From positions 1-64,000 of the forward strand of contig RAYO01000017.1 of NCBI GenBank assembly GCA_003612335.1: DNA of 64,000 nt, given 5' to 3'. A model generated the notes under the pieces. That model did not search any database, was not told the origin of the DNA, and saw only the letters and a list, made by a program, of their open reading frames with translations. Shown here piece by piece: positions 1-64,000 of the stretch; the first letter of the stretch is position 1; the number at the start of each line of letters is the position of its first letter. This DNA is from a bacterium 1xD42-67 (GTDB lineage Bacteria > Bacillota > Clostridia > Oscillospirales > Oscillospiraceae). The translations under genes and the position numbers were made by a program.

Positions 1-130
1 CGCCGCCGTTGGAGCCGCCGCCGGACCCGCCGGCATTGGAGCCGCCGCCGCCGTTCCCGCCGCCGCCGCCGCAGGCGGCGAGGGACAGGGTCATCGCGGC
101 AGCCAGGAGCGCTGCAAGAAATTTCTTCAT
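1..130 (-). CDS. Lipoprotein N-terminus (partial, runs off window)
   Basis: Only the first 43 codons are present; the gene continues past the left edge. The protein opens with Met-Lys-Lys, a hydrophobic stretch and the lipobox L-A-A-C with the lipidated Cys at residue 20. A Gly/Ser/Asn-rich linker follows, typical of Firmicute solute-binding lipoproteins. An AGGAG site lies just upstream of the ATG at 130, and a TATAAT-like box sits at 214-219 with a poor -35. Inference: substrate-binding protein of a sugar ABC importer, perhaps controlled by the neighbouring PocR/AraC regulator. The substrate domain is not in view, so the role is unproven. Confidence 0.75.
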   Translation of the reverse strand, partial: MKKFLAALLAAAMTLSLAACGGGGGNGGGGSNAGGSGGGSNGG

Positions 131-172
131 CTTCATTCTCCTTTTTTGTTGATATTGACCTGCGCGATATCA

Positions 173-201
173 GGTGCATGGAGATATTCCACAAATGCAC
201 C
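173..201. promoter_or_regulatory. Inverted repeat in the lipoprotein leader
   Basis: GGTGCAT at 173-179 and ATGCACC at 195-201 form perfect 7-bp arms 15 bp apart, between the TATAAT-like box (214-219) and the start codon of the lipoprotein gene. It could be an operator or an mRNA hairpin; nothing else decides between them. Confidence 0.35.
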
Positions 202-265
202 CTTATAGATCCAATTATACTTGTCGATTTTGTAAATCATAGTGGGTAAAGTACGACTTATAGAA

Positions 266-298
266 AAATCGTACGAGTTCTGAAACTTCGTACGATTT
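266..298 (-). terminator. Hairpin terminator of the PocR/AraC regulator gene
   Basis: Perfect 11-bp arms AAATCGTACGA (266-276) and TCGTACGATTT (288-298), followed on the minus strand by a run of T. It lies just past the regulator's stop codon. Confidence 0.7.
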
Positions 299-307
299 AT
301 CTGGAGC

Positions 308-1147
308 TCACCTCCGCACCGCCTTGCGGAACGCACTGGGCGTGGTGCCAGTCATGGACCGGAACACTTTGGAGAAGTAGTTGTAATCGCTGATCCCCAC
401 TGCCTCCGCTACAGCGGAGATGGGCATGCTGCTCTGCACCAGCATCCGCTTCGCCGCTCCGATCCGCCGCTGGGCGATCAGGTAGGACAGGGTCTGTCCC
501 CCAGACAGTTCCTTGGCCAGGGCGCACAGCTTGGTCCGGCCGATGTGCAGATAGCGGGAGATGGAGTCCAGAGACAGCTTCTCCATATAGTGCTCATCCA
601 GGTACAGGGCCAGCTTCTGGGCGTCGGTCTGCTCCGTGGCCAGGATCATCCCCTTGAGCTGGATATAGGCGGAGAGGGCCTCCAGGGTCTCAGCATAGGC
701 CTGGATCGACTCCTTGGAGTACTGGCGGAACTGGAAGAAGGCATCCTTCAGGACCTCTGCCCCTCCGGGATACCAGTCCAGCAGGGCCCGAGTGGCCTCC
801 CACTGCTCCTCGATGGGTGTCTCGTCCAGATAGCAGCCGAAGGCCAGATAGGCCAGGGGCCGCTTCTTGTCGAAGAGGGGCATGACGGCCTCGCAGATCC
901 CCACGTGGCAGCGGTAGAACTGGAAGCCCTTCTCCGCTGTGTAGCGCCTGATCTTGCACATGTCACAGGACACACAGCGTTCATGTCCCTCCGGCAGGTC
1001 GTTGAGCATCCGGCAAAAGGGCGGATGGCCCTTGAACAGGTTGATGTCGCGACCTTCCGGGTCCAAGATATTGGCGGGCAGGCCGGTGAGGATATTCAGA
1101 TTGGCGATCAGCCTGCGCAGCTGGTCCTCATCGAACAGGGTATCCAT
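308..1147 (-). CDS. PocR-sensor AraC-family transcriptional regulator
   Basis: About 279 residues. The N-terminal ~170 residues look like a PocR sensory domain: a ligand-binding fold with clustered cysteines (C-V-S-C-D-M-C and later C-H-V-G-I-C) and a conserved F-Y-R-C-H-V-G block. A C-terminal AraC-type DNA-binding region carries two helix-turn-helix units, ending in the typical I-S-D-Y-N-Y-F-S-K-V-F-R sequence. The ATG at 1147 follows GGAGG with 8-bp spacing, which beats the GTG at 1156 lying inside that site. PocR-type regulators often sense small carbohydrates or diols. It sits between a sugar-kinase operon and a lipoprotein gene, so control of sugar uptake is a reasonable inference. Confidence 0.85.
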   Translation of the reverse strand: MDTLFDEDQLRRLIANLNILTGLPANILDPEGRDINLFKGHPPFCRMLNDLPEGHERCVSCDMCKIRRYTAEKGFQFYRCHVGICEAVMPLFDKKRPLAYLAFGCYLDETPIEEQWEATRALLDWYPGGAEVLKDAFFQFRQYSKESIQAYAETLEALSAYIQLKGMILATEQTDAQKLALYLDEHYMEKLSLDSISRYLHIGRTKLCALAKELSGGQTLSYLIAQRRIGAAKRMLVQSSMPISAVAEAVGISDYNYFSKVFRSMTGTTPSAFRKAVRR

Positions 1148-1176
1148 CCCGGCCACCTCCTTTGATGAACAGATCT

Positions 1177-1221
1177 CCGCTCTGCCCCTCTGGGCAGAGC
1201 GGACATGGGGCGCGCCCCATG
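1177..1221. repeat. Two adjacent hairpins between kinase and regulator genes
   Basis: An 11-bp stem with a CTCT loop (1177-1187 with 1192-1202) is followed by an 18-nt perfect palindrome (1204-1221). They lie past the NahK-like stop codon and before the regulator gene on the minus strand. Neither has a clear T-tract, so a processing or weak termination site is likely. Confidence 0.4.
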
Positions 1222-1238
1222 CCGTCGTCTGATCTTGG

Positions 1239-2351
1239 TCATTTCCGGTACTGGGCCGCGATGGCCTCCAGCTCCGTCCAGCGGGCCTCCATATCGGCCA
1301 CCAGCTTGAATTGGGTGCGGCAGCGGTCCAGGTTGTGCCCCTCCCGGGCGATGTGGAAATAGTGGTCCCCCTCCAGGTGATCGGTGAGGAAGCGCATCCC
1401 GCACTCCAGGGTCATCAGCTTGGCGCCCCAGGGCAGGTATGCGATCTCCGCGTCGGTGAGGGCCCCCTCCACCCCCTCCAGGAAGGCGGCGGTATAGGCG
1501 GCGAAGAGGTCCACGTCCAGGCGGACCTTGGACAGGTCCCGCTCATCCTCGGCGGAGTGGTTGGCCCCGAAGCGGATGGAGTCGCCGAAGTCGTAGAGCA
1601 CCAGCCCGGGCATGACGGTGTCCAGGTCGATGATGCAGACCCCCTCCCCCGTCTCCTCGTCCATGAGGACGTTGTTCAGCTTGGTGTCGTTGTGGGTGAC
1701 CCGCAGGGGCAGTTTCCCCGCCCGCATGGCGTCCAGGGCCACGGAGCAGTCCGCCTCCCGAGCCAGGACGAAGCCGATCTCCGTCTGACAGTCCTTGGCC
1801 CGGCCCAAGGCGTCCGCCTCCACCGCGGCCTTGAACTTCTTCAGCCGGTCTTCGGTGTCGTGGAACAGGGGGATGGTCTCGTGGAGGGTATCGGCGGGGT
1901 AGTCCTTCAGCAGCCGCTGGAACCGGCCGAAGGCCCGGCCGGAGGCGGCGAAGAGCTCGGGAGTATCCGCAGTCTGACGGCAGACCGTGTGCTCCACGAA
2001 GGGGTAGACCCGCCAGGCCCCACCCAGGCTGTCGGTGTAATAGGGCCGGCCGTCTCTGGGGCGGAGCACCTCCATAGCCTCCCGGCTCCGGTCCCCTCCG
2101 GCGGCTTGGATCTGACGGCCCAGATAGTCGGTGACATTGATGATGTTCTCCATCAGCTGGTCCGGCCGCTTGAAGGCGGCGGCGCTCATCCGCTGGAGGA
2201 TGAACCGGCAGCAGCACCGGTCCTCAGGCTGCGTGTGGACCACGAAGGTGTCGTTGATATGGCCGTGTCCATACCGGATCGCACCCACCACCGGAGCGCC
2301 GAAGTCGAAGGCCCCCAGGACCTCCTGCAAAGTCTGTTCCGCCTGGACCAC
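1239..2351 (-). CDS. NahK-like sugar 1-kinase (aminoglycoside-phosphotransferase fold)
   Basis: 370 residues, close to the ~360 of N-acetylhexosamine 1-kinase. An N-terminal kinase lobe is followed by the APH-type catalytic loop V-T-H-N-D-T-K-L-N-N and the metal-binding motif I-I-D-L-D-T-V, both near the middle. NahK phosphorylates GlcNAc or GalNAc (and weakly other hexoses) at C1 after phosphorolysis of host glycan disaccharides. The GTG start at 2351 lies 3 bp past the TGA of the upstream nucleotidyltransferase and uses a GGGAGG site inside its last codons, so translation is probably coupled. The operon with galE and a nucleotidyltransferase supports sugar-1-phosphate activation. Substrate identity is inferred. 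Confidence 0.8.
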   Translation of the reverse strand: MVQAEQTLQEVLGAFDFGAPVVGAIRYGHGHINDTFVVHTQPEDRCCCRFILQRMSAAAFKRPDQLMENIINVTDYLGRQIQAAGGDRSREAMEVLRPRDGRPYYTDSLGGAWRVYPFVEHTVCRQTADTPELFAASGRAFGRFQRLLKDYPADTLHETIPLFHDTEDRLKKFKAAVEADALGRAKDCQTEIGFVLAREADCSVALDAMRAGKLPLRVTHNDTKLNNVLMDEETGEGVCIIDLDTVMPGLVLYDFGDSIRFGANHSAEDERDLSKVRLDVDLFAAYTAAFLEGVEGALTDAEIAYLPWGAKLMTLECGMRFLTDHLEGDHYFHIAREGHNLDRCRTQFKLVADMEARWTELEAIAAQYRK

Positions 2352-2354
2352 GGC

Positions 2355-3275
2355 TCACACCTCCCACAGCTGGTCAGGATAGAGCCCTGCCGCTGTCTTC
2401 TCTGCGATGGCGGCCACCACTGTGGGCTTGTCCTCCCGGTAGGTGACGCCGTACCACTTGTCTTCGCTGCGCAGCACCTTCACCCGGGCCTTGCCCTCGT
2501 CGATGAGCTGGCTGACCACGGTGGGCAGGAAATACTCTCCCTTCTCCGGATCCTCGGCCAGGGCCTTGTCCAGGAACGCGGGGAACCGGGCCAGGGCCTC
2601 GTCCAAAAAGCTGCGGGTGAAGCCCCACAGGTTCATGGACACGACGGTGTCAGCGGGCAGCTCGGTCCAGGTCTTGCCGTCGTCCTCCGTGAAGCGGGGG
2701 GGCTCCCCCTTCTCGATCTTGGTGCGCTCGGTGACCTGGGCGAGGTAGTGGTCCGCCGTCTCCTCACACACTCCCCGGGCCACGGTGCCGTTCTCCGTGA
2801 CAGTGTTCTTCAGCAGATAGCCCACCATGGCATACTCATAGACCTCCCCGTCGGGGTGGCCGCACAGGTAGGCATAGACCTCCTGGAAAGCCTCCGGGCC
2901 GTAGTAGTCGTCGGCGTTGATGACGGCGAAGGGGCCGTCCACGATCTTCCGGGTGGCCAGGGCGGCGTGGGCGGTGCCCCAGGGCTTCGACCTGCCCGCA
3001 GGCACCGTATACCCCTCTGGCAGATCCTCCTTGAGCTGGTAGGCGTATTTTACATCCATCACCTTGGACACCCGGTCGCCGATGGCGGCCTTGAAGTCGG
3101 CCTCGATCTCGGGCTTGATGACGAAGACCACCGTCTCGAAGCCCGCCCGGCGGGCATCATAGATCGAGTAGTCGATGATGAGCTGGCCGTGGCCTCCCAC
3201 CGGGTCCAGCTGCTTCAAACCTCCGTACCGGCTGCCCATGCCGGCGGCCATGATCACTAAAACAGGCTTGTTCAC
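2355..3275 (-). CDS. Sugar-1-phosphate nucleotidyltransferase
   Basis: 306 residues. The N-terminus carries the nucleotidyltransferase signature (M-A-A-G-M-G-S-R-Y-G-G-L-K-Q-L with the P-V-G block) and later the metal-site sequence I-N-A-D-D-Y-Y. The family joins NTP and a sugar-1-phosphate to give NDP-sugar and pyrophosphate. The GTG at 3275 is preferred because AGGAGG sits 6 bp upstream; an in-frame TTG at 3290 lies ahead of that site. It lies between galE and the NahK-like kinase, so it probably makes UDP-sugars from that kinase's product. A galT-type transferase is absent nearby, so this enzyme may replace it. Confidence 0.82.
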   Translation of the reverse strand: MNKPVLVIMAAGMGSRYGGLKQLDPVGGHGQLIIDYSIYDARRAGFETVVFVIKPEIEADFKAAIGDRVSKVMDVKYAYQLKEDLPEGYTVPAGRSKPWGTAHAALATRKIVDGPFAVINADDYYGPEAFQEVYAYLCGHPDGEVYEYAMVGYLLKNTVTENGTVARGVCEETADHYLAQVTERTKIEKGEPPRFTEDDGKTWTELPADTVVSMNLWGFTRSFLDEALARFPAFLDKALAEDPEKGEYFLPTVVSQLIDEGKARVKVLRSEDKWYGVTYREDKPTVVAAIAEKTAAGLYPDQLWEV

Positions 3276-3310
3276 CGTTATCCTCCTCAAAGCATAAAAA
3301 CGTTATGTAG

Positions 3311-3407
3311 GGGCGGGTATTACCCGCCCGTTAAAATTTTCCGGGGAACAGGGGAGAAATTGAGAACCGCACGCAGGGCGGGACGACCCGGGCGGATGAT
3401 ATCCGCC
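3311..3407. repeat. REP-like palindromic element between galE and the nucleotidyltransferase
   Basis: Two palindromes sit in the 134-bp intergenic gap: GGGCGGGTA/TACCCGCCC (3311-3319 with 3321-3329) and GGCGGAT/ATCCGCC (3391-3397 with 3401-3407). The first is preceded by TGTAG, a context I recall from short dispersed repeats in clostridial genomes. Membership of a repeat family is inference. Confidence 0.5.
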
Positions 3408-3409
3408 GA

Positions 3410-4429
3410 TCACCCCTTATACCCGTTGGGGTTCTGGGACTGCCACTTCCAGGAGGAGGCGCACATCTCCTCGATGCCCAGCTTGGCCTCCCAGCCCAGC
3501 TCGTCCCGGGCCTTAGCGGGGTCGGCGTAGCAGGCGGCGATGTCGCCGGGGCGGCGGGCTTCGATGGCGTAGGGCAGCTCATGGCCGCAGGCCTTCTCAT
3601 AGGCCCGGACCACGTCCAGCACCGAGTAGCCCTTGCCGGTGCCCAGGTTGCACACGAACAGGCCGCACTTGGTGTCCAGCTTCTTCAGGGCGGCCACGTG
3701 GCCGCGGGCCAGGTCCACCACATGGATATAATCCCGCACGCCGGTGCCGTCGGGAGTGTCGTAATCGCTGCCGAAGACGTGGACCTTCTCCAGCTGGCCC
3801 ACCGCCACCTTTGCGATATAGGGGACCAGGTTGTTGGGAATCCCGTTGGGGTCCTCACCGATCAGGCCGGACTCGTGGGCGCCGATGGGGTTGAAGTACC
3901 GCAGCAGGGCCACGTTCAGCTCTGGGTCGGCGGCGCAGATGTCCATGAGCATCTTCTCCTGGAAGAGCTTGGAGGTCCCATAGGGATTGGTGGTGCCCCC
4001 GGTGGGGAAGTCCTCCCGGATGGGGACGGTGGCCGGATCGCCGTACACCGTGGCGGAGGAGGAGAAGACGAGATCCTTCACCCCATGGCGGCGCATGGCC
4101 TGGAGCAGGTACAGAGTGCTGATCAGGTTGTTGGAGTAGTACTCCAGGGGCTTGGCCACGCTCTCCCCCACCGCCTTCAGGCCGGCGAAGTGGATCACCG
4201 CGCGGATATCCGGATACTGGGCGAAGAGGGCCTCCACCTGGGCCTCGTCACACAGCTCCGCCTTGACGAAGGGGACCTCTTTCCCGGTGATCTTCGCCAC
4301 CCGGCGCAGAGACTCCTCGCTGGCGTTGTACAGATTGTCCGCCACCACGATATCATAGCCCGCCTGGATGAGCTCCACGCAGGTGTGGCTGCCGATATAG
4401 CCGGCGCCGCCGCAGACCAGAATAGACAT
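3410..4429 (-). CDS. galE: UDP-glucose 4-epimerase GalE
   Basis: 339 residues, the normal GalE length. A Rossmann G-x-x-G-x-x-G (G7, G10, G13) binds NAD. The catalytic S-S-S-A-T-V-Y-G stretch and Y-G-T-S-K follow at about residues 123-152, and the C-terminal half carries the conserved R-Y-F-N-P-I-G-A-H and R-D-Y-I-H-V-V-D blocks. It interconverts UDP-Glc and UDP-Gal (possibly the N-acetyl forms) in the cytosol. It is the first gene of the galE - nucleotidyltransferase - kinase operon, with AAGGAG upstream of ATG 4429 and a sigma-A-like promoter at 4477-4505. Confident family call. Confidence 0.96.
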
Positions 4430-4476
4430 AATGACCGCTCCTTTATTAAAATAGTCCAGGACCTTTTGACGTTCCT

Positions 4477-4505
4477 ATTGTATCCCCTCCCATAGGAAAT
4501 TGAAA
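4477..4505 (-). promoter_or_regulatory. Promoter of the galE operon
   Basis: On the minus strand a TTTCAA -35 (4500-4505) and a TACAAT -10 (4477-4482) are separated by 17 bp, about 50 bp before galE. Confidence 0.5.
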
Positions 4506-4621
4506 GAGAGGATCTTACCAATAATCTTGAAAATCGTTCGTTATCTCGGTCATTTTTATAGGGCAGGCCCGCCGCCCCCCTCCCGCACCTGGCAGATCTC
4601 CGCCCTCTCTCCATTTCTCCA

Positions 4622-4650
4622 TTGCTTTTTCCCAGATATTCGTATATACT
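4622..4650 (+). promoter_or_regulatory. Promoter of the NSS transporter gene
   Basis: TTGCTT (4622-4627) and TATACT (4645-4650) with a 17-bp spacer. A short GGCGGA/TCCGCC hairpin (about 4674-4689) follows in the leader just before the ribosome site. Confidence 0.5.
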
Positions 4651-4708
4651 ATCCAAAGCAGAGATCGAAAGAGGGCGGACCTGTCCGCCTGAGATGAAGG
4701 AGCTTTTC

Positions 4709-6040
4709 ATGGATAACAAGAGACAACACCGGAACTTCTCCAGCGGCTGGGGCTTCGTGCTCTCGGCGGTGGGCTCCGCCGTGGGCATGGCCAACGTGTG
4801 GGGCTTCCCCTCCAAGATGGGGAGCAACGGCGGCGGGGCCTTCCTGCTGGCTTACCTGTTCTTCATCATGCTCTTCGGAACGGTGGGCCTGTCCGCCGAA
4901 TACGCCGTGGGCCGGCGGGCCCACACCGGTACCCTGGGCTCCTACGAGATGGCTTGGGCCAGCCGGAAGAAAGAGCTGGGCAAGGCCGGCGGCCTGCTGG
5001 GCTGGCTGCCCCTGGCGGGGTCCATGTGCATCGCCCTGGGCTATGCCGTCATCATCGCCTATGTGCTCAAGGCCTTCGCCGCCTCGGTGGGCGGGGAGCT
5101 GATGACGGTGGACCCCAAGCCCTGGTTCGACTCCTTCTCCCTGTCGGACTGGTCGGTGGTGCCGTTCCATGTGATCGTGGTGGTGGGCACTCTGCTCACC
5201 CTGCTGCTGGGGGCCAAGAGCATCGAGAAGACCAACAAGGTCATGATGCCCCTGTTCTTCCTCATCTTCCTGGTGCTGGCCGTCCGGGTGGCCCTCCTCC
5301 CCGGGGCCGTCGAGGGCTATCAGTATATGTTCACCCCACGGTGGGCCGATCTGCTGGACCCCATGGTGTGGATCTGGGCCATGGGCCAGGCATTCTTCTC
5401 CCTGTCCGTCACGGGCAGCGGCATGATCGTCTACGGGGCTTACCTCTCCCCCGATGAGGATGTGGTCGCCCTGGCCAAGCAGACCGCCTTCTTCGACACG
5501 ATCGCCGCCCTGGTGGCCGCGATGGTGATCATCCCCGCCTGCTTCGCCTACGGACTGGACGTGGGGGCCGGCCCCTCCCTCCTCTTCGTCACCCTGCCCC
5601 GGATCCTCCAGGACATCCCCTTCGGCCAGCTCTTCGCCGTCATCCTGTACACCGCTATGGTCTTCGCCGGGGTGAGCTCCCTCCAGAACATGTTCGAGGC
5701 AGTGGGCGAGTCCCTCCTCCACCGCTTCCCCCGCCTGAGCCGGAAGGTGATGCTGGCGATCCTGTGCGTCATCTGCCTGGGGATCGGTCTGAACATGGAG
5801 CCCATCTTCAAGTGGGGCCCCTGGATGGATATCGTCTCCATCTATATCATCCCCATCGGGGCGACCCTGGGCGCTCTGTCCTGGTTCTGGATCATGACGC
5901 GGGAGGATCTGATGGACGAGATCGGCAGGGGAGCCAAAAAGCCCGCCGGGCAGGTGTGGTATCACATGGGCCGGTATCTCTATGTCCCCTGCGCCATCAT
6001 CCTGTGCTGCATCGCGCTGTTCCGTCAGGTAGCGTTTTGA
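4709..6040 (+). CDS. Sodium-dependent NSS-family transporter
   Basis: 443 residues with about 11-12 hydrophobic segments, the bacterial neurotransmitter:sodium symporter size. The N-terminus has the family signature W-G-F-V-L-S-A-V-G-S-A-V-G-M-A-N-V-W, which forms the Na+ and substrate site of TM1. Relatives (TnaT, MhsT) import amino acids with Na+ across the inner membrane. An upstream in-frame ATG at 4622 lies before the likely transcription start; ATG 4709 has AAGGAG 7 bp upstream. It is divergent from galE and followed 40 bp later by an aldose-epimerase-like gene. The substrate is unknown. Confidence 0.9.
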   Translation: MDNKRQHRNFSSGWGFVLSAVGSAVGMANVWGFPSKMGSNGGGAFLLAYLFFIMLFGTVGLSAEYAVGRRAHTGTLGSYEMAWASRKKELGKAGGLLGWLPLAGSMCIALGYAVIIAYVLKAFAASVGGELMTVDPKPWFDSFSLSDWSVVPFHVIVVVGTLLTLLLGAKSIEKTNKVMMPLFFLIFLVLAVRVALLPGAVEGYQYMFTPRWADLLDPMVWIWAMGQAFFSLSVTGSGMIVYGAYLSPDEDVVALAKQTAFFDTIAALVAAMVIIPACFAYGLDVGAGPSLLFVTLPRILQDIPFGQLFAVILYTAMVFAGVSSLQNMFEAVGESLLHRFPRLSRKVMLAILCVICLGIGLNMEPIFKWGPWMDIVSIYIIPIGATLGALSWFWIMTREDLMDEIGRGAKKPAGQVWYHMGRYLYVPCAIILCCIALFRQVAF

Positions 6041-6080
6041 CACTGTCCGGACAGATATCCATCGATAAGGAGGCGACCCC

Positions 6081-6959
6081 ATGACATTCGAGCTGGAAAA
6101 GGGCGGCCTGCGGGCCACGGTCCAGACCAAGGGCGGAGAGCTCATCTCCCTGCGGGACAAGGCCGGTCTGGAGCATATCTGGCAGGGAGACCCGGCCTTT
6201 TGGACGGGGCGCAACCCCATCCTGTTCCCCATCGTGGGGACGCTGAAGGACGGCCGGACAGAGATCGGCGGCCGGCACTATGAGATGGACCGCCACGGCT
6301 TCGCCCGGGGGATGGAGTTCTCCCTTTCGGAGCAGGAGGAGGACCGGGTGGTCCTGGAGCTCCGGGAGACCGAGGAGACCCTGTCCCGCTGGCCCTTCCC
6401 CTTCTCTCTGAAGGTGGAGCACCAGCTGCTGGAGGAGGGCTTCTCCACCGCGTTCCTCGTGGAGAACACCGGAGACCGCCCCATGCCCTTCTGTATCGGA
6501 GGCCACACCGCCATCCGCTGTCCCCTGGAGGAGGGGGAGCGGTTCGAAGACTATGAGCTGATCTTCGAGGAGGCGGAGCAGGCGGACAGTCACCTCCTCT
6601 CCCCCGCCGGGGTCATCCTCCACCACGGCCGGGAGCCCATGCTGGACGGCACCGGCCGGCTGGCCCTGGACTATCAGACCTTCGCCCGGCTGGACACCAT
6701 CATCTTCTCGATGCTCCGGTCCGGGAACGTGTCCCTGGTCCACCAGGAGACGGGCCGGGGGGTGCGACTGGACTTCCACGAGTTCCCCATGGTCGCTTTC
6801 TGGACCAAGCCGGGGGCGCCCTTCCTGTGCCTGGAGCCCTGGCAGGGCTGCGCCGCCCTGGACGACGAGACCGGCCGGTTCGAGGACAAGCCCTACTGCC
6901 TCTCTCTGGCCCCGGGAGAGAGCAAGCGCCTGACCTGCTCCTTCTCTCTGATCCGCTGA
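6081..6959 (+). CDS. Aldose 1-epimerase family protein (LacX-like)
   Basis: 292 residues of galactose-mutarotase-like beta-sandwich sequence. Conserved features include the N-terminal substrate-pocket Arg region (W-T-G-R-N-P-I-L-F-P), R-H-G-F-A-R near residue 74, the second conserved His in I-G-G-H-T-A, and a late L-C-L-E-P-W-Q-G block carrying the probable catalytic Glu. The family interconverts alpha and beta anomers of free or phosphorylated hexoses. It lies 40 bp after the NSS gene and opposite the gal operon, consistent with sugar catabolism. AAGGAGG precedes the ATG. True substrate unknown. Confidence 0.85.
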   Translation: MTFELEKGGLRATVQTKGGELISLRDKAGLEHIWQGDPAFWTGRNPILFPIVGTLKDGRTEIGGRHYEMDRHGFARGMEFSLSEQEEDRVVLELRETEETLSRWPFPFSLKVEHQLLEEGFSTAFLVENTGDRPMPFCIGGHTAIRCPLEEGERFEDYELIFEEAEQADSHLLSPAGVILHHGREPMLDGTGRLALDYQTFARLDTIIFSMLRSGNVSLVHQETGRGVRLDFHEFPMVAFWTKPGAPFLCLEPWQGCAALDDETGRFEDKPYCLSLAPGESKRLTCSFSLIR

Positions 6960-6980
6960 ACCTCTTCACCAATGGAAAAC

Positions 6981-7019
6981 AGGACCCGGACGGTGTCTCT
7001 CCGACACTGTCCGGGTCCT
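6981..7019 (-). terminator. Terminator between epimerase and ogt (bidirectional)
   Basis: A 17-bp stem with one G-T pair (6981-6997 with 7003-7019) and a short loop. On the minus strand it is followed by TTTTCC, so it mainly ends ogt; it may also block rightward transcripts. Confidence 0.75.
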
Positions 7020-7069
7020 GTGCCTCTATTTTGAGACAGCCCGGCGGCGAGCTGCCGGCAGGGGCCGGT

Positions 7070-7609
7070 CTACAGCGCGGTCCCCTCCTTGGGACGGGAA
7101 AACCGCTCCACATCCACTCCCTCGTGGGCGAGGAGCCTGATCTTCTTTTCCAGACCACCGGCATAACCGGTCAGGCTGCCGTCGGTGCCCACCACTCGGT
7201 GACAGGGGATGACGATCGAGATGGGATTATGTCCCACTGCTCCCCCCACCGCCTGGGCCGACATCCGCTCCAGGCCCCGCCGGACCGCGACCTCCTTGGC
7301 GATCCACCCATAGGTCCTGGTCTCGCCATAGGGGATCGCGCATAAGATCTCCCAGACCGCCTTCTGGAACTCGCTCCCTTCGGGCGCAAGGGCCAGCTCC
7401 CTGACGTCCGGCCTCTCCCCTGCAAAATACCGGTCGAGCCACCCCTTCGCCTGTTCCAGGACAGGGAGGCCCTCCCCCTCTCGGCCCTCTTCGGGCAGAG
7501 CGCCGGGGAAATACTTCTGTCCCTCTATCCATGCCCCGACCAGGGCGCTGCCCTTTCCGGCCAGCACCAGCCGCCCCACCGGCGAATCGTAATGCGATGT
7601 GACTGTCAT
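7070..7609 (-). CDS. ogt: Methylated-DNA--protein-cysteine methyltransferase
   Basis: 179 residues with the active-site motif I-P-C-H-R-V-V near residue 137 and the upstream helix-turn-helix with conserved Y-G-x-I-A-K-like sequence. It accepts the methyl group from O6-methylguanine onto its own cysteine in a suicide reaction. AAGGAG precedes ATG 7609. It runs with trmD on the minus strand, 24 bp after it, and ends at a strong hairpin. Length and motif match the Ogt/AdaB class; there is no Ada-type extra domain. Confidence 0.93.
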   Translation of the reverse strand: MTVTSHYDSPVGRLVLAGKGSALVGAWIEGQKYFPGALPEEGREGEGLPVLEQAKGWLDRYFAGERPDVRELALAPEGSEFQKAVWEILCAIPYGETRTYGWIAKEVAVRRGLERMSAQAVGGAVGHNPISIVIPCHRVVGTDGSLTGYAGGLEKKIRLLAHEGVDVERFSRPKEGTAL

Positions 7610-7633
7610 ATCCTGCTCCTTTCCATCACTGCA

Positions 7634-8398
7634 TCACTGCTGGCCTGGGCCGGCGGATCCCTCCGCCTCCAGCTCCCGCAGCAGCTTCTGGTCCTCCTTG
7701 GAGGACAGGTCCAGCTTCTCATACAGGTCGGGGCGGCGCTGGCGGGTGCGGAGGATCGACATCTTCCTCCGCCACTGGTCTACCTTCGCATGGTCGCCCG
7801 ACAGGAGGATCGGGGGCACGGCGCGGCCGTGCCAGATCTCCGGACGGGAGTATTGGGGGGCCTCCAGCATCCCGTTCCAATGGCTCTCGTTCTCATAGCA
7901 GGAGGGGTCGGACAGCACCCCGGGCACCAGGCGGCACACTGCGTCGGCCACCGCCATGGCGGGGATCTCCCCACCGGTCATGACGAAGTCCCCCAGAGAG
8001 ATCTCCTCATCCACGCACTCCTCAATGAACCGCTCGTCGATGCCCTCATAGTGGCCGCAGACCAGGATCAGCCGTTGGTAGTCCTCCTTCAGCCGCCTAG
8101 CATCCGCCTGGGTGAAGGTATTCCCCGCCGGAGACATGTAGATGGTGTGGACCCGCTCCCCTGCCTCCTGACAGATGTGCTCCCAGCACCTGTAAAGGGG
8201 ATCTGCCTGCATCACTGCCCCCCGGCCTCCGCCATAAGGGTAGTCGTCCACCTGTTTTTGTCTGTTCACTGTGTGATCCCGGATCTGGTGGCACTCCACC
8301 CGGATGTAGCCCCGCTCCTGTCCCCGGCCCAAAACAGATTCGCAGAGCATATCCCCCACCACATCGGGGAATAATGTCATGATGTCGATATAGTACAT
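7634..8398 (-). CDS. trmD: tRNA (guanine-37-N1)-methyltransferase TrmD
   Basis: 254 residues. The SPOUT trefoil-knot signatures are present: M-S-P-A-G-N-T-F-T-Q, L-V-C-G-H-Y-E-G-I-D-E-R, and E-I-S-L-G-D-F-V-M-T-G-G-E. The enzyme methylates G37 of tRNAs reading CNN codons and prevents frameshifting. ATG 8398 (M-Y-Y-I-D-I-M) matches the family N-terminus better than an in-frame codon at 8425. A consensus promoter lies 34 bp upstream. In most Firmicutes trmD sits beside rpsP and rimM, but here those are at 61-63 kb. Confidence 0.96.
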   Translation of the reverse strand: MYYIDIMTLFPDVVGDMLCESVLGRGQERGYIRVECHQIRDHTVNRQKQVDDYPYGGGRGAVMQADPLYRCWEHICQEAGERVHTIYMSPAGNTFTQADARRLKEDYQRLILVCGHYEGIDERFIEECVDEEISLGDFVMTGGEIPAMAVADAVCRLVPGVLSDPSCYENESHWNGMLEAPQYSRPEIWHGRAVPPILLSGDHAKVDQWRRKMSILRTRQRRPDLYEKLDLSSKEDQKLLRELEAEGSAGPGQQ

Positions 8399-8431
8399 GG
8401 TCGTTCCGCCTTTCTCGATGCTCAAGGTGAT

Positions 8432-8460
8432 ATTATACGGGATTCGTCTCTCTTTTGCAA
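8432..8460 (-). promoter_or_regulatory. trmD promoter
   Basis: TTGCAA (8455-8460) and a perfect TATAAT (8432-8437) on the minus strand with a 17-bp spacer. Confidence 0.75.
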
Positions 8461-8501
8461 CAGATTCCGGATAAAATGCTATCGCATTTTGAGGAAAGAT
8501 A

Positions 8502-8510
8502 TGCTATGAT
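8502..8510 (+). promoter_or_regulatory. Extended -10 promoter of the flavodiiron gene
   Basis: TGCTATGAT: a TG at 8502-8503, one base, then TATGAT (8505-8510). No good -35 is visible, which fits an extended -10 promoter. The start codon is 44 bp downstream. Confidence 0.45.
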
Positions 8511-8553
8511 ATGGAACGACGATATTCCGGTATGAAAGGGAGGCTATCCTAAT

Positions 8554-9903
8554 ATGTACTGTACCCGCAAGATCACCGACGATCTGATCTGGATCGGCGC
8601 TAACGACCGTCAGCACCCCATCTTTGAGGCCGCTCATCCCGTCCCCCGGGGGATGTCCTACAACTCCTATCTCCTCCTGGATGAGAAGACCGTCCTCTTC
8701 GACACAGTGGACCGGAGCGTCCAGACCCAGTTCCTGGAGAATCTGGAGCACGCCCTCGGCGGCCGGAAGCTGGACTATATCTTCGTCCACCACATGGAGC
8801 CCGACCACGCCGCCACCCTGGGCGACCTGATGCTCCGCCACCCGGAGGCCAGGATCGTGTGCAACGGCAAGGCCATCAACATGATCCGCCAGTTCCACGC
8901 CGCCGACCCGAAGGACGCCATCCTGGTGGGAGAAGGGGACTCCCTGTCCACCGGCCGGCACGAGTTCACCTTCGTAGCCGCCCCCATGGTCCACTGGCCC
9001 GAGGTGGTAGTGAGCTACGACTCCACCGACAAGATCCTCTTCTCCGCTGACGGCTTCGGCTCCTTTGGGGCGCTGAACGGCGCCCTCTTCGCCGACGAGA
9101 TAGACTGGGAGCGGGACTGGCTGGATGAGGCCCGCCGGTACTACACCAACATCGTAGGCAAATATGGTCCCCAGGTGACCGCTCTGCTGAACAAGGCGTC
9201 CAAGCTGGATATCCAGATGATCTGTCCCCTCCACGGCCCCGTGTGGCGCAAAGACTTCGGCCAGATCGTGGACCGCTATGTGAAGTGGGCCTCCTATGAG
9301 CCGGAGGTGAACGGCGTCGTGATCCCCTTCGCCTCCATCTATGGCAACACCGAGACCGCCGCCAACATCCTGGCCTGCCGTCTGGCCGAGCTGGGCGTTC
9401 CAGTGGAGATGCACGACGTATCTGTCACTCACTACTCCTATGTGCTCTCCGACTGCTTCAAATACAGCCACATCGTCTTCGCCTCTCCCACTTACAATAA
9501 TGGGATCTTCGACCCCATGGAGCATCTGCTCCGGGACCTGGCCCATCACAGCCTCAAGGGCAGGAAGGTGGCCCTCATCCAGAACGGCTCCTGGGCCCCC
9601 TCCAGCGGCAAGCTGATGGCAGAGATCCTGGGCGGGATGAAGGACATGGAGGTGATCGAGGCCCCCGTCACCCTCAAGTCCGCCCTGGCCCCCGGCCAGG
9701 AGGCCGAGCTGGACGCCTTGGCCCGGGCCCTGGCCGCGTCTGTCCAGGGCGGAGAGCCCGCCCCCGTCCAGGAAGAGGCTCCCAAGCCCAAGGGCTTCGT
9801 CTGCAAGATCTGCGGCTTCATCTATGAGGGCGACACCCTCCCCGAGGACTATGTCTGCCCCATCTGCCGCCGCCCCGCCTCTGACTTCGAGCCGGTGCAG
9901 TGA
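8554..9903 (+). CDS. Flavodiiron protein with C-terminal rubredoxin domain
   Basis: 449 residues in three parts. A metallo-beta-lactamase-like diiron domain has H80-x-E82-x-D84-H85. A flavodoxin-like FMN domain begins near residue 255 (S-I-Y-G-N-T-E-T-A). After an Ala/Pro/Glu linker comes a short rubredoxin with C417-x2-C420 and C435-x2-C438. Flavodiiron proteins reduce O2 to water or NO to N2O in the cytosol of anaerobes. The fused rubredoxin would take electrons directly from an NAD(P)H oxidoreductase instead of a separate rubredoxin. It is monocistronic, with GGGAGG before the ATG and a strong terminator after it. Whether O2 or NO is the main substrate cannot be read from sequence. Confidence 0.93.
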   Translation: MYCTRKITDDLIWIGANDRQHPIFEAAHPVPRGMSYNSYLLLDEKTVLFDTVDRSVQTQFLENLEHALGGRKLDYIFVHHMEPDHAATLGDLMLRHPEARIVCNGKAINMIRQFHAADPKDAILVGEGDSLSTGRHEFTFVAAPMVHWPEVVVSYDSTDKILFSADGFGSFGALNGALFADEIDWERDWLDEARRYYTNIVGKYGPQVTALLNKASKLDIQMICPLHGPVWRKDFGQIVDRYVKWASYEPEVNGVVIPFASIYGNTETAANILACRLAELGVPVEMHDVSVTHYSYVLSDCFKYSHIVFASPTYNNGIFDPMEHLLRDLAHHSLKGRKVALIQNGSWAPSSGKLMAEILGGMKDMEVIEAPVTLKSALAPGQEAELDALARALAASVQGGEPAPVQEEAPKPKGFVCKICGFIYEGDTLPEDYVCPICRRPASDFEPVQ

Positions 9904-9922
9904 CCGGCCCATCAGGATACCA

Positions 9923-9955
9923 ACGCCCTCCGCACGGCTGTGCGGAGGGCGTTTC
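9923..9955 (+). terminator. Terminator after the flavodiiron gene
   Basis: A 13-bp perfect stem (9923-9935 with 9940-9952), a GGCT loop and a short T-rich tail. Confidence 0.75.
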
Positions 9956-10062
9956 GTGTATGGTATCCCGTCCCGGGGAGATACTACCTCTATCCAAGGT
10001 GCGCGTCTCGCACCCTTTCATCTTTTCGCGATATCCTCTGATCCAATGAAGGAGGGATGGAC

Positions 10063-10242
10063 ATGAGCCTCATCTTCTGCACCGACCCCTGTGTCTATCA
10101 AAAGGACGGCTGCTGCACTCTGGTCCGGGCCGCCTCCTCCGGGGAGACGGCCCGCTCCGGCTGTGTCAACTTTGTCCCCGCACAGCCCTCACAGCAGAGC
10201 GGCCATGGCCTCCCGGATGTTGGCCACCCGGATCAGCTCTAG
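10063..10242 (+). CDS. Small cysteine-rich protein
   Basis: 59 residues starting M-S-L-I-F-C-T. Cysteines occur as C-T-D-P-C-V-Y-x3-G-C-C-T, with another in the G-C-V-N-F-V-P block. The pattern resembles small cysteine-rich proteins (DUF1540-like, often mislabelled hydroxymyristoyl-ACP dehydratase) common in clostridia, possibly metal-binding. ATG 10063 has GGAGG 7 bp upstream; an ATG at 10057 is too close. The last 54 bp overlap the convergent 3' end of radA, so the true end of the conserved part is probably near residue 45. Function unknown. Confidence 0.6.
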   Translation: MSLIFCTDPCVYQKDGCCTLVRAASSGETARSGCVNFVPAQPSQQSGHGLPDVGHPDQL

Positions 10243-11559
10243 CCCCTTCGGCACGGTCAGCTTCCCCTGGGTCCGCTTGGGAATCATGCACTTCGTGAAG
10301 CCCAGCCGGGCCACCTCTGCCAGCCGCTGTCCCAGGGCACTGGCAGCCCGCAGCTCCCCGGTGAGGCCCACCTCTCCGACAGCGGCCAGGTCATGGGGGA
10401 CGGGCCTGTCCCGAAAGCTGGACGCCAGGGCCAGGATCGCCGCCAGATCGGCGGCCGGCTCCTCCAGATAGAGCCCGCCGATGACGTTGAGGTAGGCGTC
10501 ACACCCCCCCACCATCAGTCCCCCCCGCTTCTCCAGCACTGCCAGCAGGAGCATGGACCGGCTGTATTCGAAGCCGTTGCTCACCCGCCGGGGATTGCCC
10601 AGGCTGGAGGGCACCACCAGGGCCTGGATCTCAGCCAGCACCGGCCGGGCCCCCTCCATCACGCAGGTGACACAGGTGCCTGGGGCGTCGGCCGGCCGGC
10701 CGGCCAGCATGGCCTCAGAGGGGTTGGGCACCTCTGTCAGCCCATCGTCCCCCATCTCGAAGACCCCGATCTCGTTGGTGGCGCCGAACCGGTTCTTGGC
10801 CGCCCGGAGGATCCGGTAGGCCATATGCCGCTCCCCCTCGAAGTAGAGGACGCAGTCCACCATGTGTTCCAGCACCTTGGGCCCGGCGATGGAGCCCTCC
10901 TTGTTCACATGACCGATGACGAAGACGGTGATGTCCTCCCCCTTGGCCAGCTGCATCAGCGTCAGGGTACACTCCTTCACCTGGCTCACACTGCCCGGGG
11001 CAGAGGTCACGTCCCCGTGGTACAGGGTCTGGATGGAATCCACGATGAGCACATCGGGCCGGAGCTGATGGACGGCATCCACCAGGTCTTCCAGGTCGGT
11101 CTCCGCCAGCAGATAGAGGCCCTCTCCCCGCACCTTCAGCCGCTCTGCCCTCAGCTTGATCTGCCGCTCCGATTCCTCCCCGGATACATATAGTACCTTG
11201 GCGAAGCGGCACAGACTGTCGCAGATCTGGAGCATCAGCGTAGATTTTCCGATGCCCGGCGCGCCTCCCACCAGCACCAGGGAGCCTCTCACCGCGCCCC
11301 CGCCCAGGACCCGGTCCAGCTCCCCCATGCCCGAGGAGAACCGCAGCTCATCGGTGGTCTCCACTTCCTTCATAGGCCGGGGACGGCTCACTGCCACCCC
11401 CGCAGGGGTGCCCCCCCTCACCGGAGCGGTCCGCTTGGCGGGCTTCTCCGCCGGCTGCTCCACGATGGTGTTCCAGGCCCTGCACGCCGGGCACTGCCCC
11501 GCCCACTTGGGCAGCTCGTTGCCGCACTCAGTGCAGTAAAATAGGGTCTTTGCCTTCAT
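10189..11559 (-). CDS. radA: DNA repair protein RadA/Sms
   Basis: 456 residues, full length. An N-terminal C4 zinc finger (C9, C12, C23, C26) is followed by a RecA-like ATPase with Walker A G-A-P-G-I-G-K-S-T near residue 100, the RadA-specific K-N-R-F-G motif near 254, and a C-terminal Lon-like domain. RadA promotes branch migration in recombination and helps process stalled forks. AAAGGAG lies 8 bp before ATG 11559. Its 3' end overlaps the small cysteine-rich gene on the other strand. Confident. Confidence 0.96.
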   Translation of the reverse strand: MKAKTLFYCTECGNELPKWAGQCPACRAWNTIVEQPAEKPAKRTAPVRGGTPAGVAVSRPRPMKEVETTDELRFSSGMGELDRVLGGGAVRGSLVLVGGAPGIGKSTLMLQICDSLCRFAKVLYVSGEESERQIKLRAERLKVRGEGLYLLAETDLEDLVDAVHQLRPDVLIVDSIQTLYHGDVTSAPGSVSQVKECTLTLMQLAKGEDITVFVIGHVNKEGSIAGPKVLEHMVDCVLYFEGERHMAYRILRAAKNRFGATNEIGVFEMGDDGLTEVPNPSEAMLAGRPADAPGTCVTCVMEGARPVLAEIQALVVPSSLGNPRRVSNGFEYSRSMLLLAVLEKRGGLMVGGCDAYLNVIGGLYLEEPAADLAAILALASSFRDRPVPHDLAAVGEVGLTGELRAASALGQRLAEVARLGFTKCMIPKRTQGKLTVPKGLELIRVANIREAMAALL

Positions 11560-11609
11560 ACCCTGTTCTCCTTTGTCAATCAGTAAATTTAGTGAGATCT
11601 TAAATCATC

Positions 11610-11840
11610 TCAAAAGTCTGCAATAAATTTTCGGCATTCCTCGCATAAAAAAGCTGTTTGCCAGTTTACCTCATGGTTTGCACAAACGCAATCGGGTGAA
11701 ACCAAAATAGCCCCTGCTTTATCCATACTCTTTTTAGTATATAACATGGGAGTTTTGTTGCCGTTAGGAATAAAATAGTTTTCGCCACGAGTGCGCAGCT
11801 TTCCCTGTTGCATCTCTTTGCCACAAAATGGACACCTCAT
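11610..11840 (-). CDS. Small zinc-ribbon protein (DUF6487-like)
   Basis: 76 residues: an N-terminal C-P-F-C-G-K-E-M knuckle, a middle with conserved Gly/Tyr/Phe, and a C-terminal C-E-E-C pair, forming a probable zinc ribbon. The ATG at 11840 follows GGAGG; the longer upstream reading is out of character with the family. Base composition is clearly more AT-rich than radA and the amidase on either side, which hints at a later arrival. It has its own promoter at 11878-11906. Function unknown. Confidence 0.75.
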   Translation of the reverse strand: MRCPFCGKEMQQGKLRTRGENYFIPNGNKTPMLYTKKSMDKAGAILVSPDCVCANHEVNWQTAFLCEECRKFIADF

Positions 11841-11877
11841 ATGCGATCCTGCCTCCAAATGCCGATTTATGGTCCTG

Positions 11878-11906
11878 ATTGTATCACAGGACCTGCCTAG
11901 ATTCAA
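11878..11906 (-). promoter_or_regulatory. Promoter of the zinc-ribbon gene
   Basis: TTGAAT (11901-11906) and TACAAT (11878-11883), 17-bp spacer, minus strand. The -35 overlaps the stop codon region of the upstream amidase gene. Confidence 0.65.
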
Positions 11907-12601
11907 GGGGCAGTCAGCCAGGCGGCGGCGATGACGGCGGCCAGCCTGCGCTGGTAGTCCTCGTCCCGGAGCAGGGCCTCCTCCTCCGGATTGGTGAGGA
12001 ACCCGCACTCGATGAGGATGGCGGGGCAGGTGATATGGTTCATGATATAGACTGTACTGGGAATCTGCTTGACAGCCCGCTCATTGCCGGGCTGGAGGGC
12101 GGTCCTTATGCTGCTCTGCACATGCTCCGCCAGAGCTCGGGAGCCCTCTGTGGGGGCATAAAAGACGTGGGCGCCGTGATAGCGGCCGCTGGGATAGGTG
12201 TTCTGGTGGATGCTGATGAGGGAGCCGCCCTCCGCCCCCTCGATGGCCGCCACCCGATTTTTCAGGTCGGAGCGCTTCTTCTCCCGCAGGGTCTCTGCGC
12301 CCTCATCGTGGAGGGAGACGTCCTCCTCCCGCAGGAGGATCGGATCTACCCCATACAGCCCCAAGACGTCCCGCAGCTTGAGGACGATGGCTAAGTTGAT
12401 CTGGCTCTCCGGCACGCCGGTGAGGGAGACTGCACCGCCATCCTCCCCCCCGTGGCCCGCGTCCAGCACCAGGAGGGCCGTCCGCCGGACCGCCGCCGGC
12501 TCCATGGCCGGCTCCATCAGCCTGTTCAGCCGCCCCAGGGTCAAGATCAGGAGGACCACCGTCCCCAGGAGCGCCCCGGCCAGCAGGATCCCTCGCTTCA
12601 A
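11903..12601 (-). CDS. N-acetylmuramoyl-L-alanine amidase (CwlD-like)
   Basis: About 232 residues. One N-terminal membrane segment acts as a signal anchor. An Amidase_3 domain follows: zinc His in L-D-A-G-H-G-G-E-D-G-G, a second zinc His in S-I-S-I-H-Q-N-T-like sequence, and the catalytic Glu in L-I-E-C-G-F-L-T-N. Enzymes of this size and form (CwlD) cleave the amide between muramic acid and the peptide, the first step to muramic-delta-lactam in spore cortex. TTG 12601 has AGGAGG 8 bp upstream; a GTG at 12610 overlaps that site. The divergent cotJ operon supports a sporulation role, but a general wall hydrolase is possible. Confidence 0.85.
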   Translation of the reverse strand: MKRGILLAGALLGTVVLLILTLGRLNRLMEPAMEPAAVRRTALLVLDAGHGGEDGGAVSLTGVPESQINLAIVLKLRDVLGLYGVDPILLREEDVSLHDEGAETLREKKRSDLKNRVAAIEGAEGGSLISIHQNTYPSGRYHGAHVFYAPTEGSRALAEHVQSSIRTALQPGNERAVKQIPSTVYIMNHITCPAILIECGFLTNPEEEALLRDEDYQRRLAAVIAAAWLTAP

Positions 12602-12652
12602 TATGACCACCTCCTCCCTATCCTATGGGCACGGCCGGACCGGTATGCATGT

Positions 12653-12679
12653 ACCTGACCGCAGCCAAGGGCATAGGAT
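12653..12679 (+). promoter_or_regulatory. Possible sporulation-sigma promoter of cotJ
   Basis: CATAGGAT (12672-12679) fits the CATA-N3-T -10 of sigma-E/sigma-K, with AC 17 bp upstream (12653-12654) as in sigma-K -35 elements. The match is short, so this is tentative. Confidence 0.3.
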
Positions 12680-12747
12680 GGACTGAGGAGGACGCTGTGT
12701 GCTCTCTGCGCCCGTCCCCCTGTATCGCGAGAAGGAGGGATCTTCCC

Positions 12748-13248
12748 TTGTTTATGGAAAACAACACCGGCTCCCGGCCTGCTGCTCCTGCCTCCAACGG
12801 GGCTCAGACCACACAGGCCAGCTGCCCGGATCACAACGGCACCCTGCCGTCCTGCGCAGGACTGGCAGTGCCCTATGTGCCCTTCCAGCAGGATGCACCC
12901 CAGAAATACTCACAGTCCGAGGCCTTGAGCAACGGCACCCTGTTCCCCGGTCTGAATCTGCCCTTCCATCTGGCGGTGGACGGCTCCGCCCTGCCCGCCA
13001 CCCCTCTGGCTGAGCTCCAGGCGCTGGAATTCGTCATCCTGGAGCTGGGGCTCTACCTGGATACTCACAAGGACGACACCGAGGCCTTCAATATGTTCAA
13101 GCAGTTCTCCGCGATGGAGAAGGCGGCCAAGGCGGCTTATGAGTCTAAATACGGCCCCATCACCTTGCAGAGCACCGCCGCTTGCGACAGCTACCGTTGG
13201 CTGTCCGACCCCTGGCCCTGGAATTTTGGGCAGAATGAGGTGAAGTAA
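12748..13248 (+). CDS. Fused spore coat protein CotJA-CotJB
   Basis: 166 residues. Residues ~36-74 match CotJA (C-A-G-L-A-V-P-Y-V-P-F, then G-T-L-F-P-G-L-N-L-P-F). Residues ~88-162 match CotJB (L-Q-A-L-E-F-V-I-L-E-L-x-L-Y-L-D-T-H through S-D-P-W-P-W). In Bacillus these are separate genes; here they share one frame with a short linker. The TTG at 12748 lies 9 bp after AGGAGG, while the ATG at 12754 is 15 bp away, so TTG is the better start. The stop codon abuts the cotJC start. Both proteins belong to the inner spore coat layer. Confidence 0.85.
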   Translation: MFMENNTGSRPAAPASNGAQTTQASCPDHNGTLPSCAGLAVPYVPFQQDAPQKYSQSEALSNGTLFPGLNLPFHLAVDGSALPATPLAELQALEFVILELGLYLDTHKDDTEAFNMFKQFSAMEKAAKAAYESKYGPITLQSTAACDSYRWLSDPWPWNFGQNEVK

Positions 13249-13875
13249 ATGTTCCATTATGAGAAAAAGCTCCAATTCCCGGTGAAGATCGCCACGCCCA
13301 ACCCCAAGCTGGCCGCCTTCATCATCAGTCAGTACGGAGGGCCGGATGGTGAGCTGGGGGCCTCCATGCGCTATCTGTCCCAGCGGTACGCCATGCCCTA
13401 TGCCGAGGCCAAGGGCCTCCTTACCGATATCGGTACCGAGGAATTGGGTCATATGGAGATGGTAGCCGCTATCGTCCATCAGCTGACCCGGAATCTCACC
13501 GATGAGGAGGTGCGGGCCGATCCCGCTTTCGCCCCCTACTTCGTGGACCACACCACCGGCGTCTACCCCACTGCCGCCTCCGGCTTTCCCTGGACCGCTG
13601 GCTCCATCCAGTCCACCGGCGACGCGATCGCCGATCTGACCGAGGATCTGGCGGCGGAGCAGAAGGCCCGCCTCACCTATGACAATATCCTGCGTCTGTC
13701 CGACGATCCAGATGTGAACAACGTGATCCGATTCCTGCGGGAGCGGGAAATCGTCCATTTCCAGCGGTTCGGCGAGTGTCTCCGCCTGTGCAAAGAGAAG
13801 ATGGACGCCCGGAACATCTACCTCACCAACCCGGCCTTCGACAAGATCCAGCCCAGGCCCGGTGCCCGGAGCTGA
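13249..13875 (+). CDS. cotJC: Spore coat protein CotJC (manganese-catalase-like)
   Basis: 208 residues, a ferritin-like four-helix protein related to manganese catalase. Carboxylate/His ligand motifs are visible in D-I-G-T-E-E-L-G-H-M-E-M and in R-E-R-E-I-V-H-F-Q-R-F, and E60-like residues complete the dimetal site by family analogy. CotJC is a coat component that may protect the spore from peroxide. It starts directly after the CotJA-CotJB stop codon, so the pair is co-translated. Confident family call; catalytic activity inferred. Confidence 0.93.
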   Translation: MFHYEKKLQFPVKIATPNPKLAAFIISQYGGPDGELGASMRYLSQRYAMPYAEAKGLLTDIGTEELGHMEMVAAIVHQLTRNLTDEEVRADPAFAPYFVDHTTGVYPTAASGFPWTAGSIQSTGDAIADLTEDLAAEQKARLTYDNILRLSDDPDVNNVIRFLREREIVHFQRFGECLRLCKEKMDARNIYLTNPAFDKIQPRPGARS

Positions 13876-13892
13876 CCTCTGTCCTGAGCAGC

Positions 13893-13924
13893 AAAAGAGC
13901 GGCCCTCCGATCGGAGGGCCGCTC
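13893..13924 (-). terminator. Terminator between cotJC and the radical SAM gene
   Basis: A 28-nt perfect palindrome (13897-13924) followed on the minus strand by TTTTGC. It ends the radical SAM gene and may also stop cotJ transcripts. Confidence 0.75.
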
Positions 13925-13925
13925 C

Positions 13926-14780
13926 TCATGTTCGAAATCGCTTGGAAAAGCCGCACCGCCGGCACAGCTCCTCCTGGGCCTTCCCCTGAGAAAAGCCGTC
14001 ATAGATCCCTCGGGCCTTGGGACTGTCCAAGATCTCCTCCAGTGTTTGACGGTAGAGATCCCCCAGGGGGATGTCCCCCTCATGGTCCAGGCAGCAAGGC
14101 ACCACCGTCCCATCCCACAGGACCCCCACCTGGTCCCGCAGTCCATAGCAGAAGGCGGGCCTGTCCTCCTCCGGAGCAGACAGGTCGGGCCACTGGAACC
14201 GCTCCCCCCACTCTAAAAAGATGTTGGGGGACAAGGTGACGCCCCGCTGTCCCTCCTTCCAGGGCCGGGGGAAGGCCCGTTCCAGTGCGGCTAGGATCTC
14301 TCCGTTCCGGCTGTTGGACCCCTGGACGTCCCGTCCGTCCAGGTTCCACAGCCGAAGGGCACACCGTTTCCCGGTCCCCGCTGCACTTTGGGCGAAACGG
14401 ACGCAGCTGTCCAGATATCCCTCCAGCCCCTCTCTCCCGTTCCCCTCAAAGGAATGGAGGGATATGCTCACCTTCTCCACCGCCGGGCTTGCCAGCAGCA
14501 GAGGGCCCCGCTCCGGGAGGCGGGTCCCATTGGTGGTGATCATCACTTTGAAGCCCAGGCTCTCTGCGCAGTTCAGGATCGATTCCAGTTGGGGATGGAT
14601 CAGGGGCTCTCCCATCAGGTGGAGATAGAGATATCCTGTGTGGGGCCGCAGCTTCTCCGCCAGGATCCGAAAGCTCTCCGGAGACAGGAAGCCTGGCTCC
14701 CGCCGGGTCCCCGGACAGAAATCACAGTGCAGATCACACACATTGGTGATCTCAAGATACGCCTTTTTCAACTGGTACAC
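13926..14780 (-). CDS. Radical SAM/SPASM-type protein
   Basis: 284 residues. The radical SAM cluster motif C-D-L-H-C-D-F-C (C-x3-C-x2-C) lies at residues 15-22, with a G-E-P-type motif (H-L-M-G-E-P-L-I-H-P) near residue 55. A cysteine-rich C-terminal region (P-C-C-L-D-H, then C-R-R-C-G-F) fits an auxiliary SPASM iron-sulfur site. Such proteins modify peptides, mature enzymes or synthesise cofactors. GTG 14780 follows a GAGGAGG site. No peptide precursor gene is seen next to it, so the substrate is unknown. Confidence 0.85.
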   Translation of the reverse strand: MYQLKKAYLEITNVCDLHCDFCPGTRREPGFLSPESFRILAEKLRPHTGYLYLHLMGEPLIHPQLESILNCAESLGFKVMITTNGTRLPERGPLLLASPAVEKVSISLHSFEGNGREGLEGYLDSCVRFAQSAAGTGKRCALRLWNLDGRDVQGSNSRNGEILAALERAFPRPWKEGQRGVTLSPNIFLEWGERFQWPDLSAPEEDRPAFCYGLRDQVGVLWDGTVVPCCLDHEGDIPLGDLYRQTLEEILDSPKARGIYDGFSQGKAQEELCRRCGFSKRFRT

Positions 14781-14829
14781 AGCCTCATCCTCCTCTATGG
14801 AAGGATCTTACCATAGGAGGGGCCTGGGG

Positions 14830-15327
14830 TCAACGGTATACCCCTAAGATATGGAGGAATCGCACCTCCCGAACCGGATAGGAGGACAGGGGGCGGTAGT
14901 CGGTATCCTCACTGTGGGCCGCCACCAGGATGTTCTCCGGCCGGAGCGGACTGCCTACTGCTACGATCACTGGAGTATGGGCAAAAACACCGTTAGAAAA
15001 GCTGAGCTGGACCACATCGCCTGGACACATGTGGGCGATTCCGGTCTCCTCCCCTGCCGGACCAGGCCGCTCTCCCTTCCGGGTGAGATAGTTGTAAAAG
15101 AAGGGCACCCCTGTCCAGGCCGGGGCCCGGCTGTTGGGCCCGTTATAGTACCACCCAAAGGTGGGAGCATAGTCCATCACACCGGAGCCGGCATAGAGGC
15201 ACTGGGAGGCGAAGTTGGTACAATCGCCCCCCAGCTCATCGAAGTTGTAATAGTCAGGATTCCTGTGGTAGGCCCAGCGGTGGGCATAGTCCACCGCCGC
15301 CTGACGGTCGTAGGGGCGCAGCGTCAT
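14830..15327 (-). CDS. Amidase_6-type putative amidase
   Basis: 165 residues matching the clostridial 'putative amidase domain'. It has an N-terminal A-V-D-Y-A-H-R-W-A helix, the catalytic-type Cys in G-G-D-C-T-N-F-A-S-Q, a His in F-A-H-T-P-V-I-V, and a late A-A-H-S-E-D-T-D motif. The fold is NlpC/P60-like and is thought to act on cell-wall or peptide amides. The ATG at 15327 sits after GGAGG; no signal peptide is visible from this start, so a cytosolic or forespore location is possible. It precedes the radical SAM gene by 49 bp. Confidence 0.8.
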   Translation of the reverse strand: MTLRPYDRQAAVDYAHRWAYHRNPDYYNFDELGGDCTNFASQCLYAGSGVMDYAPTFGWYYNGPNSRAPAWTGVPFFYNYLTRKGERPGPAGEETGIAHMCPGDVVQLSFSNGVFAHTPVIVAVGSPLRPENILVAAHSEDTDYRPLSSYPVREVRFLHILGVYR

Positions 15328-15381
15328 GGGAAAGACCTCCTTCGTTTCTCCCATCTTATGCCAGCAGGCCAAGAGATGTGC

Positions 15382-16170
15382 TCACCCTCCCAATGCCCAC
15401 CGAATCAGTCCCTTGACCCAGCTCCACATGTGTGGGAACTCCTCCTTCACCACAGACCAGACCTGCTCCACAGCAGTCCCCTGCCCTCGGAGGAAGGAAA
15501 ACACGCCCTCCGCCTCGTTGATTCCCACTGCCACATGCCCATAGGCGGAACCGCCGACAGCGAGCCCTTGGGACCAGGCTCCCCCACCAACGGCTAAGTA
15601 GTTGGACAGCGCTCCGCCGCCTATCGCCAGCCACTGTCCCACCGCGCATCCGCCCACCGCGAATCCGCCGACAGCCAGTCCGCCCGCCGCCACCAGTCCC
15701 AGACTGGCTCCCCCCAGGGCCAGGAGCAGTCCCAAGCTGGCTCCTCCCAGGGAGATCAGGCCCAGGGAACAGCTGCCAACGGCCACCACCCCCACAGCGC
15801 AGTTTCCGATGGCAACGACCCCTTTCGCCACCTGGGGGCCCATGCCCCAGCGGATATGGACCAGCGGCAGGCCGAATACCTCCGCAGAGCTCACATATTC
15901 GTAGAACACGCCCCAGGGCCGCGCCTCGGCGGTCTTCTTGGGCTCCTCCCAGGGCCCGCCCCGCTCCTTCAGCTCCTTCAGCCCCACCAGCCTGTCGATG
16001 GATATCCCAAAGAGCCGGGAGAGCTCCACCAGCTTCTCCAGCTCCGGTGTGCTCTGTCCCACCTCCCATTTAGATACCGTCTGCCGGGTCACGCCGATCC
16101 TGCCCCCCAGCTCCTCCTGGGACCACCCCCGCTGCTTCCGCAGGGCCATCAGATTTTCCGCAAAGCGCAT
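15382..16170 (-). CDS. XRE-family regulator with C-terminal Ala/Gly tandem repeats
   Basis: 262 residues. Residues 3-60 form a Cro/C1-type helix-turn-helix (S-Q-E-E-L-G-G-R-I-G-V-T-R-Q-T-V-S-K-W-E). After a linker, residues ~119-221 hold about ten tandem 10-11 residue repeats of the pattern A-V-G-G-x-A-x-G-x-V. They are hydrophobic but too Gly-rich for ordinary membrane helices. The last ~40 residues are Trp-rich and amphipathic. ATG 16170 lies 8 bp after AAGGAGG. A promoter and a repeat-rich operator precede it. The repeats could form a stacked beta structure or a membrane-binding array; this is inference. Confidence 0.8.
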   Translation of the reverse strand: MRFAENLMALRKQRGWSQEELGGRIGVTRQTVSKWEVGQSTPELEKLVELSRLFGISIDRLVGLKELKERGGPWEEPKKTAEARPWGVFYEYVSSAEVFGLPLVHIRWGMGPQVAKGVVAIGNCAVGVVAVGSCSLGLISLGGASLGLLLALGGASLGLVAAGGLAVGGFAVGGCAVGQWLAIGGGALSNYLAVGGGAWSQGLAVGGSAYGHVAVGINEAEGVFSFLRGQGTAVEQVWSVVKEEFPHMWSWVKGLIRWALGG

Positions 16171-16195
16171 CAGAAAGACCTCCTTTTCTGCTCCC

Positions 16196-16253
16196 ACCAT
16201 AGCAGATCCCTTCCGTCGCGTCAACCAACATCTCCTGGAGATCTGTCAACCAA
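16196..16253 (-). promoter_or_regulatory. Promoter and operator of the XRE-repeat gene
   Basis: TTGACG (16219-16224) and TATGGT (16196-16201), 17-bp spacer, minus strand. The 9-mer GTCAACCAA occurs at 16220-16228 and 16245-16253 and flanks a 13-nt palindrome at 16230-16242. One repeat copy covers the -35, which fits autorepression. Confidence 0.6.
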
Positions 16254-16330
16254 AGTTAACATGGGCGAAAATAGCCCCTTTAAACGCTCTTTCCTGTGCC
16301 GCCGCTGCGTACGGCAGATCTGCACATGAC

Positions 16331-16376
16331 AAAAGCTCCCAAGTCCGGATGGGATCATCCCGGTCTCAGGAGCTTT
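16331..16376 (-). terminator. yebC terminator
   Basis: AAAGCTCC (16332-16339) pairs with GGAGCTTT (16369-16376) around an inner hairpin; the minus strand continues TTTTGTC. Confidence 0.6.
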
Positions 16377-16440
16377 CATCTCAGCATCTCGTTTTGGAGC
16401 GGCCCGCCCTCTGGGATCCTGGACCACTGGATCTGTGATC

Positions 16441-17169
16441 TCAGCCCTGGTCCCAGTTGTGATAGACGTTCTGCACGTCGTCGTTCTCCTCCAGCAGGTC
16501 GATGAGCTTCTCCATGTTCTTGATGTCCCCCTCGTCAGTGAGGGTGACATAGTTCTGGGGGACCATCTGCACACCGGCCTCCAGGAAGGTGTAGCCCTTG
16601 GCCTCCAAAGCCTCGGTGACGGCGGCGAAGGCGTCCGGATCGGTATAGACCTGGAAGACCTCATCGTCAGCCTGCATGTCGTCAGCGCCGGCTTCCAGGG
16701 CGTCCATCATGACAGTGTCCTCGTCCAGGTCCTCAGACTCGATGACGATCACGCCCTTCCGGTCGAAGGACCAGGACACACAGCCGGTGGCCCCCAGGCC
16801 CTTGCCGTACTTATCCAGCAGATGGCGCACCTCGGGGGCGGTGCGGTTGCGGTTATCGGTGAGGGCCTCCACGATGACGGCCACGCCGTTGGGGCCATAG
16901 CCCTCGTAGACAACGTTCTCAAAGCTGTCGGTGTTGCCCGAGCCCAGTGCCTTGTCGATGGTGCGCTTGATGTTGTCGTTGGGCATATTGGCCGCTTTGG
17001 CCTTGGCGATGACAGTGGCCAGCCGGGAGTTGTTGGCCGGATCGCCGCTGCCGCCTGTCTTGACCGCCACGATCATCTCACGGGCGATCTTCGTAAAGAT
17101 CTGGGAGCGCTTGGCGTCCGCCGCCCCCTTGGTCTTTTGTATATTGTGCCACTTGGAATGTCCGGACAT
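16441..17169 (-). CDS. yebC: YebC/PmpR-family protein
   Basis: 242 residues beginning M-S-G-H-S-K-W-H-N-I, the invariant start of the family; an upstream in-frame codon at 17214 is therefore rejected. The three-domain acidic architecture is intact (K-R-S-Q-I-F-T-K-I-A-R-E near residue 22, Y-E-G-Y-G-P-N-G-V-A near 90). YebC proteins bind DNA as regulators in some bacteria, and several were shown to relieve ribosome stalling at proline stretches. It stands alone with its own terminator. Confidence 0.95.
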   Translation of the reverse strand: MSGHSKWHNIQKTKGAADAKRSQIFTKIAREMIVAVKTGGSGDPANNSRLATVIAKAKAANMPNDNIKRTIDKALGSGNTDSFENVVYEGYGPNGVAVIVEALTDNRNRTAPEVRHLLDKYGKGLGATGCVSWSFDRKGVIVIESEDLDEDTVMMDALEAGADDMQADDEVFQVYTDPDAFAAVTEALEAKGYTFLEAGVQMVPQNYVTLTDEGDIKNMEKLIDLLEENDDVQNVYHNWDQG

Positions 17170-17293
17170 GAATATCTTCCCCTTTTTGTGTAATAGGCGG
17201 AGATAGTATATCACTGTTTTCCCCTATTTGCAACCCCTGGAGACGGTTTTCCTGGAAATGACGGCCCTGCACGCGGACCGGGGGATATGGATC

Positions 17294-17875
17294 TCACCCC
17301 AAGGCCGCCACAGCGGCCTCGATGGCTCCCTCCTCGGCCTGCATGGCCTTGAGGGTCATATCCAGCAGCTTGTCCAGCTCCCAGCCCAGCAGCTCCGCCC
17401 CGTTGGCGATCACGTCCCGGGAACAGCCGGCGGCGAACTTCTTGTCCTTGAATTTTTTCTTCAGGGACTTCAGTTCCATATCTGCGGTGCTCTTCGAGGG
17501 CCGCATGAGGGCCGCCGCACCGATCAGACCGGTGAGCTCGTCGCTGGCATAGAGCACCTTCTCCATCTCATGCTCCGGCTCGATATCCACCCGCAGGCCC
17601 CAGCCGTGGCAGGCCGTGGCCCGAATGATGGGCTCCTCCACCCCGGCGTCCCGCATCAGCTCCTGGCTCTTGATACAGTGCTCCTCGGGCCACATCTCGA
17701 AGTCCAGGTCGTGGAGCAGGCCCACTACCGACCAGAAGTCTGCCTGATCGGCATAGCCCAGCTCCCGGGCATACCAGCCCATCACATGCTCCACCGTGAT
17801 GGCGTGGCGCAGGTGGAAGGGCTCCTTATTATATTTGGTCAGCAGGTCCCAGGCCTGCTCTCGGGTCATAGCCAT
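17294..17875 (-). CDS. HD-domain hydrolase
   Basis: 193 residues. Metal ligands of an HD phosphohydrolase are seen: H in L-R-H-A-I-T-V-E-H, the H-D pair in V-G-L-L-H-D-L-D-F near residue 56, and a later H in A-C-H-G-W-G. The family hydrolyses phosphate esters, often of nucleotides. ATG 17875 has AGGAGG 7 bp upstream; the longer reading is unsupported. A Lys-rich segment (K-S-L-K-K-K-F-K-D-K-K) follows the catalytic core. Widespread in clostridia as a short HDIG protein; the substrate is unknown. Confidence 0.8.
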   Translation of the reverse strand: MAMTREQAWDLLTKYNKEPFHLRHAITVEHVMGWYARELGYADQADFWSVVGLLHDLDFEMWPEEHCIKSQELMRDAGVEEPIIRATACHGWGLRVDIEPEHEMEKVLYASDELTGLIGAAALMRPSKSTADMELKSLKKKFKDKKFAAGCSRDVIANGAELLGWELDKLLDMTLKAMQAEEGAIEAAVAALG

Positions 17876-18039
17876 GATGATTCCTCCTAAGTACAGCATC
17901 CAGCCTCCCTTTGGGCAGAGAGGCTGGCATTTGCAGGGCAGATAGCGGAGGCCCTTCTCCGATCGAAAGTATCCGTTTGGAGAAAGCCCCCACTTGGCTC
18001 CGCCGGGGGCCCCCTTTCCAGAGCAGCCCCCGGCGCAGC

Positions 18040-18873
18040 TCAATACGCCACTACGATCCCGCCGTCGTAGGCGTAGACACTGGTGATCCCGCCGGCCTCA
18101 CAGATCAGGATATGGGCAAAGCTGCACTTGGCCTCCACCATAGCTTTCACTTGGAACGCCCGCTCCAGACAGTTGCAGTGACAGATCGCCAAAGTGCGGC
18201 CCACGTGGGCGGCATCCGCCGCGATCTTATCCACCATTTTTCCCAGAGCCTGCTTGATCGTGAGGGCCTGGCCCAGCTTGCAGATCTCCCCCTCGGGGGT
18301 GGCGCCCATGAACAGTTTGATCTTCAGCGCCCCGGTGATCACCGACTGGAGCTTGGTCAGCCGGCCGTTCTTGCGCAGGTTCTCCAAGGATTCCAGCACG
18401 AACAGGGTCTGCATCTGATAGATGAACTGCTCCACCTCCGTCACCACCCGCTTGAAGGGCATCCCCGCGGAGGCCAGCCGCTGGATCGCCAGGGCCACCA
18501 GCACCTCTCCGGAGGCGGCGGAGCAGGAGTTGAATACGTGGACGTTGACCTCCGGGGCCTCCTCCTCCAGCAGGAGCCTGGCCTGCTCTGCGCTGTTGTG
18601 GGAGCCGCTGAGCAGGGCGGTCAGCGTGACCACATACACGTCGTCCGCCCCCCGGTAGGCGTCCAGATAGTCCTGGGGCGAGGGACAGGAGGTGGTGGGC
18701 GCATCCTCGCTCTGGCGCATAGACCAGAGCAGATCGGCCTGGTCGAAGGAGTCATCATCGACGAAGGTGCTGCCGTTGGACCGGATGGTCATGGGCACCT
18801 TTACGAAGCAGGAGTCTTTCCGCATGGCGGGGGTCAGGTCACAGCAGCTGTCTACAACGATCTTGAAACTCAT
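18040..18873 (-). CDS. DegV-family fatty-acid-binding protein
   Basis: 277 residues. The DegV signature is seen: I-V-V-D-S-C-C-D-L-T-P at the N-terminus, the T-T-S-C-P-S-P fatty-acid-phosphate loop near residue 62, and A-L-L-S-G-S-H-N-S-A near 88. FakB-type members hold a fatty acid while FakA phosphorylates it for phospholipid synthesis. GGAG lies 9 bp before the ATG at 18873; an in-frame TTG at 18882 has no usable site. No fakA is next to it. Bound lipid unknown. Confidence 0.9.
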   Translation of the reverse strand: MSFKIVVDSCCDLTPAMRKDSCFVKVPMTIRSNGSTFVDDDSFDQADLLWSMRQSEDAPTTSCPSPQDYLDAYRGADDVYVVTLTALLSGSHNSAEQARLLLEEEAPEVNVHVFNSCSAASGEVLVALAIQRLASAGMPFKRVVTEVEQFIYQMQTLFVLESLENLRKNGRLTKLQSVITGALKIKLFMGATPEGEICKLGQALTIKQALGKMVDKIAADAAHVGRTLAICHCNCLERAFQVKAMVEAKCSFAHILICEAGGITSVYAYDGGIVVAY

Positions 18874-19008
18874 ATCCTTCAACTCCAGATGTGATATTTT
18901 ATATCATATTCCGCCTAACAGTTTATCATACCTCAAGGGAGTTGTAAAGAGGGAGATTCCCTCACACCGGCATCCAAAGAGACGCTCCAGCTCCCATCCC
19001 TGGGGTTG

Positions 19009-19034
19009 AAAACAGGGAGGGTCTCCCCTCCCTG
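19009..19034 (-). terminator. fba terminator
   Basis: 9-bp stem (19013-19021 with 19026-19034) and TCTC loop, followed on the minus strand by TTTTC, just past the fba stop codon. Confidence 0.8.
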
Positions 19035-19049
19035 CCGGTCTCATCTCTG

Positions 19050-20018
19050 TTATGCCTTGCCGTTGCAGCCCAGGACGTCCACCAGCTTGTGGCGGACCAG
19101 CTCCTTGATATTGGCCCGGGCAGGCTTGAGGTACTCGCGGGGGTCGAACTTGTCGGGGTGCTCGGTGAAGAACTGACGGACCGTGCCGGTCATGGCCAGA
19201 CGCAGGTCGGAGTCGATGTTGATCTTGCACACGGCACTGCGGGCAGCCTGGCGCAGCTGCTCCTCGGGGATGCCCACGGCGTCGGGCATCTTGCCGCCGT
19301 TGGCATTGACCATCTTCACGTAGTCCTGGGGCACGGAAGAGGAGCCGTGGAGCACGATGGGGAAGCCGGGCAGACGCTTGACGACCTCCTCCAGGATGTC
19401 GAAGCGCAGGGGGGGCGGGACCAGCTCGCCCTTCTCGTTGCGGGTACACTGAGCGGCGGTGAACTTGTAAGCGCCGTGGCTGGTGCCGATGGCGATGGCC
19501 AGGGAGTCACAGCCAGTCTTGGAGACGAACTCCTCCACCTCTTCGGGGCGGGTGTAGTGGGACTCCTCGGCGGAGACGTTGACCTCGTCCTCCACGCCGG
19601 CCAGAGCACCCAGCTCAGCCTCGACCACCACGCCGTGGTCATGGGCATACTCGACGACCTTCTTGGTGATCTCGATGTTCTCGGCAAAGGGCTTGGAGCT
19701 GGCGTCGATCATGACGGAGGTGAAGCCGCCGTCGATGCAGGACTTGCAGGTCTCGAAGCTGTCGCCGTGGTCCAGATGGAGCACGATGGGGATCTCGGGG
19801 CACTCGATCACAGCGGCCTCCACCAGCTTCACCAGATAGGTGTGGTTGGCATAGGCCCGGGCGCCCTTGGAGACCTGAAGGATCACAGGGGCCTTCTCCT
19901 CTTTGCAGGCTTCGGTGATGCCCTGGACGATCTCCATGTTGTTGACGTTGAAGGCTCCGATGGCGTAACCGCCGTTATAGGCCTTCTTGAACATTTCGGT
20001 AGAAGTAACAAGGGGCAT
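19050..20018 (-). CDS. fba: Class II fructose-bisphosphate aldolase
   Basis: 322 residues. Class II zinc ligands are visible: H-L-D-H-G-D near residue 80 (catalytic Asp and zinc His), and G-T-S-H-G-A-Y-K near 178 and L-H-G-S-S-S-V-P near 224 bearing further His. The enzyme splits fructose 1,6-bisphosphate into DHAP and glyceraldehyde 3-phosphate. AAGGAGG precedes ATG 20018. It has its own promoter and terminator, so it is monocistronic. Related tagatose-bisphosphate aldolases have the same fold, but the length and D-I-L-E-E region favour Fba. Confidence 0.95.
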   Translation of the reverse strand: MPLVTSTEMFKKAYNGGYAIGAFNVNNMEIVQGITEACKEEKAPVILQVSKGARAYANHTYLVKLVEAAVIECPEIPIVLHLDHGDSFETCKSCIDGGFTSVMIDASSKPFAENIEITKKVVEYAHDHGVVVEAELGALAGVEDEVNVSAEESHYTRPEEVEEFVSKTGCDSLAIAIGTSHGAYKFTAAQCTRNEKGELVPPPLRFDILEEVVKRLPGFPIVLHGSSSVPQDYVKMVNANGGKMPDAVGIPEEQLRQAARSAVCKINIDSDLRLAMTGTVRQFFTEHPDKFDPREYLKPARANIKELVRHKLVDVLGCNGKA

Positions 20019-20050
20019 GGGGACAACCTCCTTATAATTTGGTCTCTTTT

Positions 20051-20078
20051 ATTTTACCACATTTTCCTTGGATCGCAA
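20051..20078 (-). promoter_or_regulatory. fba promoter
   Basis: TTGCGA (20073-20078) and TAAAAT (20051-20056) with a 16-bp spacer on the minus strand. Confidence 0.6.
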
Positions 20079-20090
20079 TAGGTAAGCGGG

Positions 20091-20114
20091 AAAAAACTCC
20101 TGCCGGACAGGCAG
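20091..20114 (-). terminator. Flavodoxin gene terminator
   Basis: CTGCC (20100-20104) and GGCAG (20110-20114) stem, then TTTTTT on the minus strand (20091-20096). Confidence 0.55.
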
Positions 20115-20174
20115 TTGTTTTGTGCGATTCGTGAGAGGTCGGCGGCGGTCCATCCCAATATACCGCAGCCTTTG

Positions 20175-20645
20175 TCAGACCATACCGATCCGTTCCAGCC
20201 AGCGCCTCACCTCGCCCTCCCCGCAGGAAGACTCATATACGGCCAGTCCCGGCAGTACCTCTCCACTGCGGCACAGCCGCTCGATATCCCGCTGGATATG
20301 TCCGGCGCCTCCCCCTCCGTGGGTGCAGAAGGATGCGGCTCGCTTCCCGGTCAGGTCCCACCCCTCCAAAAATGCGGACACCGGAGGTGCCGGACTGCTC
20401 CACCAGTTGGGCGTCCCGATCAGGACAGCATCATATCCGGCCAGGTCTGGGACCTCGGTCCGCAGCGCAGGCCGAAAGCCTTCCTTCAGCTCCCGCTTCG
20501 CCTGTTCTACCACGGTGCTGTACGCCTGGGGATAGGGCGTTTCCGGAAGGATCTCCAAAAGGTCGCCGCCAGTCTGTGCCGCGATCATCTCCGCAAGACA
20601 GCGCGTATTGCCGGAGTGGGAATAATAGACGATCGATATCTTCAT
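20175..20645 (-). CDS. Flavodoxin
   Basis: 156 residues. The FMN phosphate loop Y-Y-S-H-S-G-N-T-R begins at residue 7, with G-T-P-N-W-W-S near residue 77 and the aromatic-flanked F-C-T-H-G-G-G-G near 106. Flavodoxins carry single electrons in the cytosol in place of ferredoxin. The start has GGAGG upstream. It is a stand-alone gene ending near a small terminator. The electron partner is not evident; the flavodiiron protein 10 kb away is only a guess. Confidence 0.9.
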   Translation of the reverse strand: MKISIVYYSHSGNTRCLAEMIAAQTGGDLLEILPETPYPQAYSTVVEQAKRELKEGFRPALRTEVPDLAGYDAVLIGTPNWWSSPAPPVSAFLEGWDLTGKRAASFCTHGGGGAGHIQRDIERLCRSGEVLPGLAVYESSCGEGEVRRWLERIGMV

Positions 20646-20834
20646 GCTGCTGCCTCCATATCACATTTTCTTCGCGGTCCGGCCGGTCCGGTAATGACAG
20701 GGCGTTTCCCGCAAAGTCTCAGACCATCGTACCACTTCAAGTGAGGTCTAAGTCAAGGAGATCTTTTCGATCCTTCCCCTCGTTCAGACGTTTCGACCTC
20801 CAGCAAAAAATTTTTGCTCCTTTCAAAATTTCTC

Positions 20835-20862
20835 TTTACATTTCAAAAAAACCTGGTATAAT
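20835..20862 (+). promoter_or_regulatory. Strong promoter with no ORF downstream
   Basis: TTTACA (20835-20840) and a perfect TATAAT (20857-20862), 16-bp spacer. Transcription would start near 20869, about 180 bp before the tRNA. Confidence 0.65.
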
Positions 20863-20868
20863 GGTAAA

Positions 20869-21017
20869 AGCTGTTCGGCGGGAGCTCGGCCTTTTCCTTG
20901 CACAGGATCAGTGGTTGGCATCATGATGATCATATGCTCCCCCCTGTCCGTACTGCTCAGGATCCAAAATTTGCTGCACTATGGCGATAGCCCCTGATCC
21001 ACATCTTCGTTTTTTTG
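20869..21017 (+). ncRNA. Candidate structured small RNA or tRNA leader
   Basis: The segment lies between a consensus promoter and a seven-T run. GGATCAG near 20908 can pair with CTGATCC near 20993 to enclose most of it, and an inner GCAT/ATGC pairing is possible. No known RNA family was recognised; I looked for SRP, tmRNA, RNase P and 6S hallmarks and saw none that fit. It may simply be the tRNA leader. Confidence 0.3.
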
Positions 21018-21047
21018 TTTCTTCGTATCCCCGCTAAAATCTCATAC

Positions 21048-21123
21048 GGGCGATTAGCTCAGCTGGGAGAGCGCAGCGTTCGCAACGCTGAGGTCGTGGG
21101 TTCGATCCCCATATCGTCCACCA
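21048..21123 (+). tRNA. tRNA-Ala (anticodon CGC)
   Basis: 76 nt with encoded CCA. The acceptor stem pairs GGGCGAT (21048-21054) with ATCGTCC (21113-21119) and has the G3-U70 pair that marks tRNA-Ala. The anticodon loop TTCGCAA has CGC at 21081-21083, and the T-loop GGTTCGATCC is standard. A -10-like TAAAAT lies 8 bp upstream. Foreign DNA begins immediately downstream, so it may be the island's integration site. Confidence 0.95.
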
Positions 21124-21196
21124 GATGGACATTGGACGAACACCTACTTTTTCAAAGGCGGCTTTGCCGTGATGGTGTGGCTCTGATGTCGAAACG

Positions 21197-21242
21197 AACA
21201 GCGGAGGTCAAGGTGTAAAAGCCTTGGCCTCCGCTGTTTTTA
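21197..21242 (+). terminator. Terminator downstream of tRNA-Ala
   Basis: 17-bp stem with one wobble pair (21197-21213 with 21222-21238) followed by TTTTATT. It lies just inside the island and could end both tRNA-Ala transcription and, in reverse, the small minus-strand gene. Confidence 0.75.
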
Positions 21243-21247
21243 TTCGC

Positions 21248-21427
21248 TTATTCCGTTTTGCCTTGAGCTTCCTGCCACTCCGCAAACTCCCGCTGGCCTT
21301 GCTCACTGTCGTAGTATTTCCGTATCTCCGGGACGAGAAAACGGGCAAAAGTTTCTATAATAGCTTGCGGCAGTTCAATTTGACAAGTTTCAGTTCTGAT
21401 TTCAGGTTGTTCTTTTGTCAAAGGCAT
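21248..21427 (-). CDS. Small element-associated protein, 59 residues
   Basis: Not a long ORF, but convincing: ATG 21427 preceded by AAGGAG, reading M-P-L-T-K-E-Q-P-E-I-R-T-E, then a P-E-I-R-K-Y-Y-D-S-E-Q-G-Q-R-E-F-A-E-W block, then TAA. It is charged and mostly helical, with no membrane segment. Similar tiny proteins occur beside the sigma-like/HTH pair of clostridial conjugative elements, and here it is the third gene of that set. Function unknown. Confidence 0.65.
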   Translation of the reverse strand: MPLTKEQPEIRTETCQIELPQAIIETFARFLVPEIRKYYDSEQGQREFAEWQEAQGKTE

Positions 21428-21511
21428 TTCTCCTTTCCAAAACGCAGGACAAGGCCTACAGGCGGGAGGAACAGGGAAATGGTAAGCTGTTCTTTCCGCT
21501 GAGGCCAGTTA

Positions 21512-21748
21512 TCAGTTCACGCCGAGAATGGTGCGGATGAGTTTGTTTTCCAGGCGGCTTTTCATGTACTCGTCCAGGCAGGTATGGGGACAGCCGCTTT
21601 CGTCGTAGACCGTCCGAGTGCAGAGCTTGTTTATGTAGCCCTCGTAATAGCGTAAAACCTGCTCCACAGCGTCAGCGTCCCCAGCACGGGCCGCGTCGCT
21701 CACCGCCAACGGCAGCAATTCGCAGCCCTTGTAGTTCCGGCGCTTCAT
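21512..21748 (-). CDS. Small helix-turn-helix protein of conjugative-element type
   Basis: 78 residues, M-K-R-R-N-Y-K-G-C-E-L-L-P-L-A-V-S-D-A-A-R-A-G-D start. The charged helical sequence resembles the HTH_16-type protein that accompanies the sigma-like factor in Tn916/Tn1549-family elements, where the pair controls excision or transfer genes. AAGGAGG precedes the ATG. Its start lies 5 bp after the sigma-like gene's stop codon, so they form one operon. Confidence 0.75.
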   Translation of the reverse strand: MKRRNYKGCELLPLAVSDAARAGDADAVEQVLRYYEGYINKLCTRTVYDESGCPHTCLDEYMKSRLENKLIRTILGVN

Positions 21749-21752
21749 GGCG

Positions 21753-22178
21753 CTAACCTCCTTTCCTCGCTGTCAATTTTGTCCGCAGGACTTTCAGTGA
21801 CTTTGTTCTGCGCCGCTGGACGGCACTCCGGGACAGGCCCAGGGCATCGCCGATTTCACTGTCTGTCAAATCCAGAACCAGGCGCAAAATCAAAATGCTT
21901 TGCTCTTGCTCCGGCAGACTGGCAAAGGCGTCGGCAATCCGTTCGCTGCTGATCGGCAGGTCGTAGCCGCAATACGAGAACACATAGCTGCCACTGGGGT
22001 AATCGTCCACCGAGCACAGCTTGTCCATCGCCGCTTGCGGCAGACGCTCCAGCGATGTTTCCCGGCTGGCCCGCCGTTTCATTTCCCGGATGTAGTCGAT
22101 TACCTCATGCTTCAACACGGTTTTATAAAAGGCATCAAGCCTGCACCGTTCGCCATAGTCGCGGGGGTTGGGTTCCAT
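21753..22178 (-). CDS. Sigma-70-like factor of the mobile element
   Basis: 141 residues. The C-terminal half resembles sigma region 4 (L-P-E-Q-E-Q-S-I-L-I-L-R-L-V-L-D-L-T-D-S-E-I-G with L-S-R-S-A-V-Q-R-R-R-T-K). The N-terminal half is a shortened region-2-like part. These factors in integrative elements act with a small HTH partner, present here 5 bp downstream. ATG 22178 follows AGGGGGTGA; the longer reading upstream lacks a site. Confidence 0.8.
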   Translation of the reverse strand: MEPNPRDYGERCRLDAFYKTVLKHEVIDYIREMKRRASRETSLERLPQAAMDKLCSVDDYPSGSYVFSYCGYDLPISSERIADAFASLPEQEQSILILRLVLDLTDSEIGDALGLSRSAVQRRRTKSLKVLRTKLTARKGG

Positions 22179-22664
22179 CTTCTCACCCCCTTTCGTTTGG
22201 GGATGGTGGTGGTACTTTCCCTTTCCGCTAACAGAGCGTTCAGCGGCACAGGTTTTGCGCGCAAAACCGCTTTCCGCAGAGAAAAAATCAAAGAAAATTT
22301 TCCGGGCCGCAGGAAACGACAAAAACCGCCCGGCAGGTCATAGACCCGCCGGGCGGTTTGCACTGTATAGTTTGCTATACCTGCATCGTATAGTATAACT
22401 TCATAGCCGCAATTCCCCCAGGTGGGGGACGGGCTTTTTTTGACAAGTCAAGGGCTGTTAGATTGCATCGAATAGCGATGTACCTCATAGCGGCTGCCTC
22501 CTCTCAGCCGCCGTATCTGCCAGCGTTACCGCGTCGTTCCCTTTGAGGATAAAAGAACGGCGACTTTGATTTCAAAAGCCACCGTTTTCAAAATGGGCAT
22601 AACTATGGACTACTGCACGACGGCTTTTTTCTTTTGCCGTCGTGCGGCAGTTTTTTTACTTACT
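22179..22664. other. Non-coding, hairpin-rich stretch of the island
   Basis: No gene supported. It contains an 18-nt perfect palindrome (22251-22268), a terminator-like hairpin with loop ATA (22323-22359), a GTATAG/CTATAC hairpin (22365-22380), a C5/G5 stem before seven T (22415-22441), and a 10-bp stem GCACGACGGC with downstream T7 (22615-22657). These probably separate the regulatory module from the cargo genes. Confidence 0.6.
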
Positions 22665-23456
22665 CTATTTGTTTGGTTGCTGATTATGGGTAGAGCTGTT
22701 TGCATAGGGGAACATTGGGAATCGCAGCTTGAATTGGAAAGTCTCACGGTCTACGATTCCGAGGGTGCTGTCGCTGTCGTACAGCTTCATCAGGAACTCC
22801 GCCATCTGTCGGCTTGTGTGGTAAGTGCCAAACGCTTTGTCATAATTGTAGGTGTCCACGTTGTTGGCCTTTTTCCCGAACTCCGTTTGTGTCGCTGCCG
22901 GAGCCAGCACTTTGGCCCGCATCTTTGCTCCGCTCTCGATCAGCTCCCAGGCCAGCCCCTCGGTAAAGGTGCTGACATAGAATTTTGTCGCGCAGTAGGT
23001 AACAGCCGTAGGGACAATAGTATAGCCGCCGCAGGAGGACAGGTTGATAAGCTGTGTTCCCGGAACATCCTTATAGTCACGGACGAACAGCGAGGACAAT
23101 ATAGTAAGGGCCTCAACATTCAGCTGGAGCATTGTGTCGATCTTCTCCAAGTCCTGCTGTGCCACGCTGTCATAGTTTCCAAAGCCCGCATTGTTGACCC
23201 ATGTTTCCAGTTGGAAGTCCTTTAGACTGGAATAAAACTGATATACGTTTCTCAGCACAGACAGGTCAACCGTTCTGATTATCACGTCCAGCGTAGGGTG
23301 CTGCTCTGAAATCTCACGCTTTAAGGTTTCAAGTTTTTCTGTACGGCGGGCAGCGACAATCAAGTTCTTGCCCCGTTCTGCAAAGGCTTTTGCGGCTTCG
23401 TACCCAATCCCGGAGCTGGCCCCGGTAATGACTGTGTATTTTTTTGTCTGCTCCAT
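22665..23456 (-). CDS. Short-chain dehydrogenase/reductase
   Basis: 263 residues. Classical SDR motifs: T-G-A-S-S-G-I-G (cofactor, residues ~11-18), N-N-A-G near 88, catalytic Ser in L-S-S-C-G-G-Y, and Y-C-A-T-K near 154. The basic R-R-T after the second strand favours NADP(H). The ATG at 23456 has GGAGG 8 bp upstream; the in-frame ATG at 23471 has none. It is divergent from a MerR regulator and its promoter has the 19-bp MerR-type spacer. The substrate is unknown; aldehyde or quinone detoxification is a guess. Confidence 0.88.
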   Translation of the reverse strand: MEQTKKYTVITGASSGIGYEAAKAFAERGKNLIVAARRTEKLETLKREISEQHPTLDVIIRTVDLSVLRNVYQFYSSLKDFQLETWVNNAGFGNYDSVAQQDLEKIDTMLQLNVEALTILSSLFVRDYKDVPGTQLINLSSCGGYTIVPTAVTYCATKFYVSTFTEGLAWELIESGAKMRAKVLAPAATQTEFGKKANNVDTYNYDKAFGTYHTSRQMAEFLMKLYDSDSTLGIVDRETFQFKLRFPMFPYANSSTHNQQPNK

Positions 23457-23519
23457 TTGAAATTCCTCCATTCATCAGGTATAATGAGAGCATACAATGT
23501 AGAGTAAACTCTATGTCAA
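23457..23519. promoter_or_regulatory. Divergent merR/SDR promoters with MerR-type operator
   Basis: Rightward: TTGAAA (23457-23462) and TATAAT (23480-23485), 17-bp spacer. Leftward: TTGACA (23514-23519) and TATGCT (23489-23494) with a 19-bp spacer, into which the dyad TAGAGTAAACTCTA (23500-23513) fits. The long spacer plus dyad is the hallmark of MerR-activated promoters. Confidence 0.8.
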
Positions 23520-23537
23520 GAGGATGGGGGGATTTTT

Positions 23538-23915
23538 TTGGATTACTCCATTGGAGAATTTTCAAAGGTTACGGGGCTGGGGATACATACCCTGCGCTAC
23601 TATGAGCATGAGAGCCTGATTATCCCGTTACGAAACGCCAGCAACCGCCGCCGCTATTCGGAAAAAGATATTGCGTGGATTGCTTTCATCAAGCGTCTGA
23701 AAGAAACAGGGATGCCAATCAAGGAAATCAAGAGATATGCGGTGCTTCGGGCCGAAGGGGACGATACCCTTTCAGAACGTATGGAGATGCTGGTGCAGCA
23801 TCGTCAATCTCTGAATGAGCAGATTAGGCAGTTGCAGGAGCATGCGGCCAAGCTGGACGAAAAGATTGCTTTTTACCAGCAGGAGATTAATAAGATTACA
23901 GATGCCGCAAATTGA
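23538..23915 (+). CDS. MerR-family regulator
   Basis: 125 residues. N-terminal winged helix with M-D-Y-S-I-G-E-F-S-K-V-T-G, H-T-L-R-Y-Y-E and the N-R-R-R-Y-S-E-K-D wing. A long dimerisation coiled coil fills residues ~78-120. There is no C-terminal effector domain and no cysteine cluster, so it senses by an unknown route. The TTG start at 23538 lies 6 bp past a run of G that serves as ribosome site. It should twist and activate the divergent SDR promoter. Its last 20 bp overlap the convergent radical SAM gene. Confidence 0.9.
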   Translation: MDYSIGEFSKVTGLGIHTLRYYEHESLIIPLRNASNRRRYSEKDIAWIAFIKRLKETGMPIKEIKRYAVLRAEGDDTLSERMEMLVQHRQSLNEQIRQLQEHAAKLDEKIAFYQQEINKITDAAN

Positions 23916-24831
23916 CGCGGTACTCCCGCAAATCATCTTCTTTCACGGTTTCGATGATTTTGTCAAGTGCTGCGGCAAGAGTGTCCTTATCCTCCGGCAA
24001 GGTTCCTTGAAACTGAAATGCGTTTGATGCGCCTAAAGCGGCAAATTGCGTGGGTATTTCCAGGTTTTCAAGTAGAGTGCGAATTTCCTTGTATTTTTCA
24101 ATCTCACTTTCTTCTTTCCATTTACCGCGCTGAATTTCCTTGTAAAGCTCCGATTCCGGGTAAATAGTCAGCATATTGACGCCAATGAGTGTCGGATGAA
24201 GCTGATTACAAACGTCAGCGGTGGCCTTTGCTCCGATCTCACCACGTCCAGCGCCGGAGATGCTTACCAAATAGAAGAAGCTGTAATGAATACCGGCCCG
24301 GTCTAACCGCTGGCATTGTTTCACAATATCAGCAGCGGCATAACCCTTATTCATAAATTTCAGGGCTTCATCATCGCCGGTTTCAATTCCGATTGTCAAT
24401 CCGTCATATCCGGCCCGATGGAGGGAAACCAATTCCTCGTTCGATTTCAGCATAACATCAGTAATTCTTGCAAAGCAGCCAATCGTTTTGATTGAGGGAA
24501 CATACTGCCGGATCAAGTCAGCGATTGCCATGAGCCGCTCATACTTCAAAACAAAAGGATTTGCCCCGGTCAGAAAAGCCCTCTGGATGCGCTGTGGCCT
24601 GGGTATTCCCTGCAAGCAGGCAGTCAGCATCGCAATAGGGTCTGTACTCCAAAGCTGCGCCTCCTGCAAGTCACTCTCTACATCTTCCAGGGGGGACATT
24701 CTGAATTTGAACGGCAAATCGTTATAGAGCGTACAGAATTTGCATTTATGATGGGTACAGCCTGCTGTTACTTCAAGTAACAGCGATGAAGCCTCATAAG
24801 GTGGCCTCCATATCGTTCCAGTGTAGTGCAT
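23896..24831 (-). CDS. Radical SAM protein (Elp3/B12-independent type)
   Basis: 311 residues. The cluster motif C-T-H-H-K-C-K-F-C (C-x4-C-x2-C) lies near residues 25-33, with G-I-E-T-G-D-D near 150 and an Asn/Tyr-rich half barrel after it. The spacing C-x4-C is unusual but occurs in the oxygen-independent coproporphyrinogen/Elp3-like superfamily. ATG 24831 follows AAGGAGG by 7 bp. It is divergent from an HxlR regulator, which probably controls it. Product unknown. Confidence 0.82.
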   Translation of the reverse strand: MHYTGTIWRPPYEASSLLLEVTAGCTHHKCKFCTLYNDLPFKFRMSPLEDVESDLQEAQLWSTDPIAMLTACLQGIPRPQRIQRAFLTGANPFVLKYERLMAIADLIRQYVPSIKTIGCFARITDVMLKSNEELVSLHRAGYDGLTIGIETGDDEALKFMNKGYAAADIVKQCQRLDRAGIHYSFFYLVSISGAGRGEIGAKATADVCNQLHPTLIGVNMLTIYPESELYKEIQRGKWKEESEIEKYKEIRTLLENLEIPTQFAALGASNAFQFQGTLPEDKDTLAAALDKIIETVKEDDLREYRVNLRHL

Positions 24832-24856
24832 AGTAGAACCTCCTTGTTTTTTTGCC

Positions 24857-24936
24857 ATTATATCATGGTACAGAGAAAATAAAAGTACGATACTTTTTTG
24901 TAGTACCTTGTTTTTTGACCGTAAGGGCGATATAAT
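24857..24936. promoter_or_regulatory. Divergent promoters and operator of the HxlR/radical SAM pair
   Basis: Rightward: TTGTTT (24908-24913) and TATAAT (24931-24936), 17-bp spacer. Leftward: TATAAT at 24857-24862 with a weak -35. The dyad AAAGTA-CGA-TACTTT (24882-24896) covers the leftward -35 position and is a good HxlR operator candidate. Confidence 0.6.
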
Positions 24937-24957
24937 GCCATCAGGAGGTTATGGAAC

Positions 24958-25320
24958 ATGAGGAAAACCGAAACGGCAATCCAGCGGTGTAAAACTATGT
25001 CAACGCTCCAAAAAATCTTGGGGGGTAAGTGGAAACTTGAAATACTCTACTATATCGCCTTCAATGACATCCATAGATTTGGAGAGCTGCGCCGCCAGCT
25101 TGGTGAAATTACAGAGTCATCCCTGACAAAACAGCTTCGGGAATTAGAAGCCGATGGATTTTTGATCCGGCATGACTTCAAGGAGATTCCGCCGAGAGTG
25201 GAATACACTCTATCCGATTTAGGTAAGAGTTTTATTGATGTGATTGATTACATGAAACAGTGGGGAGATCGCAACTTACCTGATGTTATCCAAGAGGGAA
25301 CGCTATCAGAGCAAGCATAG
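24958..25320 (+). CDS. HxlR-family regulator
   Basis: 120 residues of winged-helix sequence with the family blocks L-G-G-K-W-K-L-E-I-L, R-F-G-E-L-R-R-Q-L, S-S-L-T-K-Q-L-R-E-L and D-G-F-L-I-R. HxlR proteins sense aldehydes, quinones or redox state and control adjacent enzymes. There are two early Cys (residue 11 only clearly) and no obvious disulfide pair. AGGAGG lies 9 bp before the ATG. It is divergent from the radical SAM gene. Confidence 0.9.
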   Translation: MRKTETAIQRCKTMSTLQKILGGKWKLEILYYIAFNDIHRFGELRRQLGEITESSLTKQLRELEADGFLIRHDFKEIPPRVEYTLSDLGKSFIDVIDYMKQWGDRNLPDVIQEGTLSEQA

Positions 25321-25382
25321 GGAGTGTGGCCACACTCCCGAAAAACGGCCCCTTTTGGCCCTGCCGGGCCGTGTCCGTTTTT
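25320..25382 (+). terminator. Palindrome and terminator after hxlR
   Basis: A perfect 20-nt palindrome (25320-25339) begins at the last base of the stop codon. It is followed by AAAAACGG (25341-25348) pairing with CCGTTTTT (25375-25382). Confidence 0.65.
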
Positions 25383-25457
25383 GCTTGTTGGGATAGTCCC
25401 AAACCCTTATTGAGTGTAACGGCTTTATAAATACATCCTCGAAAGGTATGATAGAAA

Positions 25458-26705
25458 ATGGATGATAACCTTGTGTCTTTGAGCAAACTTCAAAGCGATA
25501 TACAATCCATGAAGTTCCTCTCGGTATTTCTAAAACATGAACAGCGAGATCAACTAAAAAAGATGGAAGATCAAGTAAAAGATATGATTTTACAAGCAAC
25601 ATCTTTTAATGATCGGTTCTCGCCCTATGGTTGGTGTGCATATGACAGTATGAGTTCTTCGCTAATAAGAAACGCAAATGTAGCTTTTGAACAAGGTGGA
25701 TCAGCGGAAGCTGAACAAGTTTTGATTAACTATTATAAATCTGATGTCCGTGAAATCACGCATTGGATTAAGAATAGTTCAGAAGCCTTTGCGGTGCGAT
25801 ACGATTTACTGAAAAAGTTTTTTGAAGATCATTTTGCAGAACGTTATCACGCAAGTATTCCACTCGGGTTAATCATTATAGACGGTGCTGTGAATGATTT
25901 TACAAAAAGACAGGGCTTTTTTGCTGAAGGTACAACTGTTGACGCATGGGATTGCTTAGTTGGATGTAGCGACGGCCTGACGAAGTTAAAAAGTATTTTT
26001 ACCAAAAACCGTACAAAAACGAATACGGAAGCCATTACACTCCCATATCGAAATGGCATTCTTCATGGGCGCGATCTAAACTATGCTAACGAATATGTTG
26101 CTTGTAAGTGCGTTGCATTGATGTTTGCTGTTGCTGACTGGATGAAAATGAAAAGCAGTGAGAGTGATCGAAAGGCCAAATATGAAAAGTCGATTACTCA
26201 TGTCCCCATAAAAGAAATCTTAGCAAAATCGGAAGAAAACAAGCAGATACAGAAAGAAATTGCATCATGGGAAAAGAAAGTGGTTACGGTTGGAAAAGAT
26301 ATTCCCGCCAATGGTACACAAGAAAACTATGAAGAATATCCATACATTGCAGCTGTAATCGAAATGTTATCTGCCTGGAAAAATAAAAACTACGGGAAGC
26401 TGTCCAGCTACTTGCAAAAAATGTTTCCTGGTAATATTTCGTGTGGAAAGAGGGCAGGGGAATGTAGGAAGTTTTTTGAAAATAAAATACTTAAAACATT
26501 TGAACTTGTCGAAATTGAAGAACGTGCATGTGCTTTGTCAAAAGTGGCTGTTAAAGTATCTTGGACAGACAAGGGGAAAGAGAAAGAAGCTATCTTGACT
26601 TTTGGATGTGTATATAAAGGCATTGACGGTTGTGTTGGGCTTCCGTGGAGAAATGACGGCGAGTGGATATTAAATCCATGGGATATTCGAGGATTGTATC
26701 TATAG
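25458..26705 (+). CDS. Unrecognised island protein with HEPN-like R-N-x3-H motif
   Basis: 415 residues, no signal peptide or membrane segment. I do not recognise the family as a whole. Residues 198-203 read R-N-G-I-L-H followed by G, the R-x4-H form of HEPN ribonucleases, inside a helical region (~110-230) with a preceding I-D-G-A-V-N-D-F. The C-terminal ~130 residues look like a mixed alpha/beta, possibly ligand-binding, domain ending W-I-L-N-P-W-D. The gene is much more AT-rich than everything around it. It stands alone between hxlR and the hairpin region, with only a weak ribosome site (AAAGG) before the ATG. A defence or toxin-like RNase role is inference. Confidence 0.7.
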   Translation: MDDNLVSLSKLQSDIQSMKFLSVFLKHEQRDQLKKMEDQVKDMILQATSFNDRFSPYGWCAYDSMSSSLIRNANVAFEQGGSAEAEQVLINYYKSDVREITHWIKNSSEAFAVRYDLLKKFFEDHFAERYHASIPLGLIIIDGAVNDFTKRQGFFAEGTTVDAWDCLVGCSDGLTKLKSIFTKNRTKTNTEAITLPYRNGILHGRDLNYANEYVACKCVALMFAVADWMKMKSSESDRKAKYEKSITHVPIKEILAKSEENKQIQKEIASWEKKVVTVGKDIPANGTQENYEEYPYIAAVIEMLSAWKNKNYGKLSSYLQKMFPGNISCGKRAGECRKFFENKILKTFELVEIEERACALSKVAVKVSWTDKGKEKEAILTFGCVYKGIDGCVGLPWRNDGEWILNPWDIRGLYL

Positions 26706-27227
26706 CATCTGAAAATGGGAGTAACTTTTTATACCAGCCCTTAATTTAACATTCCAACTGATAGCCTCAAATCAGCCCATCGGCCTACGCATTTAGGCCC
26801 TATCCAACGCCCTATTTCCAAGGCTTTCAGACGGCGGTCGTACAAGGGGTAATACGATTTGGCCTGCGCCCTCAAAAACGAGGTTCTAAATGCGTAGAAA
26901 CGGACAAAAAGCCAGGACAGGAGGCCGATACCCCGGGCGCTCCTGTCCTGGCTTCTGCTGGACTGTGAAACTGTGCTGTTACGCAAGAGGGCCGTGGCCC
27001 TCTTGCGGCACCCGCAGAAACCGTACACCCGCTTCGCGTCTGTACGGTTTCTGCGGGTTAGATAACATCCATGATAACCCCCGCTGCTATTTGACCTCCC
27101 TGCCTCTCCCTTCCGTTCCATTCCCTTCCAGCGGCTTTGCCGCTCGTTTCCCAAGGAACGGATAGGAAAGGAATGGGTAATTGATTAATCTTTACTTGAT
27201 TTTTCTTTATTTACTTCTATCTTTATT
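26706..27227. other. Non-coding region between the HEPN-like gene and the rep remnant
   Basis: Contains a cluster of inverted repeats (listed separately) and, at 27125-27227, DNA that looks like the decayed continuation of the truncated replication gene. No frame with a plausible ribosome site was found. Confidence 0.6.
26785..27057. repeat. Cluster of three long perfect hairpins within outer inverted repeats
   Basis: Outer 12-bp arms CTACGCATTTAG (26785-26796) and CTAAATGCGTAG (26886-26897). Then hairpin 1: 15-bp stem 26909-26923/26940-26954. Hairpin 2: 12-bp stem 26982-26993/26996-27007 with a 2-nt gap. Hairpin 3: 17-bp stem 27011-27027/27041-27057. All stems are perfect. The spacing and lack of T-tracts argue against simple terminators; an origin of transfer or replication is possible. 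Confidence 0.65.
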
Positions 27228-27617
27228 TTATTGCGTTGGATTATCCAACGTAGGGTTTTCCAACATTGGATTTTCCGATGCCGGTTTTTCCAACGCTGGT
27301 AAATCAAACGCTAACTGCGGTTCTTCGTAGATGGTGTACTCCGCTCTCCGCAACCGTCCCCGACTGTCCCGTTCCCTTGCCCGCACGATATACCCGGCCT
27401 GTTCTAGTTCATGGACAGCCTGACGGATGGTATCAATCTGCTCCCGGTTGATGTAGGCCAGCCCTTGCAGGGTGTAATCCCACTTTTCCGGGAGACTAAG
27501 CATCTGCGACAGCAGGCCCTTGGCCTTTAGGGACAACTCCCGGTTTCGCAGGTGGTGGTTGGACATGACGGTGTAATCTGTAGTTTTCTTGACATGAAAT
27601 ACTGGCATGGTATTCAC
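27228..27617 (-). pseudogene. Truncated replication/helix-turn-helix protein
   Basis: 129 residues remain. The N-terminus (F-H-V-K-K-T-x-D-Y-T-V-M-S-N-H-H-L) and the winged-helix core (L-S-L-K-A-K-G-L-L-S-Q-M-L-S-L-P) match the HTH_36-type replication protein of clostridial integrative elements, usually over 250 residues. Here it stops after P-T-Q. Beyond the stop, another frame still reads S-I-T-H-S-F, as in longer relatives I recall, so a frameshift and deletion likely removed the C-terminal half. The GTG at 27617 has AAAGGA upstream. It could still act as a small DNA-binding protein. Confidence 0.65.
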
Positions 27618-27647
27618 ATCTCATTCCTTTGCAATTCATAATTTGGA

Positions 27648-27676
27648 TTGACATAAGTCTCACTTTCTGCTATACT
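27648..27676 (+). promoter_or_regulatory. Promoter of the XRE-recombinase operon
   Basis: Perfect TTGACA (27648-27653), 17-bp spacer, TATACT (27671-27676). Confidence 0.85.
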
Positions 27677-27701
27677 ATTAGTACGACAGGAGGTGAGCAA
27701 A

Positions 27702-28058
27702 TTGAGCGATATAGGCGCAAGAATGAGAACGCTCCGAGAGGGTATCGGGTTGTCCCAAGCAAAATTTGGTAAGATTGCGGGCATCCCCCAGGCCACTATT
27801 AACCGATATGAAACGGGCTACTCCGCCGCTCCAATCAAGGTGCTGATCTGGTATGCGGATTACTTTGACGTGTCTTTGGATTATATCTGCTGCCGCACCG
27901 ACAAGCCACAGGGCAGACTGTACGAGTTCAAGCCGAAAATTCTGGAGGAAGATAAGGATATGAAGCGGTTTGTGGAGATGTGCTTTGACCCTGCCTCACC
28001 TATGAATGACCGTTTGAAAAAGGCCATCGTTGAAATGCTGGAGGGGGTGAAAGAGTGA
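27702..28058 (+). CDS. XRE-family regulator of the recombinase operon
   Basis: 118 residues with a Cro/C1-type helix-turn-helix (L-S-Q-A-K-F-G-K-I-A-G-I-P-Q-A-T-I-N-R-Y-E-T-G, residues ~22-44) and a short C-terminal helical tail. TTG 27702 is preferred because AGGAGG lies 8 bp upstream; the GTG at 27693 overlaps that site. The stop TGA overlaps the recombinase GTG by 4 bp, so the two are translationally coupled and it probably controls excision. Confidence 0.88.
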   Translation: MSDIGARMRTLREGIGLSQAKFGKIAGIPQATINRYETGYSAAPIKVLIWYADYFDVSLDYICCRTDKPQGRLYEFKPKILEEDKDMKRFVEMCFDPASPMNDRLKKAIVEMLEGVKE

Positions 28059-29569
28059 ACATCGTGATTTACGCCCGATATTCCAGCCACAGCCAGACAG
28101 AACAGTCCATCGAGGGCCAGCTTCAAGCCTGCTACGAGTTCGCCAAGAACAATGGACATATCGTGATTGGCGAATATATTGACCGAGCGCAGAGCGGTAC
28201 GACAGACAGCCGGGCCGAGTTCCAGCGCATGATTGCCGACAGCGACAAGCACATTTTTGAGGGCGTTCTTGTCTATCAGCTTGACCGCTTTGCCCGGAAC
28301 CGCTATGACAGCGCCATCAACAAGGCCAAGCTGAAAAAGAACGGTGTTCGGGTGATCTCTGCCAGGGAAAATATCAGCGACGATGCCAGCGGTATTTTGG
28401 TGGAGGGCGTGTTGGAGAGCATGGCCGAGTATTATTCGGCGGAGCTGTCCCAAAAGATACGGCGGGGTATGGACATCAATGCTGAAAAGTGTTTGAGCAA
28501 CGGGAGTAATCCGGGCCTTGGCTACTATGTGGACGAGGAACGCCGCTTTCATGTTGACCCGGATGGGGCCGCTGTTGTTCGGGAGATTTTCGAGATGTAC
28601 GCCAGTGGAAAAACCGTCGCTGAAATCACGAAATATCTCAACGCAAAGCAGGTCAAGACCTCCCAGGGCAAGGAGTTCAACAAGAACAGCCTGCACCGGC
28701 TTTTGAGAAATAAGCGATACATCGGCTATTACATCTACAAGGACACAGAAACGCCGGGCGGTATGCCCCGTATCATCGAGGACGAGCTTTTTGAGCGAGT
28801 ACAGCATATCCTCGACCGCAACAAAAAAGCTCCCGCCCGTTCCAGGGGGCGAGAGGAATATCTGCTGACGACGAAGCTGTTCTGCGGTTACTGTCGGGAG
28901 ATGATGACCGGCTACGGCGGGACGGGAAAATCAGGGACGGCCTACCGCTATTATGCCTGCAAGAGCGCCAAGAAAAAGGCTTGCAGAAAGAAAGTTGTCA
29001 ACAAGCAGAAAATCGAGGACAGGGTAGTTTTGGAGTGCCGCAAGCTACTGACGGACAGCAATATTGAAAAAATCTCCCTTGCGGTTGCCGCCGCTTGTGA
29101 GGCCGACTATGACAGTTCCGCTATCAAGCGCATCAAGGCGGCAATTCAAGAGGCGGACACTGCCATAGAAAACCTCTGGAAAGCGTTGGAGCGTGGGCAG
29201 GCGGTGGATATGATTACCGAACGCATTGAGAAGCGCAAGCGAGAAAAGGATGATCTGCAAGGTCAGCTTGCCATTGAGATGGGGAAACAGGTCACATTTA
29301 CCGCTCCACAGATCAAAGCATTTCTCTACTCGCTGAAGCGGGGAAATGTCAACGACGAGAATAACCGCCGGGGAATGGTGAATATTTTCCTGCGGGCCAT
29401 CTATCTCTATGACGATAGAATGACGCTGATCCTCAACGGCGGCGACAGGCCGATTACGATTGACGATATTCTGCTGGACGAGATAGAGGAACATTTTGAG
29501 GCAGCGGTCTCCAGTCATGTGGAGTGTTCACCGTTGATTGCGACCGCTCCACCATTGGCAGACTTGTGA
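28055..29569 (+). CDS. Large serine recombinase (integrase)
   Basis: 504 residues. Resolvase catalytic domain at the N-terminus (Y-A-R-Y-S-S, nucleophile Ser10 by family alignment; Q-L-D-R-F-A-R-N-R-Y near residue 75). A recombinase domain follows, then a zinc ribbon (F-C-G-Y-C near 281, with later Cys pair) and a C-terminal coiled coil at ~355-410 typical of large serine integrases. It joins attP and attB through a 2-bp core. The GTG start uses GGAGGGGG inside the preceding regulator gene. It should have inserted this island. Apparently intact. Confidence 0.94.
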   Translation: MNIVIYARYSSHSQTEQSIEGQLQACYEFAKNNGHIVIGEYIDRAQSGTTDSRAEFQRMIADSDKHIFEGVLVYQLDRFARNRYDSAINKAKLKKNGVRVISARENISDDASGILVEGVLESMAEYYSAELSQKIRRGMDINAEKCLSNGSNPGLGYYVDEERRFHVDPDGAAVVREIFEMYASGKTVAEITKYLNAKQVKTSQGKEFNKNSLHRLLRNKRYIGYYIYKDTETPGGMPRIIEDELFERVQHILDRNKKAPARSRGREEYLLTTKLFCGYCREMMTGYGGTGKSGTAYRYYACKSAKKKACRKKVVNKQKIEDRVVLECRKLLTDSNIEKISLAVAAACEADYDSSAIKRIKAAIQEADTAIENLWKALERGQAVDMITERIEKRKREKDDLQGQLAIEMGKQVTFTAPQIKAFLYSLKRGNVNDENNRRGMVNIFLRAIYLYDDRMTLILNGGDRPITIDDILLDEIEEHFEAAVSSHVECSPLIATAPPLADL

Positions 29570-29587
29570 TCTACAAGTCTGCCTTTT
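29557..29587 (+). terminator. Recombinase terminator
   Basis: 11-bp perfect stem (29557-29567 with 29573-29583) and TTTTC; the left arm overlaps the last codons of the recombinase. Confidence 0.85.
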
Positions 29588-29705
29588 CGTGCTGTGACAT
29601 CACCCCCTGCCCTCGGTACGAGTTGCCTTTTCTGCTCATCCGTGCTATTTTAATAGGAGCATACCACCTTCCCCCTGGGGGGATATATATTGGAGGTGCA
29701 GCACC

Positions 29706-30116
29706 GTGGTACGAGAGATCATGCGGGACGAGGCGTTCCTTTCCCTCAAAGCGGAGCCAGTCTGTCCAGAGGACCTGCCTGCCGCCCAGGACCTGCTGGA
29801 CACCCTGAACGCCCACAAGGACGGCTGTGTGGGCATGGCGGCCAATATGATCGGCATCAATAAGCGGATCATCGTCTTTGACAACGAGGGCAAGTATATG
29901 GTGATGTTCAACCCGGAGATCGTCAAGAGATCTGGGCCCTATGAGGCGGAGGAGGGCTGTCTCTCCCTCGCCGGCACCCGGAAGGCCAAACGCTGGCAGT
30001 CCATCAAGGTCCAGTATCAGAACGAGCGTTTCCAGCCTCGCTTCAAGACCTTCACCGGCTGGACGGCCCAGATCATCCAACACGAGATCGACCACTGCGA
30101 GGGAGTGCTGATCTGA
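29706..30116 (+). CDS. def: Peptide deformylase-like protein
   Basis: 136 residues, shorter than housekeeping deformylases. Metal motifs are complete: E-G-C-L-S (motif II) and Q-H-E-I-D-H (motif III). Motif I reads G-M-A-A-N-M-I-G, with Asn where most deformylases have the oxyanion-stabilising Gln; I recall this variant in short clostridial homologues. It should remove N-formyl groups from Met of new proteins, but activity of this form is uncertain. GTG 29706 has GGAGG 9 bp upstream. This is the first chromosomal gene right of the island. Confidence 0.82.
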   Translation: MVREIMRDEAFLSLKAEPVCPEDLPAAQDLLDTLNAHKDGCVGMAANMIGINKRIIVFDNEGKYMVMFNPEIVKRSGPYEAEEGCLSLAGTRKAKRWQSIKVQYQNERFQPRFKTFTGWTAQIIQHEIDHCEGVLI

Positions 30117-30180
30117 TTCGGACTTCGGTCCCTGGTATCCCTGTTCCCACTACTTCACCGTGCTTTTGCAGTATCAAACA

Positions 30181-30238
30181 CCCTGATCTGCGGTCAGGCA
30201 TCCCCGCGGCGGCGCTGGGATGGATCAGCAGATCAGGG
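30181..30238. repeat. Inverted repeat upstream of yaaA
   Basis: CCCTGATCTGC (30181-30191) and GCAGATCAGGG (30228-30238): 11-bp perfect arms enclosing a GC-rich loop, ending 20 bp before the yaaA start. Terminator of the deformylase gene or a leader structure. Confidence 0.5.
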
Positions 30239-30257
30239 CGCTAGGAGGGCCTGATCC

Positions 30258-31028
30258 ATGCGCATCATCATCGCCCCGGCCAAAAAAATGATAATGGATA
30301 CAGACAGCTTCGCCGTGGACGGTCTGCCCCGATTCCTGGAGCAGGCGGAGCGGCTGAAGGACGTCCTGCAAGGCATGTCTCCCAAGGACCTCCAGGCCCT
30401 CTGGAAGTGCAGTGACGCCATCACCGAGCTGAACATAGCGCGCCTGGAACAGATGGACCTGCGCCGCCGCCTCACCCCGGCGGTCATCGCCTACGAGGGC
30501 ATCCAGTACCGCTACATGGCCCCCGGCGTGATGGAGGCGGCCCACCTGGACTACCTCCGGGAACACCTGCGCATCCTCTCCGGCTTCTACGGTCTGCTGC
30601 GTCCCTTTGACGGCGTGGTCCCTTACCGCCTGGAGATGCAGGCCAGGCTCGCCGCAGACGGCTGTCGGGACCTGTATCAGTTTTGGGGAGACCGTCTGGC
30701 CCGGCAGCTGGCCTCAGAGACGGATCTCGTGTTGGATCTGGCCTCCAAGGAGTACAGCAAGGCGGTGGAGGCCCATCTGCCCAAGACCGTCCGGCTCGTC
30801 ACCTGTGTCTTCGGAGAGCTGGATCACGGCAAGGTCATCGAAAAGGGCACTCTGTGCAAGATGGCCCGCGGACAGATGGTGCGCTGGCTGGCGGAGAATC
30901 AGATCGAAGATTCGGATGACTTACCGGCTTTTGACCAACTGGGCTATCGATTCTGCCGGTCCATATCAGAGGGGGGCCGCACGACCCTGCTTTGGATACA
31001 GTCTCCCAAGGATCCAGCCGCTCTCTGA
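30258..31028 (+). CDS. yaaA: Peroxide stress protein YaaA
   Basis: 256 residues across the YaaA/DUF328 family: I-I-A-P-A-K-K-M start, the A-Y-E-G-I-Q-Y-R block near residue 77, F-Y-G-L-L-R-P-F-D near 113, and the C-terminal R-F-C-x-S-I-S-E-G. In E. coli YaaA lowers free iron during peroxide stress and has a DNA-binding-like fold. A GGAGG site precedes ATG 30258. Ends 95 bp before the next gene. Mechanism in this host is inferred from the family. Confidence 0.92.
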   Translation: MRIIIAPAKKMIMDTDSFAVDGLPRFLEQAERLKDVLQGMSPKDLQALWKCSDAITELNIARLEQMDLRRRLTPAVIAYEGIQYRYMAPGVMEAAHLDYLREHLRILSGFYGLLRPFDGVVPYRLEMQARLAADGCRDLYQFWGDRLARQLASETDLVLDLASKEYSKAVEAHLPKTVRLVTCVFGELDHGKVIEKGTLCKMARGQMVRWLAENQIEDSDDLPAFDQLGYRFCRSISEGGRTTLLWIQSPKDPAAL

Positions 31029-31122
31029 CTGGGAACGGCGCGGTATCCTGCACACAGGACCGATCGCCGGAGAACATCCCATACTAAGATCCCCAGTTCC
31101 AGGGAACACTAGATCTGGGGTG

Positions 31123-32025
31123 ATGATCGACATGGGATCTTTTCACGACAGGGATAGAGCAGGCCCCTATTTCGAGGGCTGGTATTTCAAGCACCAGGGC
31201 CCGCAGGGACACGCTCTGGCCCTGATCCCTGCGTTCCATATCGACAGAGAGGGACACTGCACCGCCTCTCTCCAGATCATTTCCCGCGACAGATCGTGGT
31301 GGCTGGAGCATCCGGCAGATCAGCTGCAAGTCTCCCGGCGGCCCTTTGGGATCCAGATCGGGCGGTCCAGCTTCAGCAGCCAGGGGATCGGCCTCCACAT
31401 CCATCAGGACGGACTTTCTCTCTGCGGCACTCTGCGCTACGGCCCGTTTGCCGCTCTGCGGTCTGACATCATGGGGCCGTTTCGTTTCTTCGCAGGGATG
31501 CAGTGCTCCCACGGTGTCATCAGTATGGGACACTCTCTAAAAGGCGCTCTGGAACTGAACGGCGAAGTGCTGGATCTCTCCGATGGGATCGGGTATATCG
31601 AGACGGACCGGGGCCGCTCCTTTCCCAGCGCCTACCTCTGGACCCAGTGCGTCTGGAACGGCCCGGAGCGGGGCAGTCTGATGCTCGCGATAGCCACGAT
31701 CCCCCTGCCGGTCGGAGGCTTCACCGGCTGCATCTGTTCCGTCCTCTACCGCGGCCGGGAATACCGGCTGGCCACCTACCGGGGGGCCAGGATCGAGACA
31801 TGGTCCTCTTCCGGCGCGGTGATCCGCCAGGGGAAGTACCGCCTGGAAGCACAGCTGCTCTCCGAGCAGGGGCAGGCCCTCCGCGCTCCGGTGGAGGGCC
31901 GCATGGAGCGCACCATCCACGAGAGCCTTTGCGCAGAGGTGCGCTACCGCTTGTGGCACGGGAAAGATCTCCTGTTCCAGCGCACGGACCTCAATGCCAG
32001 CTTTGAGCACTCAGCAGCAAACTGA
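31123..32025 (+). CDS. Tocopherol-cyclase-like protein
   Basis: About 300 residues. The signature G-P-Y-F-E-G-W-Y-F-K-H-Q near the N-terminus, followed by lipocalin-like beta strands with many Trp/Tyr, matches the tocopherol cyclase family (PF14249). Bacterial members have no known substrate; a small hydrophobic ligand is likely. Start choice is unsure: ATG 31123 or ATG 31132, the latter with a GGGG stretch 11 bp upstream. No signal peptide. It follows yaaA on the same strand. Confidence 0.78.
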   Translation: MIDMGSFHDRDRAGPYFEGWYFKHQGPQGHALALIPAFHIDREGHCTASLQIISRDRSWWLEHPADQLQVSRRPFGIQIGRSSFSSQGIGLHIHQDGLSLCGTLRYGPFAALRSDIMGPFRFFAGMQCSHGVISMGHSLKGALELNGEVLDLSDGIGYIETDRGRSFPSAYLWTQCVWNGPERGSLMLAIATIPLPVGGFTGCICSVLYRGREYRLATYRGARIETWSSSGAVIRQGKYRLEAQLLSEQGQALRAPVEGRMERTIHESLCAEVRYRLWHGKDLLFQRTDLNASFEHSAAN

Positions 32026-32107
32026 CTGCCGATCCCGGATCACAGCTTCCGCAGAGCCATCATCCAGCCCTTCCAAACGCTGGCGAAGATCGGGCCAGCA
32101 GACCTTT

Positions 32108-32135
32108 GAGCGGCGGGCCAGAGGGCCCGCCGCTC
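32108..32135. terminator. Hairpin between convergent genes
   Basis: 12-bp perfect stem (32108-32119 with 32124-32135), AGAG loop, no T-tract. It lies between the tocopherol-cyclase-like and SWIM genes. Confidence 0.5.
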
Positions 32136-32178
32136 GATCCATCGGACATCGAGATGCAGTTTTTCGCGTATCCCCGCA

Positions 32179-32997
32179 TCACCGGAACACGAAACTGCCG
32201 GCAGTCTTCCCACCCATGACGAAAGAGAAGAAGGCTTTTTGACTGATCGCCGCGGCGTAGCCGTCCTCGTCCCGATCGAATCCGTCACGCCCCTCCAACT
32301 GCTCCAGCAGCTCCCGCAACTGGAGCATTGCAGCAACGGTGTGCTTGCAGGGATAGCTGCAGTAGCAGCTGCAGGTGAGGTTTTTGATCTCGCCTCCGCT
32401 GTGATCGAACTCGATCTCGTAAGGAGAGGTGCCCTCCACGATCCCCCGCCCATGGCCATGGTCGATACAGAGGTAGACGACCCGATCCTCCAGATAATAT
32501 CTTCTGCCCCGCTCCGCCACGGCACTATTGGCTCCCATCCCGCTGAGGTCGTCCAACCGGAAACCGTGGTCATCGCTGCCGGACACATAGATGTCATCCT
32601 CTTTGTCAGGGGCCTTGAACCAGGTGACGATCTTTTCATATGGAATCGTCTGCGGATCGAAGGATACCAGATGGGAGCCGACCATGTGGAGCTCTCCAGA
32701 GATCCGGGTGTCCGCCACAGCGATCACCCGCTTGTAATCGGAGAGCTTGATCTTAAAGCTGTAGTCCACAGCGGTCACACGCCCCTGCAGGCCCTCCAGC
32801 TTGCCGTCCACATAGACGATATCTCCCACCTGGAGGTCGAACCGGTCGTTGTAATAGGCCAGATCCATCCCCCGCTTGGCGAAATAGACCTGCACCAGAG
32901 ATCTTCTCGGCTGGGAGACCAGGCTCCTGCCTCTGGGCCTAGCGCTGTTGACGGTATCCTTTTGACCCTTCGTCCAAAGATCGATCTTGCGTTTCAT
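32179..32997 (-). CDS. SWIM zinc-finger protein
   Basis: 272 residues. The SWIM motif C-S-C-Y-C-S-Y-P-C-K-H (C-x-C-xn-C-x-H) lies near residue 210. It is preceded by beta-rich sequence with a KOW/SH3-like D-I-V-Y-V-D-G-K-L-E-G-L-Q-G-R-V segment near 60. SWIM domains bind DNA or proteins. ATG 32997 follows AGGAGG by 7 bp, giving M-K-R-K-I-D-L. The remainder is unassigned. Function unknown. Confidence 0.75.
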   Translation of the reverse strand: MKRKIDLWTKGQKDTVNSARPRGRSLVSQPRRSLVQVYFAKRGMDLAYYNDRFDLQVGDIVYVDGKLEGLQGRVTAVDYSFKIKLSDYKRVIAVADTRISGELHMVGSHLVSFDPQTIPYEKIVTWFKAPDKEDDIYVSGSDDHGFRLDDLSGMGANSAVAERGRRYYLEDRVVYLCIDHGHGRGIVEGTSPYEIEFDHSGGEIKNLTCSCYCSYPCKHTVAAMLQLRELLEQLEGRDGFDRDEDGYAAAISQKAFFSFVMGGKTAGSFVFR

Positions 32998-33318
32998 CAG
33001 ACATCCTCCTTTTGATATGGTATCTTGTATCGTGCTTACAGTGTACCGCAGGAGGTGTCCAATAAAACTCCCTTTTGTCCCTTTGCTCTCACTAAGTGCA
33101 GTATATTTGGGAGGCAGGCTGTCCCCCTTGGACGGTGCGGGCCCATTCGAGCTGCTAAGAAAGTACATCACACCGCAAAAGATCTCAGCATATGACGATA
33201 CGATCCATCACATCACATGGAACGTTGTCCTACGAAAACTATGGGCGGCGTTCTCAGTATATGCGGCAGTCCAGGGCTCTTATCTCGAACTGCTTTGGAC
33301 GGCATGGGATGCTCCGGA
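32998..33318. other. Intergenic stretch, no gene seen
   Basis: 321 bp between the SWIM gene start and the ABC permease 3' end. It must hold the SWIM promoter, but I could not pick a convincing one. No ORF with a ribosome site, no long inverted repeat, and no recognisable mobile-element remnant. Confidence 0.5.
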
Positions 33319-35703
33319 TCAGTCCACCGCCTTGATCCGCTCCACCAGAGAGAGTTTTCTGGCATAGCGGACTGCGCAAGCGGAGAATACCCCCTGCACC
33401 AGAAGCAGGGCAGCCCCAAACAGCAGCACCTGGAGCACTGGGAAATGGTAGGTAAGGGTCCCGAACATGCCGATCTGATCGAAGGCCCGGCACACGGCCA
33501 GACTGCACGCCGTCCCCAAGGTCAGGGTGACCAGCAGCGTGATCCCCACATAGTACAGGCACTCATAGGACAGCATTTTGGACAACTGCCGGCCGCTCAT
33601 GCCCACAGACTGGAACACTCCGAACTCCTGCTGGCGCGCGAGGAGGTTGGTGATCAGGGTGTTGGCAAGGTTGATGAGGGAAAACACGAAGACAAAGACT
33701 AAAATGCCGTAATCCCTTGCCAGCTCCCCCCGCAGGCCGCGCTCCAGCTCGGCGGACAGGTCATCCAGTCCGGAGATCGCCACCCGCTGGTCGAACACTG
33801 CGCCGAACACCGCCCGCCGCAGTTGATCGCTGTCCTGCTCCGTGTGGAGGTTGACATAGCCGGTGAAGTCCGCAATCTCAGGGTAAAGGACGGATAGCTC
33901 CTCCTCGGGCAGGATAAAGAAATGGGTCGAGCTACCGATCTGAACATCCTGCACGATCCCCATCACGGTATAGGTCTTGCTCTGCCCATTGTAGCAGGAG
34001 ACAGTGATGGTATCCCCGATCTGATAGCTGGTCCGATAGATCTCCTTCAACGCACTGCCTGCCGGGCAGACCAGAATCCCATTTCCATCCAGGAGCTGCT
34101 CGTAGTCCGCCGTTCCCTCTAAGACCACATCGCCTGCGTACATCTCCGCCATATCCTCCTGAGAGGTCCCACGGAGAAAGAATGGCTCATGGTCCCGGTT
34201 GCCCGGAATGGCGCTGATGGCGGGAATCTCCACGCAGGTCAGGCTGTAAGCCGTGATATGATCCACGCCGGGCAGGGCGGCCAGCTCCTCCCGCAGAGTT
34301 TGGCCCAGAGGATTCTCCTTCTGCATCTCCACAAATTCCCGGCCCGCATGATCCTCATATTGCAGCAGATACTGGCTCCGGTCTCCGAATTGAGACTGGG
34401 CCATTTCCTTTACGTCCACTGAATTTGCGTAGGCGGAAACGCAGAGAAGCAGGATACCGGTCAGGCCCAGAGAGAGTGTGGTGACAAACGCCTTTTTCCG
34501 GTTCCGGGAGAAGTTCATCAAAGCCAGGCGGGGCATGGTCAGGCGGCGATGGAGCTGTCTGGAAACGTTGGGACCCTGCTGCTGGGAATAGGCGGTGGCG
34601 CGGATGGCCTCAATGGCGGAGACCTTGCCCGCCATCGCCATGGGTTTTCTGGTGGCGATCAGGACAGTTCCATAAGTCAGGAGGGAAACCACCACCGCAG
34701 ACCGGATATTGTCACCCCAGGACCAGTAGCCGGGAACGGCGATCAGCGCGATACCTGCGGCGCAGAGCAGCCCCAGGGGGATGGCAATGGCGGTCAGGAA
34801 GCGGCGCTCCCGCTTGACCACCCGCTTCAGCTGTTTTGGCGTGGTCCCCAGCACCTTCAGGCGGCCGTATTCCCGCATTTTACCCATGACGGAGATATAG
34901 AAGATGTTGTAGATCACGATGGCGCAGACCACGGCAATCAGAAATACGGCAGCATAGACCTCCATCCCGTTTCCAAGGTACAGGTCCACCATGCCGAAGT
35001 AGTTGGAGCTGTAAAAGGTCCGGTCCTCCGGGATGCCCATTTCCGCGAAGAACTGCTCAATGTCCGCCTGAAGCTGGGCCGGCTCCGTACCCTGGCTCCC
35101 GGCAAAGCGAAACCGCAGCTCATAGGGACTCTCCGGCTCCACGGCGGTCTCCGAAATCCAAACCGTGAAAATACGGCTGATGTTCTCTGTTTCCAGGATG
35201 CCTGTGACGGTATAGGACTTCTCGCCGTCTCCCAGGTCCAGGGCCACCGTCTGACCGACCTCCCCTGAGAGGCCAAAATAACGGAAAAAGGTGCGTTCCA
35301 CACACAGCTCGTTCTCCGCCTGGGGATAGGTCCCGGTGATCTCGCCGTAGCCCATCAGGCCAATCATCTCCGGGCTGACATAGCTGATCCGCAAAACGCC
35401 GTCCTCATGGCGGGCAGTTCCCGCCTCCACAGTACAGCCCCATTTTTCAAATTTCCCGGCGTCCGCCAGCCGGGTGACCTCCTCCCGGGTCAGTCCGCCG
35501 CACCCGGCCTGATACTGCCCAAGGATGCCGTCCAGGGTTTTCAGCTGCTGGGCGGAATAGAGAAAGCAGAGAGTTGCCATGAGACAGACGGCCAGAGCGA
35601 TGGTGAGGATGACAAACACGCTCCGGCGCTTGTCAGCTTTGATACTGCGGCCCGCCAATTTCTTCTCCACCGCGCTGGTGTCGTTTTCAAAAGGCCAAGT
35701 CAT
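33319..35703 (-). CDS. FtsX-type ABC transporter permease
   Basis: 794 residues. One N-terminal membrane helix (~residues 20-45), a large extracytoplasmic domain, and three helices near 240-350. A second FtsX unit follows, with a helix near 400, another large outside domain and three helices at 660-790. This two-fold MacB/FtsX layout is seen in antimicrobial-peptide sensing and export systems of the BceB/Vex class. ATG 35703 has GGGGG 8 bp upstream; GTG 35712 overlaps that site. It follows its ATPase by 13 bp. The substrate is likely a peptide or lipid-II-binding antibiotic, by analogy. Confidence 0.87.
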
Positions 35704-35716
35704 CGCCGCCACCCCC

Positions 35717-36382
35717 TCAGTTTACGATCTTGCCGTCCTCGATCCGCACGATGCGGTCGGCCAGCTGGGCGATCTCGTTGTTGTGGGTGATCATCACGAT
35801 GGTCTGGCTGAACTGCGTGCTGGTGCGCTTGAGCAGGCCCAGCACGTCGGCGCTGGTCCTGCTGTCCAGGTTGCCGGTGGGCTCGTCGGCCAGGACGATG
35901 GCCGGTTTGGTGATCAGGGCACGGGCAATCGCCACCCGCTGCTGCTGTCCGCCGGAGAGGTTGTTGGGCATATTTTGCAGCTTATCCTCCAGGGCCAGCA
36001 TGTGGACGATCTCGTCCATGAACCTCTGGTCCACCGTGTCCCCGTCCAGCTCCACGGGCAGGACGATGTTCTCGTAGACATTGAGGATGGGAACCAGGTT
36101 GTAGTTCTGGAAGATGAAGCCGATATTCCGGCGGCGGAAGATGGTCAGCTCCTCGTCGTTCTTTTTCGCCAGCTCGTCTCCCCGGACGATGACGCTGCCC
36201 GAGGTGGGGGTGTCCAGCCCGCCCATCATATTCAGCAGAGTGGACTTGCCGCTGCCGGAGGTGCCCACCACGGCCACAAACTCCCCCTGCTCCACACTGA
36301 GGTTGACGCCATCCAGGGCGCGGGTGATGTTCGGCTCAGCGCCATACTGCTTTTTCAGGTCGATGGTCTGTAATACGTTCAT
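35717..36382 (-). CDS. ABC transporter ATP-binding protein (LolD/MacB class)
   Basis: 221 residues. Walker [10 protein letters not shown], signature L-S-G-G-Q-Q-Q-R, Walker [13 protein letters not shown] and H-loop I-T-H-N-N are intact. The D-E-P-T-G-N-L-D form is typical of ATPases that power FtsX-type permeases. ATG 36382 lies 9 bp after AAGGAG; the earlier in-frame ATG at 36388 is too near. It is transcribed from its own regulated promoter (36496-36524) ahead of the permease. Confidence 0.93.
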
Positions 36383-36495
36383 CTTCATCTGCTCCTTTCC
36401 CGGCTGTCCATGCAGAGGTCTCATCTGTGTCCCCCCTGCCTTCAGCAGAGGGGACATTTGAGCTCTGCGCGGACGTTCCTGCCTGCTGCAGAGCC

Positions 36496-36524
36496 ATGGT
36501 AAGATCCAAATGTCACAGAAATGT
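36496..36524 (-). promoter_or_regulatory. ABC transporter promoter with response-regulator repeats
   Basis: Minus strand: ACATTT (36519-36524), 17 bp, TACCAT -10 (36496-36501), and a second ACATTT at 36508-36513, an 11-bp period. The same layout precedes the regulator gene. Nested inverted repeats (36453-36460 with 36507-36514; 36462-36468 with 36488-36494) overlap it. Confidence 0.6.
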
Positions 36525-37589
36525 CCGAAGCGGAGGCTTATTTGTGAATTTTTTATGAACGAACGATCTCCGGGGCAGGAACACAGAGAAGACAGACCCC
36601 CGGCCGACCTCTGAGGCCACCTTGATATAGCCGCCCTGCCGGGTGACGATCTCCCGGGCCAGATACAGGCCGATGCCCACCCCCGGCTGGTCGTGGACCT
36701 CCTCCTCCCGGTAGAAGCGCCGGAAGATGGCGGCCTGACGGCTCTCCGGGATGCCCCTGCCGGTGTCGGTCACATCCAGCTTGACATACATCTCCCACTG
36801 CTCCACTGACACGCTGATCTTACCGCCCGCTGGGGTGTACTTCACCGCATTGTCCAGCAGATTGAACAGGGCCTCCGCCGTCCACTTGCTGTCATGGGAT
36901 ACCCGCAGATCCTCCAGGCACTGTACCTCCACAGAGATCCCCTTTTTCTCCGCACTGTAGACGATGCCGCTCAATGCCTGGGCCAGGGTGTCGATCAGCG
37001 GGCCGTCCTTTTTCTCCAGGGCGATCGCCCCAGTCTCCAGGCGGGAGGCTTTCCCCATGGACTGCAACAAGAATTCCAGCTTGTCCGTCTGGCTGCGGAT
37101 GCCCTGCAAAAACTCCTGACGCTCCTCCTCGGTGACGGGCTTTTCCAGCAGGGTGTCCGTCACCATCTTCAGATTTGCCACCGGTGTTTTCACCTGATGG
37201 GAGACGTCTGACACCAGGGTCTGCAGTTCCCGCCGCTCCTCCTCCACCTTGCGCCGGCCCTCCTGGAGGATGCCGTACAGCCGGGAGAGACGGCTGCTGA
37301 TGCGGGCAAAGATGGTCTCGCTGTCATCGGCCCGGGCCGGCCCCTCACCGCCGCTGATCATGCTGTCCATCGTTCGGCATAAGTCGCCGGTGAACTGGGA
37401 CAGCCGCTTGGCAAAAAGCATCGTCAGCAGGAACAGCCAGACCAGGGCACAGGCCGTCAGCACCGCGCCGGAGATCAGCACCCAGCTCTGTCCTGTCATG
37501 GCGGAGAGAAGGAAGGAGAGGGCCAGCATGGAGAGGGCCGCTCCCGCCTCCACCAGCAGGAACATCGTCTTGACCGGGATGCGCCTCAT
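36513..37589 (-). CDS. Sensor histidine kinase
   Basis: 358 residues. Two membrane helices near residues 8-30 and 36-58 with almost no outside loop. Then come a HAMP-like linker and the dimerisation box with phosphorylated H131 (S-D-V-S-H-Q-V-K-T-P). The ATPase boxes follow: N-L-L-D-N-A-V-K-Y-T-P, D-T-G-R-G-I-P and G-V-G-I-G-L-Y-L-A. The tiny outside loop matches intramembrane-sensing kinases that rely on a partner ABC permease for detection. Its ATG overlaps the regulator's TGA. The 3' end overlaps the promoter of the transporter genes. Confidence 0.93.
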   Translation of the reverse strand: MRRIPVKTMFLLVEAGAALSMLALSFLLSAMTGQSWVLISGAVLTACALVWLFLLTMLFAKRLSQFTGDLCRTMDSMISGGEGPARADDSETIFARISSRLSRLYGILQEGRRKVEEERRELQTLVSDVSHQVKTPVANLKMVTDTLLEKPVTEEERQEFLQGIRSQTDKLEFLLQSMGKASRLETGAIALEKKDGPLIDTLAQALSGIVYSAEKKGISVEVQCLEDLRVSHDSKWTAEALFNLLDNAVKYTPAGGKISVSVEQWEMYVKLDVTDTGRGIPESRQAAIFRRFYREEEVHDQPGVGIGLYLAREIVTRQGGYIKVASEVGRGSVFSVFLPRRSFVHKKFTNKPPLRTFL

Positions 37590-38275
37590 TTCCGCTCGCC
37601 CCCTGTCCACTGATAGCCGATCCCATAGATGGTCTTGATGTAGGTGTCGCCCTCCGCCTCGATCTTGCCCCGGATGCGGCTGATGGAGGTGGTCAGGGTG
37701 TGTTCGTCCACAAATTTTTCGTCCACGTCCCACAGCCGCTCCAGAAGACGCTGCCGGGTCAGGACCTGGCGCGGATTTTTGCAGAACAGATACAGCATCT
37801 TGTATTCCATAGGTGAGAGGGCCATAGGCTTTCCGTTCAGCGTAGCTGCCTGCTCCGAGAAATCCAGGAACAGCCTGCCGTCGTCGTAGAGGTCCCTTGC
37901 CGGCCTGTGGTGCTCCAGCATGGCGAACATGGCGCGGATCTTCCGCTGCAGGGCTCCGATGGAAAAGGGCTTGGTGATGTAGTCCACCGCTCCCGCCTCA
38001 TAGCCCCGGATCTGGTCGCTCTCCTGGTCGTTGGCAGTGAGGAAGATCACCACCGTGTCTGGGTGCTCCGGCTTGATCAGCCTGCACAAGTCGTAGCCGT
38101 TGCCGTCCGGCAGGTTGATGTCCAGCAGCACCAAGTCGTACTCCGTCCTGGCCAGCAGGTCGGCGGCGGTCCTGGCATCCAGGGCGGGGGTGACCTCCCA
38201 GCCGTCGCAGGTCAGATCATAGGCCAGGGTCTTATTCAAAAGGGCATCGTCCTCAACGATCAGGATCCGTTTCAT
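37586..38275 (-). CDS. OmpR-family response regulator
   Basis: 229 residues. Receiver domain with acidic pocket E8-D9-D10, phospho-acceptor D52 (V-L-L-D-I-N-L-P-D-G), T and K of F-L-T-A-N and I-T-K-P-F. A C-terminal winged helix contains L-S-P-M-E-Y-K-M-L and G-I-G-Y-Q-W. ATG 38275 follows AGGAGG by 7 bp; the longer upstream frame is not supported. It forms an operon with the kinase, and its promoter carries the same repeat as the transporter's, pointing to autoregulation plus transporter control. Confidence 0.94.
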   Translation of the reverse strand: MKRILIVEDDALLNKTLAYDLTCDGWEVTPALDARTAADLLARTEYDLVLLDINLPDGNGYDLCRLIKPEHPDTVVIFLTANDQESDQIRGYEAGAVDYITKPFSIGALQRKIRAMFAMLEHHRPARDLYDDGRLFLDFSEQAATLNGKPMALSPMEYKMLYLFCKNPRQVLTRQRLLERLWDVDEKFVDEHTLTTSISRIRGKIEAEGDTYIKTIYGIGYQWTGGERK

Positions 38276-38516
38276 GGTTCGTCCTCCTCTGTTTCCTGTT
38301 CTCACGTCTCGCCTGTCCGCAAAGTTCGCCTTTCCTGCGTCTCGGGGCACAGACAGGACCGCTCCGCGCTCCTTGGTCCGTCCCCCTCGCTCCGGTCTGG
38401 GCTCGCTCTTCACGACGGCCCGACGCTCCATAGTATAGCAGAGAAATGTCCGTGAAATGTTACAACGCCCTGCCCTCTCCCAAAAGATCTTAGATGACAG
38501 ATCACAGGAGGGGGCC
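38276..38516. other. Intergenic, regulator promoter region
   Basis: Holds the repeat-bearing promoter (38432-38460) and nothing else I can support apart from the start of the IS630 remnant at its far end. Confidence 0.5.
38432..38460 (-). promoter_or_regulatory. Regulator/kinase promoter with direct repeats
   Basis: Minus strand: ACATTT (38455-38460), 17 bp, TATACT -10 (38432-38437), second ACATTT at 38444-38449 (11-bp period). The -35 position is occupied by the first repeat, as in promoters activated by OmpR-type regulators. Confidence 0.65.
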
Positions 38517-38750
38517 TTAAAAAGCGCCTCCGCAGGTCCAGAGCATTCCGATCGGATCGAGTTCGGGGAGATACGGTGGCAGACAGAGGTCCGCACCGGG
38601 TATTTTGAGCAACAAAAAATGACCGCTTTCGGGATGGAGCGGAGCATCGTCCATCACGATCGCGGTCCTTCGTTCCAGAGAGGGCAGTGTCTGGCTGGAC
38701 GACCAGGATCCAAAAGTCTGCTGTCCATCATCCCATGATAGACGAATCAC
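38517..38750 (-). pseudogene. IS630-family transposase remnant
   Basis: About 77 codons resembling the C-terminal DDE domain of IS630/Tc1 transposases: I-V-M-D-D-A-P-L-H and L-P-P-Y-L-P-E-L-D-P-I. The last catalytic Glu, expected just after P-I, is Gly here (P-I-G-M-L-W). No N-terminal part or terminal inverted repeats were found, so it is a dead fragment. The 100 bp to its right hold no recognisable gene. Confidence 0.65.
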
Positions 38751-38850
38751 GATCCAGACATGGGCATGATCGGCGGATCGGTCAGACAGTATTGGCCAGG
38801 GATCTTTTGGCGAATCGAATGAACTGCATCGCTCCAGCAGAGATCAGACC

Positions 38851-40092
38851 TCATAGGGCCGGGGCGTCCATGGACGCCAGGAACAGGGGCAGGCAGTCCT
38901 CCAGCGAAGCAAAACCGGAATAGTCCACGATCAGCACGTCCCTCCCCCGCAGGGCTGCAAAGAGCCAGTGGTCCTGGCCCCCGCGTCGGAACCGGACGGT
39001 CTCCAGCCGGTCCAGGCCGGGCCAGTCCAGCTCCTCCCAGGGCTGCAGGCCGGTGACCTGGCTGAGGGGGTTGTTGTAGTCCAGGGCCTTTTTCAGCTGA
39101 CGGGCCTCCGCGTCCAGCCGGAGCTGGTACAGCAGCCGGGCGGCCCTGGAGGAACGGGCCTGATCGTACTGGATCCCCGTCCAGAGGGTGTAGGGGCGCG
39201 TCAGGGCCCCGGTATCCGGGTCGAGGTAGGTCACCCGCCAGTCGATGGAGGCATACTCCTGCACCGGGACGGCCCGGGAGCTGTTGATCTTGAGGTAGCC
39301 GTCCGCCTCGGGCTCCTCCGCCAGAGGGCGGGGACCGGTCCCCTCGGTCTGGACCAGGGTGGGCCAGGAGCGGGACAGTTCCCTCTCGCCCAGACCGCAG
39401 ACCTCCGGCAGATACCTGGGCACCAGGAGGTTCGAGACCAGATAGATGGGGCAAAAGATGCAGAGATAGACCGTGAGGAATCGGGGCCGGTCCCACCGCC
39501 GGCCCGCCTTCATGGGCAGGCCCTGCTCCAGGCGGCGGCGGGCCTTCACCAGCTGCATGATCTGGAACCCCTGTGCGATCTCGCAGATCAGGAGGAGGAC
39601 AGCGGAACAGGCCATCTGGACGATGGAGCGGGGCTGTTCCATCAAAAGCAGTTCCCAGAGCAGGGACTTCCGGAACAGGAAGAGGGAGGCGGCGAGCAGG
39701 AGGGCCACGATCAGCCACATCAGGCCGAAGGAACGGATCTGCGCACGGATGGCACTGTCCAGGGCGTAGCCCAGGGTCTGGGGGTCGGAGTGGAGCTCGG
39801 GGGCCTCTGGGTCCTCGCAGGAGAAGATGTAGTACAGCCTAGGCTGGGCGTCTGCGAACCGCCAGCCCATCTGGGCGTAGGGCTCCTTGCGCTTGGCGTC
39901 CTCCTGTTTGCTCCGGCCCACCGGGTCCAGCCGGTAGCGCACCGGCCGGGGGGCGTCCACCAGGAAATTGGCGGCGTCATTGCGGCGGGTGAAGTTTTGG
40001 AAGAACAGCCCCTGAAGAGCCATCTCGTCCAGCCAGTCCTGCATCCCCTGGATATCGTACAGGGAGCAGGGGATCGGCCTCTTTACGGTCAT
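38851..40092 (-). CDS. DUF2812 membrane protein (second of pair)
   Basis: 413 residues. The N-terminal ~120 residues are the DUF2812 domain (Y-D-I-Q-G-M-Q-D-W-L-D-E-M-A-L-Q-G, then R-Y-R-L-D-P), followed by four membrane helices near residues 125-240 and a soluble C-terminal half. ATG 40092 has AAGGAG 8 bp upstream. It forms an operon with a PadR regulator and another DUF2812 protein, a common clostridial arrangement. DUF2812 function is not known; a role in envelope stress is a guess. Confidence 0.85.
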   Translation of the reverse strand: MTVKRPIPCSLYDIQGMQDWLDEMALQGLFFQNFTRRNDAANFLVDAPRPVRYRLDPVGRSKQEDAKRKEPYAQMGWRFADAQPRLYYIFSCEDPEAPELHSDPQTLGYALDSAIRAQIRSFGLMWLIVALLLAASLFLFRKSLLWELLLMEQPRSIVQMACSAVLLLICEIAQGFQIMQLVKARRRLEQGLPMKAGRRWDRPRFLTVYLCIFCPIYLVSNLLVPRYLPEVCGLGERELSRSWPTLVQTEGTGPRPLAEEPEADGYLKINSSRAVPVQEYASIDWRVTYLDPDTGALTRPYTLWTGIQYDQARSSRAARLLYQLRLDAEARQLKKALDYNNPLSQVTGLQPWEELDWPGLDRLETVRFRRGGQDHWLFAALRGRDVLIVDYSGFASLEDCLPLFLASMDAPAL

Positions 40093-40121
40093 CGTGATCA
40101 CTCCTTTCTCGGGACGGGCCC

Positions 40122-41294
40122 TTACAGGCCCTCCATCATCTGAGCGAACCGGGGCAGGAATCGGGCAAGGTCCTGTTCCCCCTGGTACTCCACGAACAGG
40201 ACGGTGTCCCCCTGGCGGAGGACCAGGCGGGTGCAGGGATAGGCGTCCCGCTCCGGGTCGAAGGTGTCGTGGGAGATCAGGATCTGGTCCAGACCGCAGA
40301 CCGGAGCGAGGGGCTGATACTCCCCGCCGTTCCACAGGATACGGCTCTCCTCCTTCGCCCGCTCCTCCGCCAGCCAGGGGAAGAGGTAACGGCAGGCGCT
40401 GAGCTTCAGATAGGGGGCGTCGCCGGTGGGGACGCCGTGTCCGGCCCAGGCGCGCTCCTGGAAGTACCAGCGCTCCGGCATGAGCAGGGAGCGGTCGTGG
40501 GAGATACGATCCATATAGTCGGGCCACAGCAGAGAGATCTGGAGGTCCGGCCCCTCGATCTCCTCCAGGGTGACGAATCCGGAGCCCTCCAGGGGATAGG
40601 ACCGATCGGACAGGCCGGTGAAGAGGATCAGGGTCTCGGCCAGCACCACAGCCAGGAGCAGCGTCCCCGCCGCCAGCAGGCCGCCCCCGCGGGCGCGCCG
40701 GGGCGGCATCCTTCCGGCGGAGACCGCTCTCCGGTGCCGGTGCAGGGAGATCAGCCCCAGCAGCCAGGACAGGTCCACCAGCGCCAGTCCCAGGACAGAC
40801 AGGATCAGCGGGATCAGAGGACAGCGGCTCATCGTCTCTATGGGGGACCAGCGCAGGTCGTACCAGGAAACGGAGACCCGCTGCCAATAGAGGGACAGCA
40901 GCAGGAGACCAGATACCAGCAGCCCCAGCCCGCCCAGCAGCTTCCGCCGGAAGAACCGTTTCAGTGCATGATCCCAGATCTGCGGATCGGTGTGGGCCTG
41001 GGCCTGCGGGTCCTCCGTCACGAAGACGGCGAAGTCCCGGCGGAGCAGCCCCAGATACCTCCAGCCCGCCTCCTCATAGAGCGCGTTCAGCTCCGGGTCG
41101 GTCCAGTCCGGCTTGCTCGGGGCTGGCTCCAGGTGGTACCGGAGGGAAGCGGGCGCCCCCCGCTCGAAGATCGTGAAGGGCCCTGCCGTTAGGGCGAAGG
41201 TCAGCCCCTTGGCCGCCTGTCTCTCCAGCCAGCCCTCCAGGCTGGGGATGTCATAGCCGTTCACCGGCGTAAAGCGGATCGTCAGCCTGCTCAT
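40122..41294 (-). CDS. DUF2812 membrane protein (first of pair)
   Basis: 390 residues. DUF2812 domain at ~5-115 (Y-D-I-P-S-L-E-G-W-L-E-R-Q-A-A-K-G, later R-Y-H-L-E-P), then four membrane helices around residues 125-260 and a C-terminal soluble domain. It shares layout with the downstream gene, 29 bp away, and is probably a tandem duplicate. Its ATG overlaps the PadR stop codon (ATGA), so it is translated with PadR. Function unknown. Confidence 0.85.
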   Translation of the reverse strand: MSRLTIRFTPVNGYDIPSLEGWLERQAAKGLTFALTAGPFTIFERGAPASLRYHLEPAPSKPDWTDPELNALYEEAGWRYLGLLRRDFAVFVTEDPQAQAHTDPQIWDHALKRFFRRKLLGGLGLLVSGLLLLSLYWQRVSVSWYDLRWSPIETMSRCPLIPLILSVLGLALVDLSWLLGLISLHRHRRAVSAGRMPPRRARGGGLLAAGTLLLAVVLAETLILFTGLSDRSYPLEGSGFVTLEEIEGPDLQISLLWPDYMDRISHDRSLLMPERWYFQERAWAGHGVPTGDAPYLKLSACRYLFPWLAEERAKEESRILWNGGEYQPLAPVCGLDQILISHDTFDPERDAYPCTRLVLRQGDTVLFVEYQGEQDLARFLPRFAQMMEGL

Positions 41295-41602
41295 CGCGTT
41301 TCCTCCTCTCCATCCGCCACGCAGGCCCGCAGGCGGGCCAGCTCCTCCGCGAAGGCATCCCGCCCCTTTGGGGTGATCTGATAGGTCCGCTTCCGGCCCT
41401 CCACCCCGGTCTCCTCCAGGAGGCCCTCCTCCTGGAACTTGGCCAGCAGGGTATACAGCGTCCCCGGCCCCAGCCGCACCCGGCCCGCCGTCTTCCGTTC
41501 CACGAAAGCGCCGATCTCGGTGCCGCACATCTCCCGATCCAGGAAGGCCATGAGCACATAATACATCGGCTCGGTCAGCGGTCCCTTCTCCCGTCCTGAC
41601 AC
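41291..41602 (-). CDS. PadR-family regulator
   Basis: 103 residues. PadR winged helix with L-T-E-P-M-Y-Y-V-L-M-A-F, the G-P-G-T-L-Y-T-L-L-A-K-F recognition helix and the wing R-K-R-T-Y-Q-I-T-P-K-G. A short C-terminal helix gives the small PadR-s2 form. The GTG start follows AGGAGG by 7 bp. A perfect dyad sits just past its -10 element, so it likely represses its own operon until a ligand binds. Confidence 0.94.
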   Translation of the reverse strand: MSGREKGPLTEPMYYVLMAFLDREMCGTEIGAFVERKTAGRVRLGPGTLYTLLAKFQEEGLLEETGVEGRKRTYQITPKGRDAFAEELARLRACVADGEEETR

Positions 41603-41633
41603 AGAGACACCTCCTCTCAGATCATCGTCCTTT

Positions 41634-41678
41634 AATATCGTCTAACGATATTATAACAGGATATCATCTCTCTGTCAA
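41634..41678 (-). promoter_or_regulatory. Consensus promoter with PadR operator
   Basis: Perfect TTGACA (41673-41678), 17-bp spacer, perfect TATAAT (41650-41655). The dyad AATATCGT (41634-41641) / ACGATATT (41645-41652) with a 3-bp centre overlaps the -10 and the transcription start. Confidence 0.85.
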
Positions 41679-41734
41679 GAGGGATCTGGGGCTGGCGCCC
41701 GCTACAGGATCCGCCCCGAATCCTCACCAAGATT

Positions 41735-41767
41735 CTGACTGCTTTCTCCCGGTCAAGCTCCTATAAT
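41735..41767 (+). promoter_or_regulatory. Possible Spo0A-type promoter of spoIIGA
   Basis: TATAAT (41762-41767) with CTGACT (41735-41740) 21 bp upstream. The B. subtilis spoIIG promoter also has a long spacer and needs Spo0A. No clear Spo0A box was seen, so this is tentative. Confidence 0.3.
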
Positions 41768-41793
41768 AGGACGTGCCGAAAGGAGGAGGAGCT

Positions 41794-42669
41794 GTGACGG
41801 TCATCTACATCGATACCCTGTTCCTCCTCAACGCCCTGGTGGACTACCTCCTCCTGCTGGCTGCGGCCCGGCTGGCTGGGGAGCCCCTCCGCCGCTGGCG
41901 CTTCGCCCTGGGGGCGGTCCTGGGAGGGACGTATGCCGTAGCGATCTTCCTGCCCGGGCTGTCCTTCCTGGCCCATCCTGCATGCCGAATCGCCTCCGCT
42001 GTCCTGATGCTCCTGGTCTCCTACGGCGGGAGCCGCCGGCTGCTCCGCCAGGGGGTCCTTTTCGTGGCCCTCACCTGTGCTTTCGGGGGCGGCGTGGTGG
42101 CGATCGGCCTGCTGGGCGGGACCGGCCTGTCCCTGGGCAACGGGGTGTTCTACTCCGCTCTGGATCTGAAGATGGTCCTGCTGTCGGCGGCTGTGTGTTA
42201 CGGGGCCCTCACCCTCGTGTTCCAGCGGATCGGGCGGCACAGCGCCGCCTCAGGGGAACTGGTATCCGTCCGGCTGCATCTGGGGGAGCGTTCCGCGGCC
42301 CTCACTGCCCTGATAGACACGGGGAACACCCTCACCGACCCGGTATCCGGACGGCCGGTGATGGTGGCGGAGGGAGAGAGCATCGCCGCGCTCTTCCCCA
42401 AAGACCACTGCCCCAGGCCCAGCGACCTGTCAGACCCCGCCGCCGGGCTGGCCCGGCTGGGGACAGGGGCGTGGCGGACCCGTTTCCGCCTGCTGCCCTA
42501 CCGCAGCGTAGGGGTGGACCGCGGCCTGCTGCTGGCCGTGCGGACAGACCTGCTGGAACTGGACGGCCAGAGGCAGGGCCCGGTGCTGGTGGCCCTGTCC
42601 CCCACCCCTGTGTCCGACGGGGGCGGATATCGGGCCCTGATCGGACCCTTGGATGGAAGAGGTGTTTGA
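41794..42669 (+). CDS. spoIIGA: Sigma-E processing peptidase SpoIIGA
   Basis: 291 residues. Five membrane helices fill the N-terminal half; the C-terminal half holds the aspartic protease motif L-I-D-T-G-N-T-L near residue 176. SpoIIGA cleaves the pro-sequence of sigma-E in the mother cell after septation, in response to the forespore. The GTG at 41794 follows AAAGGAGGAGG. The stop TGA lies 1 bp before the sigE ATG, the classic spoIIG operon layout. Confidence 0.93.
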
Positions 42670-42670
42670 G

Positions 42671-43393
42671 ATGAAAGGATCTTACATAAAATGGAAGGAG
42701 CGGATCGCCGCTTTCCTGGCCCGGCTGGGCCTGGTCCTGCCTGGCAAGATCATGTATATCGGAGGGAGCGACACCCTGCCCGCCCCCCTGGAGCGGGAGG
42801 AGGAGAGCGAACTGATCGGCCGTCTGGAGCAGGGGGATGGACGGGCCCGGGACCTGCTCATCGAGCATAATCTGCGCCTGGTGGCCTACATCGCCCGACG
42901 CTTCGAGAACACAGGGATCTGCATCGAGGACCTGATCTCCATCGGCACCATCGGCCTGATCAAGGCGGTGGGCACCTATCAGCCCGCCAAGGCCATCAAA
43001 CTGGCCACCTATGCCAGCCGGTGCATCGAGAACGAGATCCTCATGTACCTGCGCAAGACTGCCAATCAAAAAACGGAGCTGTCCTTCGACGAGCCGCTGA
43101 ACACCGACTGGGACGGCAATGAGCTGCTCCTCTCCGACATCCTGGGCACCGACGAGGACCTTGTGGTCCAGCCTCTGGAGGCGGATGTGGACCGGCAGCT
43201 CCTCCGCCAGGCCATGGACCGCCTGGACGAGCGGGAGCGGTATATCATCACCCTGCGCTTCGGCCTGGATGGCCGGCGGGAGTGCACCCAAAAGGAGGTG
43301 GCCGACCAGCTGGGGATCTCCCAGTCCTATATCTCCCGACTGGAGAAGCGGATCATCGCCCGGCTGAAAAAGGAGATCATGAAGATGATGTGA
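42671..43393 (+). CDS. sigE: Sporulation sigma factor SigE
   Basis: 240 residues. A short hydrophobic/basic pro-sequence at the N-terminus precedes regions 2 ([16 protein letters not shown]) and 4 ([12 protein letters not shown]), ending in the helix-turn-helix [19 protein letters not shown]. It directs early mother-cell transcription after SpoIIGA cleavage. No terminator was seen after it. Very likely active, since all regions are intact. Confidence 0.96.
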
Positions 43394-43427
43394 CCCTGGG
43401 CCGTTCCATCCTCTCCCTCATTTCGCA

Positions 43428-43456
43428 TTGACATCCGGCAAGATATCCACTAGAAT
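43428..43456 (+). promoter_or_regulatory. Promoter of the antiporter gene
   Basis: Perfect TTGACA (43428-43433), 17-bp spacer, TAGAAT (43451-43456). Confidence 0.75.
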
Positions 43457-43490
43457 AAAGGGAGTTTATAGAGAAAGGAACGGATCTGTC

Positions 43491-44819
43491 ATGGATCGGA
43501 ACGAGAGAAAGATAACGAAGAACGGAGCGGCACTGCTCCCCATCCTGGTGTTCCTGGTGCTGTATCTGGGCATGGGCCTGGTGTTCGAATATGGGATGAA
43601 GATCCCCATGGCCTTTTATGACATCCCCATCGTGGTGGTGTTCATGGTCGCGCTGCTGGTGGCCTGTGTCCAGGACCGGGGGACGCGGTTCGACGAGAAG
43701 CTGTCCATCATGGCCCAAGGCGTGGGGGACAAGAACATCATGACCATGATCCTCATCTTCCTGGTGGCCGGTGTGTTCGTGGGCGTCACCGGGCGCAGCA
43801 GCGCCGAGGCAGTGGCCTATTTCCTGCTGTCCGTCACCCCTGCCTGGGCCTCGGTGGCGGTGCTGTTCATCGCCGCCTGCTTCGTGTCCACCGCGATGGG
43901 CACCTCGGTGGGCACCATCACTCTGATCACTCCCATCGCCGCGGCGGTGTCCAATGTCTCCGGCTTCCCCCTCCCCCTGTGTGTGGGGGCCGTCATGGGC
44001 GGGGCCATGTTCGGAGACAACCTGTCCTTCATCTCCGACACCACTATCGCCGCCTGCAACACCCAGGGCTGTGAGATGCGGGACAAGTTCCGGGCCAACT
44101 TCAAGATCGCGCTGCCCGCCGCCCTGGCGACGCTGGCGGTGATCCTGGTCCAGTCCTTCACTGCGGGAGTGGGCCAGATCCAGATCCCATACTACGACCT
44201 CCTGCTGCTGGTCCCTTACATATTGGTACTGATCGGCGGGATCTCGGGGCTCAACGTGTTCCTGGTGCTGCTGATCGGGATCGTATCGGGAGTAGCCATC
44301 GTACTGCCCACCGGGACGGTGACCTTCATGGAGCTGCTGGGCAGCATGAAGGACGGCGCTGAGGGGATGTTCGAGACCATCATGGTCACGATCCTGGTCT
44401 CCGCCATGTGCGCTCTGATCCGGGAGCAGGGCGGTTTCGCGGCCCTGCTGGCCTTCATCCGCCGGGTGTTCCAGGGCAGAGTGGGCGGCCGTCTGGGCGT
44501 AGGGCTGCTGGTGGGGGCGATGGACATCTCCACGGCAAACAACACGGTGGCCATCGTCATGGCCGGGCCGATCGCCAAGGAGATCAGCGAGGAGTATGGG
44601 ATCGCGCCCAAGGAGTCCGCCTCCCTGCTGGACACCTTCTCCTGCATCTTCCAGGGCGTCATCCCTTACGGCGCCCAGATGCTGGTAGCCATCTCCGCCT
44701 GTGCCGAGGCCGGCTCCAGCGTGTCTGCCTTCCAGATCATGCCCTGCCTGTACTACCCCTATCTCCTGGCAGTGGCCAGCGTGGTCTATATCCTGGTGGG
44801 TGCCGGAAAAAAGAAATGA
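43491..44819 (+). CDS. NhaC-family Na+/H+ antiporter-like transporter
   Basis: 442 residues with about 11 membrane helices. NhaC/ion-transporter family blocks include S-T-A-M-G-T-S-V-G-T-I, F-G-D-N-L-S-F-I-S-D-T-T-I-A-A and D-I-S-T-A-N-N-T-V-A, in which acidic residues bind cations. Members exchange Na+ or organic cations for protons at the inner membrane, or malate/lactate in some cases. ATG 43491 is preceded by AAGGA; the longer frame starting at 43428 begins within the promoter. It is monocistronic, with a strong terminator. Substrate unproven. Confidence 0.88.
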   Translation: MDRNERKITKNGAALLPILVFLVLYLGMGLVFEYGMKIPMAFYDIPIVVVFMVALLVACVQDRGTRFDEKLSIMAQGVGDKNIMTMILIFLVAGVFVGVTGRSSAEAVAYFLLSVTPAWASVAVLFIAACFVSTAMGTSVGTITLITPIAAAVSNVSGFPLPLCVGAVMGGAMFGDNLSFISDTTIAACNTQGCEMRDKFRANFKIALPAALATLAVILVQSFTAGVGQIQIPYYDLLLLVPYILVLIGGISGLNVFLVLLIGIVSGVAIVLPTGTVTFMELLGSMKDGAEGMFETIMVTILVSAMCALIREQGGFAALLAFIRRVFQGRVGGRLGVGLLVGAMDISTANNTVAIVMAGPIAKEISEEYGIAPKESASLLDTFSCIFQGVIPYGAQMLVAISACAEAGSSVSAFQIMPCLYYPYLLAVASVVYILVGAGKKK

Positions 44820-44843
44820 CCCTGGAACAGATATCCCCTTCAA

Positions 44844-44879
44844 ACAGGATGCCCCCGCCGTATGGCGGGGGCATCCTGT
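44844..44879 (+). terminator. Terminator between antiporter and MBOAT partner genes
   Basis: 16-bp perfect stem (44844-44859 with 44864-44879), GTAT loop. The two genes converge here, so it probably works both ways; T-tracts are weak. Confidence 0.75.
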
Positions 44880-44917
44880 ATCTGTACTGATCGGTCCGGC
44901 GGGCCCCCTGTCCGCGA

Positions 44918-45928
44918 TCAGTTGGCGTCGAAGGGGACATCGGACAGCTCCTCAGAGAAAGGGAAGCCCTCTCCCAGCAGATCCTTCAGATCGGACCAGA
45001 GCCGCTGGTCCAGAATCCGGGCGCCGTCCAGATTCAGATGGTCTATGTCCTTATACAGGTCATATCGCTGGGCGAAGTCCGGGTCGTGGGAGTAGTCCAG
45101 ATAGGGCACCCCATACTTCTCCGTCAGTTCTCCCACATAGTGATAGAACCGGGGATAAAGATCGCCGGACCACTGGGAAAAGACATCGTTGTAGGCCTCC
45201 AGATAGGGGGGCGTCACCAGTACCGCCTGCCAGCCCCGCTCCCGGCACAGGTCCAGAGCGCCCTCCAGGGCCTCCATGGCCTCGCTGCTGCACTCCGGAA
45301 AGGTGGGGGCGATCAGGGCGTCGATGTGGTCGTTCCGCACCCGGGCCTGGTCCTCTGGGATAGAAGCCGGGTCGAAGGTCCGGTGGCCGCTGGCCTCATT
45401 CTGGGTGGGGCTGAGCGGGACGTCCTTCAAAAATGCCCCCAAGACGGTATGGATATCGGTGGTGAGGACCGGGGAGAACCGCCGCAGGGCCCAATCCGTC
45501 CAGTCCACATCGATGATGTTGGGGGCAGACAGCGCATCGTAATACCGCCCCTGCTTCCAGAGGAAATTGGCCTCCGGCTCGGTCCAGAAGGGGGTGATGT
45601 AGCTCACAGTGACGATCACCACCGCACCGGGGGCCAGCCGGTCCCCGTGTTCCCTGAGCATCCGCAGGTCGTACTGGGGGATCTGGGCGGACATGCACAG
45701 GTTGAGGAGGACCGCATCCTCCGGCGGATAGAGGAAGGCCAGCATCCCGTGGGAGGAGCCCACTACGGCGATATCCGCCCGTTCGGGCAGATGGGTGAAC
45801 CGCTCCGTCTCATCGGCCAGACGGCCGTTTCGATAGGCGTTGGTCCCCCGGTAGGCCATTCCCAGCAGGTAGACGCAGGCCGCCGCCGCCAGGAGGAGGG
45901 CCAGACATTTGGTCAAAAATCCTTTCAT
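44918..45928 (-). CDS. Secreted SGNH-like partner of an MBOAT acyltransferase
   Basis: 336 residues. One N-terminal membrane anchor (residues ~7-25) is followed by an outside domain beginning A-D-I-A-V-V-G-S-S-H-G-M, the GDSL/SGNH-like nucleophile block. A late D-x-x-H pair (D-I-D-H-L-N-L-D-G-A) completes the triad. Such proteins sit next to MBOAT enzymes and move acetyl or other acyl groups onto surface polysaccharides. It follows the MBOAT gene by 12 bp. The polymer modified is unknown. Confidence 0.8.
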   Translation of the reverse strand: MKGFLTKCLALLLAAAACVYLLGMAYRGTNAYRNGRLADETERFTHLPERADIAVVGSSHGMLAFLYPPEDAVLLNLCMSAQIPQYDLRMLREHGDRLAPGAVVIVTVSYITPFWTEPEANFLWKQGRYYDALSAPNIIDVDWTDWALRRFSPVLTTDIHTVLGAFLKDVPLSPTQNEASGHRTFDPASIPEDQARVRNDHIDALIAPTFPECSSEAMEALEGALDLCRERGWQAVLVTPPYLEAYNDVFSQWSGDLYPRFYHYVGELTEKYGVPYLDYSHDPDFAQRYDLYKDIDHLNLDGARILDQRLWSDLKDLLGEGFPFSEELSDVPFDAN

Positions 45929-45940
45929 CCCGCTCCCCCC

Positions 45941-47380
45941 TTAGAACTGGAAATAGATGAAGGGCACCGACGCCTCTTTGGGGACGAGGAGGACCAGCAG
46001 GACCACGAAGGCCACATACACCGGCCACCGCACCCACACCGGCCAGCCTGACACCAAAGCGATGGCTCCCCCTCTCTCATCGGCCAGGTCGTAGAGGAAG
46101 AGGAGGAGCAGGGACAGCGCCAGACAGCCGGCCAAGATCAGCCCCGGGCTCATGTCCGTCAGGGCCCGGACCACATACCGGACCGGATCCCCGATCCCCC
46201 AGGTCATGTGGCGCAGCACATACAGGGCGTCCCCCATGGTGTTTGCCCGGAAGAAGATCCACAGCAGGCTGACCACGCCGAAGGTGACCACACACCGGAG
46301 CACATGCACCGCCGGGCCCCGGTCCTTTCGGGGGCGCCGCCGGTGCCAGAGGAACTCCAGATCCATCACCAGGGCATGGAACAGCCCCCAAAGGACGAAG
46401 GTCCAGGCCGCTCCGTGCCACAGACCGCTGAGGGTGAAGGTGATCAGCACGAAGAGGCACTTTTTGGCCGCGCCCTTCCGGTTGCCGCCCAGGGGGATGT
46501 AGACATACTCCCGGAACCAGCTGGTCAGGGAGATGTGCCACCGCCGCCAGAACTCAGTGACCGAGGCGGCAAAGTAGGGGGCCCTGAAGTTGACCATCAG
46601 CTCCACCCCCATCATCCGGGCACAGCCCCGGGCGATGTCGGAGTAGCCGCCGAAATCGCAGTAGATCTGGACGGCGAAGGCGCAGGTGGCCAGCACCAGC
46701 GCCCCGCCCTCGTAGCTGCCCAAGTCATTATAGACCGGGTCTACCAGCAGCAGGGCCAGCTGATCGGCCAGCACCATCTTTTTGAAAAAGCCCCAGCCCA
46801 TCAGCTTCAGGCCGCCGGCGGCGTTCTCATAGGTGAAGCTGTGCTCCGTCTTCAGCTGGGGCAGAAGAGCGGACGCCTTCTCGATGGGCCCAGCCACCAG
46901 CTGGGGGAAGAAGGAGACGAACAGGGCGAAGGTGACGAGATCCCGTTCCGGCTCCATGTCCCCCCGATACACGTCCAAGGTGTAGCTGAGCGTCTGGAAG
47001 GTGTAGAAGGAGATGCCCACCGGCAGGACGATGGCCAGCACCGGCGCGGAGAAGGGGATCGACACCGATCGGCACAGAGCGGTGAAGCTCTCGCTGAAGA
47101 AATTGAAGTACTTGAAGAAGAACAGGACCCCCAGGTTCAGCGCCAGGCTCACCGCCACCAGCCCCTTCTTCCATCTGGGCCACCGCTCTCCCCCCAGGGC
47201 GCACAGATAGGCCGCAACCGTGGAGAAGAGGATAAGTAGGATGAACTCCGGCTTCCAGCACATGTAGAAGTAGTAGCTGGCGGCCAGCAGCATATACTTC
47301 CGAAAGCGGAAGGGAAGGGCGTAGTACAGCAGGAAGACGCAGGGGAAGAAGACCATGAACTTGATCGAGTTGAAGAGCAT
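45941..47380 (-). CDS. MBOAT O-acyltransferase (AlgI/DltB-like)
   Basis: 479 residues, mostly membrane helices. The MBOAT core has R-x-x-Y-I-P-L-G-G-N with the catalytic-type H of L-S-G-L-W-H-G-A-A-W-T-F near residue 315. N-terminal F-N-S-I-K-F-M-V-F-F-P is typical of AlgI-like members. It carries an acyl group across the membrane for transfer to an exported glycan, together with the SGNH-like protein encoded downstream. Gene order is MBOAT then partner on the minus strand, 13 bp after folD. Confidence 0.92.
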   Translation of the reverse strand: MLFNSIKFMVFFPCVFLLYYALPFRFRKYMLLAASYYFYMCWKPEFILLILFSTVAAYLCALGGERWPRWKKGLVAVSLALNLGVLFFFKYFNFFSESFTALCRSVSIPFSAPVLAIVLPVGISFYTFQTLSYTLDVYRGDMEPERDLVTFALFVSFFPQLVAGPIEKASALLPQLKTEHSFTYENAAGGLKLMGWGFFKKMVLADQLALLLVDPVYNDLGSYEGGALVLATCAFAVQIYCDFGGYSDIARGCARMMGVELMVNFRAPYFAASVTEFWRRWHISLTSWFREYVYIPLGGNRKGAAKKCLFVLITFTLSGLWHGAAWTFVLWGLFHALVMDLEFLWHRRRPRKDRGPAVHVLRCVVTFGVVSLLWIFFRANTMGDALYVLRHMTWGIGDPVRYVVRALTDMSPGLILAGCLALSLLLLFLYDLADERGGAIALVSGWPVWVRWPVYVAFVVLLVLLVPKEASVPFIYFQF

Positions 47381-47393
47381 CCGTGCCCGCCCC

Positions 47394-48236
47394 CTACCTC
47401 TTGCCCCGGGCCAGAGCGGCCGTGAGGGTGTTCTCCATCAGCATGGCCCGGGTGACCGGACCGGTGCCTCCTGGAACAGGGGTGATATAGGCGGCCCGCT
47501 CCGCCGCAGCCGGGTAGTCCACGTCGCCGCAGAGCCTCCCATCCGGGCCCTGATTCATGGCCACATCGATGACTGCCGCCCCCTCCTTCACCATGTCCCC
47601 GGTGATGAGGCCGGCGCGGCCGGCGGCGGCGATCAGGATGTCCGCCCGGCGGCACTCCTCCGCCAGGTCAGGGGTCTTGGTGTGGCAGATGGTGACGGTC
47701 CCATTTTTCTGGAGCAGCAGCATGGCCTGGGGCTTGCCCACGATGTTGGACCGGCCCACTACCACGCATCGCTTCCCTGCCGGATCGATGTGATGCTCCT
47801 TCAGCAGGCGCATCACCCCCGCCGGGGTACAGGGCAGCAGGGTCCCGGCCCCCAAGACCAGCTCCCCCATGTTCACCGGGTGGACGCAGTCCACGTCCTT
47901 GTCCGGCCGGATGGTCAGCAGGGCCGCCCGTTGGTCCAGATGCTTGGGCAGCGGGAGGAGGAGGAGGATCCCGTCGATGTCCTCCCGCTCGTTGAGGACC
48001 TGGAGGACGCCGGTGAGCTCCTCCTGAGAGATGCCGCCCGGCAGACGGAGGGCATCATAATAGATCCCACACTGCTGGCAGTCCTTCCGCTTCCCCGATT
48101 CATAGGCCAGGGCGGCCGGGTCCTCCCCCACCAGCACCACGGCCAGCCCCGGCTTTTGGACCATGCCCTCCACCCGAAGGCGGACCTCCTCCTTGATCTT
48201 GGCCGCCAGGGCCTTTCCCTCCATCACGATCGCCAT
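47394..48236 (-). CDS. folD: Bifunctional methylene-THF dehydrogenase/cyclohydrolase FolD
   Basis: 280 residues. The Y-E-S-G-K catalytic Lys block near residue 50, D-K-D-V-D-C-V-H-P near 115, G-R-S-N-I-V-G-K-P near 160 and P-V-P-G-G-T-G-P-V-T near 262 are intact. The usual V-Q-L-P-L-P reads L-L-L-P-L-P, so the Gln linked to cyclohydrolase function is Leu; similar changes occur in some clostridial homologues I recall. FolD interconverts methylene-, methenyl- and formyl-tetrahydrofolate. It starts 3 bp after the lgt stop codon. Confidence 0.93.
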   Translation of the reverse strand: MAIVMEGKALAAKIKEEVRLRVEGMVQKPGLAVVLVGEDPAALAYESGKRKDCQQCGIYYDALRLPGGISQEELTGVLQVLNEREDIDGILLLLPLPKHLDQRAALLTIRPDKDVDCVHPVNMGELVLGAGTLLPCTPAGVMRLLKEHHIDPAGKRCVVVGRSNIVGKPQAMLLLQKNGTVTICHTKTPDLAEECRRADILIAAAGRAGLITGDMVKEGAAVIDVAMNQGPDGRLCGDVDYPAAAERAAYITPVPGGTGPVTRAMLMENTLTAALARGKR

Positions 48237-48239
48237 CGA

Positions 48240-49199
48240 CTATCCCTCCTTATCCGTCTCTTTCGGGACAGCGGCCCGAGCAGCCGCCTCGTCCACGAAT
48301 AGTTCCTTTTTCCCGTCCTTATACTTCCACAGGGCCCAGATCAGCACCGCCCCTGCCGCCACACACGTGACAGCGGCAAAGAGCTGGGAGACTCGGATGG
48401 GGGCGCCGAAGAGCTCCCATCCAAAGAGATACAGGCTGTCGGTGCGCAGGCCCTCGATCCAGGCCCTGCCCAGGCCGTACCAGAAGAAATAGAACAGGAA
48501 GCACTGTCCGTCGAATCTCCGCTTCTTCCCCATGAGATAGACCATGATCAGACCTGCAAAGTTCCAGGCGGACTCATAAAAGAAGGTGGGATGTACCCCC
48601 AGCGCCCCGCTGAGGAGGGCCTCGTAGCCCGTCTGATCCACATAGCCCCTCCTCAGCATATCTGCGGCGATGGAGGGCCCGCACATCCGCCAAGGCAGGG
48701 CAGTGACGCCGCCGTATGCCTCCACATTCATGAAGTTGCCCCACCGGCCGATGAGCTGGCCGATGAACAGCCCGTGGACCCCCAGGTCGGCGTAGGCCAG
48801 GAAGCTGAGCCCCCGCTTCCGGCAGAAGAGCATCAGCACGATAGCGGAGGAGATGATGGCTCCGTAGATGGCCAGTCCCCCGTCGCTGTACCGGAGGATG
48901 GCCCCCCAGTTCAGGGAACCGTCCGCCCGCTTGTAAAGATCCAGGTTGAACACCACGTAGTACGCCCGGATCGCCACCAGAGCGGCGGGGACGGCGAAGA
49001 ACATCATGTCGATGATGTCGTCCTCTCCAATCCCGAATCGCTTCCCCCAGCGCATGCACAGATACACCGCCAGGATCAGGCCAGAGGTGATGATGATCCC
49101 ATACCAATAGACGGGCCGGTCCAGGATCGGGATGGTGAACGCCACCCGGTCCAGGGATAGCTCCAGTCCCAGGTCGGGGAAGGACACGGTCTCGATCAC
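48240..49199 (-). CDS. lgt: Prolipoprotein diacylglyceryl transferase Lgt
   Basis: 319 residues with seven membrane helices. The Lgt signature G-R-W-G-N-F-M-N-V-E-A-Y-G lies near residue 140, and H-P-T-F-F-Y-E-S near 195 is conserved. It adds diacylglycerol to the lipobox Cys of lipoproteins such as the one at the left edge. The GTG start at 49199 overlaps the ymfH-like stop (GTGA) and uses GGAGGGGG inside that gene. A charged C-terminal tail extends past the usual end. Confidence 0.95.
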   Translation of the reverse strand: MIETVSFPDLGLELSLDRVAFTIPILDRPVYWYGIIITSGLILAVYLCMRWGKRFGIGEDDIIDMMFFAVPAALVAIRAYYVVFNLDLYKRADGSLNWGAILRYSDGGLAIYGAIISSAIVLMLFCRKRGLSFLAYADLGVHGLFIGQLIGRWGNFMNVEAYGGVTALPWRMCGPSIAADMLRRGYVDQTGYEALLSGALGVHPTFFYESAWNFAGLIMVYLMGKKRRFDGQCFLFYFFWYGLGRAWIEGLRTDSLYLFGWELFGAPIRVSQLFAAVTCVAAGAVLIWALWKYKDGKKELFVDEAAARAAVPKETDKEG

Positions 49200-50479
49200 T
49201 GTGCCCCCTCCTCTTTGGCCCGGACCACCGAGAGGGCGGTGCGCTGCGCTGTCACCCAGTTGGCGATCAGCTCCTCCGCCTCTTGTTTGGTGACCGCGCT
49301 GAACAGCGGGGCGAAGTCCAAAAAGTTGGCCCCGGCAAAGAAGGTCTGGGCCTGGCCCACACACAGATTCTCGAAGGAGTTGAGCCCTCGGACCTTGTTG
49401 CCGTAGACCCCCTTCTTCACCCGCTCCCAGAGGGCCTCGTCCACTCCCTCCCGGCCGATCCGGGCGGCCTCCTCCGCCACCGCCATCCGGACCGCCTCCG
49501 GGTCTTTGGATTCTCCGCCGGCCATCAAGAAGGCGCAGCCGGGGCAGCACTCATAGCCATAGGAGAACTCCTGATTGATCAGTCCCTCCCGATACAGCTT
49601 GGCATACAGGGGACTGGAGCTGCCCAGCAGCACCTCCAGGGCCAGCTCCCCCACCAGCTCCTGGCGCAGCCGGTCCTGGCCATTGATGGGAGCGTCCCCC
49701 TTATAGCCCAGCTGGAACAGGGGGGCGGACACCTCCATCCGCTCCTCGATATGATCCTGCGCGGCCTGGGGGGCTTCCCGCTCCCCATAGTCCTTGACGG
49801 CGATGGGGCCTGCCTCCTTGGGGAGGATCTCCCGGGCCACCTGGCAGATGCGCTCTGGGTCTACTGGCCCCGCCACGCACAGCACCATATTGGCCGGGTC
49901 GTAAAAAGCCTTATGACAGGCGTACAGGGTGTCGGCGGTGATGTGGGAGATCGACTCCACGCTCCCCGCCACGTTCACCCGGATGGGGTGGCTTTGATAG
50001 AGGGCGGTCATCAGGTTGATGAAGACCTTCCAGTCCGGGTCGTCGTCATACATGCCGATCTCTTGGCCGATGATCCCCCGCTCCTTGTCCACGCTCTCCT
50101 GGGTGAACCAGGGGACCGAGACGAAGGACAGGAGGATCCGCAGATTCTCCTCGAATTTCTCGGTGGATTCGAAGTAATAGCCAGTGATGGCGTTGCTGGT
50201 GAAGGCGTTGGGACTGGCTCCGTTGGCGGCCAGGTCCTGGAGCGCGTTTCCCTCCTGGGTGTCGAACATCTTGTGTTCCAGATAGTGGGCCACTCCGGCG
50301 GGGGTATCGTGCTGCTCCCCATCCAGATAGAAGCGCATATCCATCCCGCCGTAATTCGCGGCGAAAAAGGCGTAGCCCTTTTGGAACTCAGGCTTGGGGA
50401 AGACGAAGACGTTCAGCCCGTTGGCCAGCACCTCGTGATACATGGTCTCCCCCACCTGAGCGAATCTCAGCTTTTCCAT
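49196..50479 (-). CDS. ymfH: M16 peptidase, YmfH-type (EF-P modification-associated)
   Basis: 427 residues. The inverted zinc motif H-Y-L-E-H (H-x-x-E-H) near residue 68 and a downstream Glu make this the active partner of an M16 pair. The YmfH-like genes of Firmicutes are annotated as associated with EF-P 5-aminopentanol modification, though the direct role is unclear. It starts 3 bp after its partner's stop codon and overlaps lgt at its end. The partner lacks the zinc motif. Confidence 0.87.
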   Translation of the reverse strand: MEKLRFAQVGETMYHEVLANGLNVFVFPKPEFQKGYAFFAANYGGMDMRFYLDGEQHDTPAGVAHYLEHKMFDTQEGNALQDLAANGASPNAFTSNAITGYYFESTEKFEENLRILLSFVSVPWFTQESVDKERGIIGQEIGMYDDDPDWKVFINLMTALYQSHPIRVNVAGSVESISHITADTLYACHKAFYDPANMVLCVAGPVDPERICQVAREILPKEAGPIAVKDYGEREAPQAAQDHIEERMEVSAPLFQLGYKGDAPINGQDRLRQELVGELALEVLLGSSSPLYAKLYREGLINQEFSYGYECCPGCAFLMAGGESKDPEAVRMAVAEEAARIGREGVDEALWERVKKGVYGNKVRGLNSFENLCVGQAQTFFAGANFLDFAPLFSAVTKQEAEELIANWVTAQRTALSVVRAKEEGAQ

Positions 50480-50482
50480 GGC

Positions 50483-51766
50483 TCAGACCTCCTTTCCTTT
50501 CAGGAAGTAGACGGTGTCCAGCTCCAGCCTCCGGGCTGCCTCGGCCACCTGCTCCCGGGTGACGGCCTCCAGCCGCGCGGCCAGCACCTCGGGGCCGTAG
50601 TCCAGACCGGCCGCCGCCTGGCCCATCCAGAACTCCTCCTGCCGGCCCTGGTCGTCCAGGGTGGCCATACAGGCCCCGACCAGGGTACGGCGTGCGCCCT
50701 CCAGCTCCCAGTCCTCGATCTCGCCCCGCTTGACAGCCTCCAGCTGGGCCAGGATCTCGTCCTTCGCGGTCTGGTATCTGCCGAACTCGATGCCCGAGGA
50801 CACCAGGACCAGCCCCTTCATCTTCTCCAAGGTAGCGCTGGCATAGTAGCACAGAGACAGCTTCTCCCGCACGTTCATGAACAGCTTGGACAGGGTGGTG
50901 CCGCCGTAGACGGCGGCGGCCAGGTAGAGGGCAGGGAACCCCTCCTCCCAGCAGGTGAGCCCCCCGGTACGGAAGCCCAGGACCAGCTTGCCCTGGGTCA
51001 CGTCCATGGCTTCCTCCACCAGAACGGGCTCCGGCCCGGCGGTCACCCGCACCTCACAGTCCGGGTCGATCCGGTCTTCGTTCACCGGAAGCCGGCTCAG
51101 CGCCTCCTTCAGCGCACCCGCCACCCGGTCCGGATGGGCGGAGCCGCAGTAGTACAGCTCCACCTGGGCGGTGCGCAGCAGCTCCTGATACCGCGCCCAC
51201 AGGAGCTCCGGCGTGAGGACGGAGACGGTCTCCTCATCCCCCAGCCTGTCCACGCCGAACCGCTCAAAACGGCACATCTCCTGGGCCAGGCGCTGGGTGG
51301 CATAGGTCCGCTTGTCGTTGATCTGGGCCCGGATCCGGTCGATCAGATTGGCCTTCTCCCCGGCGGTGTAGTCAGAGGAGAAGACGCCGTCCTCTGTATA
51401 CGGCGCAAGGAGCAGCTCCCCCAGCAGGGCCGCAGCGGGCTCCAGGATCTTCTCCCCCTCCATGGCATAGGCGTCGTCCAGGAAGCTGGCCACGAAGCCC
51501 ACACACTGGGTCTCCCCCCTCTTGCGGACCACCGGCTCGACGGCTCCGCCATACAGCTCGTCCAGCGCGGCGGACAGCGCCTCCATATCCGGGTGGACCG
51601 CCGTCCCCCGGCGCAGGACCTCGGGAATCAGGGCGTTGGCCCCGGCGGTCTCCCTGTCCAGGGGGGCCAGGAGGGTGACGGACAGATAGGAGCTCTTGAA
51701 CTTATCGGTATGCACCGCGCGCAGCCATACCCCGGGGGACAGTTCCCGGCGAGTCACTTGTGACAT
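50483..51766 (-). CDS. ymfF: M16-family inactive partner, YmfF-type
   Basis: 427 residues of M16 peptidase fold without H-x-x-E-H; the N-terminal half keeps A-L-I-P-E-V-L-R-R-G-T and the C-terminal half Y-G-G-T-T-L-S-K-L-F. Such inactive subunits pair with a zinc-bearing one, here the next gene. ATG 51766 (M-S-Q-V-T) is chosen; AAAGGG lies 9 bp upstream, whereas 51805 lacks a site. First gene of the ymfF-ymfH-lgt-folD-MBOAT run, all tightly spaced. Confidence 0.87.
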   Translation of the reverse strand: MSQVTRRELSPGVWLRAVHTDKFKSSYLSVTLLAPLDRETAGANALIPEVLRRGTAVHPDMEALSAALDELYGGAVEPVVRKRGETQCVGFVASFLDDAYAMEGEKILEPAAALLGELLLAPYTEDGVFSSDYTAGEKANLIDRIRAQINDKRTYATQRLAQEMCRFERFGVDRLGDEETVSVLTPELLWARYQELLRTAQVELYYCGSAHPDRVAGALKEALSRLPVNEDRIDPDCEVRVTAGPEPVLVEEAMDVTQGKLVLGFRTGGLTCWEEGFPALYLAAAVYGGTTLSKLFMNVREKLSLCYYASATLEKMKGLVLVSSGIEFGRYQTAKDEILAQLEAVKRGEIEDWELEGARRTLVGACMATLDDQGRQEEFWMGQAAAGLDYGPEVLAARLEAVTREQVAEAARRLELDTVYFLKGKEV

Positions 51767-51857
51767 ATCTTGGTCCCTTTCTTTCGGATAAAAATGTTCC
51801 ATCATTTGGCTAGATCATCATACCACGCGCCCCATGCAAAAGTAAAGAGGGAAAACA

Positions 51858-54800
51858 TCAAATCGTCACCTCGAGCCGGTGTCCTCCGGTCATCCCCTCC
51901 AGAGGGACGCCCCCCTCCACACGCGCTCCGTCCAGGGTGGCGGACCAGGTCCCGGTCCGTTCCACGCAGATCTCCAGTCTGCCGCCAGGCAGTCTCCACA
52001 CCGCCTCATACCCGGGCCAGTCCGGGGGAAGGTCGGGCTCCACCGTGAGCCTCCCCTCCGCTATCTTCAGTCCCAGCAGCTCCTGGACGGCCGTCTGCCA
52101 ATACCATCCGGCGGCCCCAGTATACCATGTCCACCCCGCCCGGCCCGTCCGGCCGGGGGCATGGGCCACATCCGCAGCGATCGCATAGGGCTCCCCTCGG
52201 TAGATCTCAGTCGGGTGCCCCTCAGGCAGGAGGGCCTTCAGAACGGCCCAGCCGTCAGCGGGGCGCTCCAGCCGGAAACAGGCCATAGCCAGCCACACCG
52301 CTCCGTGGGTATACTGCCCGCCGTTCTCCCGCACTCCGGCGGGGTATCCCTTGATATAACCCGGGTCCTCCTCCCCCTGGCCGTCAAAGGGCGGGTCGAA
52401 GAGGCGCACCACCCCCGCCTCCCGGTCGAAGAGCCGGTCCAGAGCGGCGGAGACGGCCCGATCCGCCCTCTGCCGGTCGGTCCCTGATGGGAACACCGCG
52501 AAGGCCTGGGCGATGGCGTCGATCTGGCACTGTCCGCTCCGGGCAGAGCCCAGAGGGGCGCCGTCCTCATAATATCCCCGCCGGTACCAAGTCCCGTCCC
52601 AGGCCCCCTGAGCCGCCTGAATCAGGCCGTCCGCCCGCCGGAGGAGATCCTCCGCCCTGGCCCCCTCATCCATCCGGCGGCAGAGGGCGGCAAAGTCCTG
52701 GAGGACCGCCGCCAGGAACCAGGTGAGCCACACCGATTCGCCCCCCACCTTGTCCATGCCGTCGTTCCAGTCGCCGCCCCCCATCTTGGCCAGACCGTGG
52801 GGACCCGTCCCCCGGACCAGGGCGCACTGGACCGCGGCCAGGCCATGGCGGTAGAGACTGTCCCTCTTCTCGCTGGTCCGGGGGACCTCATACCGGTCCT
52901 TCTCGCCCTCCTCCAGGGGCTTTGCCGCCAGGTACGGGACCTCCTCTTTCAAAAGGTCCCAGTCTCCGGTGACAGTACAGTACCGGCACAGCACCCAGGG
53001 CAGCCACAGCAGATCGTCGGAGATGCGGGTGCGCACCCCCGCCCCCTGGGGCGGGTGCCACCAGTGCTGGACGTCCCCCTCCTCGAATTGGCGGGAGGCC
53101 GCCAGCAGCAGCTGCTCCTTTGTCCGCTCCGGCCAGGTGTATATCAGCGCCGCCGCGTCCTGGAGCTGGTCCCGGAACCCGAAGGCGCCGCCGTTCTGAT
53201 ATTGGCTGGTCCGGGCCATCATGCGGCAGGCGGACACCTGGTAGAGACACCAGCCGTTGAGATACCGGTCCAAAGCCCTGTCAGGCGTCCTGAAGGAGAG
53301 GGCGGACACCTTGTCCCGCCACCAGGCCAGGACCTTCTCCTCTTCCCGGGAAAAGTCCTCCCGGAAGGACCGAGAGCAGGGCCTGCCCTCCTTCTCCTTG
53401 GTCACCAGAGACACGGGTTTGCCGTCGGGCAGAGGGGCAGAGATCCCCTCCCCCTCCCCCAGGCGGTACACGATCCGTCCGGAGGCCCCGGTGAGGGTGA
53501 CGCGGAGGATCCGCCGCTCCTCTCCCAGGGGAACGAAGCCCTCGGCGGTCAGTCTGGCCCCGGGCAGCTCCTTCTCCCATCGGGCAAGGCCGGGACGATA
53601 GGTGACCGTACAGGGCAGGCCGTCCCCATCCGCAAAGACCGAGATCTCCGCCCCATCCAGCTCCACACCGATCCGCTCCTGTCCTCCCACCCCCAGGGGG
53701 TCGTTGGCCCAGGGGGTGAGCCTGCCCTCCCGGGAGTTTCCGCCGGCCCAGAGGAAGCCCGCCCCCGTCTCATCGACGATCCAGCCGAACTTCGAATCGC
53801 ACAGCACCTGGCTCCACCCCACCGGGGGCAGCTGTCTCCCGCAGCGGATGACCACGGCGTCCCCCTCCATCGTCCAGGGGGCAGGACCGGGGCCCAGGTC
53901 CACAGGAGGCGGCGGGGCAGCTGTCTCCACGGCGGTCTGCTCCTCCAGGGGGAAGACAGCCTTCGCCCAGGCCAGCACTGCCGGAGCGGCATCAGGACCA
54001 GCCAGATGGATACCGCCCTTGGCCCCCAGGGCCGACTCCGCCCCCAGCTTTTTCAGCTCCTCCACCAGGCTGGAGCGGAGGGGGCGGCGGTAGTCGCCCC
54101 CCTCCTCCAGGATCAGCACCAGGTCGAAGGGATATCCCCCCCGGCCGAGGAGCTGGTGCCAGCGGCACCAGAGGGCCCCCTGCTCCGCCTCCCCCTCGCC
54201 GGACAGCCGGCCGGCGGCGATGGGCAGATCTCCGGAGATCCCATAGGGCCACAGAACGGACTGAGGCGGGCGGTCCGTCCCCTCCTCCGGCGCGGCCAGC
54301 AGGGCCAGCAACTCGAAGGCCCCCATGGCCTCCCTCTCAGACAGGGCCAGCTTCTGGACCACAGGGGCCAGGGAGGCGGGGCCCCCATCTCTCCCGGACA
54401 AGATCCGCTCTGTCCCCTCCTGGGCCGCCTGGGGGGAATCCCCCAAGGCCAGGGCCAGGGAGAAGGTCCTCCCCTCCCCCTGCTCAAGGGAGACGGGGAT
54501 CCTGACCATGAGGCAGGGGTCTGCCCCCGCCCCGTCCTGGAGAGGACCGGGCCTGCGGGAGGGCAGGGCCCGCAGGCCCCCCCGTCCCAGTGCGGCGGAC
54601 CGGTCCAGGCTGACGGAGGCCCCCTCTCCCGTCCAGCGGACAGAGAGACAGGGCCCCTCCTCCTCTCCCCGGGAGCGGCGGCGGAAGAGGGCGCTGTCCC
54701 CCTCCTGCGCCCCCTCCAGGAAGAGCCGGGAGAAGGCGGGGTGGGCGTCGAAGTCCCGCTGGGGACAGAGGACGGGCTCCAGGTAGAAGAGCAGCTCTCC

Positions 54801-57800
54801 CTCCAGCCGCCCTCTGCCCCGCCATGTCAGCTCCACCCGGTGGAGCTGGCCGTTCTCCCGCCGGGAGACGGTGAGGGCCGTCCGGGCGGACAGCCCCTCC
54901 CGCTCCGTGGACCAGGAGGCCCCACTGGCGTCGAAGGACCAGCGGCGCTCCCCCCCTTCCTGATACAGGGGGGCCGGCGTCAGGCCCAGGACCCCCTCCG
55001 GACCGCAGAAAAAGGCGGATGCTCCGGCAGGGGCATAATACGCCCCCGGACGGGCGAGGACGACCGCCAGTTCCCCCGCCCGGGAAGCGGTGAGACCGTT
55101 GTCACAGACCAATACGCTGTAGGCGCCGTTGGACAGCAGGCAGCATCGGGGATGCCTCCGGCCAAAGCCCTCCCCCTCCCGAATCAGGGCGGGGCCGGCG
55201 GCAGGACGGGACCGGACGGGGAGGTCCCGCTCCTCCTGCTTCATGATCGGGGCTCCCACCGGCACCCGCTCCTGGAGCAGCTCCCGGTAGGCAGACATAT
55301 CGCAGTCCTTCATGAACCGCTCCTGCATCACGCCCTCCCGCAGGGCGTTGTCGATGGCCACCAGGCTCATCCCCAGGTGGTGGGACATATAGGAGCGGAC
55401 CACCTCATGGTCCTCTGCCCCGGTGAGGCGGGCGGGGGTATAGTCCACCGCCTCGTAAAGGCCATAGCGCCCCTCCAGCCCCAGGTCCCGCAGGCGGCGC
55501 AGGTTGCGCAGGGCACTGCGGGGGGCCAGCAGCAGGGCCAGGAAGGAGGAGTAGGGGGACACCACCAGCTCGGTGTCCAGTCCCCGCTTCAGCCCCAGGG
55601 CCTGGACGCCGTGGGCTTTATACTGGTAGCTCATGCCCGGGTCGAAGGCGCAGAATCCCGATTCAGAGATCCCCCAGGGCCGCTTGGTCTTATCTCCCCG
55701 GCGCTTCTGGGCGTAAACGCAGAAGGACAGGGTCTCGTAGAGGAAGGAGTTGGGCTCGCAGGGCAGGAGGAGGTTGGGCATGAAGTACTCGAACATGGTG
55801 CCCGTCCACGAGGCCATGCCGCAGTAGTCGTTGTCCCCCAGGAGCATCCGGCCCAGCCGCCGCCAGTGGCGGGCGGGGACCTCCCCCCGGGCCACCGAAA
55901 TGAAACTGGTCTGCCGGGCCTCGCTGGCCATCAGGTCGTACCAGCCTTCGGTGAGCTGATCCTGTTCCACCTCGTATCCGATGGAGAACAGCCGCCGCTC
56001 CTGATCGAAGAGGGGCGCGCAGTCCATGGCGTCGGACAGGGCCTCGGCCCGCCGGGCCAGCACGTCCTCCCCCCACTGATACAGCCCCTCCCGCAGGGCG
56101 ATGAGGCATCCCCGCAGGTTGCCGCTGTCCACTGTGGACACATATCTGGGGCGGAGGGGCTGCGCAGTCGATGTGTCATACCAGTTATACAGGTGTCCCC
56201 GCCATTTTTCCAGCCCCTCCACCGTGTCCAGGATGTGGGAGATCAGCCCCACCGCCCGCTTCCGGGGGGCGAGGTCCAGATCGGCCGCCGCCATCACCGA
56301 CAGCAGGGCCATACCAATGTTGGTGGGGGAGGTCCGCCGGGCCAGCATGGGGCCGGGCTGCTCCTGCCAGTTGTCCGGCGGGAGCCAGTGGTCCTCCTCC
56401 CGGAGGAATCTGTCGAAATACCGCCAGATCAGGGTGGCCTGATGGAGGAGGAAGGCCCGGTCCGCAGGGGGCAGGGCCTTCCCCTTCTTAGAGGGACGGC
56501 TCACCGCCCAGGCCAGTACAGGGGCCAGCAGCCAGACCGCCCCCACCGCCTTGCCGAACCTGAGCTGGGCGAAGAGGAGCACAAAGATGCCGGCCGCCGC
56601 CGAGGACCAGGCTTTTTTGTAGTAGAAGGGGACGCTCCCCTTCCCCTTCTCCGTCTGGGCGGCAGTGACCCAGGCCAGCATATCCTTGTGGGAGACAGTC
56701 ATCCGCCACAGGGCGGAGGAGATCGCGGTCAGGGAGATATAGGCCTGATAGGGCAGGAAGACCAGCTGGACCCCGGTCTGCAAGATGGCCCCGGCCAGTC
56801 CGGCGATGACGGTGGAGTGATACCGCCGCCGCTCGCCGCTGCGCCGGACGGCCAGCTCCGCCCCGGACAGCAGCAGGTTGGATGCCGCCGCCAGCACGGC
56901 GATCCCTCCCGCCCAGGCGAAGACCCGGCCGGAGAAGCACATGCCCAGCACCAGGGTGAGCAGAGTGGAGATGGGGGTCAGGGACCGGCGCAGGTTGTCC
57001 AGGATCTTCCACCTAGCCAGAGGCGGCAGGGGGTTGGCCTCCTTTCCTCCCCGGCCGTCGGGCACCCGCCGGCCCAGCCAGGGGAGCAACTGCCAGTCCC
57101 CCCGGATCCACCGGTGGAGACGGGCAAAGTAGCTGTAGACCTGCCAGGGACAGCCGTCGGTCCACTCCACCTCTCCCACCAGCCCCGCCCGGAGATAGCT
57201 GCCCTCCAGCAGGTCGTGGGAGAGGATGGTGTTCTCCGGGAAGCGGCCGTCCAGGCAGGTATCGAACGCATCCACCGAAAAGATCCCCTTTCCGGTGTAG
57301 GTGCCCTGGTCGAAGAGGTCGTGGTATACGTCGCTGGCGGTAGAGCCATAGGGGTCCACGCCCCCCAGTCCTCCAAAGATCTTGGCGAAGAAGGACCTGT
57401 TGGCCGCCTCCAGCTCCACCGCTACCCGGGGCTGGAAGAGGGCGTGTCCGGCGGTGACCACTCTCCGTTTCGGGTCGATCGCCGGCCGGTTCAGGGGGTG
57501 GAGCATGGCCCCGGCCAGCTCCCGGGCGGTGCCCACACTAAGGCTGGTGTCCGAGTCCAGGGCGATCACATACTGCACCTGCCGCAGCCAGTTCCGCTCC
57601 CCCGCCTCCACCTCCAGGCCGGTGCGTTTCCCCTTCAGCAGCCGGACCAGCTCGGTGAGGGCACCCCGCTTCCGCTCCCAGCCCATGTAGCGCTCATCCT
57701 GTTTGCTGAAGGCCGGGACGCGGAAGAACAGATAGAAGCCTCCGCCATATTTCTCGTTGAGGGAATCCACCGCCCTTCGTGCGCTGTCCATCCAGGCCGC

Positions 57801-59009
57801 CCCCTCCTCCCCCATGGGGACGCCGCTGTCGGGCAGGTCGGCCAGGATGCCCAGCCGCAGCTCGGGCCCGGCGTCCCGATTGGCCAGCCGGTAGCGCTCC
57901 AGCAGAGCGGCCAGCTTGGGGCCGCTGTCCTCCCCGGTGAGAAGGGACACCACCACGCACAGGGTGCGCCCCTCCCTGGGGATGCCCCCCTCCAGCTCCA
58001 TCCGGGGCACAGGACGGGGGGACACCAGCCGGACCAGGAGGAAATCCAGACCATTTTTTACGATGTCAGACAGAGGCAGGAAGAGCAGGACGGCGGCCAG
58101 CGGGGTCCCCGCCGCCTGCCACAGGACCAGAGCCGCCAGAAGGGACAGGCCCATCACTGCCAGACCATAGCCCACTCCGGAGCGGGTCCGCTCCGGACGG
58201 CCCAGGGGCTCCCGGTAGAGATACCAGCCCACGTGCCTGCGGGCCCCCTCCCCCTTTTGGGCCAGCTCCAGGGCCTGGCGGGCAGTCTGTCCCTCCTCCA
58301 TCCGGCAGGTCTTGGCCAGCTGGCACACCCTCTGCCGGTAGCGGCGGCGGGTGTCCTCATCCATATGGGGGTAGTGGCCCGAGGGGTCCTGGACTAACAC
58401 CCGCTCCACCCGGCTGGCCCCCTCCAGCAGGGCGGTCCACTCCCCTCCGGACAGGGCCCGGAGGGCGCTGAACACCGCCCCCATCTGTTCTGGAGGGACC
58501 TTGTCCCCCCTCAGGGCCTCCAGATCGCCGCACAGCTGGGCCAGCCGCTCCGCCAGTGCTCCGGCCAGAGCGGGGACGAAGAGGGACAGCTCCCGCTCCG
58601 TCAGGGGACGCACCGACTGGAAGCCCTCCAGATAGAGGGCCAGCCTGCTCTGGTCCAGGTCGGGCACCGCCCACAGGGCGCCTTGGGCGCAACGCTGGAG
58701 GAGAGCGTCTCCGCTCCCGGTCCCCCGCAGCGGCCTGCCCCCCTTCAGGGCTTCCCGGGCCCGCCCGCCCTCCCGAAGGGCCAGATAGTGGTTGTCCAGC
58801 AGCCACTCCGCCGCCCCGGGCAGGGCGGACCGTCCCACGCTCCAGAGGTCCAGGGCCTCCCGGGCCCGGCGGATCCTGTCCAGATCCCTCTTCAGGGCGC
58901 GGGACAGCACGCGGCAGGAGACCGTCCCCTCTGCCTTCGATCCCCGGGCGGCGTTGGCGGCGTAGTTCTTCAAATGGGCGTCGTCCATGGGGACGTGTGG
59001 GGTGTTCAT
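51858..59009 (-). CDS. Cyclic beta-1,2-glucan synthase-like giant glycosyltransferase
   Basis: 2383 residues, somewhat shorter than rhizobial NdvB (~2800). An N-terminal soluble region (~1-270) precedes membrane helices near 280-330. A GT84-type transferase follows, with D-S-D-T-S near 484, E-N-T-I-L-S-H-D-L-L-E-G-S near 592 and R-W-I-R-G-D-W near 633. More helices lie at ~675-840, then a glucoamylase-like domain at ~850-1330 and a GH94 phosphorylase region with G-G-G-D-W-N-D-G-M near 2083. NdvB makes cyclic beta-1,2-glucans by transfer, length control and ring closure. AGGAGG precedes ATG 59009. The gene stands alone. Product cyclic or linear cannot be told from sequence. Confidence 0.85.
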   Translation of the reverse strand: MNTPHVPMDDAHLKNYAANAARGSKAEGTVSCRVLSRALKRDLDRIRRAREALDLWSVGRSALPGAAEWLLDNHYLALREGGRAREALKGGRPLRGTGSGDALLQRCAQGALWAVPDLDQSRLALYLEGFQSVRPLTERELSLFVPALAGALAERLAQLCGDLEALRGDKVPPEQMGAVFSALRALSGGEWTALLEGASRVERVLVQDPSGHYPHMDEDTRRRYRQRVCQLAKTCRMEEGQTARQALELAQKGEGARRHVGWYLYREPLGRPERTRSGVGYGLAVMGLSLLAALVLWQAAGTPLAAVLLFLPLSDIVKNGLDFLLVRLVSPRPVPRMELEGGIPREGRTLCVVVSLLTGEDSGPKLAALLERYRLANRDAGPELRLGILADLPDSGVPMGEEGAAWMDSARRAVDSLNEKYGGGFYLFFRVPAFSKQDERYMGWERKRGALTELVRLLKGKRTGLEVEAGERNWLRQVQYVIALDSDTSLSVGTARELAGAMLHPLNRPAIDPKRRVVTAGHALFQPRVAVELEAANRSFFAKIFGGLGGVDPYGSTASDVYHDLFDQGTYTGKGIFSVDAFDTCLDGRFPENTILSHDLLEGSYLRAGLVGEVEWTDGCPWQVYSYFARLHRWIRGDWQLLPWLGRRVPDGRGGKEANPLPPLARWKILDNLRRSLTPISTLLTLVLGMCFSGRVFAWAGGIAVLAAASNLLLSGAELAVRRSGERRRYHSTVIAGLAGAILQTGVQLVFLPYQAYISLTAISSALWRMTVSHKDMLAWVTAAQTEKGKGSVPFYYKKAWSSAAAGIFVLLFAQLRFGKAVGAVWLLAPVLAWAVSRPSKKGKALPPADRAFLLHQATLIWRYFDRFLREEDHWLPPDNWQEQPGPMLARRTSPTNIGMALLSVMAAADLDLAPRKRAVGLISHILDTVEGLEKWRGHLYNWYDTSTAQPLRPRYVSTVDSGNLRGCLIALREGLYQWGEDVLARRAEALSDAMDCAPLFDQERRLFSIGYEVEQDQLTEGWYDLMASEARQTSFISVARGEVPARHWRRLGRMLLGDNDYCGMASWTGTMFEYFMPNLLLPCEPNSFLYETLSFCVYAQKRRGDKTKRPWGISESGFCAFDPGMSYQYKAHGVQALGLKRGLDTELVVSPYSSFLALLLAPRSALRNLRRLRDLGLEGRYGLYEAVDYTPARLTGAEDHEVVRSYMSHHLGMSLVAIDNALREGVMQERFMKDCDMSAYRELLQERVPVGAPIMKQEERDLPVRSRPAAGPALIREGEGFGRRHPRCCLLSNGAYSVLVCDNGLTASRAGELAVVLARPGAYYAPAGASAFFCGPEGVLGLTPAPLYQEGGERRWSFDASGASWSTEREGLSARTALTVSRRENGQLHRVELTWRGRGRLEGELLFYLEPVLCPQRDFDAHPAFSRLFLEGAQEGDSALFRRRSRGEEEGPCLSVRWTGEGASVSLDRSAALGRGGLRALPSRRPGPLQDGAGADPCLMVRIPVSLEQGEGRTFSLALALGDSPQAAQEGTERILSGRDGGPASLAPVVQKLALSEREAMGAFELLALLAAPEEGTDRPPQSVLWPYGISGDLPIAAGRLSGEGEAEQGALWCRWHQLLGRGGYPFDLVLILEEGGDYRRPLRSSLVEELKKLGAESALGAKGGIHLAGPDAAPAVLAWAKAVFPLEEQTAVETAAPPPPVDLGPGPAPWTMEGDAVVIRCGRQLPPVGWSQVLCDSKFGWIVDETGAGFLWAGGNSREGRLTPWANDPLGVGGQERIGVELDGAEISVFADGDGLPCTVTYRPGLARWEKELPGARLTAEGFVPLGEERRILRVTLTGASGRIVYRLGEGEGISAPLPDGKPVSLVTKEKEGRPCSRSFREDFSREEEKVLAWWRDKVSALSFRTPDRALDRYLNGWCLYQVSACRMMARTSQYQNGGAFGFRDQLQDAAALIYTWPERTKEQLLLAASRQFEEGDVQHWWHPPQGAGVRTRISDDLLWLPWVLCRYCTVTGDWDLLKEEVPYLAAKPLEEGEKDRYEVPRTSEKRDSLYRHGLAAVQCALVRGTGPHGLAKMGGGDWNDGMDKVGGESVWLTWFLAAVLQDFAALCRRMDEGARAEDLLRRADGLIQAAQGAWDGTWYRRGYYEDGAPLGSARSGQCQIDAIAQAFAVFPSGTDRQRADRAVSAALDRLFDREAGVVRLFDPPFDGQGEEDPGYIKGYPAGVRENGGQYTHGAVWLAMACFRLERPADGWAVLKALLPEGHPTEIYRGEPYAIAADVAHAPGRTGRAGWTWYTGAAGWYWQTAVQELLGLKIAEGRLTVEPDLPPDWPGYEAVWRLPGGRLEICVERTGTWSATLDGARVEGGVPLEGMTGGHRLEVTI

Positions 59010-59037
59010 AACAGAGGCCTCCTGAAAAAGGAATTTT

Positions 59038-59150
59038 AGGCTCCCCCTCCGTGGGGGAGCTGTCGAGCGGAGCGAGACTGAGGGGGGAAACATTCCACCC
59101 CCCTCCGTCAGCGGCTTTGCCGCTGCCACCTCCCCCACAAGGGGGGAGGC
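59038..59150. repeat. MITE-like composite inverted repeat
   Basis: Left half starts AGGCTCCCCC and includes the CTCCCCC...GGGGGAG hairpin, then GTCGAGCGGAGCGAGAC; the right half is an imperfect inverted copy ending GGGGGGAGGCT, with its own CAGCGGC/GCCGCTG hairpin. About 113 bp in all. The sequence style matches short dispersed repeats I recall from Oscillospiraceae genomes; copy number needs a genome search. Confidence 0.65.
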
Positions 59151-59223
59151 TTTTCCCTCCAGTTTTCCCCCGGCCCTGGCGGAATATACCAAAAGGACTC
59201 TTCGCACCGTCAAGGAATTTGGC

Positions 59224-59252
59224 TTGACAAACAGCAAAAAATATGGTATGCT
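59224..59252 (+). promoter_or_regulatory. ylxM-ffh promoter
   Basis: Perfect TTGACA (59224-59229), 17-bp spacer, TATGCT (59247-59252). Confidence 0.85.
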
Positions 59253-59255
59253 CCC

Positions 59256-59285
59256 AAATGTAAAGTTCATCGCCTTTACATTTTT
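59256..59285 (+). promoter_or_regulatory. Leader hairpin or operator of ylxM-ffh
   Basis: AAATGTAAAG (59256-59265) and CTTTACATTT (59274-59283) form 10-bp perfect arms around an 8-nt loop, then TT. It begins at the predicted transcription start. It may be a 5' stabilising stem, an early attenuator, or a repressor site. Confidence 0.55.
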
Positions 59286-59314
59286 CGAGACTCGTGACAG
59301 GGGAGGTCCTCAGG

Positions 59315-59680
59315 ATGAAGAGCCAAGCCTATCGCATGACGATGCTGTTCGATTTTTACGGCGACGTACTGACGGATCGTCAGAAGGAGTTCTACGACCT
59401 GTACTACAACGAGGATCTGTCTCTGGGGGAGATCGCAGAGAACTACGGCATCACCCGCCAGGGCGTCCGGGACGTGATCGTCCGGGCAGAGGCCGTCCTC
59501 ACCGAGCTGGAGGACAAGACGGGCCTGATCAAACGCTTCCACATGATGAAGGTCCAGCTGGAGCAGGTCCGCCAGGACGCGGGCCGGATGGTCCAGCTGG
59601 CCGCCAGGCTGGACAGCGACGAGCTGGAGTCTCTGGCCCTCCGGGTCCGGGACACCGCCGACGCCCTGCTGAAGGAGTAA
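59315..59680 (+). CDS. ylxM: SRP-associated helix-turn-helix protein YlxM
   Basis: 121 residues. Sigma-region-4-like helix-turn-helix: L-T-D-R-Q-K-E-F-Y-D-L-Y-Y-N-E-D-L-S-L-G-E-I-A near residue 20 and I-T-R-Q-G-V-R-D near 45. YlxM stimulates FtsY/Ffh GTPase activity in the signal recognition pathway of Gram-positive bacteria. ATG 59315 has GGAGG 8 bp upstream; the in-frame start at 59294 lacks one. ffh begins 4 bp after its stop codon. Confidence 0.93.
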   Translation: MKSQAYRMTMLFDFYGDVLTDRQKEFYDLYYNEDLSLGEIAENYGITRQGVRDVIVRAEAVLTELEDKTGLIKRFHMMKVQLEQVRQDAGRMVQLAARLDSDELESLALRVRDTADALLKE

Positions 59681-59684
59681 GCCC

Positions 59685-61058
59685 ATGGCATTTGAAGGAC
59701 TTTCTGAAAAGCTCTCCGCCGCCTTTAAAAAGCTGCGGGGCAAGGGCCGGCTGTCCGAGGCCGATGTGAAGGAGGCCATGCGGGAGATCCGCCTGGCCCT
59801 GCTGGAGGCCGACGTCAGCTTCAAGGTGGTCAAGCAGTTCGTGGCTCAGGTCACGGAGAAAGCAGTGGGGGCCGACGTACTGGAGGCCCTCTCCCCCGCC
59901 CAGCAGATCGTCAAGATCGTCGATCAGGAGCTCACCGACCTGATGGGCGGCTCCGCCGCCAAGCTGGCCATCTCCTCCAAGCCCCCCACAGTGATCATGA
60001 TGGTGGGCCTCCAAGGTGCGGGCAAGACCACCAACGGCGCCAAGCTGGCCGGCCTGATGAAGAAACAGAACGGCAAGCGGCCCCTGCTGGCCGCCTGCGA
60101 TATCTACCGCCCCGCCGCCATCCAGCAGCTGGAGGTAGTGGGCAGTCAGCTGGACATCCCCGTCTTCCAGATGGGCCAGACCGATCCGGTAGATATCGCC
60201 AAGGCCGCCGTAGAGCACGCCGTCAAGCACGGCAACGACATGGTGTTCCTGGACACCGCCGGCCGGCTCCACGTGGACGAGGAGCTGATGGACGAGCTGC
60301 GCAACATCAAGGCCGCCGTGGAGCCCACCGAGATCCTCCTGGTGGTGGACGCCATGATCGGCCAGGACGCGGTGAACGCCGCCAAGGCCTTCGACGACGC
60401 CCTGGATATCGACGGCGTCCTCCTCACCAAGCTGGACGGCGACGCCCGGGGCGGCGCGGCCCTGTCCATCAAGGCCGTCACCGGAAAGCCCATCAAGTTC
60501 GTGGGCATGGGGGAGAAGCTGGACCAGATCGAGGTCTTCCACCCCGACCGCATGGCCAGCCGGATCTTGGGCATGGGCGACATGCTCTCCCTCATCGAGA
60601 AGGCAGAGCAGAATTTCGACCAAAAAAAGGCTCTGGAGCTCCAGGAAAAGCTGCGGAAAAACAAGTTTACCCTCACCGACTTCTACGACCAGATGAAGCA
60701 GCTGAAGAACATGGGCTCTCTCACCGAGATCGCCGGGATGCTCCCCGGCGTGAAAGCCAGCGACCTGGAGGGAGCCACTATGGACGAAAAACTCCTCCAG
60801 CGGATGGAGGCCATCATCCTGTCCATGACCCCTGCAGAGCGGGAGGACCCTAAGCTGCTCAACTCCAGCCGGAAAAAGCGGATCGCTGCCGGCTCCGGCA
60901 CCCAGGTGGTGGACATCAACCGGCTGCTCAAGCAGTTCGAGATGCTCCAGGCCATGACCAAGCAGTTCACCGGCGGCAAGATGCCCAAGAATCTCCGGAA
61001 GATGATGGGCAAAAAGGGCCGGGGCGGCTTCCCCGGCATGGGCGGGATGCCATTTTAA
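59685..61058 (+). CDS. ffh: Signal recognition particle protein Ffh
   Basis: 457 residues. N domain, G domain with P-loop G-L-Q-G-A-G-K-T-T near residue 108 and D-T-A-G-R near 190, then T-K-L-D-G-D near 247. A Met-rich M domain follows (~300-440) ending in a G-G-M-P-F tail. Ffh binds signal sequences on ribosomes and delivers them to FtsY at the membrane. The SRP RNA gene is not visible in this window. Confident. Confidence 0.97.
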   Translation: MAFEGLSEKLSAAFKKLRGKGRLSEADVKEAMREIRLALLEADVSFKVVKQFVAQVTEKAVGADVLEALSPAQQIVKIVDQELTDLMGGSAAKLAISSKPPTVIMMVGLQGAGKTTNGAKLAGLMKKQNGKRPLLAACDIYRPAAIQQLEVVGSQLDIPVFQMGQTDPVDIAKAAVEHAVKHGNDMVFLDTAGRLHVDEELMDELRNIKAAVEPTEILLVVDAMIGQDAVNAAKAFDDALDIDGVLLTKLDGDARGGAALSIKAVTGKPIKFVGMGEKLDQIEVFHPDRMASRILGMGDMLSLIEKAEQNFDQKKALELQEKLRKNKFTLTDFYDQMKQLKNMGSLTEIAGMLPGVKASDLEGATMDEKLLQRMEAIILSMTPAEREDPKLLNSSRKKRIAAGSGTQVVDINRLLKQFEMLQAMTKQFTGGKMPKNLRKMMGKKGRGGFPGMGGMPF

Positions 61059-61059
61059 G

Positions 61060-61235
61060 CCTCCTTTTGAAAGGAGGTGCCCCAGTGCGCACACTGGGGC
61101 GGAGGATCGCATTTTGGCGAAGCCAAAATATGCGAAGCAAATTCAGGTTTGCAAAGCTTTGTTTACTTCGTATGTTCGCTTCGCGAACGCAATCCTCAGT
61201 CAGCCTGCAGCTGACAGCCCCTTTCAAAAGGGGCC
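61060..61235. repeat. Second MITE-like repeat, between ffh and rpsP
   Basis: Starts with CCTCCTTTTGAAAGGAGG (61060-61077) and ends with a CCCCTTTCAAAAGGGG-type hairpin (about 61218-61233). Inside are GCCCCAGT/ACTGGGGC and ATTTTGG/CCAAAAT hairpins and a CAGCTG-rich stem. It separates ffh from rpsP and breaks the usual tight spacing. The core sequence differs from the 59.0-kb element, but the end style is alike. Confidence 0.6.
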
Positions 61236-61307
61236 CTTTGGGACGTTGGCAGAGCGCCCTGTGCGCTTTCCATATGATCAAACAGATCTATTTGGAGGTG
61301 AAGATAC

Positions 61308-61547
61308 ATGGTCAAGATCAGACTGCGCCGTATGGGCGCAAAGAAGGCCCCCTTCTATCGCATCGTGGTGGCCGATTCCCGCTATCCCCGCGACGGCCGT
61401 TTCATCGAGGAGATCGGCTTCTACAACCCCACCGTCGATCCCACCGAGCTGAAGGTGGATGTGGACCGGGCCCAGGCCTGGATCAAGACGGGCGCTCAGC
61501 CCACCGAGACCGTCCGCGACCTGCTGAAAAAAGCCGGCGCCCTGTAA
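61308..61547 (+). CDS. rpsP: 30S ribosomal protein bS16
   Basis: 79 residues, the normal length. Family blocks [24 protein letters not shown] and [10 protein letters not shown] are present. bS16 is needed for 30S assembly. GGAGG lies 9 bp before the ATG. It heads the rpsP-khpA-(unknown)-rimM operon. Confidence 0.98.
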
Positions 61548-61562
61548 GGCTGGAGGTCACCG

Positions 61563-61793
61563 ATGAAAGAGCTTCTCACCTATGTGGCCCAGAACCTGGT
61601 GGAGCACCCTGAACAGGTGACTGTCACTGAGGTCGAGGGCGACAGCGAGACCGTCCTGGAGCTCCGGGTCGCCCCGGAGGACATGGGCAAGGTGATCGGC
61701 CGCCAGGGCCGGATCGCCAAGGAGATCCGTATCCTGATGCGCTCCGCCGCCCAGCGGGCCGGCAAGCGGATCAATGTGGAGATCGTTGACTAG
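61563..61793 (+). CDS. khpA: KH-domain RNA-binding protein KhpA
   Basis: 76 residues: a single KH domain with the G-K-V-I-G-R-Q-G-R-I-A-K-E-I-R loop near residue 42. KhpA works with KhpB in post-transcriptional control of cell division genes in Gram-positive bacteria. It follows rpsP by 15 bp, the normal place for ylqC-type genes. Sometimes named YlqC. Confidence 0.95.
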   Translation: MKELLTYVAQNLVEHPEQVTVTEVEGDSETVLELRVAPEDMGKVIGRQGRIAKEIRILMRSAAQRAGKRINVEIVD

Positions 61794-61845
61794 AGCAAGG
61801 GCGCAGGGGGTTCCCTGCGTCCTTCTTTTCAGACTGGAGGACTTT

Positions 61846-62277
61846 ATGGACTGGTCAAAGACACAGCTGGCCGAGATACGATATTTCTGCACCAGCACCC
61901 GCAGCCAGACACCAAGGATCCTTATCGGACTTCCGCTCAAGTCCCAGCTTGGTCTCATCCTTATCATCTTCTCCTACTACCATGTCACAGAATTTCAGAT
62001 CTCGGACATCAAAGCGTTTTATCAATTGCTCCATACCCCCCATCTCAGGCCGGATCAGCTGCGACCTCCCTCCCCCGCCCGAATCGCCAAAGCCCTTGAA
62101 CAACTGGACAAGGACCACCGCCATCAGATCAACGTCCACTGCCTGGGGGAGGAACGCTATCAGATCGTTTGGGTCAGCCCCATCTATGTGGATGACTATG
62201 TAAAGGAATTGGATCACGGCTATGAGCGGGGATATGTCCAGTATTTTTTGGAGGAACACACATGGAACGATATTTAG
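61846..62277 (+). CDS. Unknown protein inserted in the rpsP-rimM operon
   Basis: 143 residues; I do not recognise the family. It begins M-D-W-S-K-T-Q-L-A-E-I-R-Y-F. A hydrophobic stretch near residues 34-48 (L-G-L-I-L-I-I-F-S-Y-Y) may be one membrane segment or a buried strand, and the middle is helical and basic. The ATG has GGAGG 5 bp upstream, a strong site, and the end overlaps rimM by 16 bp, so it is expressed with the operon. GC is lower than the neighbours. Usual operons have no gene here. Confidence 0.7.
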   Translation: MDWSKTQLAEIRYFCTSTRSQTPRILIGLPLKSQLGLILIIFSYYHVTEFQISDIKAFYQLLHTPHLRPDQLRPPSPARIAKALEQLDKDHRHQINVHCLGEERYQIVWVSPIYVDDYVKELDHGYERGYVQYFLEEHTWNDI

Positions 62278-62756
62278 AGGTGGGCAAGGTCACAAACGTC
62301 CACGGCCTGATGGGCGAGGTGAAGGTCCAGCCCTGGGCCGACTCACCGGAGTTTTTGTGTCAGTTCAAGACCCTGTATGTGGACGAGGCCCACTTCCCCA
62401 TGACAGTGCAGCGGGCCCGGGTCCACAAGAACATGGTCATCATCAAATTCGAGGGCCCCACTGACGTGCCCAGCGCCCTGTCTCTGCGCAACGCTATTTT
62501 GTATATTGACCGCTCGGACGTAGACCTGCCTGAGGGGACCTTCTTCCTGGCCGATATCTACGGCCTGGAGGTGCAGGACGCCGCCACCTGCGAGGTATTG
62601 GGCAAGATCGACGATGTGCTCACCCTGCCCGCCAACAATGTCTATGTGGTCCGGGGCGGCGCCCGGGAGCTGATGATCCCCGCCGTGCCCCAATTCATCG
62701 CAGAGACCGACATCGAAGGCGGCCGGATCCGGGTGAACATGATGGAGGGCCTATGA
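62262..62756 (+). CDS. rimM: Ribosome maturation factor RimM
   Basis: 164 residues. The N-terminal barrel has G-K-V-T-N-V-H-G-L-M-G-E-V-K-V near residue 6 and the PRC-type C-terminal half has L-A-D-I-Y-G-L-E-V and the V-Y-V-V-R-G block. RimM helps assemble the 30S head around uS19. It overlaps the unknown gene upstream by 16 bp and the next gene by 4 bp. The usual neighbour trmD is missing here. Confidence 0.95.
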   Translation: MERYLEVGKVTNVHGLMGEVKVQPWADSPEFLCQFKTLYVDEAHFPMTVQRARVHKNMVIIKFEGPTDVPSALSLRNAILYIDRSDVDLPEGTFFLADIYGLEVQDAATCEVLGKIDDVLTLPANNVYVVRGGARELMIPAVPQFIAETDIEGGRIRVNMMEGL

Positions 62757-63904
62757 AACAGGAATGGAAGGGCCCGCTTCGGCTGGGCGCGGTCCTCTTC
62801 GTCCTCTATCTGGCCGTCCACTACTGGGCGAAGCTCTCTGCCCTGGGCACAGTGGCCCTAAAGGCCGGGTTCCCCCTGGCCCTCGGGGCGGTGATCGCCT
62901 ACACGGTCAACATCCTGATGAGCCTGTATGAGGGCTGGTATTTCCCCCGCTCCCAGAGCCGGGCCGTGATCCGGAGCCGCCGTCCGGTATGCCTTCTCCT
63001 CTCTTTCGCCAGCCTGATCGCCATCGTCCTGATGATCGTTCGGATGATCGTGCCTGAGCTGGTCCAGAGCGTCACCCTGCTCCTCCAGGAGACGGTCCCC
63101 ATCCTCCAGGATCTGAGCGTCAAGGTGAACGAGAACCTGGGCCCGGACCAGCTGGCGATCCTGTCCCAGCTCTTCCTGGCCGACGGGACCATCAACTGGC
63201 AGGAGCTGGTCTCCAAGGTCCTCAACTTCCTGATGACCGGGCTGGGGGGCGTGATGGGCTCTCTGGTATCCCTGCTCTCCGCCGCCGTGTCCACCGCCTT
63301 CACCGCCATCGTCAGCGTCATCTTCTCGATCTACCTCCTCATGGGCAAGGAGGACCTGTCCCGGCAGAGCGCCCTGGTGCTCAAGACCTACCTCCCCTCC
63401 AAGTGGCACAGCCGCCTGCTCTACTTCTTCCAGACCCTCCACAACTGCTTCCGCCGGTTCGTGGTGGGCCAGTGTACCGAGGCGGTGATCCTGGGCCTGC
63501 TGTGCATGGCCGGGATGCTGCTGTTCCGCTTCCCATACGCCTCGATGGTGGGGACGCTGATCGGCTTCACCGCTCTGATCCCCGTGGCCGGCGCCTATAT
63601 CGGCGCCGGGGTGGGGGCCTTCATGATCTTCACCGTCTCCCCTGTCAAGGCCCTGCTGTTCCTGGTGTTCATCTCTGTCCTCCAGCAGTTGGAGGGCAAC
63701 CTGATCTATCCCAGAGTGGTGGGCTCCTCTATCGGCCTGCCCGGGATCTGGGTGCTGGCCGCCGTCACCATCGGCGGCGGCGTACTGGGGATCGCCGGGA
63801 TGCTGCTGGCCGTCCCGCTGGCCGCCGCCTGCTATCAGATGCTCCGGGACGATGTCTCCCGGCGCAGCGCCTCCCTTGGAGGCGGAGACGAAGACCCCAA
63901 ATAA
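62753..63904 (+). CDS. AI-2E/PerM-family membrane protein
   Basis: 383 residues with seven or eight membrane helices. The conserved central loop and C-terminal block G-x-L-I-Y-P-R-V-V-G-S-S-I-G-L-P identify the AI-2E transporter family. Members include Na+/H+-type antiporters and permeases of unclear substrate. Its ATG overlaps the rimM stop (ATGA). Function here unknown. Confidence 0.88.
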   Translation: MKQEWKGPLRLGAVLFVLYLAVHYWAKLSALGTVALKAGFPLALGAVIAYTVNILMSLYEGWYFPRSQSRAVIRSRRPVCLLLSFASLIAIVLMIVRMIVPELVQSVTLLLQETVPILQDLSVKVNENLGPDQLAILSQLFLADGTINWQELVSKVLNFLMTGLGGVMGSLVSLLSAAVSTAFTAIVSVIFSIYLLMGKEDLSRQSALVLKTYLPSKWHSRLLYFFQTLHNCFRRFVVGQCTEAVILGLLCMAGMLLFRFPYASMVGTLIGFTALIPVAGAYIGAGVGAFMIFTVSPVKALLFLVFISVLQQLEGNLIYPRVVGSSIGLPGIWVLAAVTIGGGVLGIAGMLLAVPLAAACYQMLRDDVSRRSASLGGGDEDPK

Positions 63905-63929
63905 CATGCTTCCTAAGGAGCGATGAGAT

Positions 63930-64000
63930 ATGATCACAGTTACTGACCTGAGCCTGAACTACAGCGGTACGCCGCTGTTCTCCCATGTAGACCTGCAGTT
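63930..64000 (+). CDS. ABC-F ATPase N-terminus (partial, runs off window)
   Basis: Only 23 codons are visible: M-I-T-V-T-D-L-S-L-N-Y-S-G-T-P-L-F, the typical first strand of an ABC-F family protein before its Walker A. AAGGAG lies 9 bp before the ATG. ABC-F proteins act on the ribosome. The rest is outside the window. Confidence 0.6.
   Translation, partial: MITVTDLSLNYSGTPLFSHVDLQ

Follow-up and report, generated by a model that had tools for sequence, protein, structure and literature searches.

The window, by which we mean the whole 64,000-nucleotide stretch that was analysed, carries a two-component system and an ABC transporter, encoded on the minus strand in the order regulator, kinase, ATPase, permease (Table 1). 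The regulator combines a receiver domain (PF00072, E 2.9e-26) with a winged-helix domain (PF00486, Trans_reg_C, E 1.7e-21). Hydropathy predicts two helices in the kinase, at residues 11-29 and 38-56 (numbering starts one residue ahead of the likely Met), with roughly 8 residues outside between them; the first-pass annotation's picture of a kinase with almost no outside loop is thus borne out. The kinase core (residues 101-346) matches BceS with an E value of 7e-18, and 13 solved kinase sequences, DivL and CovS/VicK first, match the kinase better than BceS does. In the window, the kinase gene lacks the stop codon of its relatives and runs 17 codons further (36513-36563) to a TGA within the ABC box, a situation unique in the comparison of 66 loci.

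The permease has two extracellular domains and, by hydropathy, eight predicted helices. An AlphaFold2 model (mean pLDDT 81.7, below 50 in the linker 371-383; pTM 0.70) likewise contains eight long membrane helices. Its best fold match is Escherichia coli YbbP, with a TM score of 0.62 over the whole chain (9ge6) and 0.52 (9ge7), followed by LolE, BceB (TM 0.30-0.37) and MacB. Upstream of the regulator promoter, a short ORF at 38517-38750 resembles a transposase remnant by eye and has no Pfam match at E 0.01; further along, at 40122-41602, a PadR-like regulator gene adjoins a gene for a DUF2812 protein.

Table 1. Positions of the genes and promoter elements in the window, with the double-receiver genes of relatives in the last row
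Feature	Position	Strand	Remarks
Response regulator	37586-38275	-	receiver and Trans_reg_C; OmpR/PhoB class
Histidine kinase	36513-37589	-	HisKA and HATPase_c
ABC ATPase	35717-36388	-	LolD/DevA/MacB-like
Permease	33319-35703	-	two FtsX stretches; begins MTWPFENDT
Regulator-promoter box	38444-38460	-	ACATTT-CACGG-ACATTT; its first repeat takes the -35 position and its second falls within the spacer
Extended -10 of regulator promoter	38432-38440	-	TGC-TATACT
Leader	38278-38425	-	from the -10 to the regulator start; largely a dispersed repeat
ABC-promoter box	36508-36524	-	ACATTT-CTGTG-ACATTT; exact match and orthologue conservation
-10 of ABC promoter	36496-36501	-	TACCAT, without TGn extension
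Double-receiver genes under the same box	L209 9274-10053; L226-L239; L155

A direct repeat at two promoters and its conservation

Upstream of the regulator, the minus strand reads ACATTT (38460-38455), CACGG, ACATTT (38449-38444), CTCTGC and the -10 hexamer TATACT (38437-38432). The ABC promoter reads ACATTT (36524-36519), CTGTG, ACATTT (36513-36508), GGATCT and TACCAT (36501-36496). The first-pass annotation had reported ACATTT-N5-ACATTT at both promoters, its first repeat 17 bp before the -10, and this proved right to the base; in both, 6 bp separate the second repeat from the -10. The motif search that it proposed, covering the genome and relatives, returned two exact copies in the 3.56-Mb genome, both at this locus, against one for a reversed-pattern control, and found the repeat conserved in orthologous loci.

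Once mismatches are allowed, the repeat is weak on sequence alone. With one mismatch the genome contains 12 matches and the reversed control 16; with two, the window contains three where 1.04 are expected, and 7 of 100 shuffles gave at least three. Since the pattern is not over-represented with one mismatch, only the exact pair stands out, together with a pair on contig C12 that flanks a paralogous kinase, and the statistical force comes from conservation. A search of 36380-38600 against Rfam at gathering thresholds gave no match.

How widely is the repeat conserved? Eighty loci were retrieved, and the 75 with a kinase identity of at least 60% were kept, making 76 with the window's own copy. 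Regulator promoters were counted where the regulator start could be placed and at least 150 bp lay upstream (n = 67), and ATPase promoters where the start could be placed (n = 66); L057 was left out of these counts because its upstream sequence is too short. With at most one mismatch, and the window's copy counted, the box is present in 57 of the 67 regulator promoters (53 exact) and 65 of the 66 ATPase promoters (59 exact). Many of these loci are closely related, so that the distinct promoter windows number 47 for the regulator and 45 for the ATPase. Simple base shuffling of the upstream regions produced a box in 4 of 3350 cases for the regulator and 4 of 3300 for the ATPase. Ten regulator promoters lack a box at this threshold: in L021 an exact box stands further away, 645 bp upstream, L013 ends at a contig end, L066 and L076 have a box with two mismatches, and the other six show none in the available upstream sequence, up to 3 kb. 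The single ATPase promoter without a box at one mismatch or fewer is that of L063.

Across the boxed orthologous promoters, the distance from box to gene is variable (53-220 and 56-260 bp), whereas the spacing from box to -10 is fixed; in 38 of the 57 boxed regulator loci, only 53-60 bp separate the box from the start. Each promoter keeps its own form, GTAACATTTCGCGGACATTT-N6-TATACT with TGn for the regulator and CGGACATTTCTGTGACATTT-N6-TATAAT-like without TGn for the ABC genes. A second, weaker pair lies about 32 bp further upstream in many ABC promoters of Lachnospiraceae-titled loci. In one locus, L078, about 190 bp of inserted sequence containing long inverted repeats, perhaps a small mobile element, was seen by eye between the ABC -10 and the ATPase start.

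The window's kinase gene ends within the ABC box, and coding constraint was considered as the cause of the box's conservation. This cause is ruled out, because of the 65 loci in which box and kinase stop can both be placed, 64 have the box 3' of the stop (21-297 bp beyond it in 58 loci and 378 bp to 2.5 kb in six), the window being the exception.

Could the two repeats have arisen by chance, or be the trace of a recent promoter duplication? The lack of over-representation at one or two mismatches would fit such an origin, and mismatch-tolerant counts alone would not suffice to dismiss it. However, conservation among orthologues rules out a chance origin of the repeat, and the retention of a distinct variant by each promoter across loci argues against a recent copy, making this explanation extremely improbable. 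ACATTT-N5-ACATTT behaves as a conserved, putative operator.

Recognition helices, further sites and double-receiver proteins

The recognition helix reads VDEHTLTT in 63 of 65 orthologous regulators, the other two lacking a VDEH string. Among seven paralogues at 53-58% identity, it reads VDEHALTV in five, VDEHTLTV in one and VDEHTLTT in one. A regulator box whose first half-site is AGATTT or AGGTTT occurs in four of the six paralogues with VDEHALTV or VDEHTLTV; the regulators of L107 and L110 have no box within three mismatches. Second half-sites of the paralogues, after the kinase or before the ATPase, are AGAATT or ACAATT where seen. L105, the paralogue with VDEHTLTT, carries an exact copy of the repeat upstream of its regulator, but its ATPase box ends in ACAATT. 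Variant boxes also accompany two paralogous regulator-kinase loci of the window's own genome (G000), before the regulator and after the kinase in C12:25075-26887, and seen only before the ATPase in C30:17994-19735. No box within one mismatch was found for six aligned paralogues at about 40% identity (VDENALSV, VEENALSV). Half-sites thus tend to differ where the paralogue recognition helix differs, a suggestive pattern in a small set of sequences.

The strict form of the site, ACATTTC-N3-GACATTT, was sought in 61 genomes of the genus: all eight that encode a kinase orthologue at 85% identity or above have it, as do 3 of the remaining 53. The looser exact ACATTT-N5-ACATTT does not discriminate, being found in 30 of the 61, 22 of them without an orthologue. 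Across 21 kinase-bearing genomes, chosen for holding the kinase, there are 70 strict sites against three for the reversed control; 19 of these genomes have such sites and two have none. Thirty sites from 19 relatives, at most two a genome, were examined, and in 26 cases the gene that starts about 55-155 bp downstream encodes a regulator, an ATPase or a double-receiver protein. The remaining four have none of these three genes in the next 700 bp; L178, L187 and L188 carry a CGG prefix and L201 does not.

Several genomes have extra boxes before individual ATPase and permease genes. The L051 genome, titled Dorea sp. 5-2, contains 15 strict sites, and several sets of regulator-kinase, ATPase and permease genes in it carry boxes of their own (L206-L211); the L049 genome, with four strict sites, likewise has boxed regulator-kinase, ATPase and permease sets (L212). 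ORFs resembling serine recombinases, noted by eye near L209, L210 and L212, suggest that these are mobile islands.

The double-receiver protein consists of two receiver domains, with no other Pfam domain above its cut-off. Matches to it occur at 14 places in 9 of the 21 genomes. Where the gene is complete at its start (n = 11, query counted), the box lies 58-60 bp upstream in 10 cases. In L235, L236, L237 and L239, the first receiver, inspected by eye, has Asn where the phospho-acceptor Asp would be expected. No orthologue was found in the window's genome, where the best match has 25% identity (E 1e-12).

Promoter architecture and a proposed mode of action

What remains of a -35 element at these promoters? 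At spacers of 15-19, the best match to TTGACA is 1-3 of 6 positions in all 57 boxed regulator promoters and all 65 boxed ATPase promoters, while random sequence reaches at least 3 of 6 in about two thirds of cases. The boxed promoters therefore fall below random sequence, in agreement with the earlier proposal that the repeat replaces the -35. The T and the G of the TGn extension are each kept in 46 of the 47 distinct regulator promoters. The dispersed repeat that makes up most of the leader recurs in part at five other places in the genome (70-80% identity), and by eye L006 has a similar leader in the same position.

We propose, with a probability of about 85%, that the response regulator binds the 11-bp direct repeat and activates both its own operon and the transporter. 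The first-pass annotation had predicted one response-regulator box for both units; the conservation of the box at both orthologous promoters, its further targets and the half-sites of the paralogues all argue strongly for this prediction at the level of sequence comparison. The operator would be the 17-bp direct repeat, in which one helical turn separates the two ACATTT half-sites. The phosphorylated regulator would most likely sit over the -35 position and the spacer as a head-to-tail dimer and recruit RNA polymerase. From the first promoter, regulator and kinase would be produced, and positive autoregulation would amplify the response; from the second, ATPase and permease, the transporter being the presumed output. 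The extended -10 of the regulator promoter may give basal expression, and the ABC promoter, having no extended -10, is expected to be more strictly regulator-dependent. In relatives, the same operator would also serve extra permeases and the double-receiver protein, whose role may be that of a phosphate sink in a feedback loop. Given a kinase without an outside domain, lipid, transporter state or ATPase state are candidate signals.

The same geometry could be read in the opposite sense, with the regulator occluding the promoter and leaving it on stimulus. A protein bound over the -35 position and spacer would indeed block polymerase, and the regulator promoter, with its extended -10, could do without a -35. 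However, the boxed orthologous promoters have no -35 hexamer worth occluding, and an ABC promoter with neither -35 nor TGn would be very weak if merely relieved. OmpR-family regulators with tandem sites are, moreover, mostly activators. We consider repression improbable, and infer activation by the bound regulator.

Direct-repeat operators are familiar in the OmpR/PhoB class, among them the pho box and the sites of WalR and Bacillus PhoP. Clostridium difficile RR_1586 has also been shown to prefer a direct repeat (PMC6222199). The present system resembles these in its regulator class, head-to-tail half-sites and 11-bp period, as well as in its predicted autoregulation and few targets. The tandem half-sites that define an OmpR/PhoB operator, conserved and one helical turn apart at target promoters, are found here. 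The system differs from them in its half-site, ACATTT, in the placement of the first repeat at the -35 and the second 6 bp before the -10, and in having sites before a transporter core and exchangeable permeases. An exact-text literature search for the motif in four spellings returned no paper, and no description of the regulator system was found in titles and the openings of abstracts, a body of text that covers subscription journals thinly.

Exchangeable permeases behind a constant core

The permeases are far more diverse than the genes that precede them. Sorted at 50% identity, the 73 permeases (the window's is one of them) separate into 12 groups, and two or more permeases follow the ATPase in 19 of the 53 loci with a whole permease. 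Co-variation was assessed over the 50 loci with all four genes, using only the first permease after the ATPase; in these, ATPases are 84-100% and kinases 63-99% identical. Pairwise identities correlate at 0.78 between regulator and kinase and 0.82 between regulator and ATPase; the Spearman coefficient is 0.75 for kinase and ATPase versus 0.29 for kinase and permease. Among the 249 locus pairs with kinases at least 85% identical, 171 have first permeases less than 40% identical. When all permeases visible after the ATPase are counted, 122 of the 249 pairs share none of at least 40% identity, a figure that misses permeases encoded upstream of the ATPase or outside the flank retrieved. L047, L051 and L056 each have one permease between kinase and ATPase, and the visible ones differ in part. 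At kinase identities of at least 80%, the kinase membrane segments hardly track the permease (differences of 1.6-4.5 points); the 75-80% bin shows a 15.5-point difference by permease. That kinase and permease identities hardly co-vary argues against a dedicated kinase-permease pair. The first 25 residues of the permeases, by contrast, are 62% identical between groups, versus 20-42% elsewhere, and all 39 permeases in the alignment (the window's and 38 of the 72 from loci) share M1, P4, F5, N7, D8 and T9.

The first-pass annotation had likened the locus to BceRS-BceAB, with the permease as a possible sensor. In such a module, a peptide antibiotic would be sensed by permease and ATPase, which would pass the signal to the loop-less kinase. 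Part of this likeness stands: as in BceRS-BceAB and GraRS-VraFG, a loop-less kinase lies beside an FtsX-type ABC transporter that is the predicted target of the regulator, the genes for regulator and kinase neighbour those for the ATPase and the FtsX-type permease, and the kinase core matches BceS. The better scores of the thirteen solved kinases weaken the last point. Operator type, permease topology and co-evolution all depart from the Bce pattern. BceR/GraR-type regulators are reported to bind inverted repeats, although GraRS resembles the present locus in having a palindromic site at the kinase gene end (PMC3128592). A Bce-type operator would be an inverted repeat upstream of the -35, whereas here a direct repeat occupies the -35 and spacer. 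BceB is described as a ten-helix protein whose single large extracellular domain is inserted between helices 7 and 8 (PMC5985334), in contrast to the eight predicted helices, two domains and YbbP-like fold of the window's permease. The co-evolution of kinase and permease expected of a Bce system is hardly visible here, the 75-80% bin excepted, and nearly half of the pairs with close kinases share no visible permease. Permease swapping makes a dedicated Bce-like permease partner less likely, and we regard Bce-type working of this system as rather unlikely overall.

Why, then, would so constant a core be coupled to such varied permeases? As a tentative answer, which we hold to be possible without favouring it, the locus may represent a plug-in chassis of gut Clostridia. 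Near-constant regulator, kinase and ATPase would accept diverse permeases through an N-terminal tag, MxWPFENDT, and a portable promoter bearing the operator would move with each module. The kinase would read the state of the shared ATPase or tag and not that of a single permease. If so, new permeases and the double-receiver feedback protein could join the regulon at once. A kinase that serves interchangeable permeases would also separate the dedicated-permease reading from the generic transporter-state reading, which are joined in the Bce model. In any event, the repeat provides a precise, testable candidate operator for this family of regulators from gut Oscillospiraceae and Lachnospiraceae (names taken from record titles), one that could be used to find the regulator's targets in any genome.

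Among known transporters, the YbbAP/MacB/LolCDE group of Type VII systems resembles this one in combining FtsX and MacB-like extracellular domains with a separate ATPase. YbbP is described as having ten helices and two extracellular domains (PMC12646458), against eight helices in the window's permease; ten helices are not a trait of all Type VII members.
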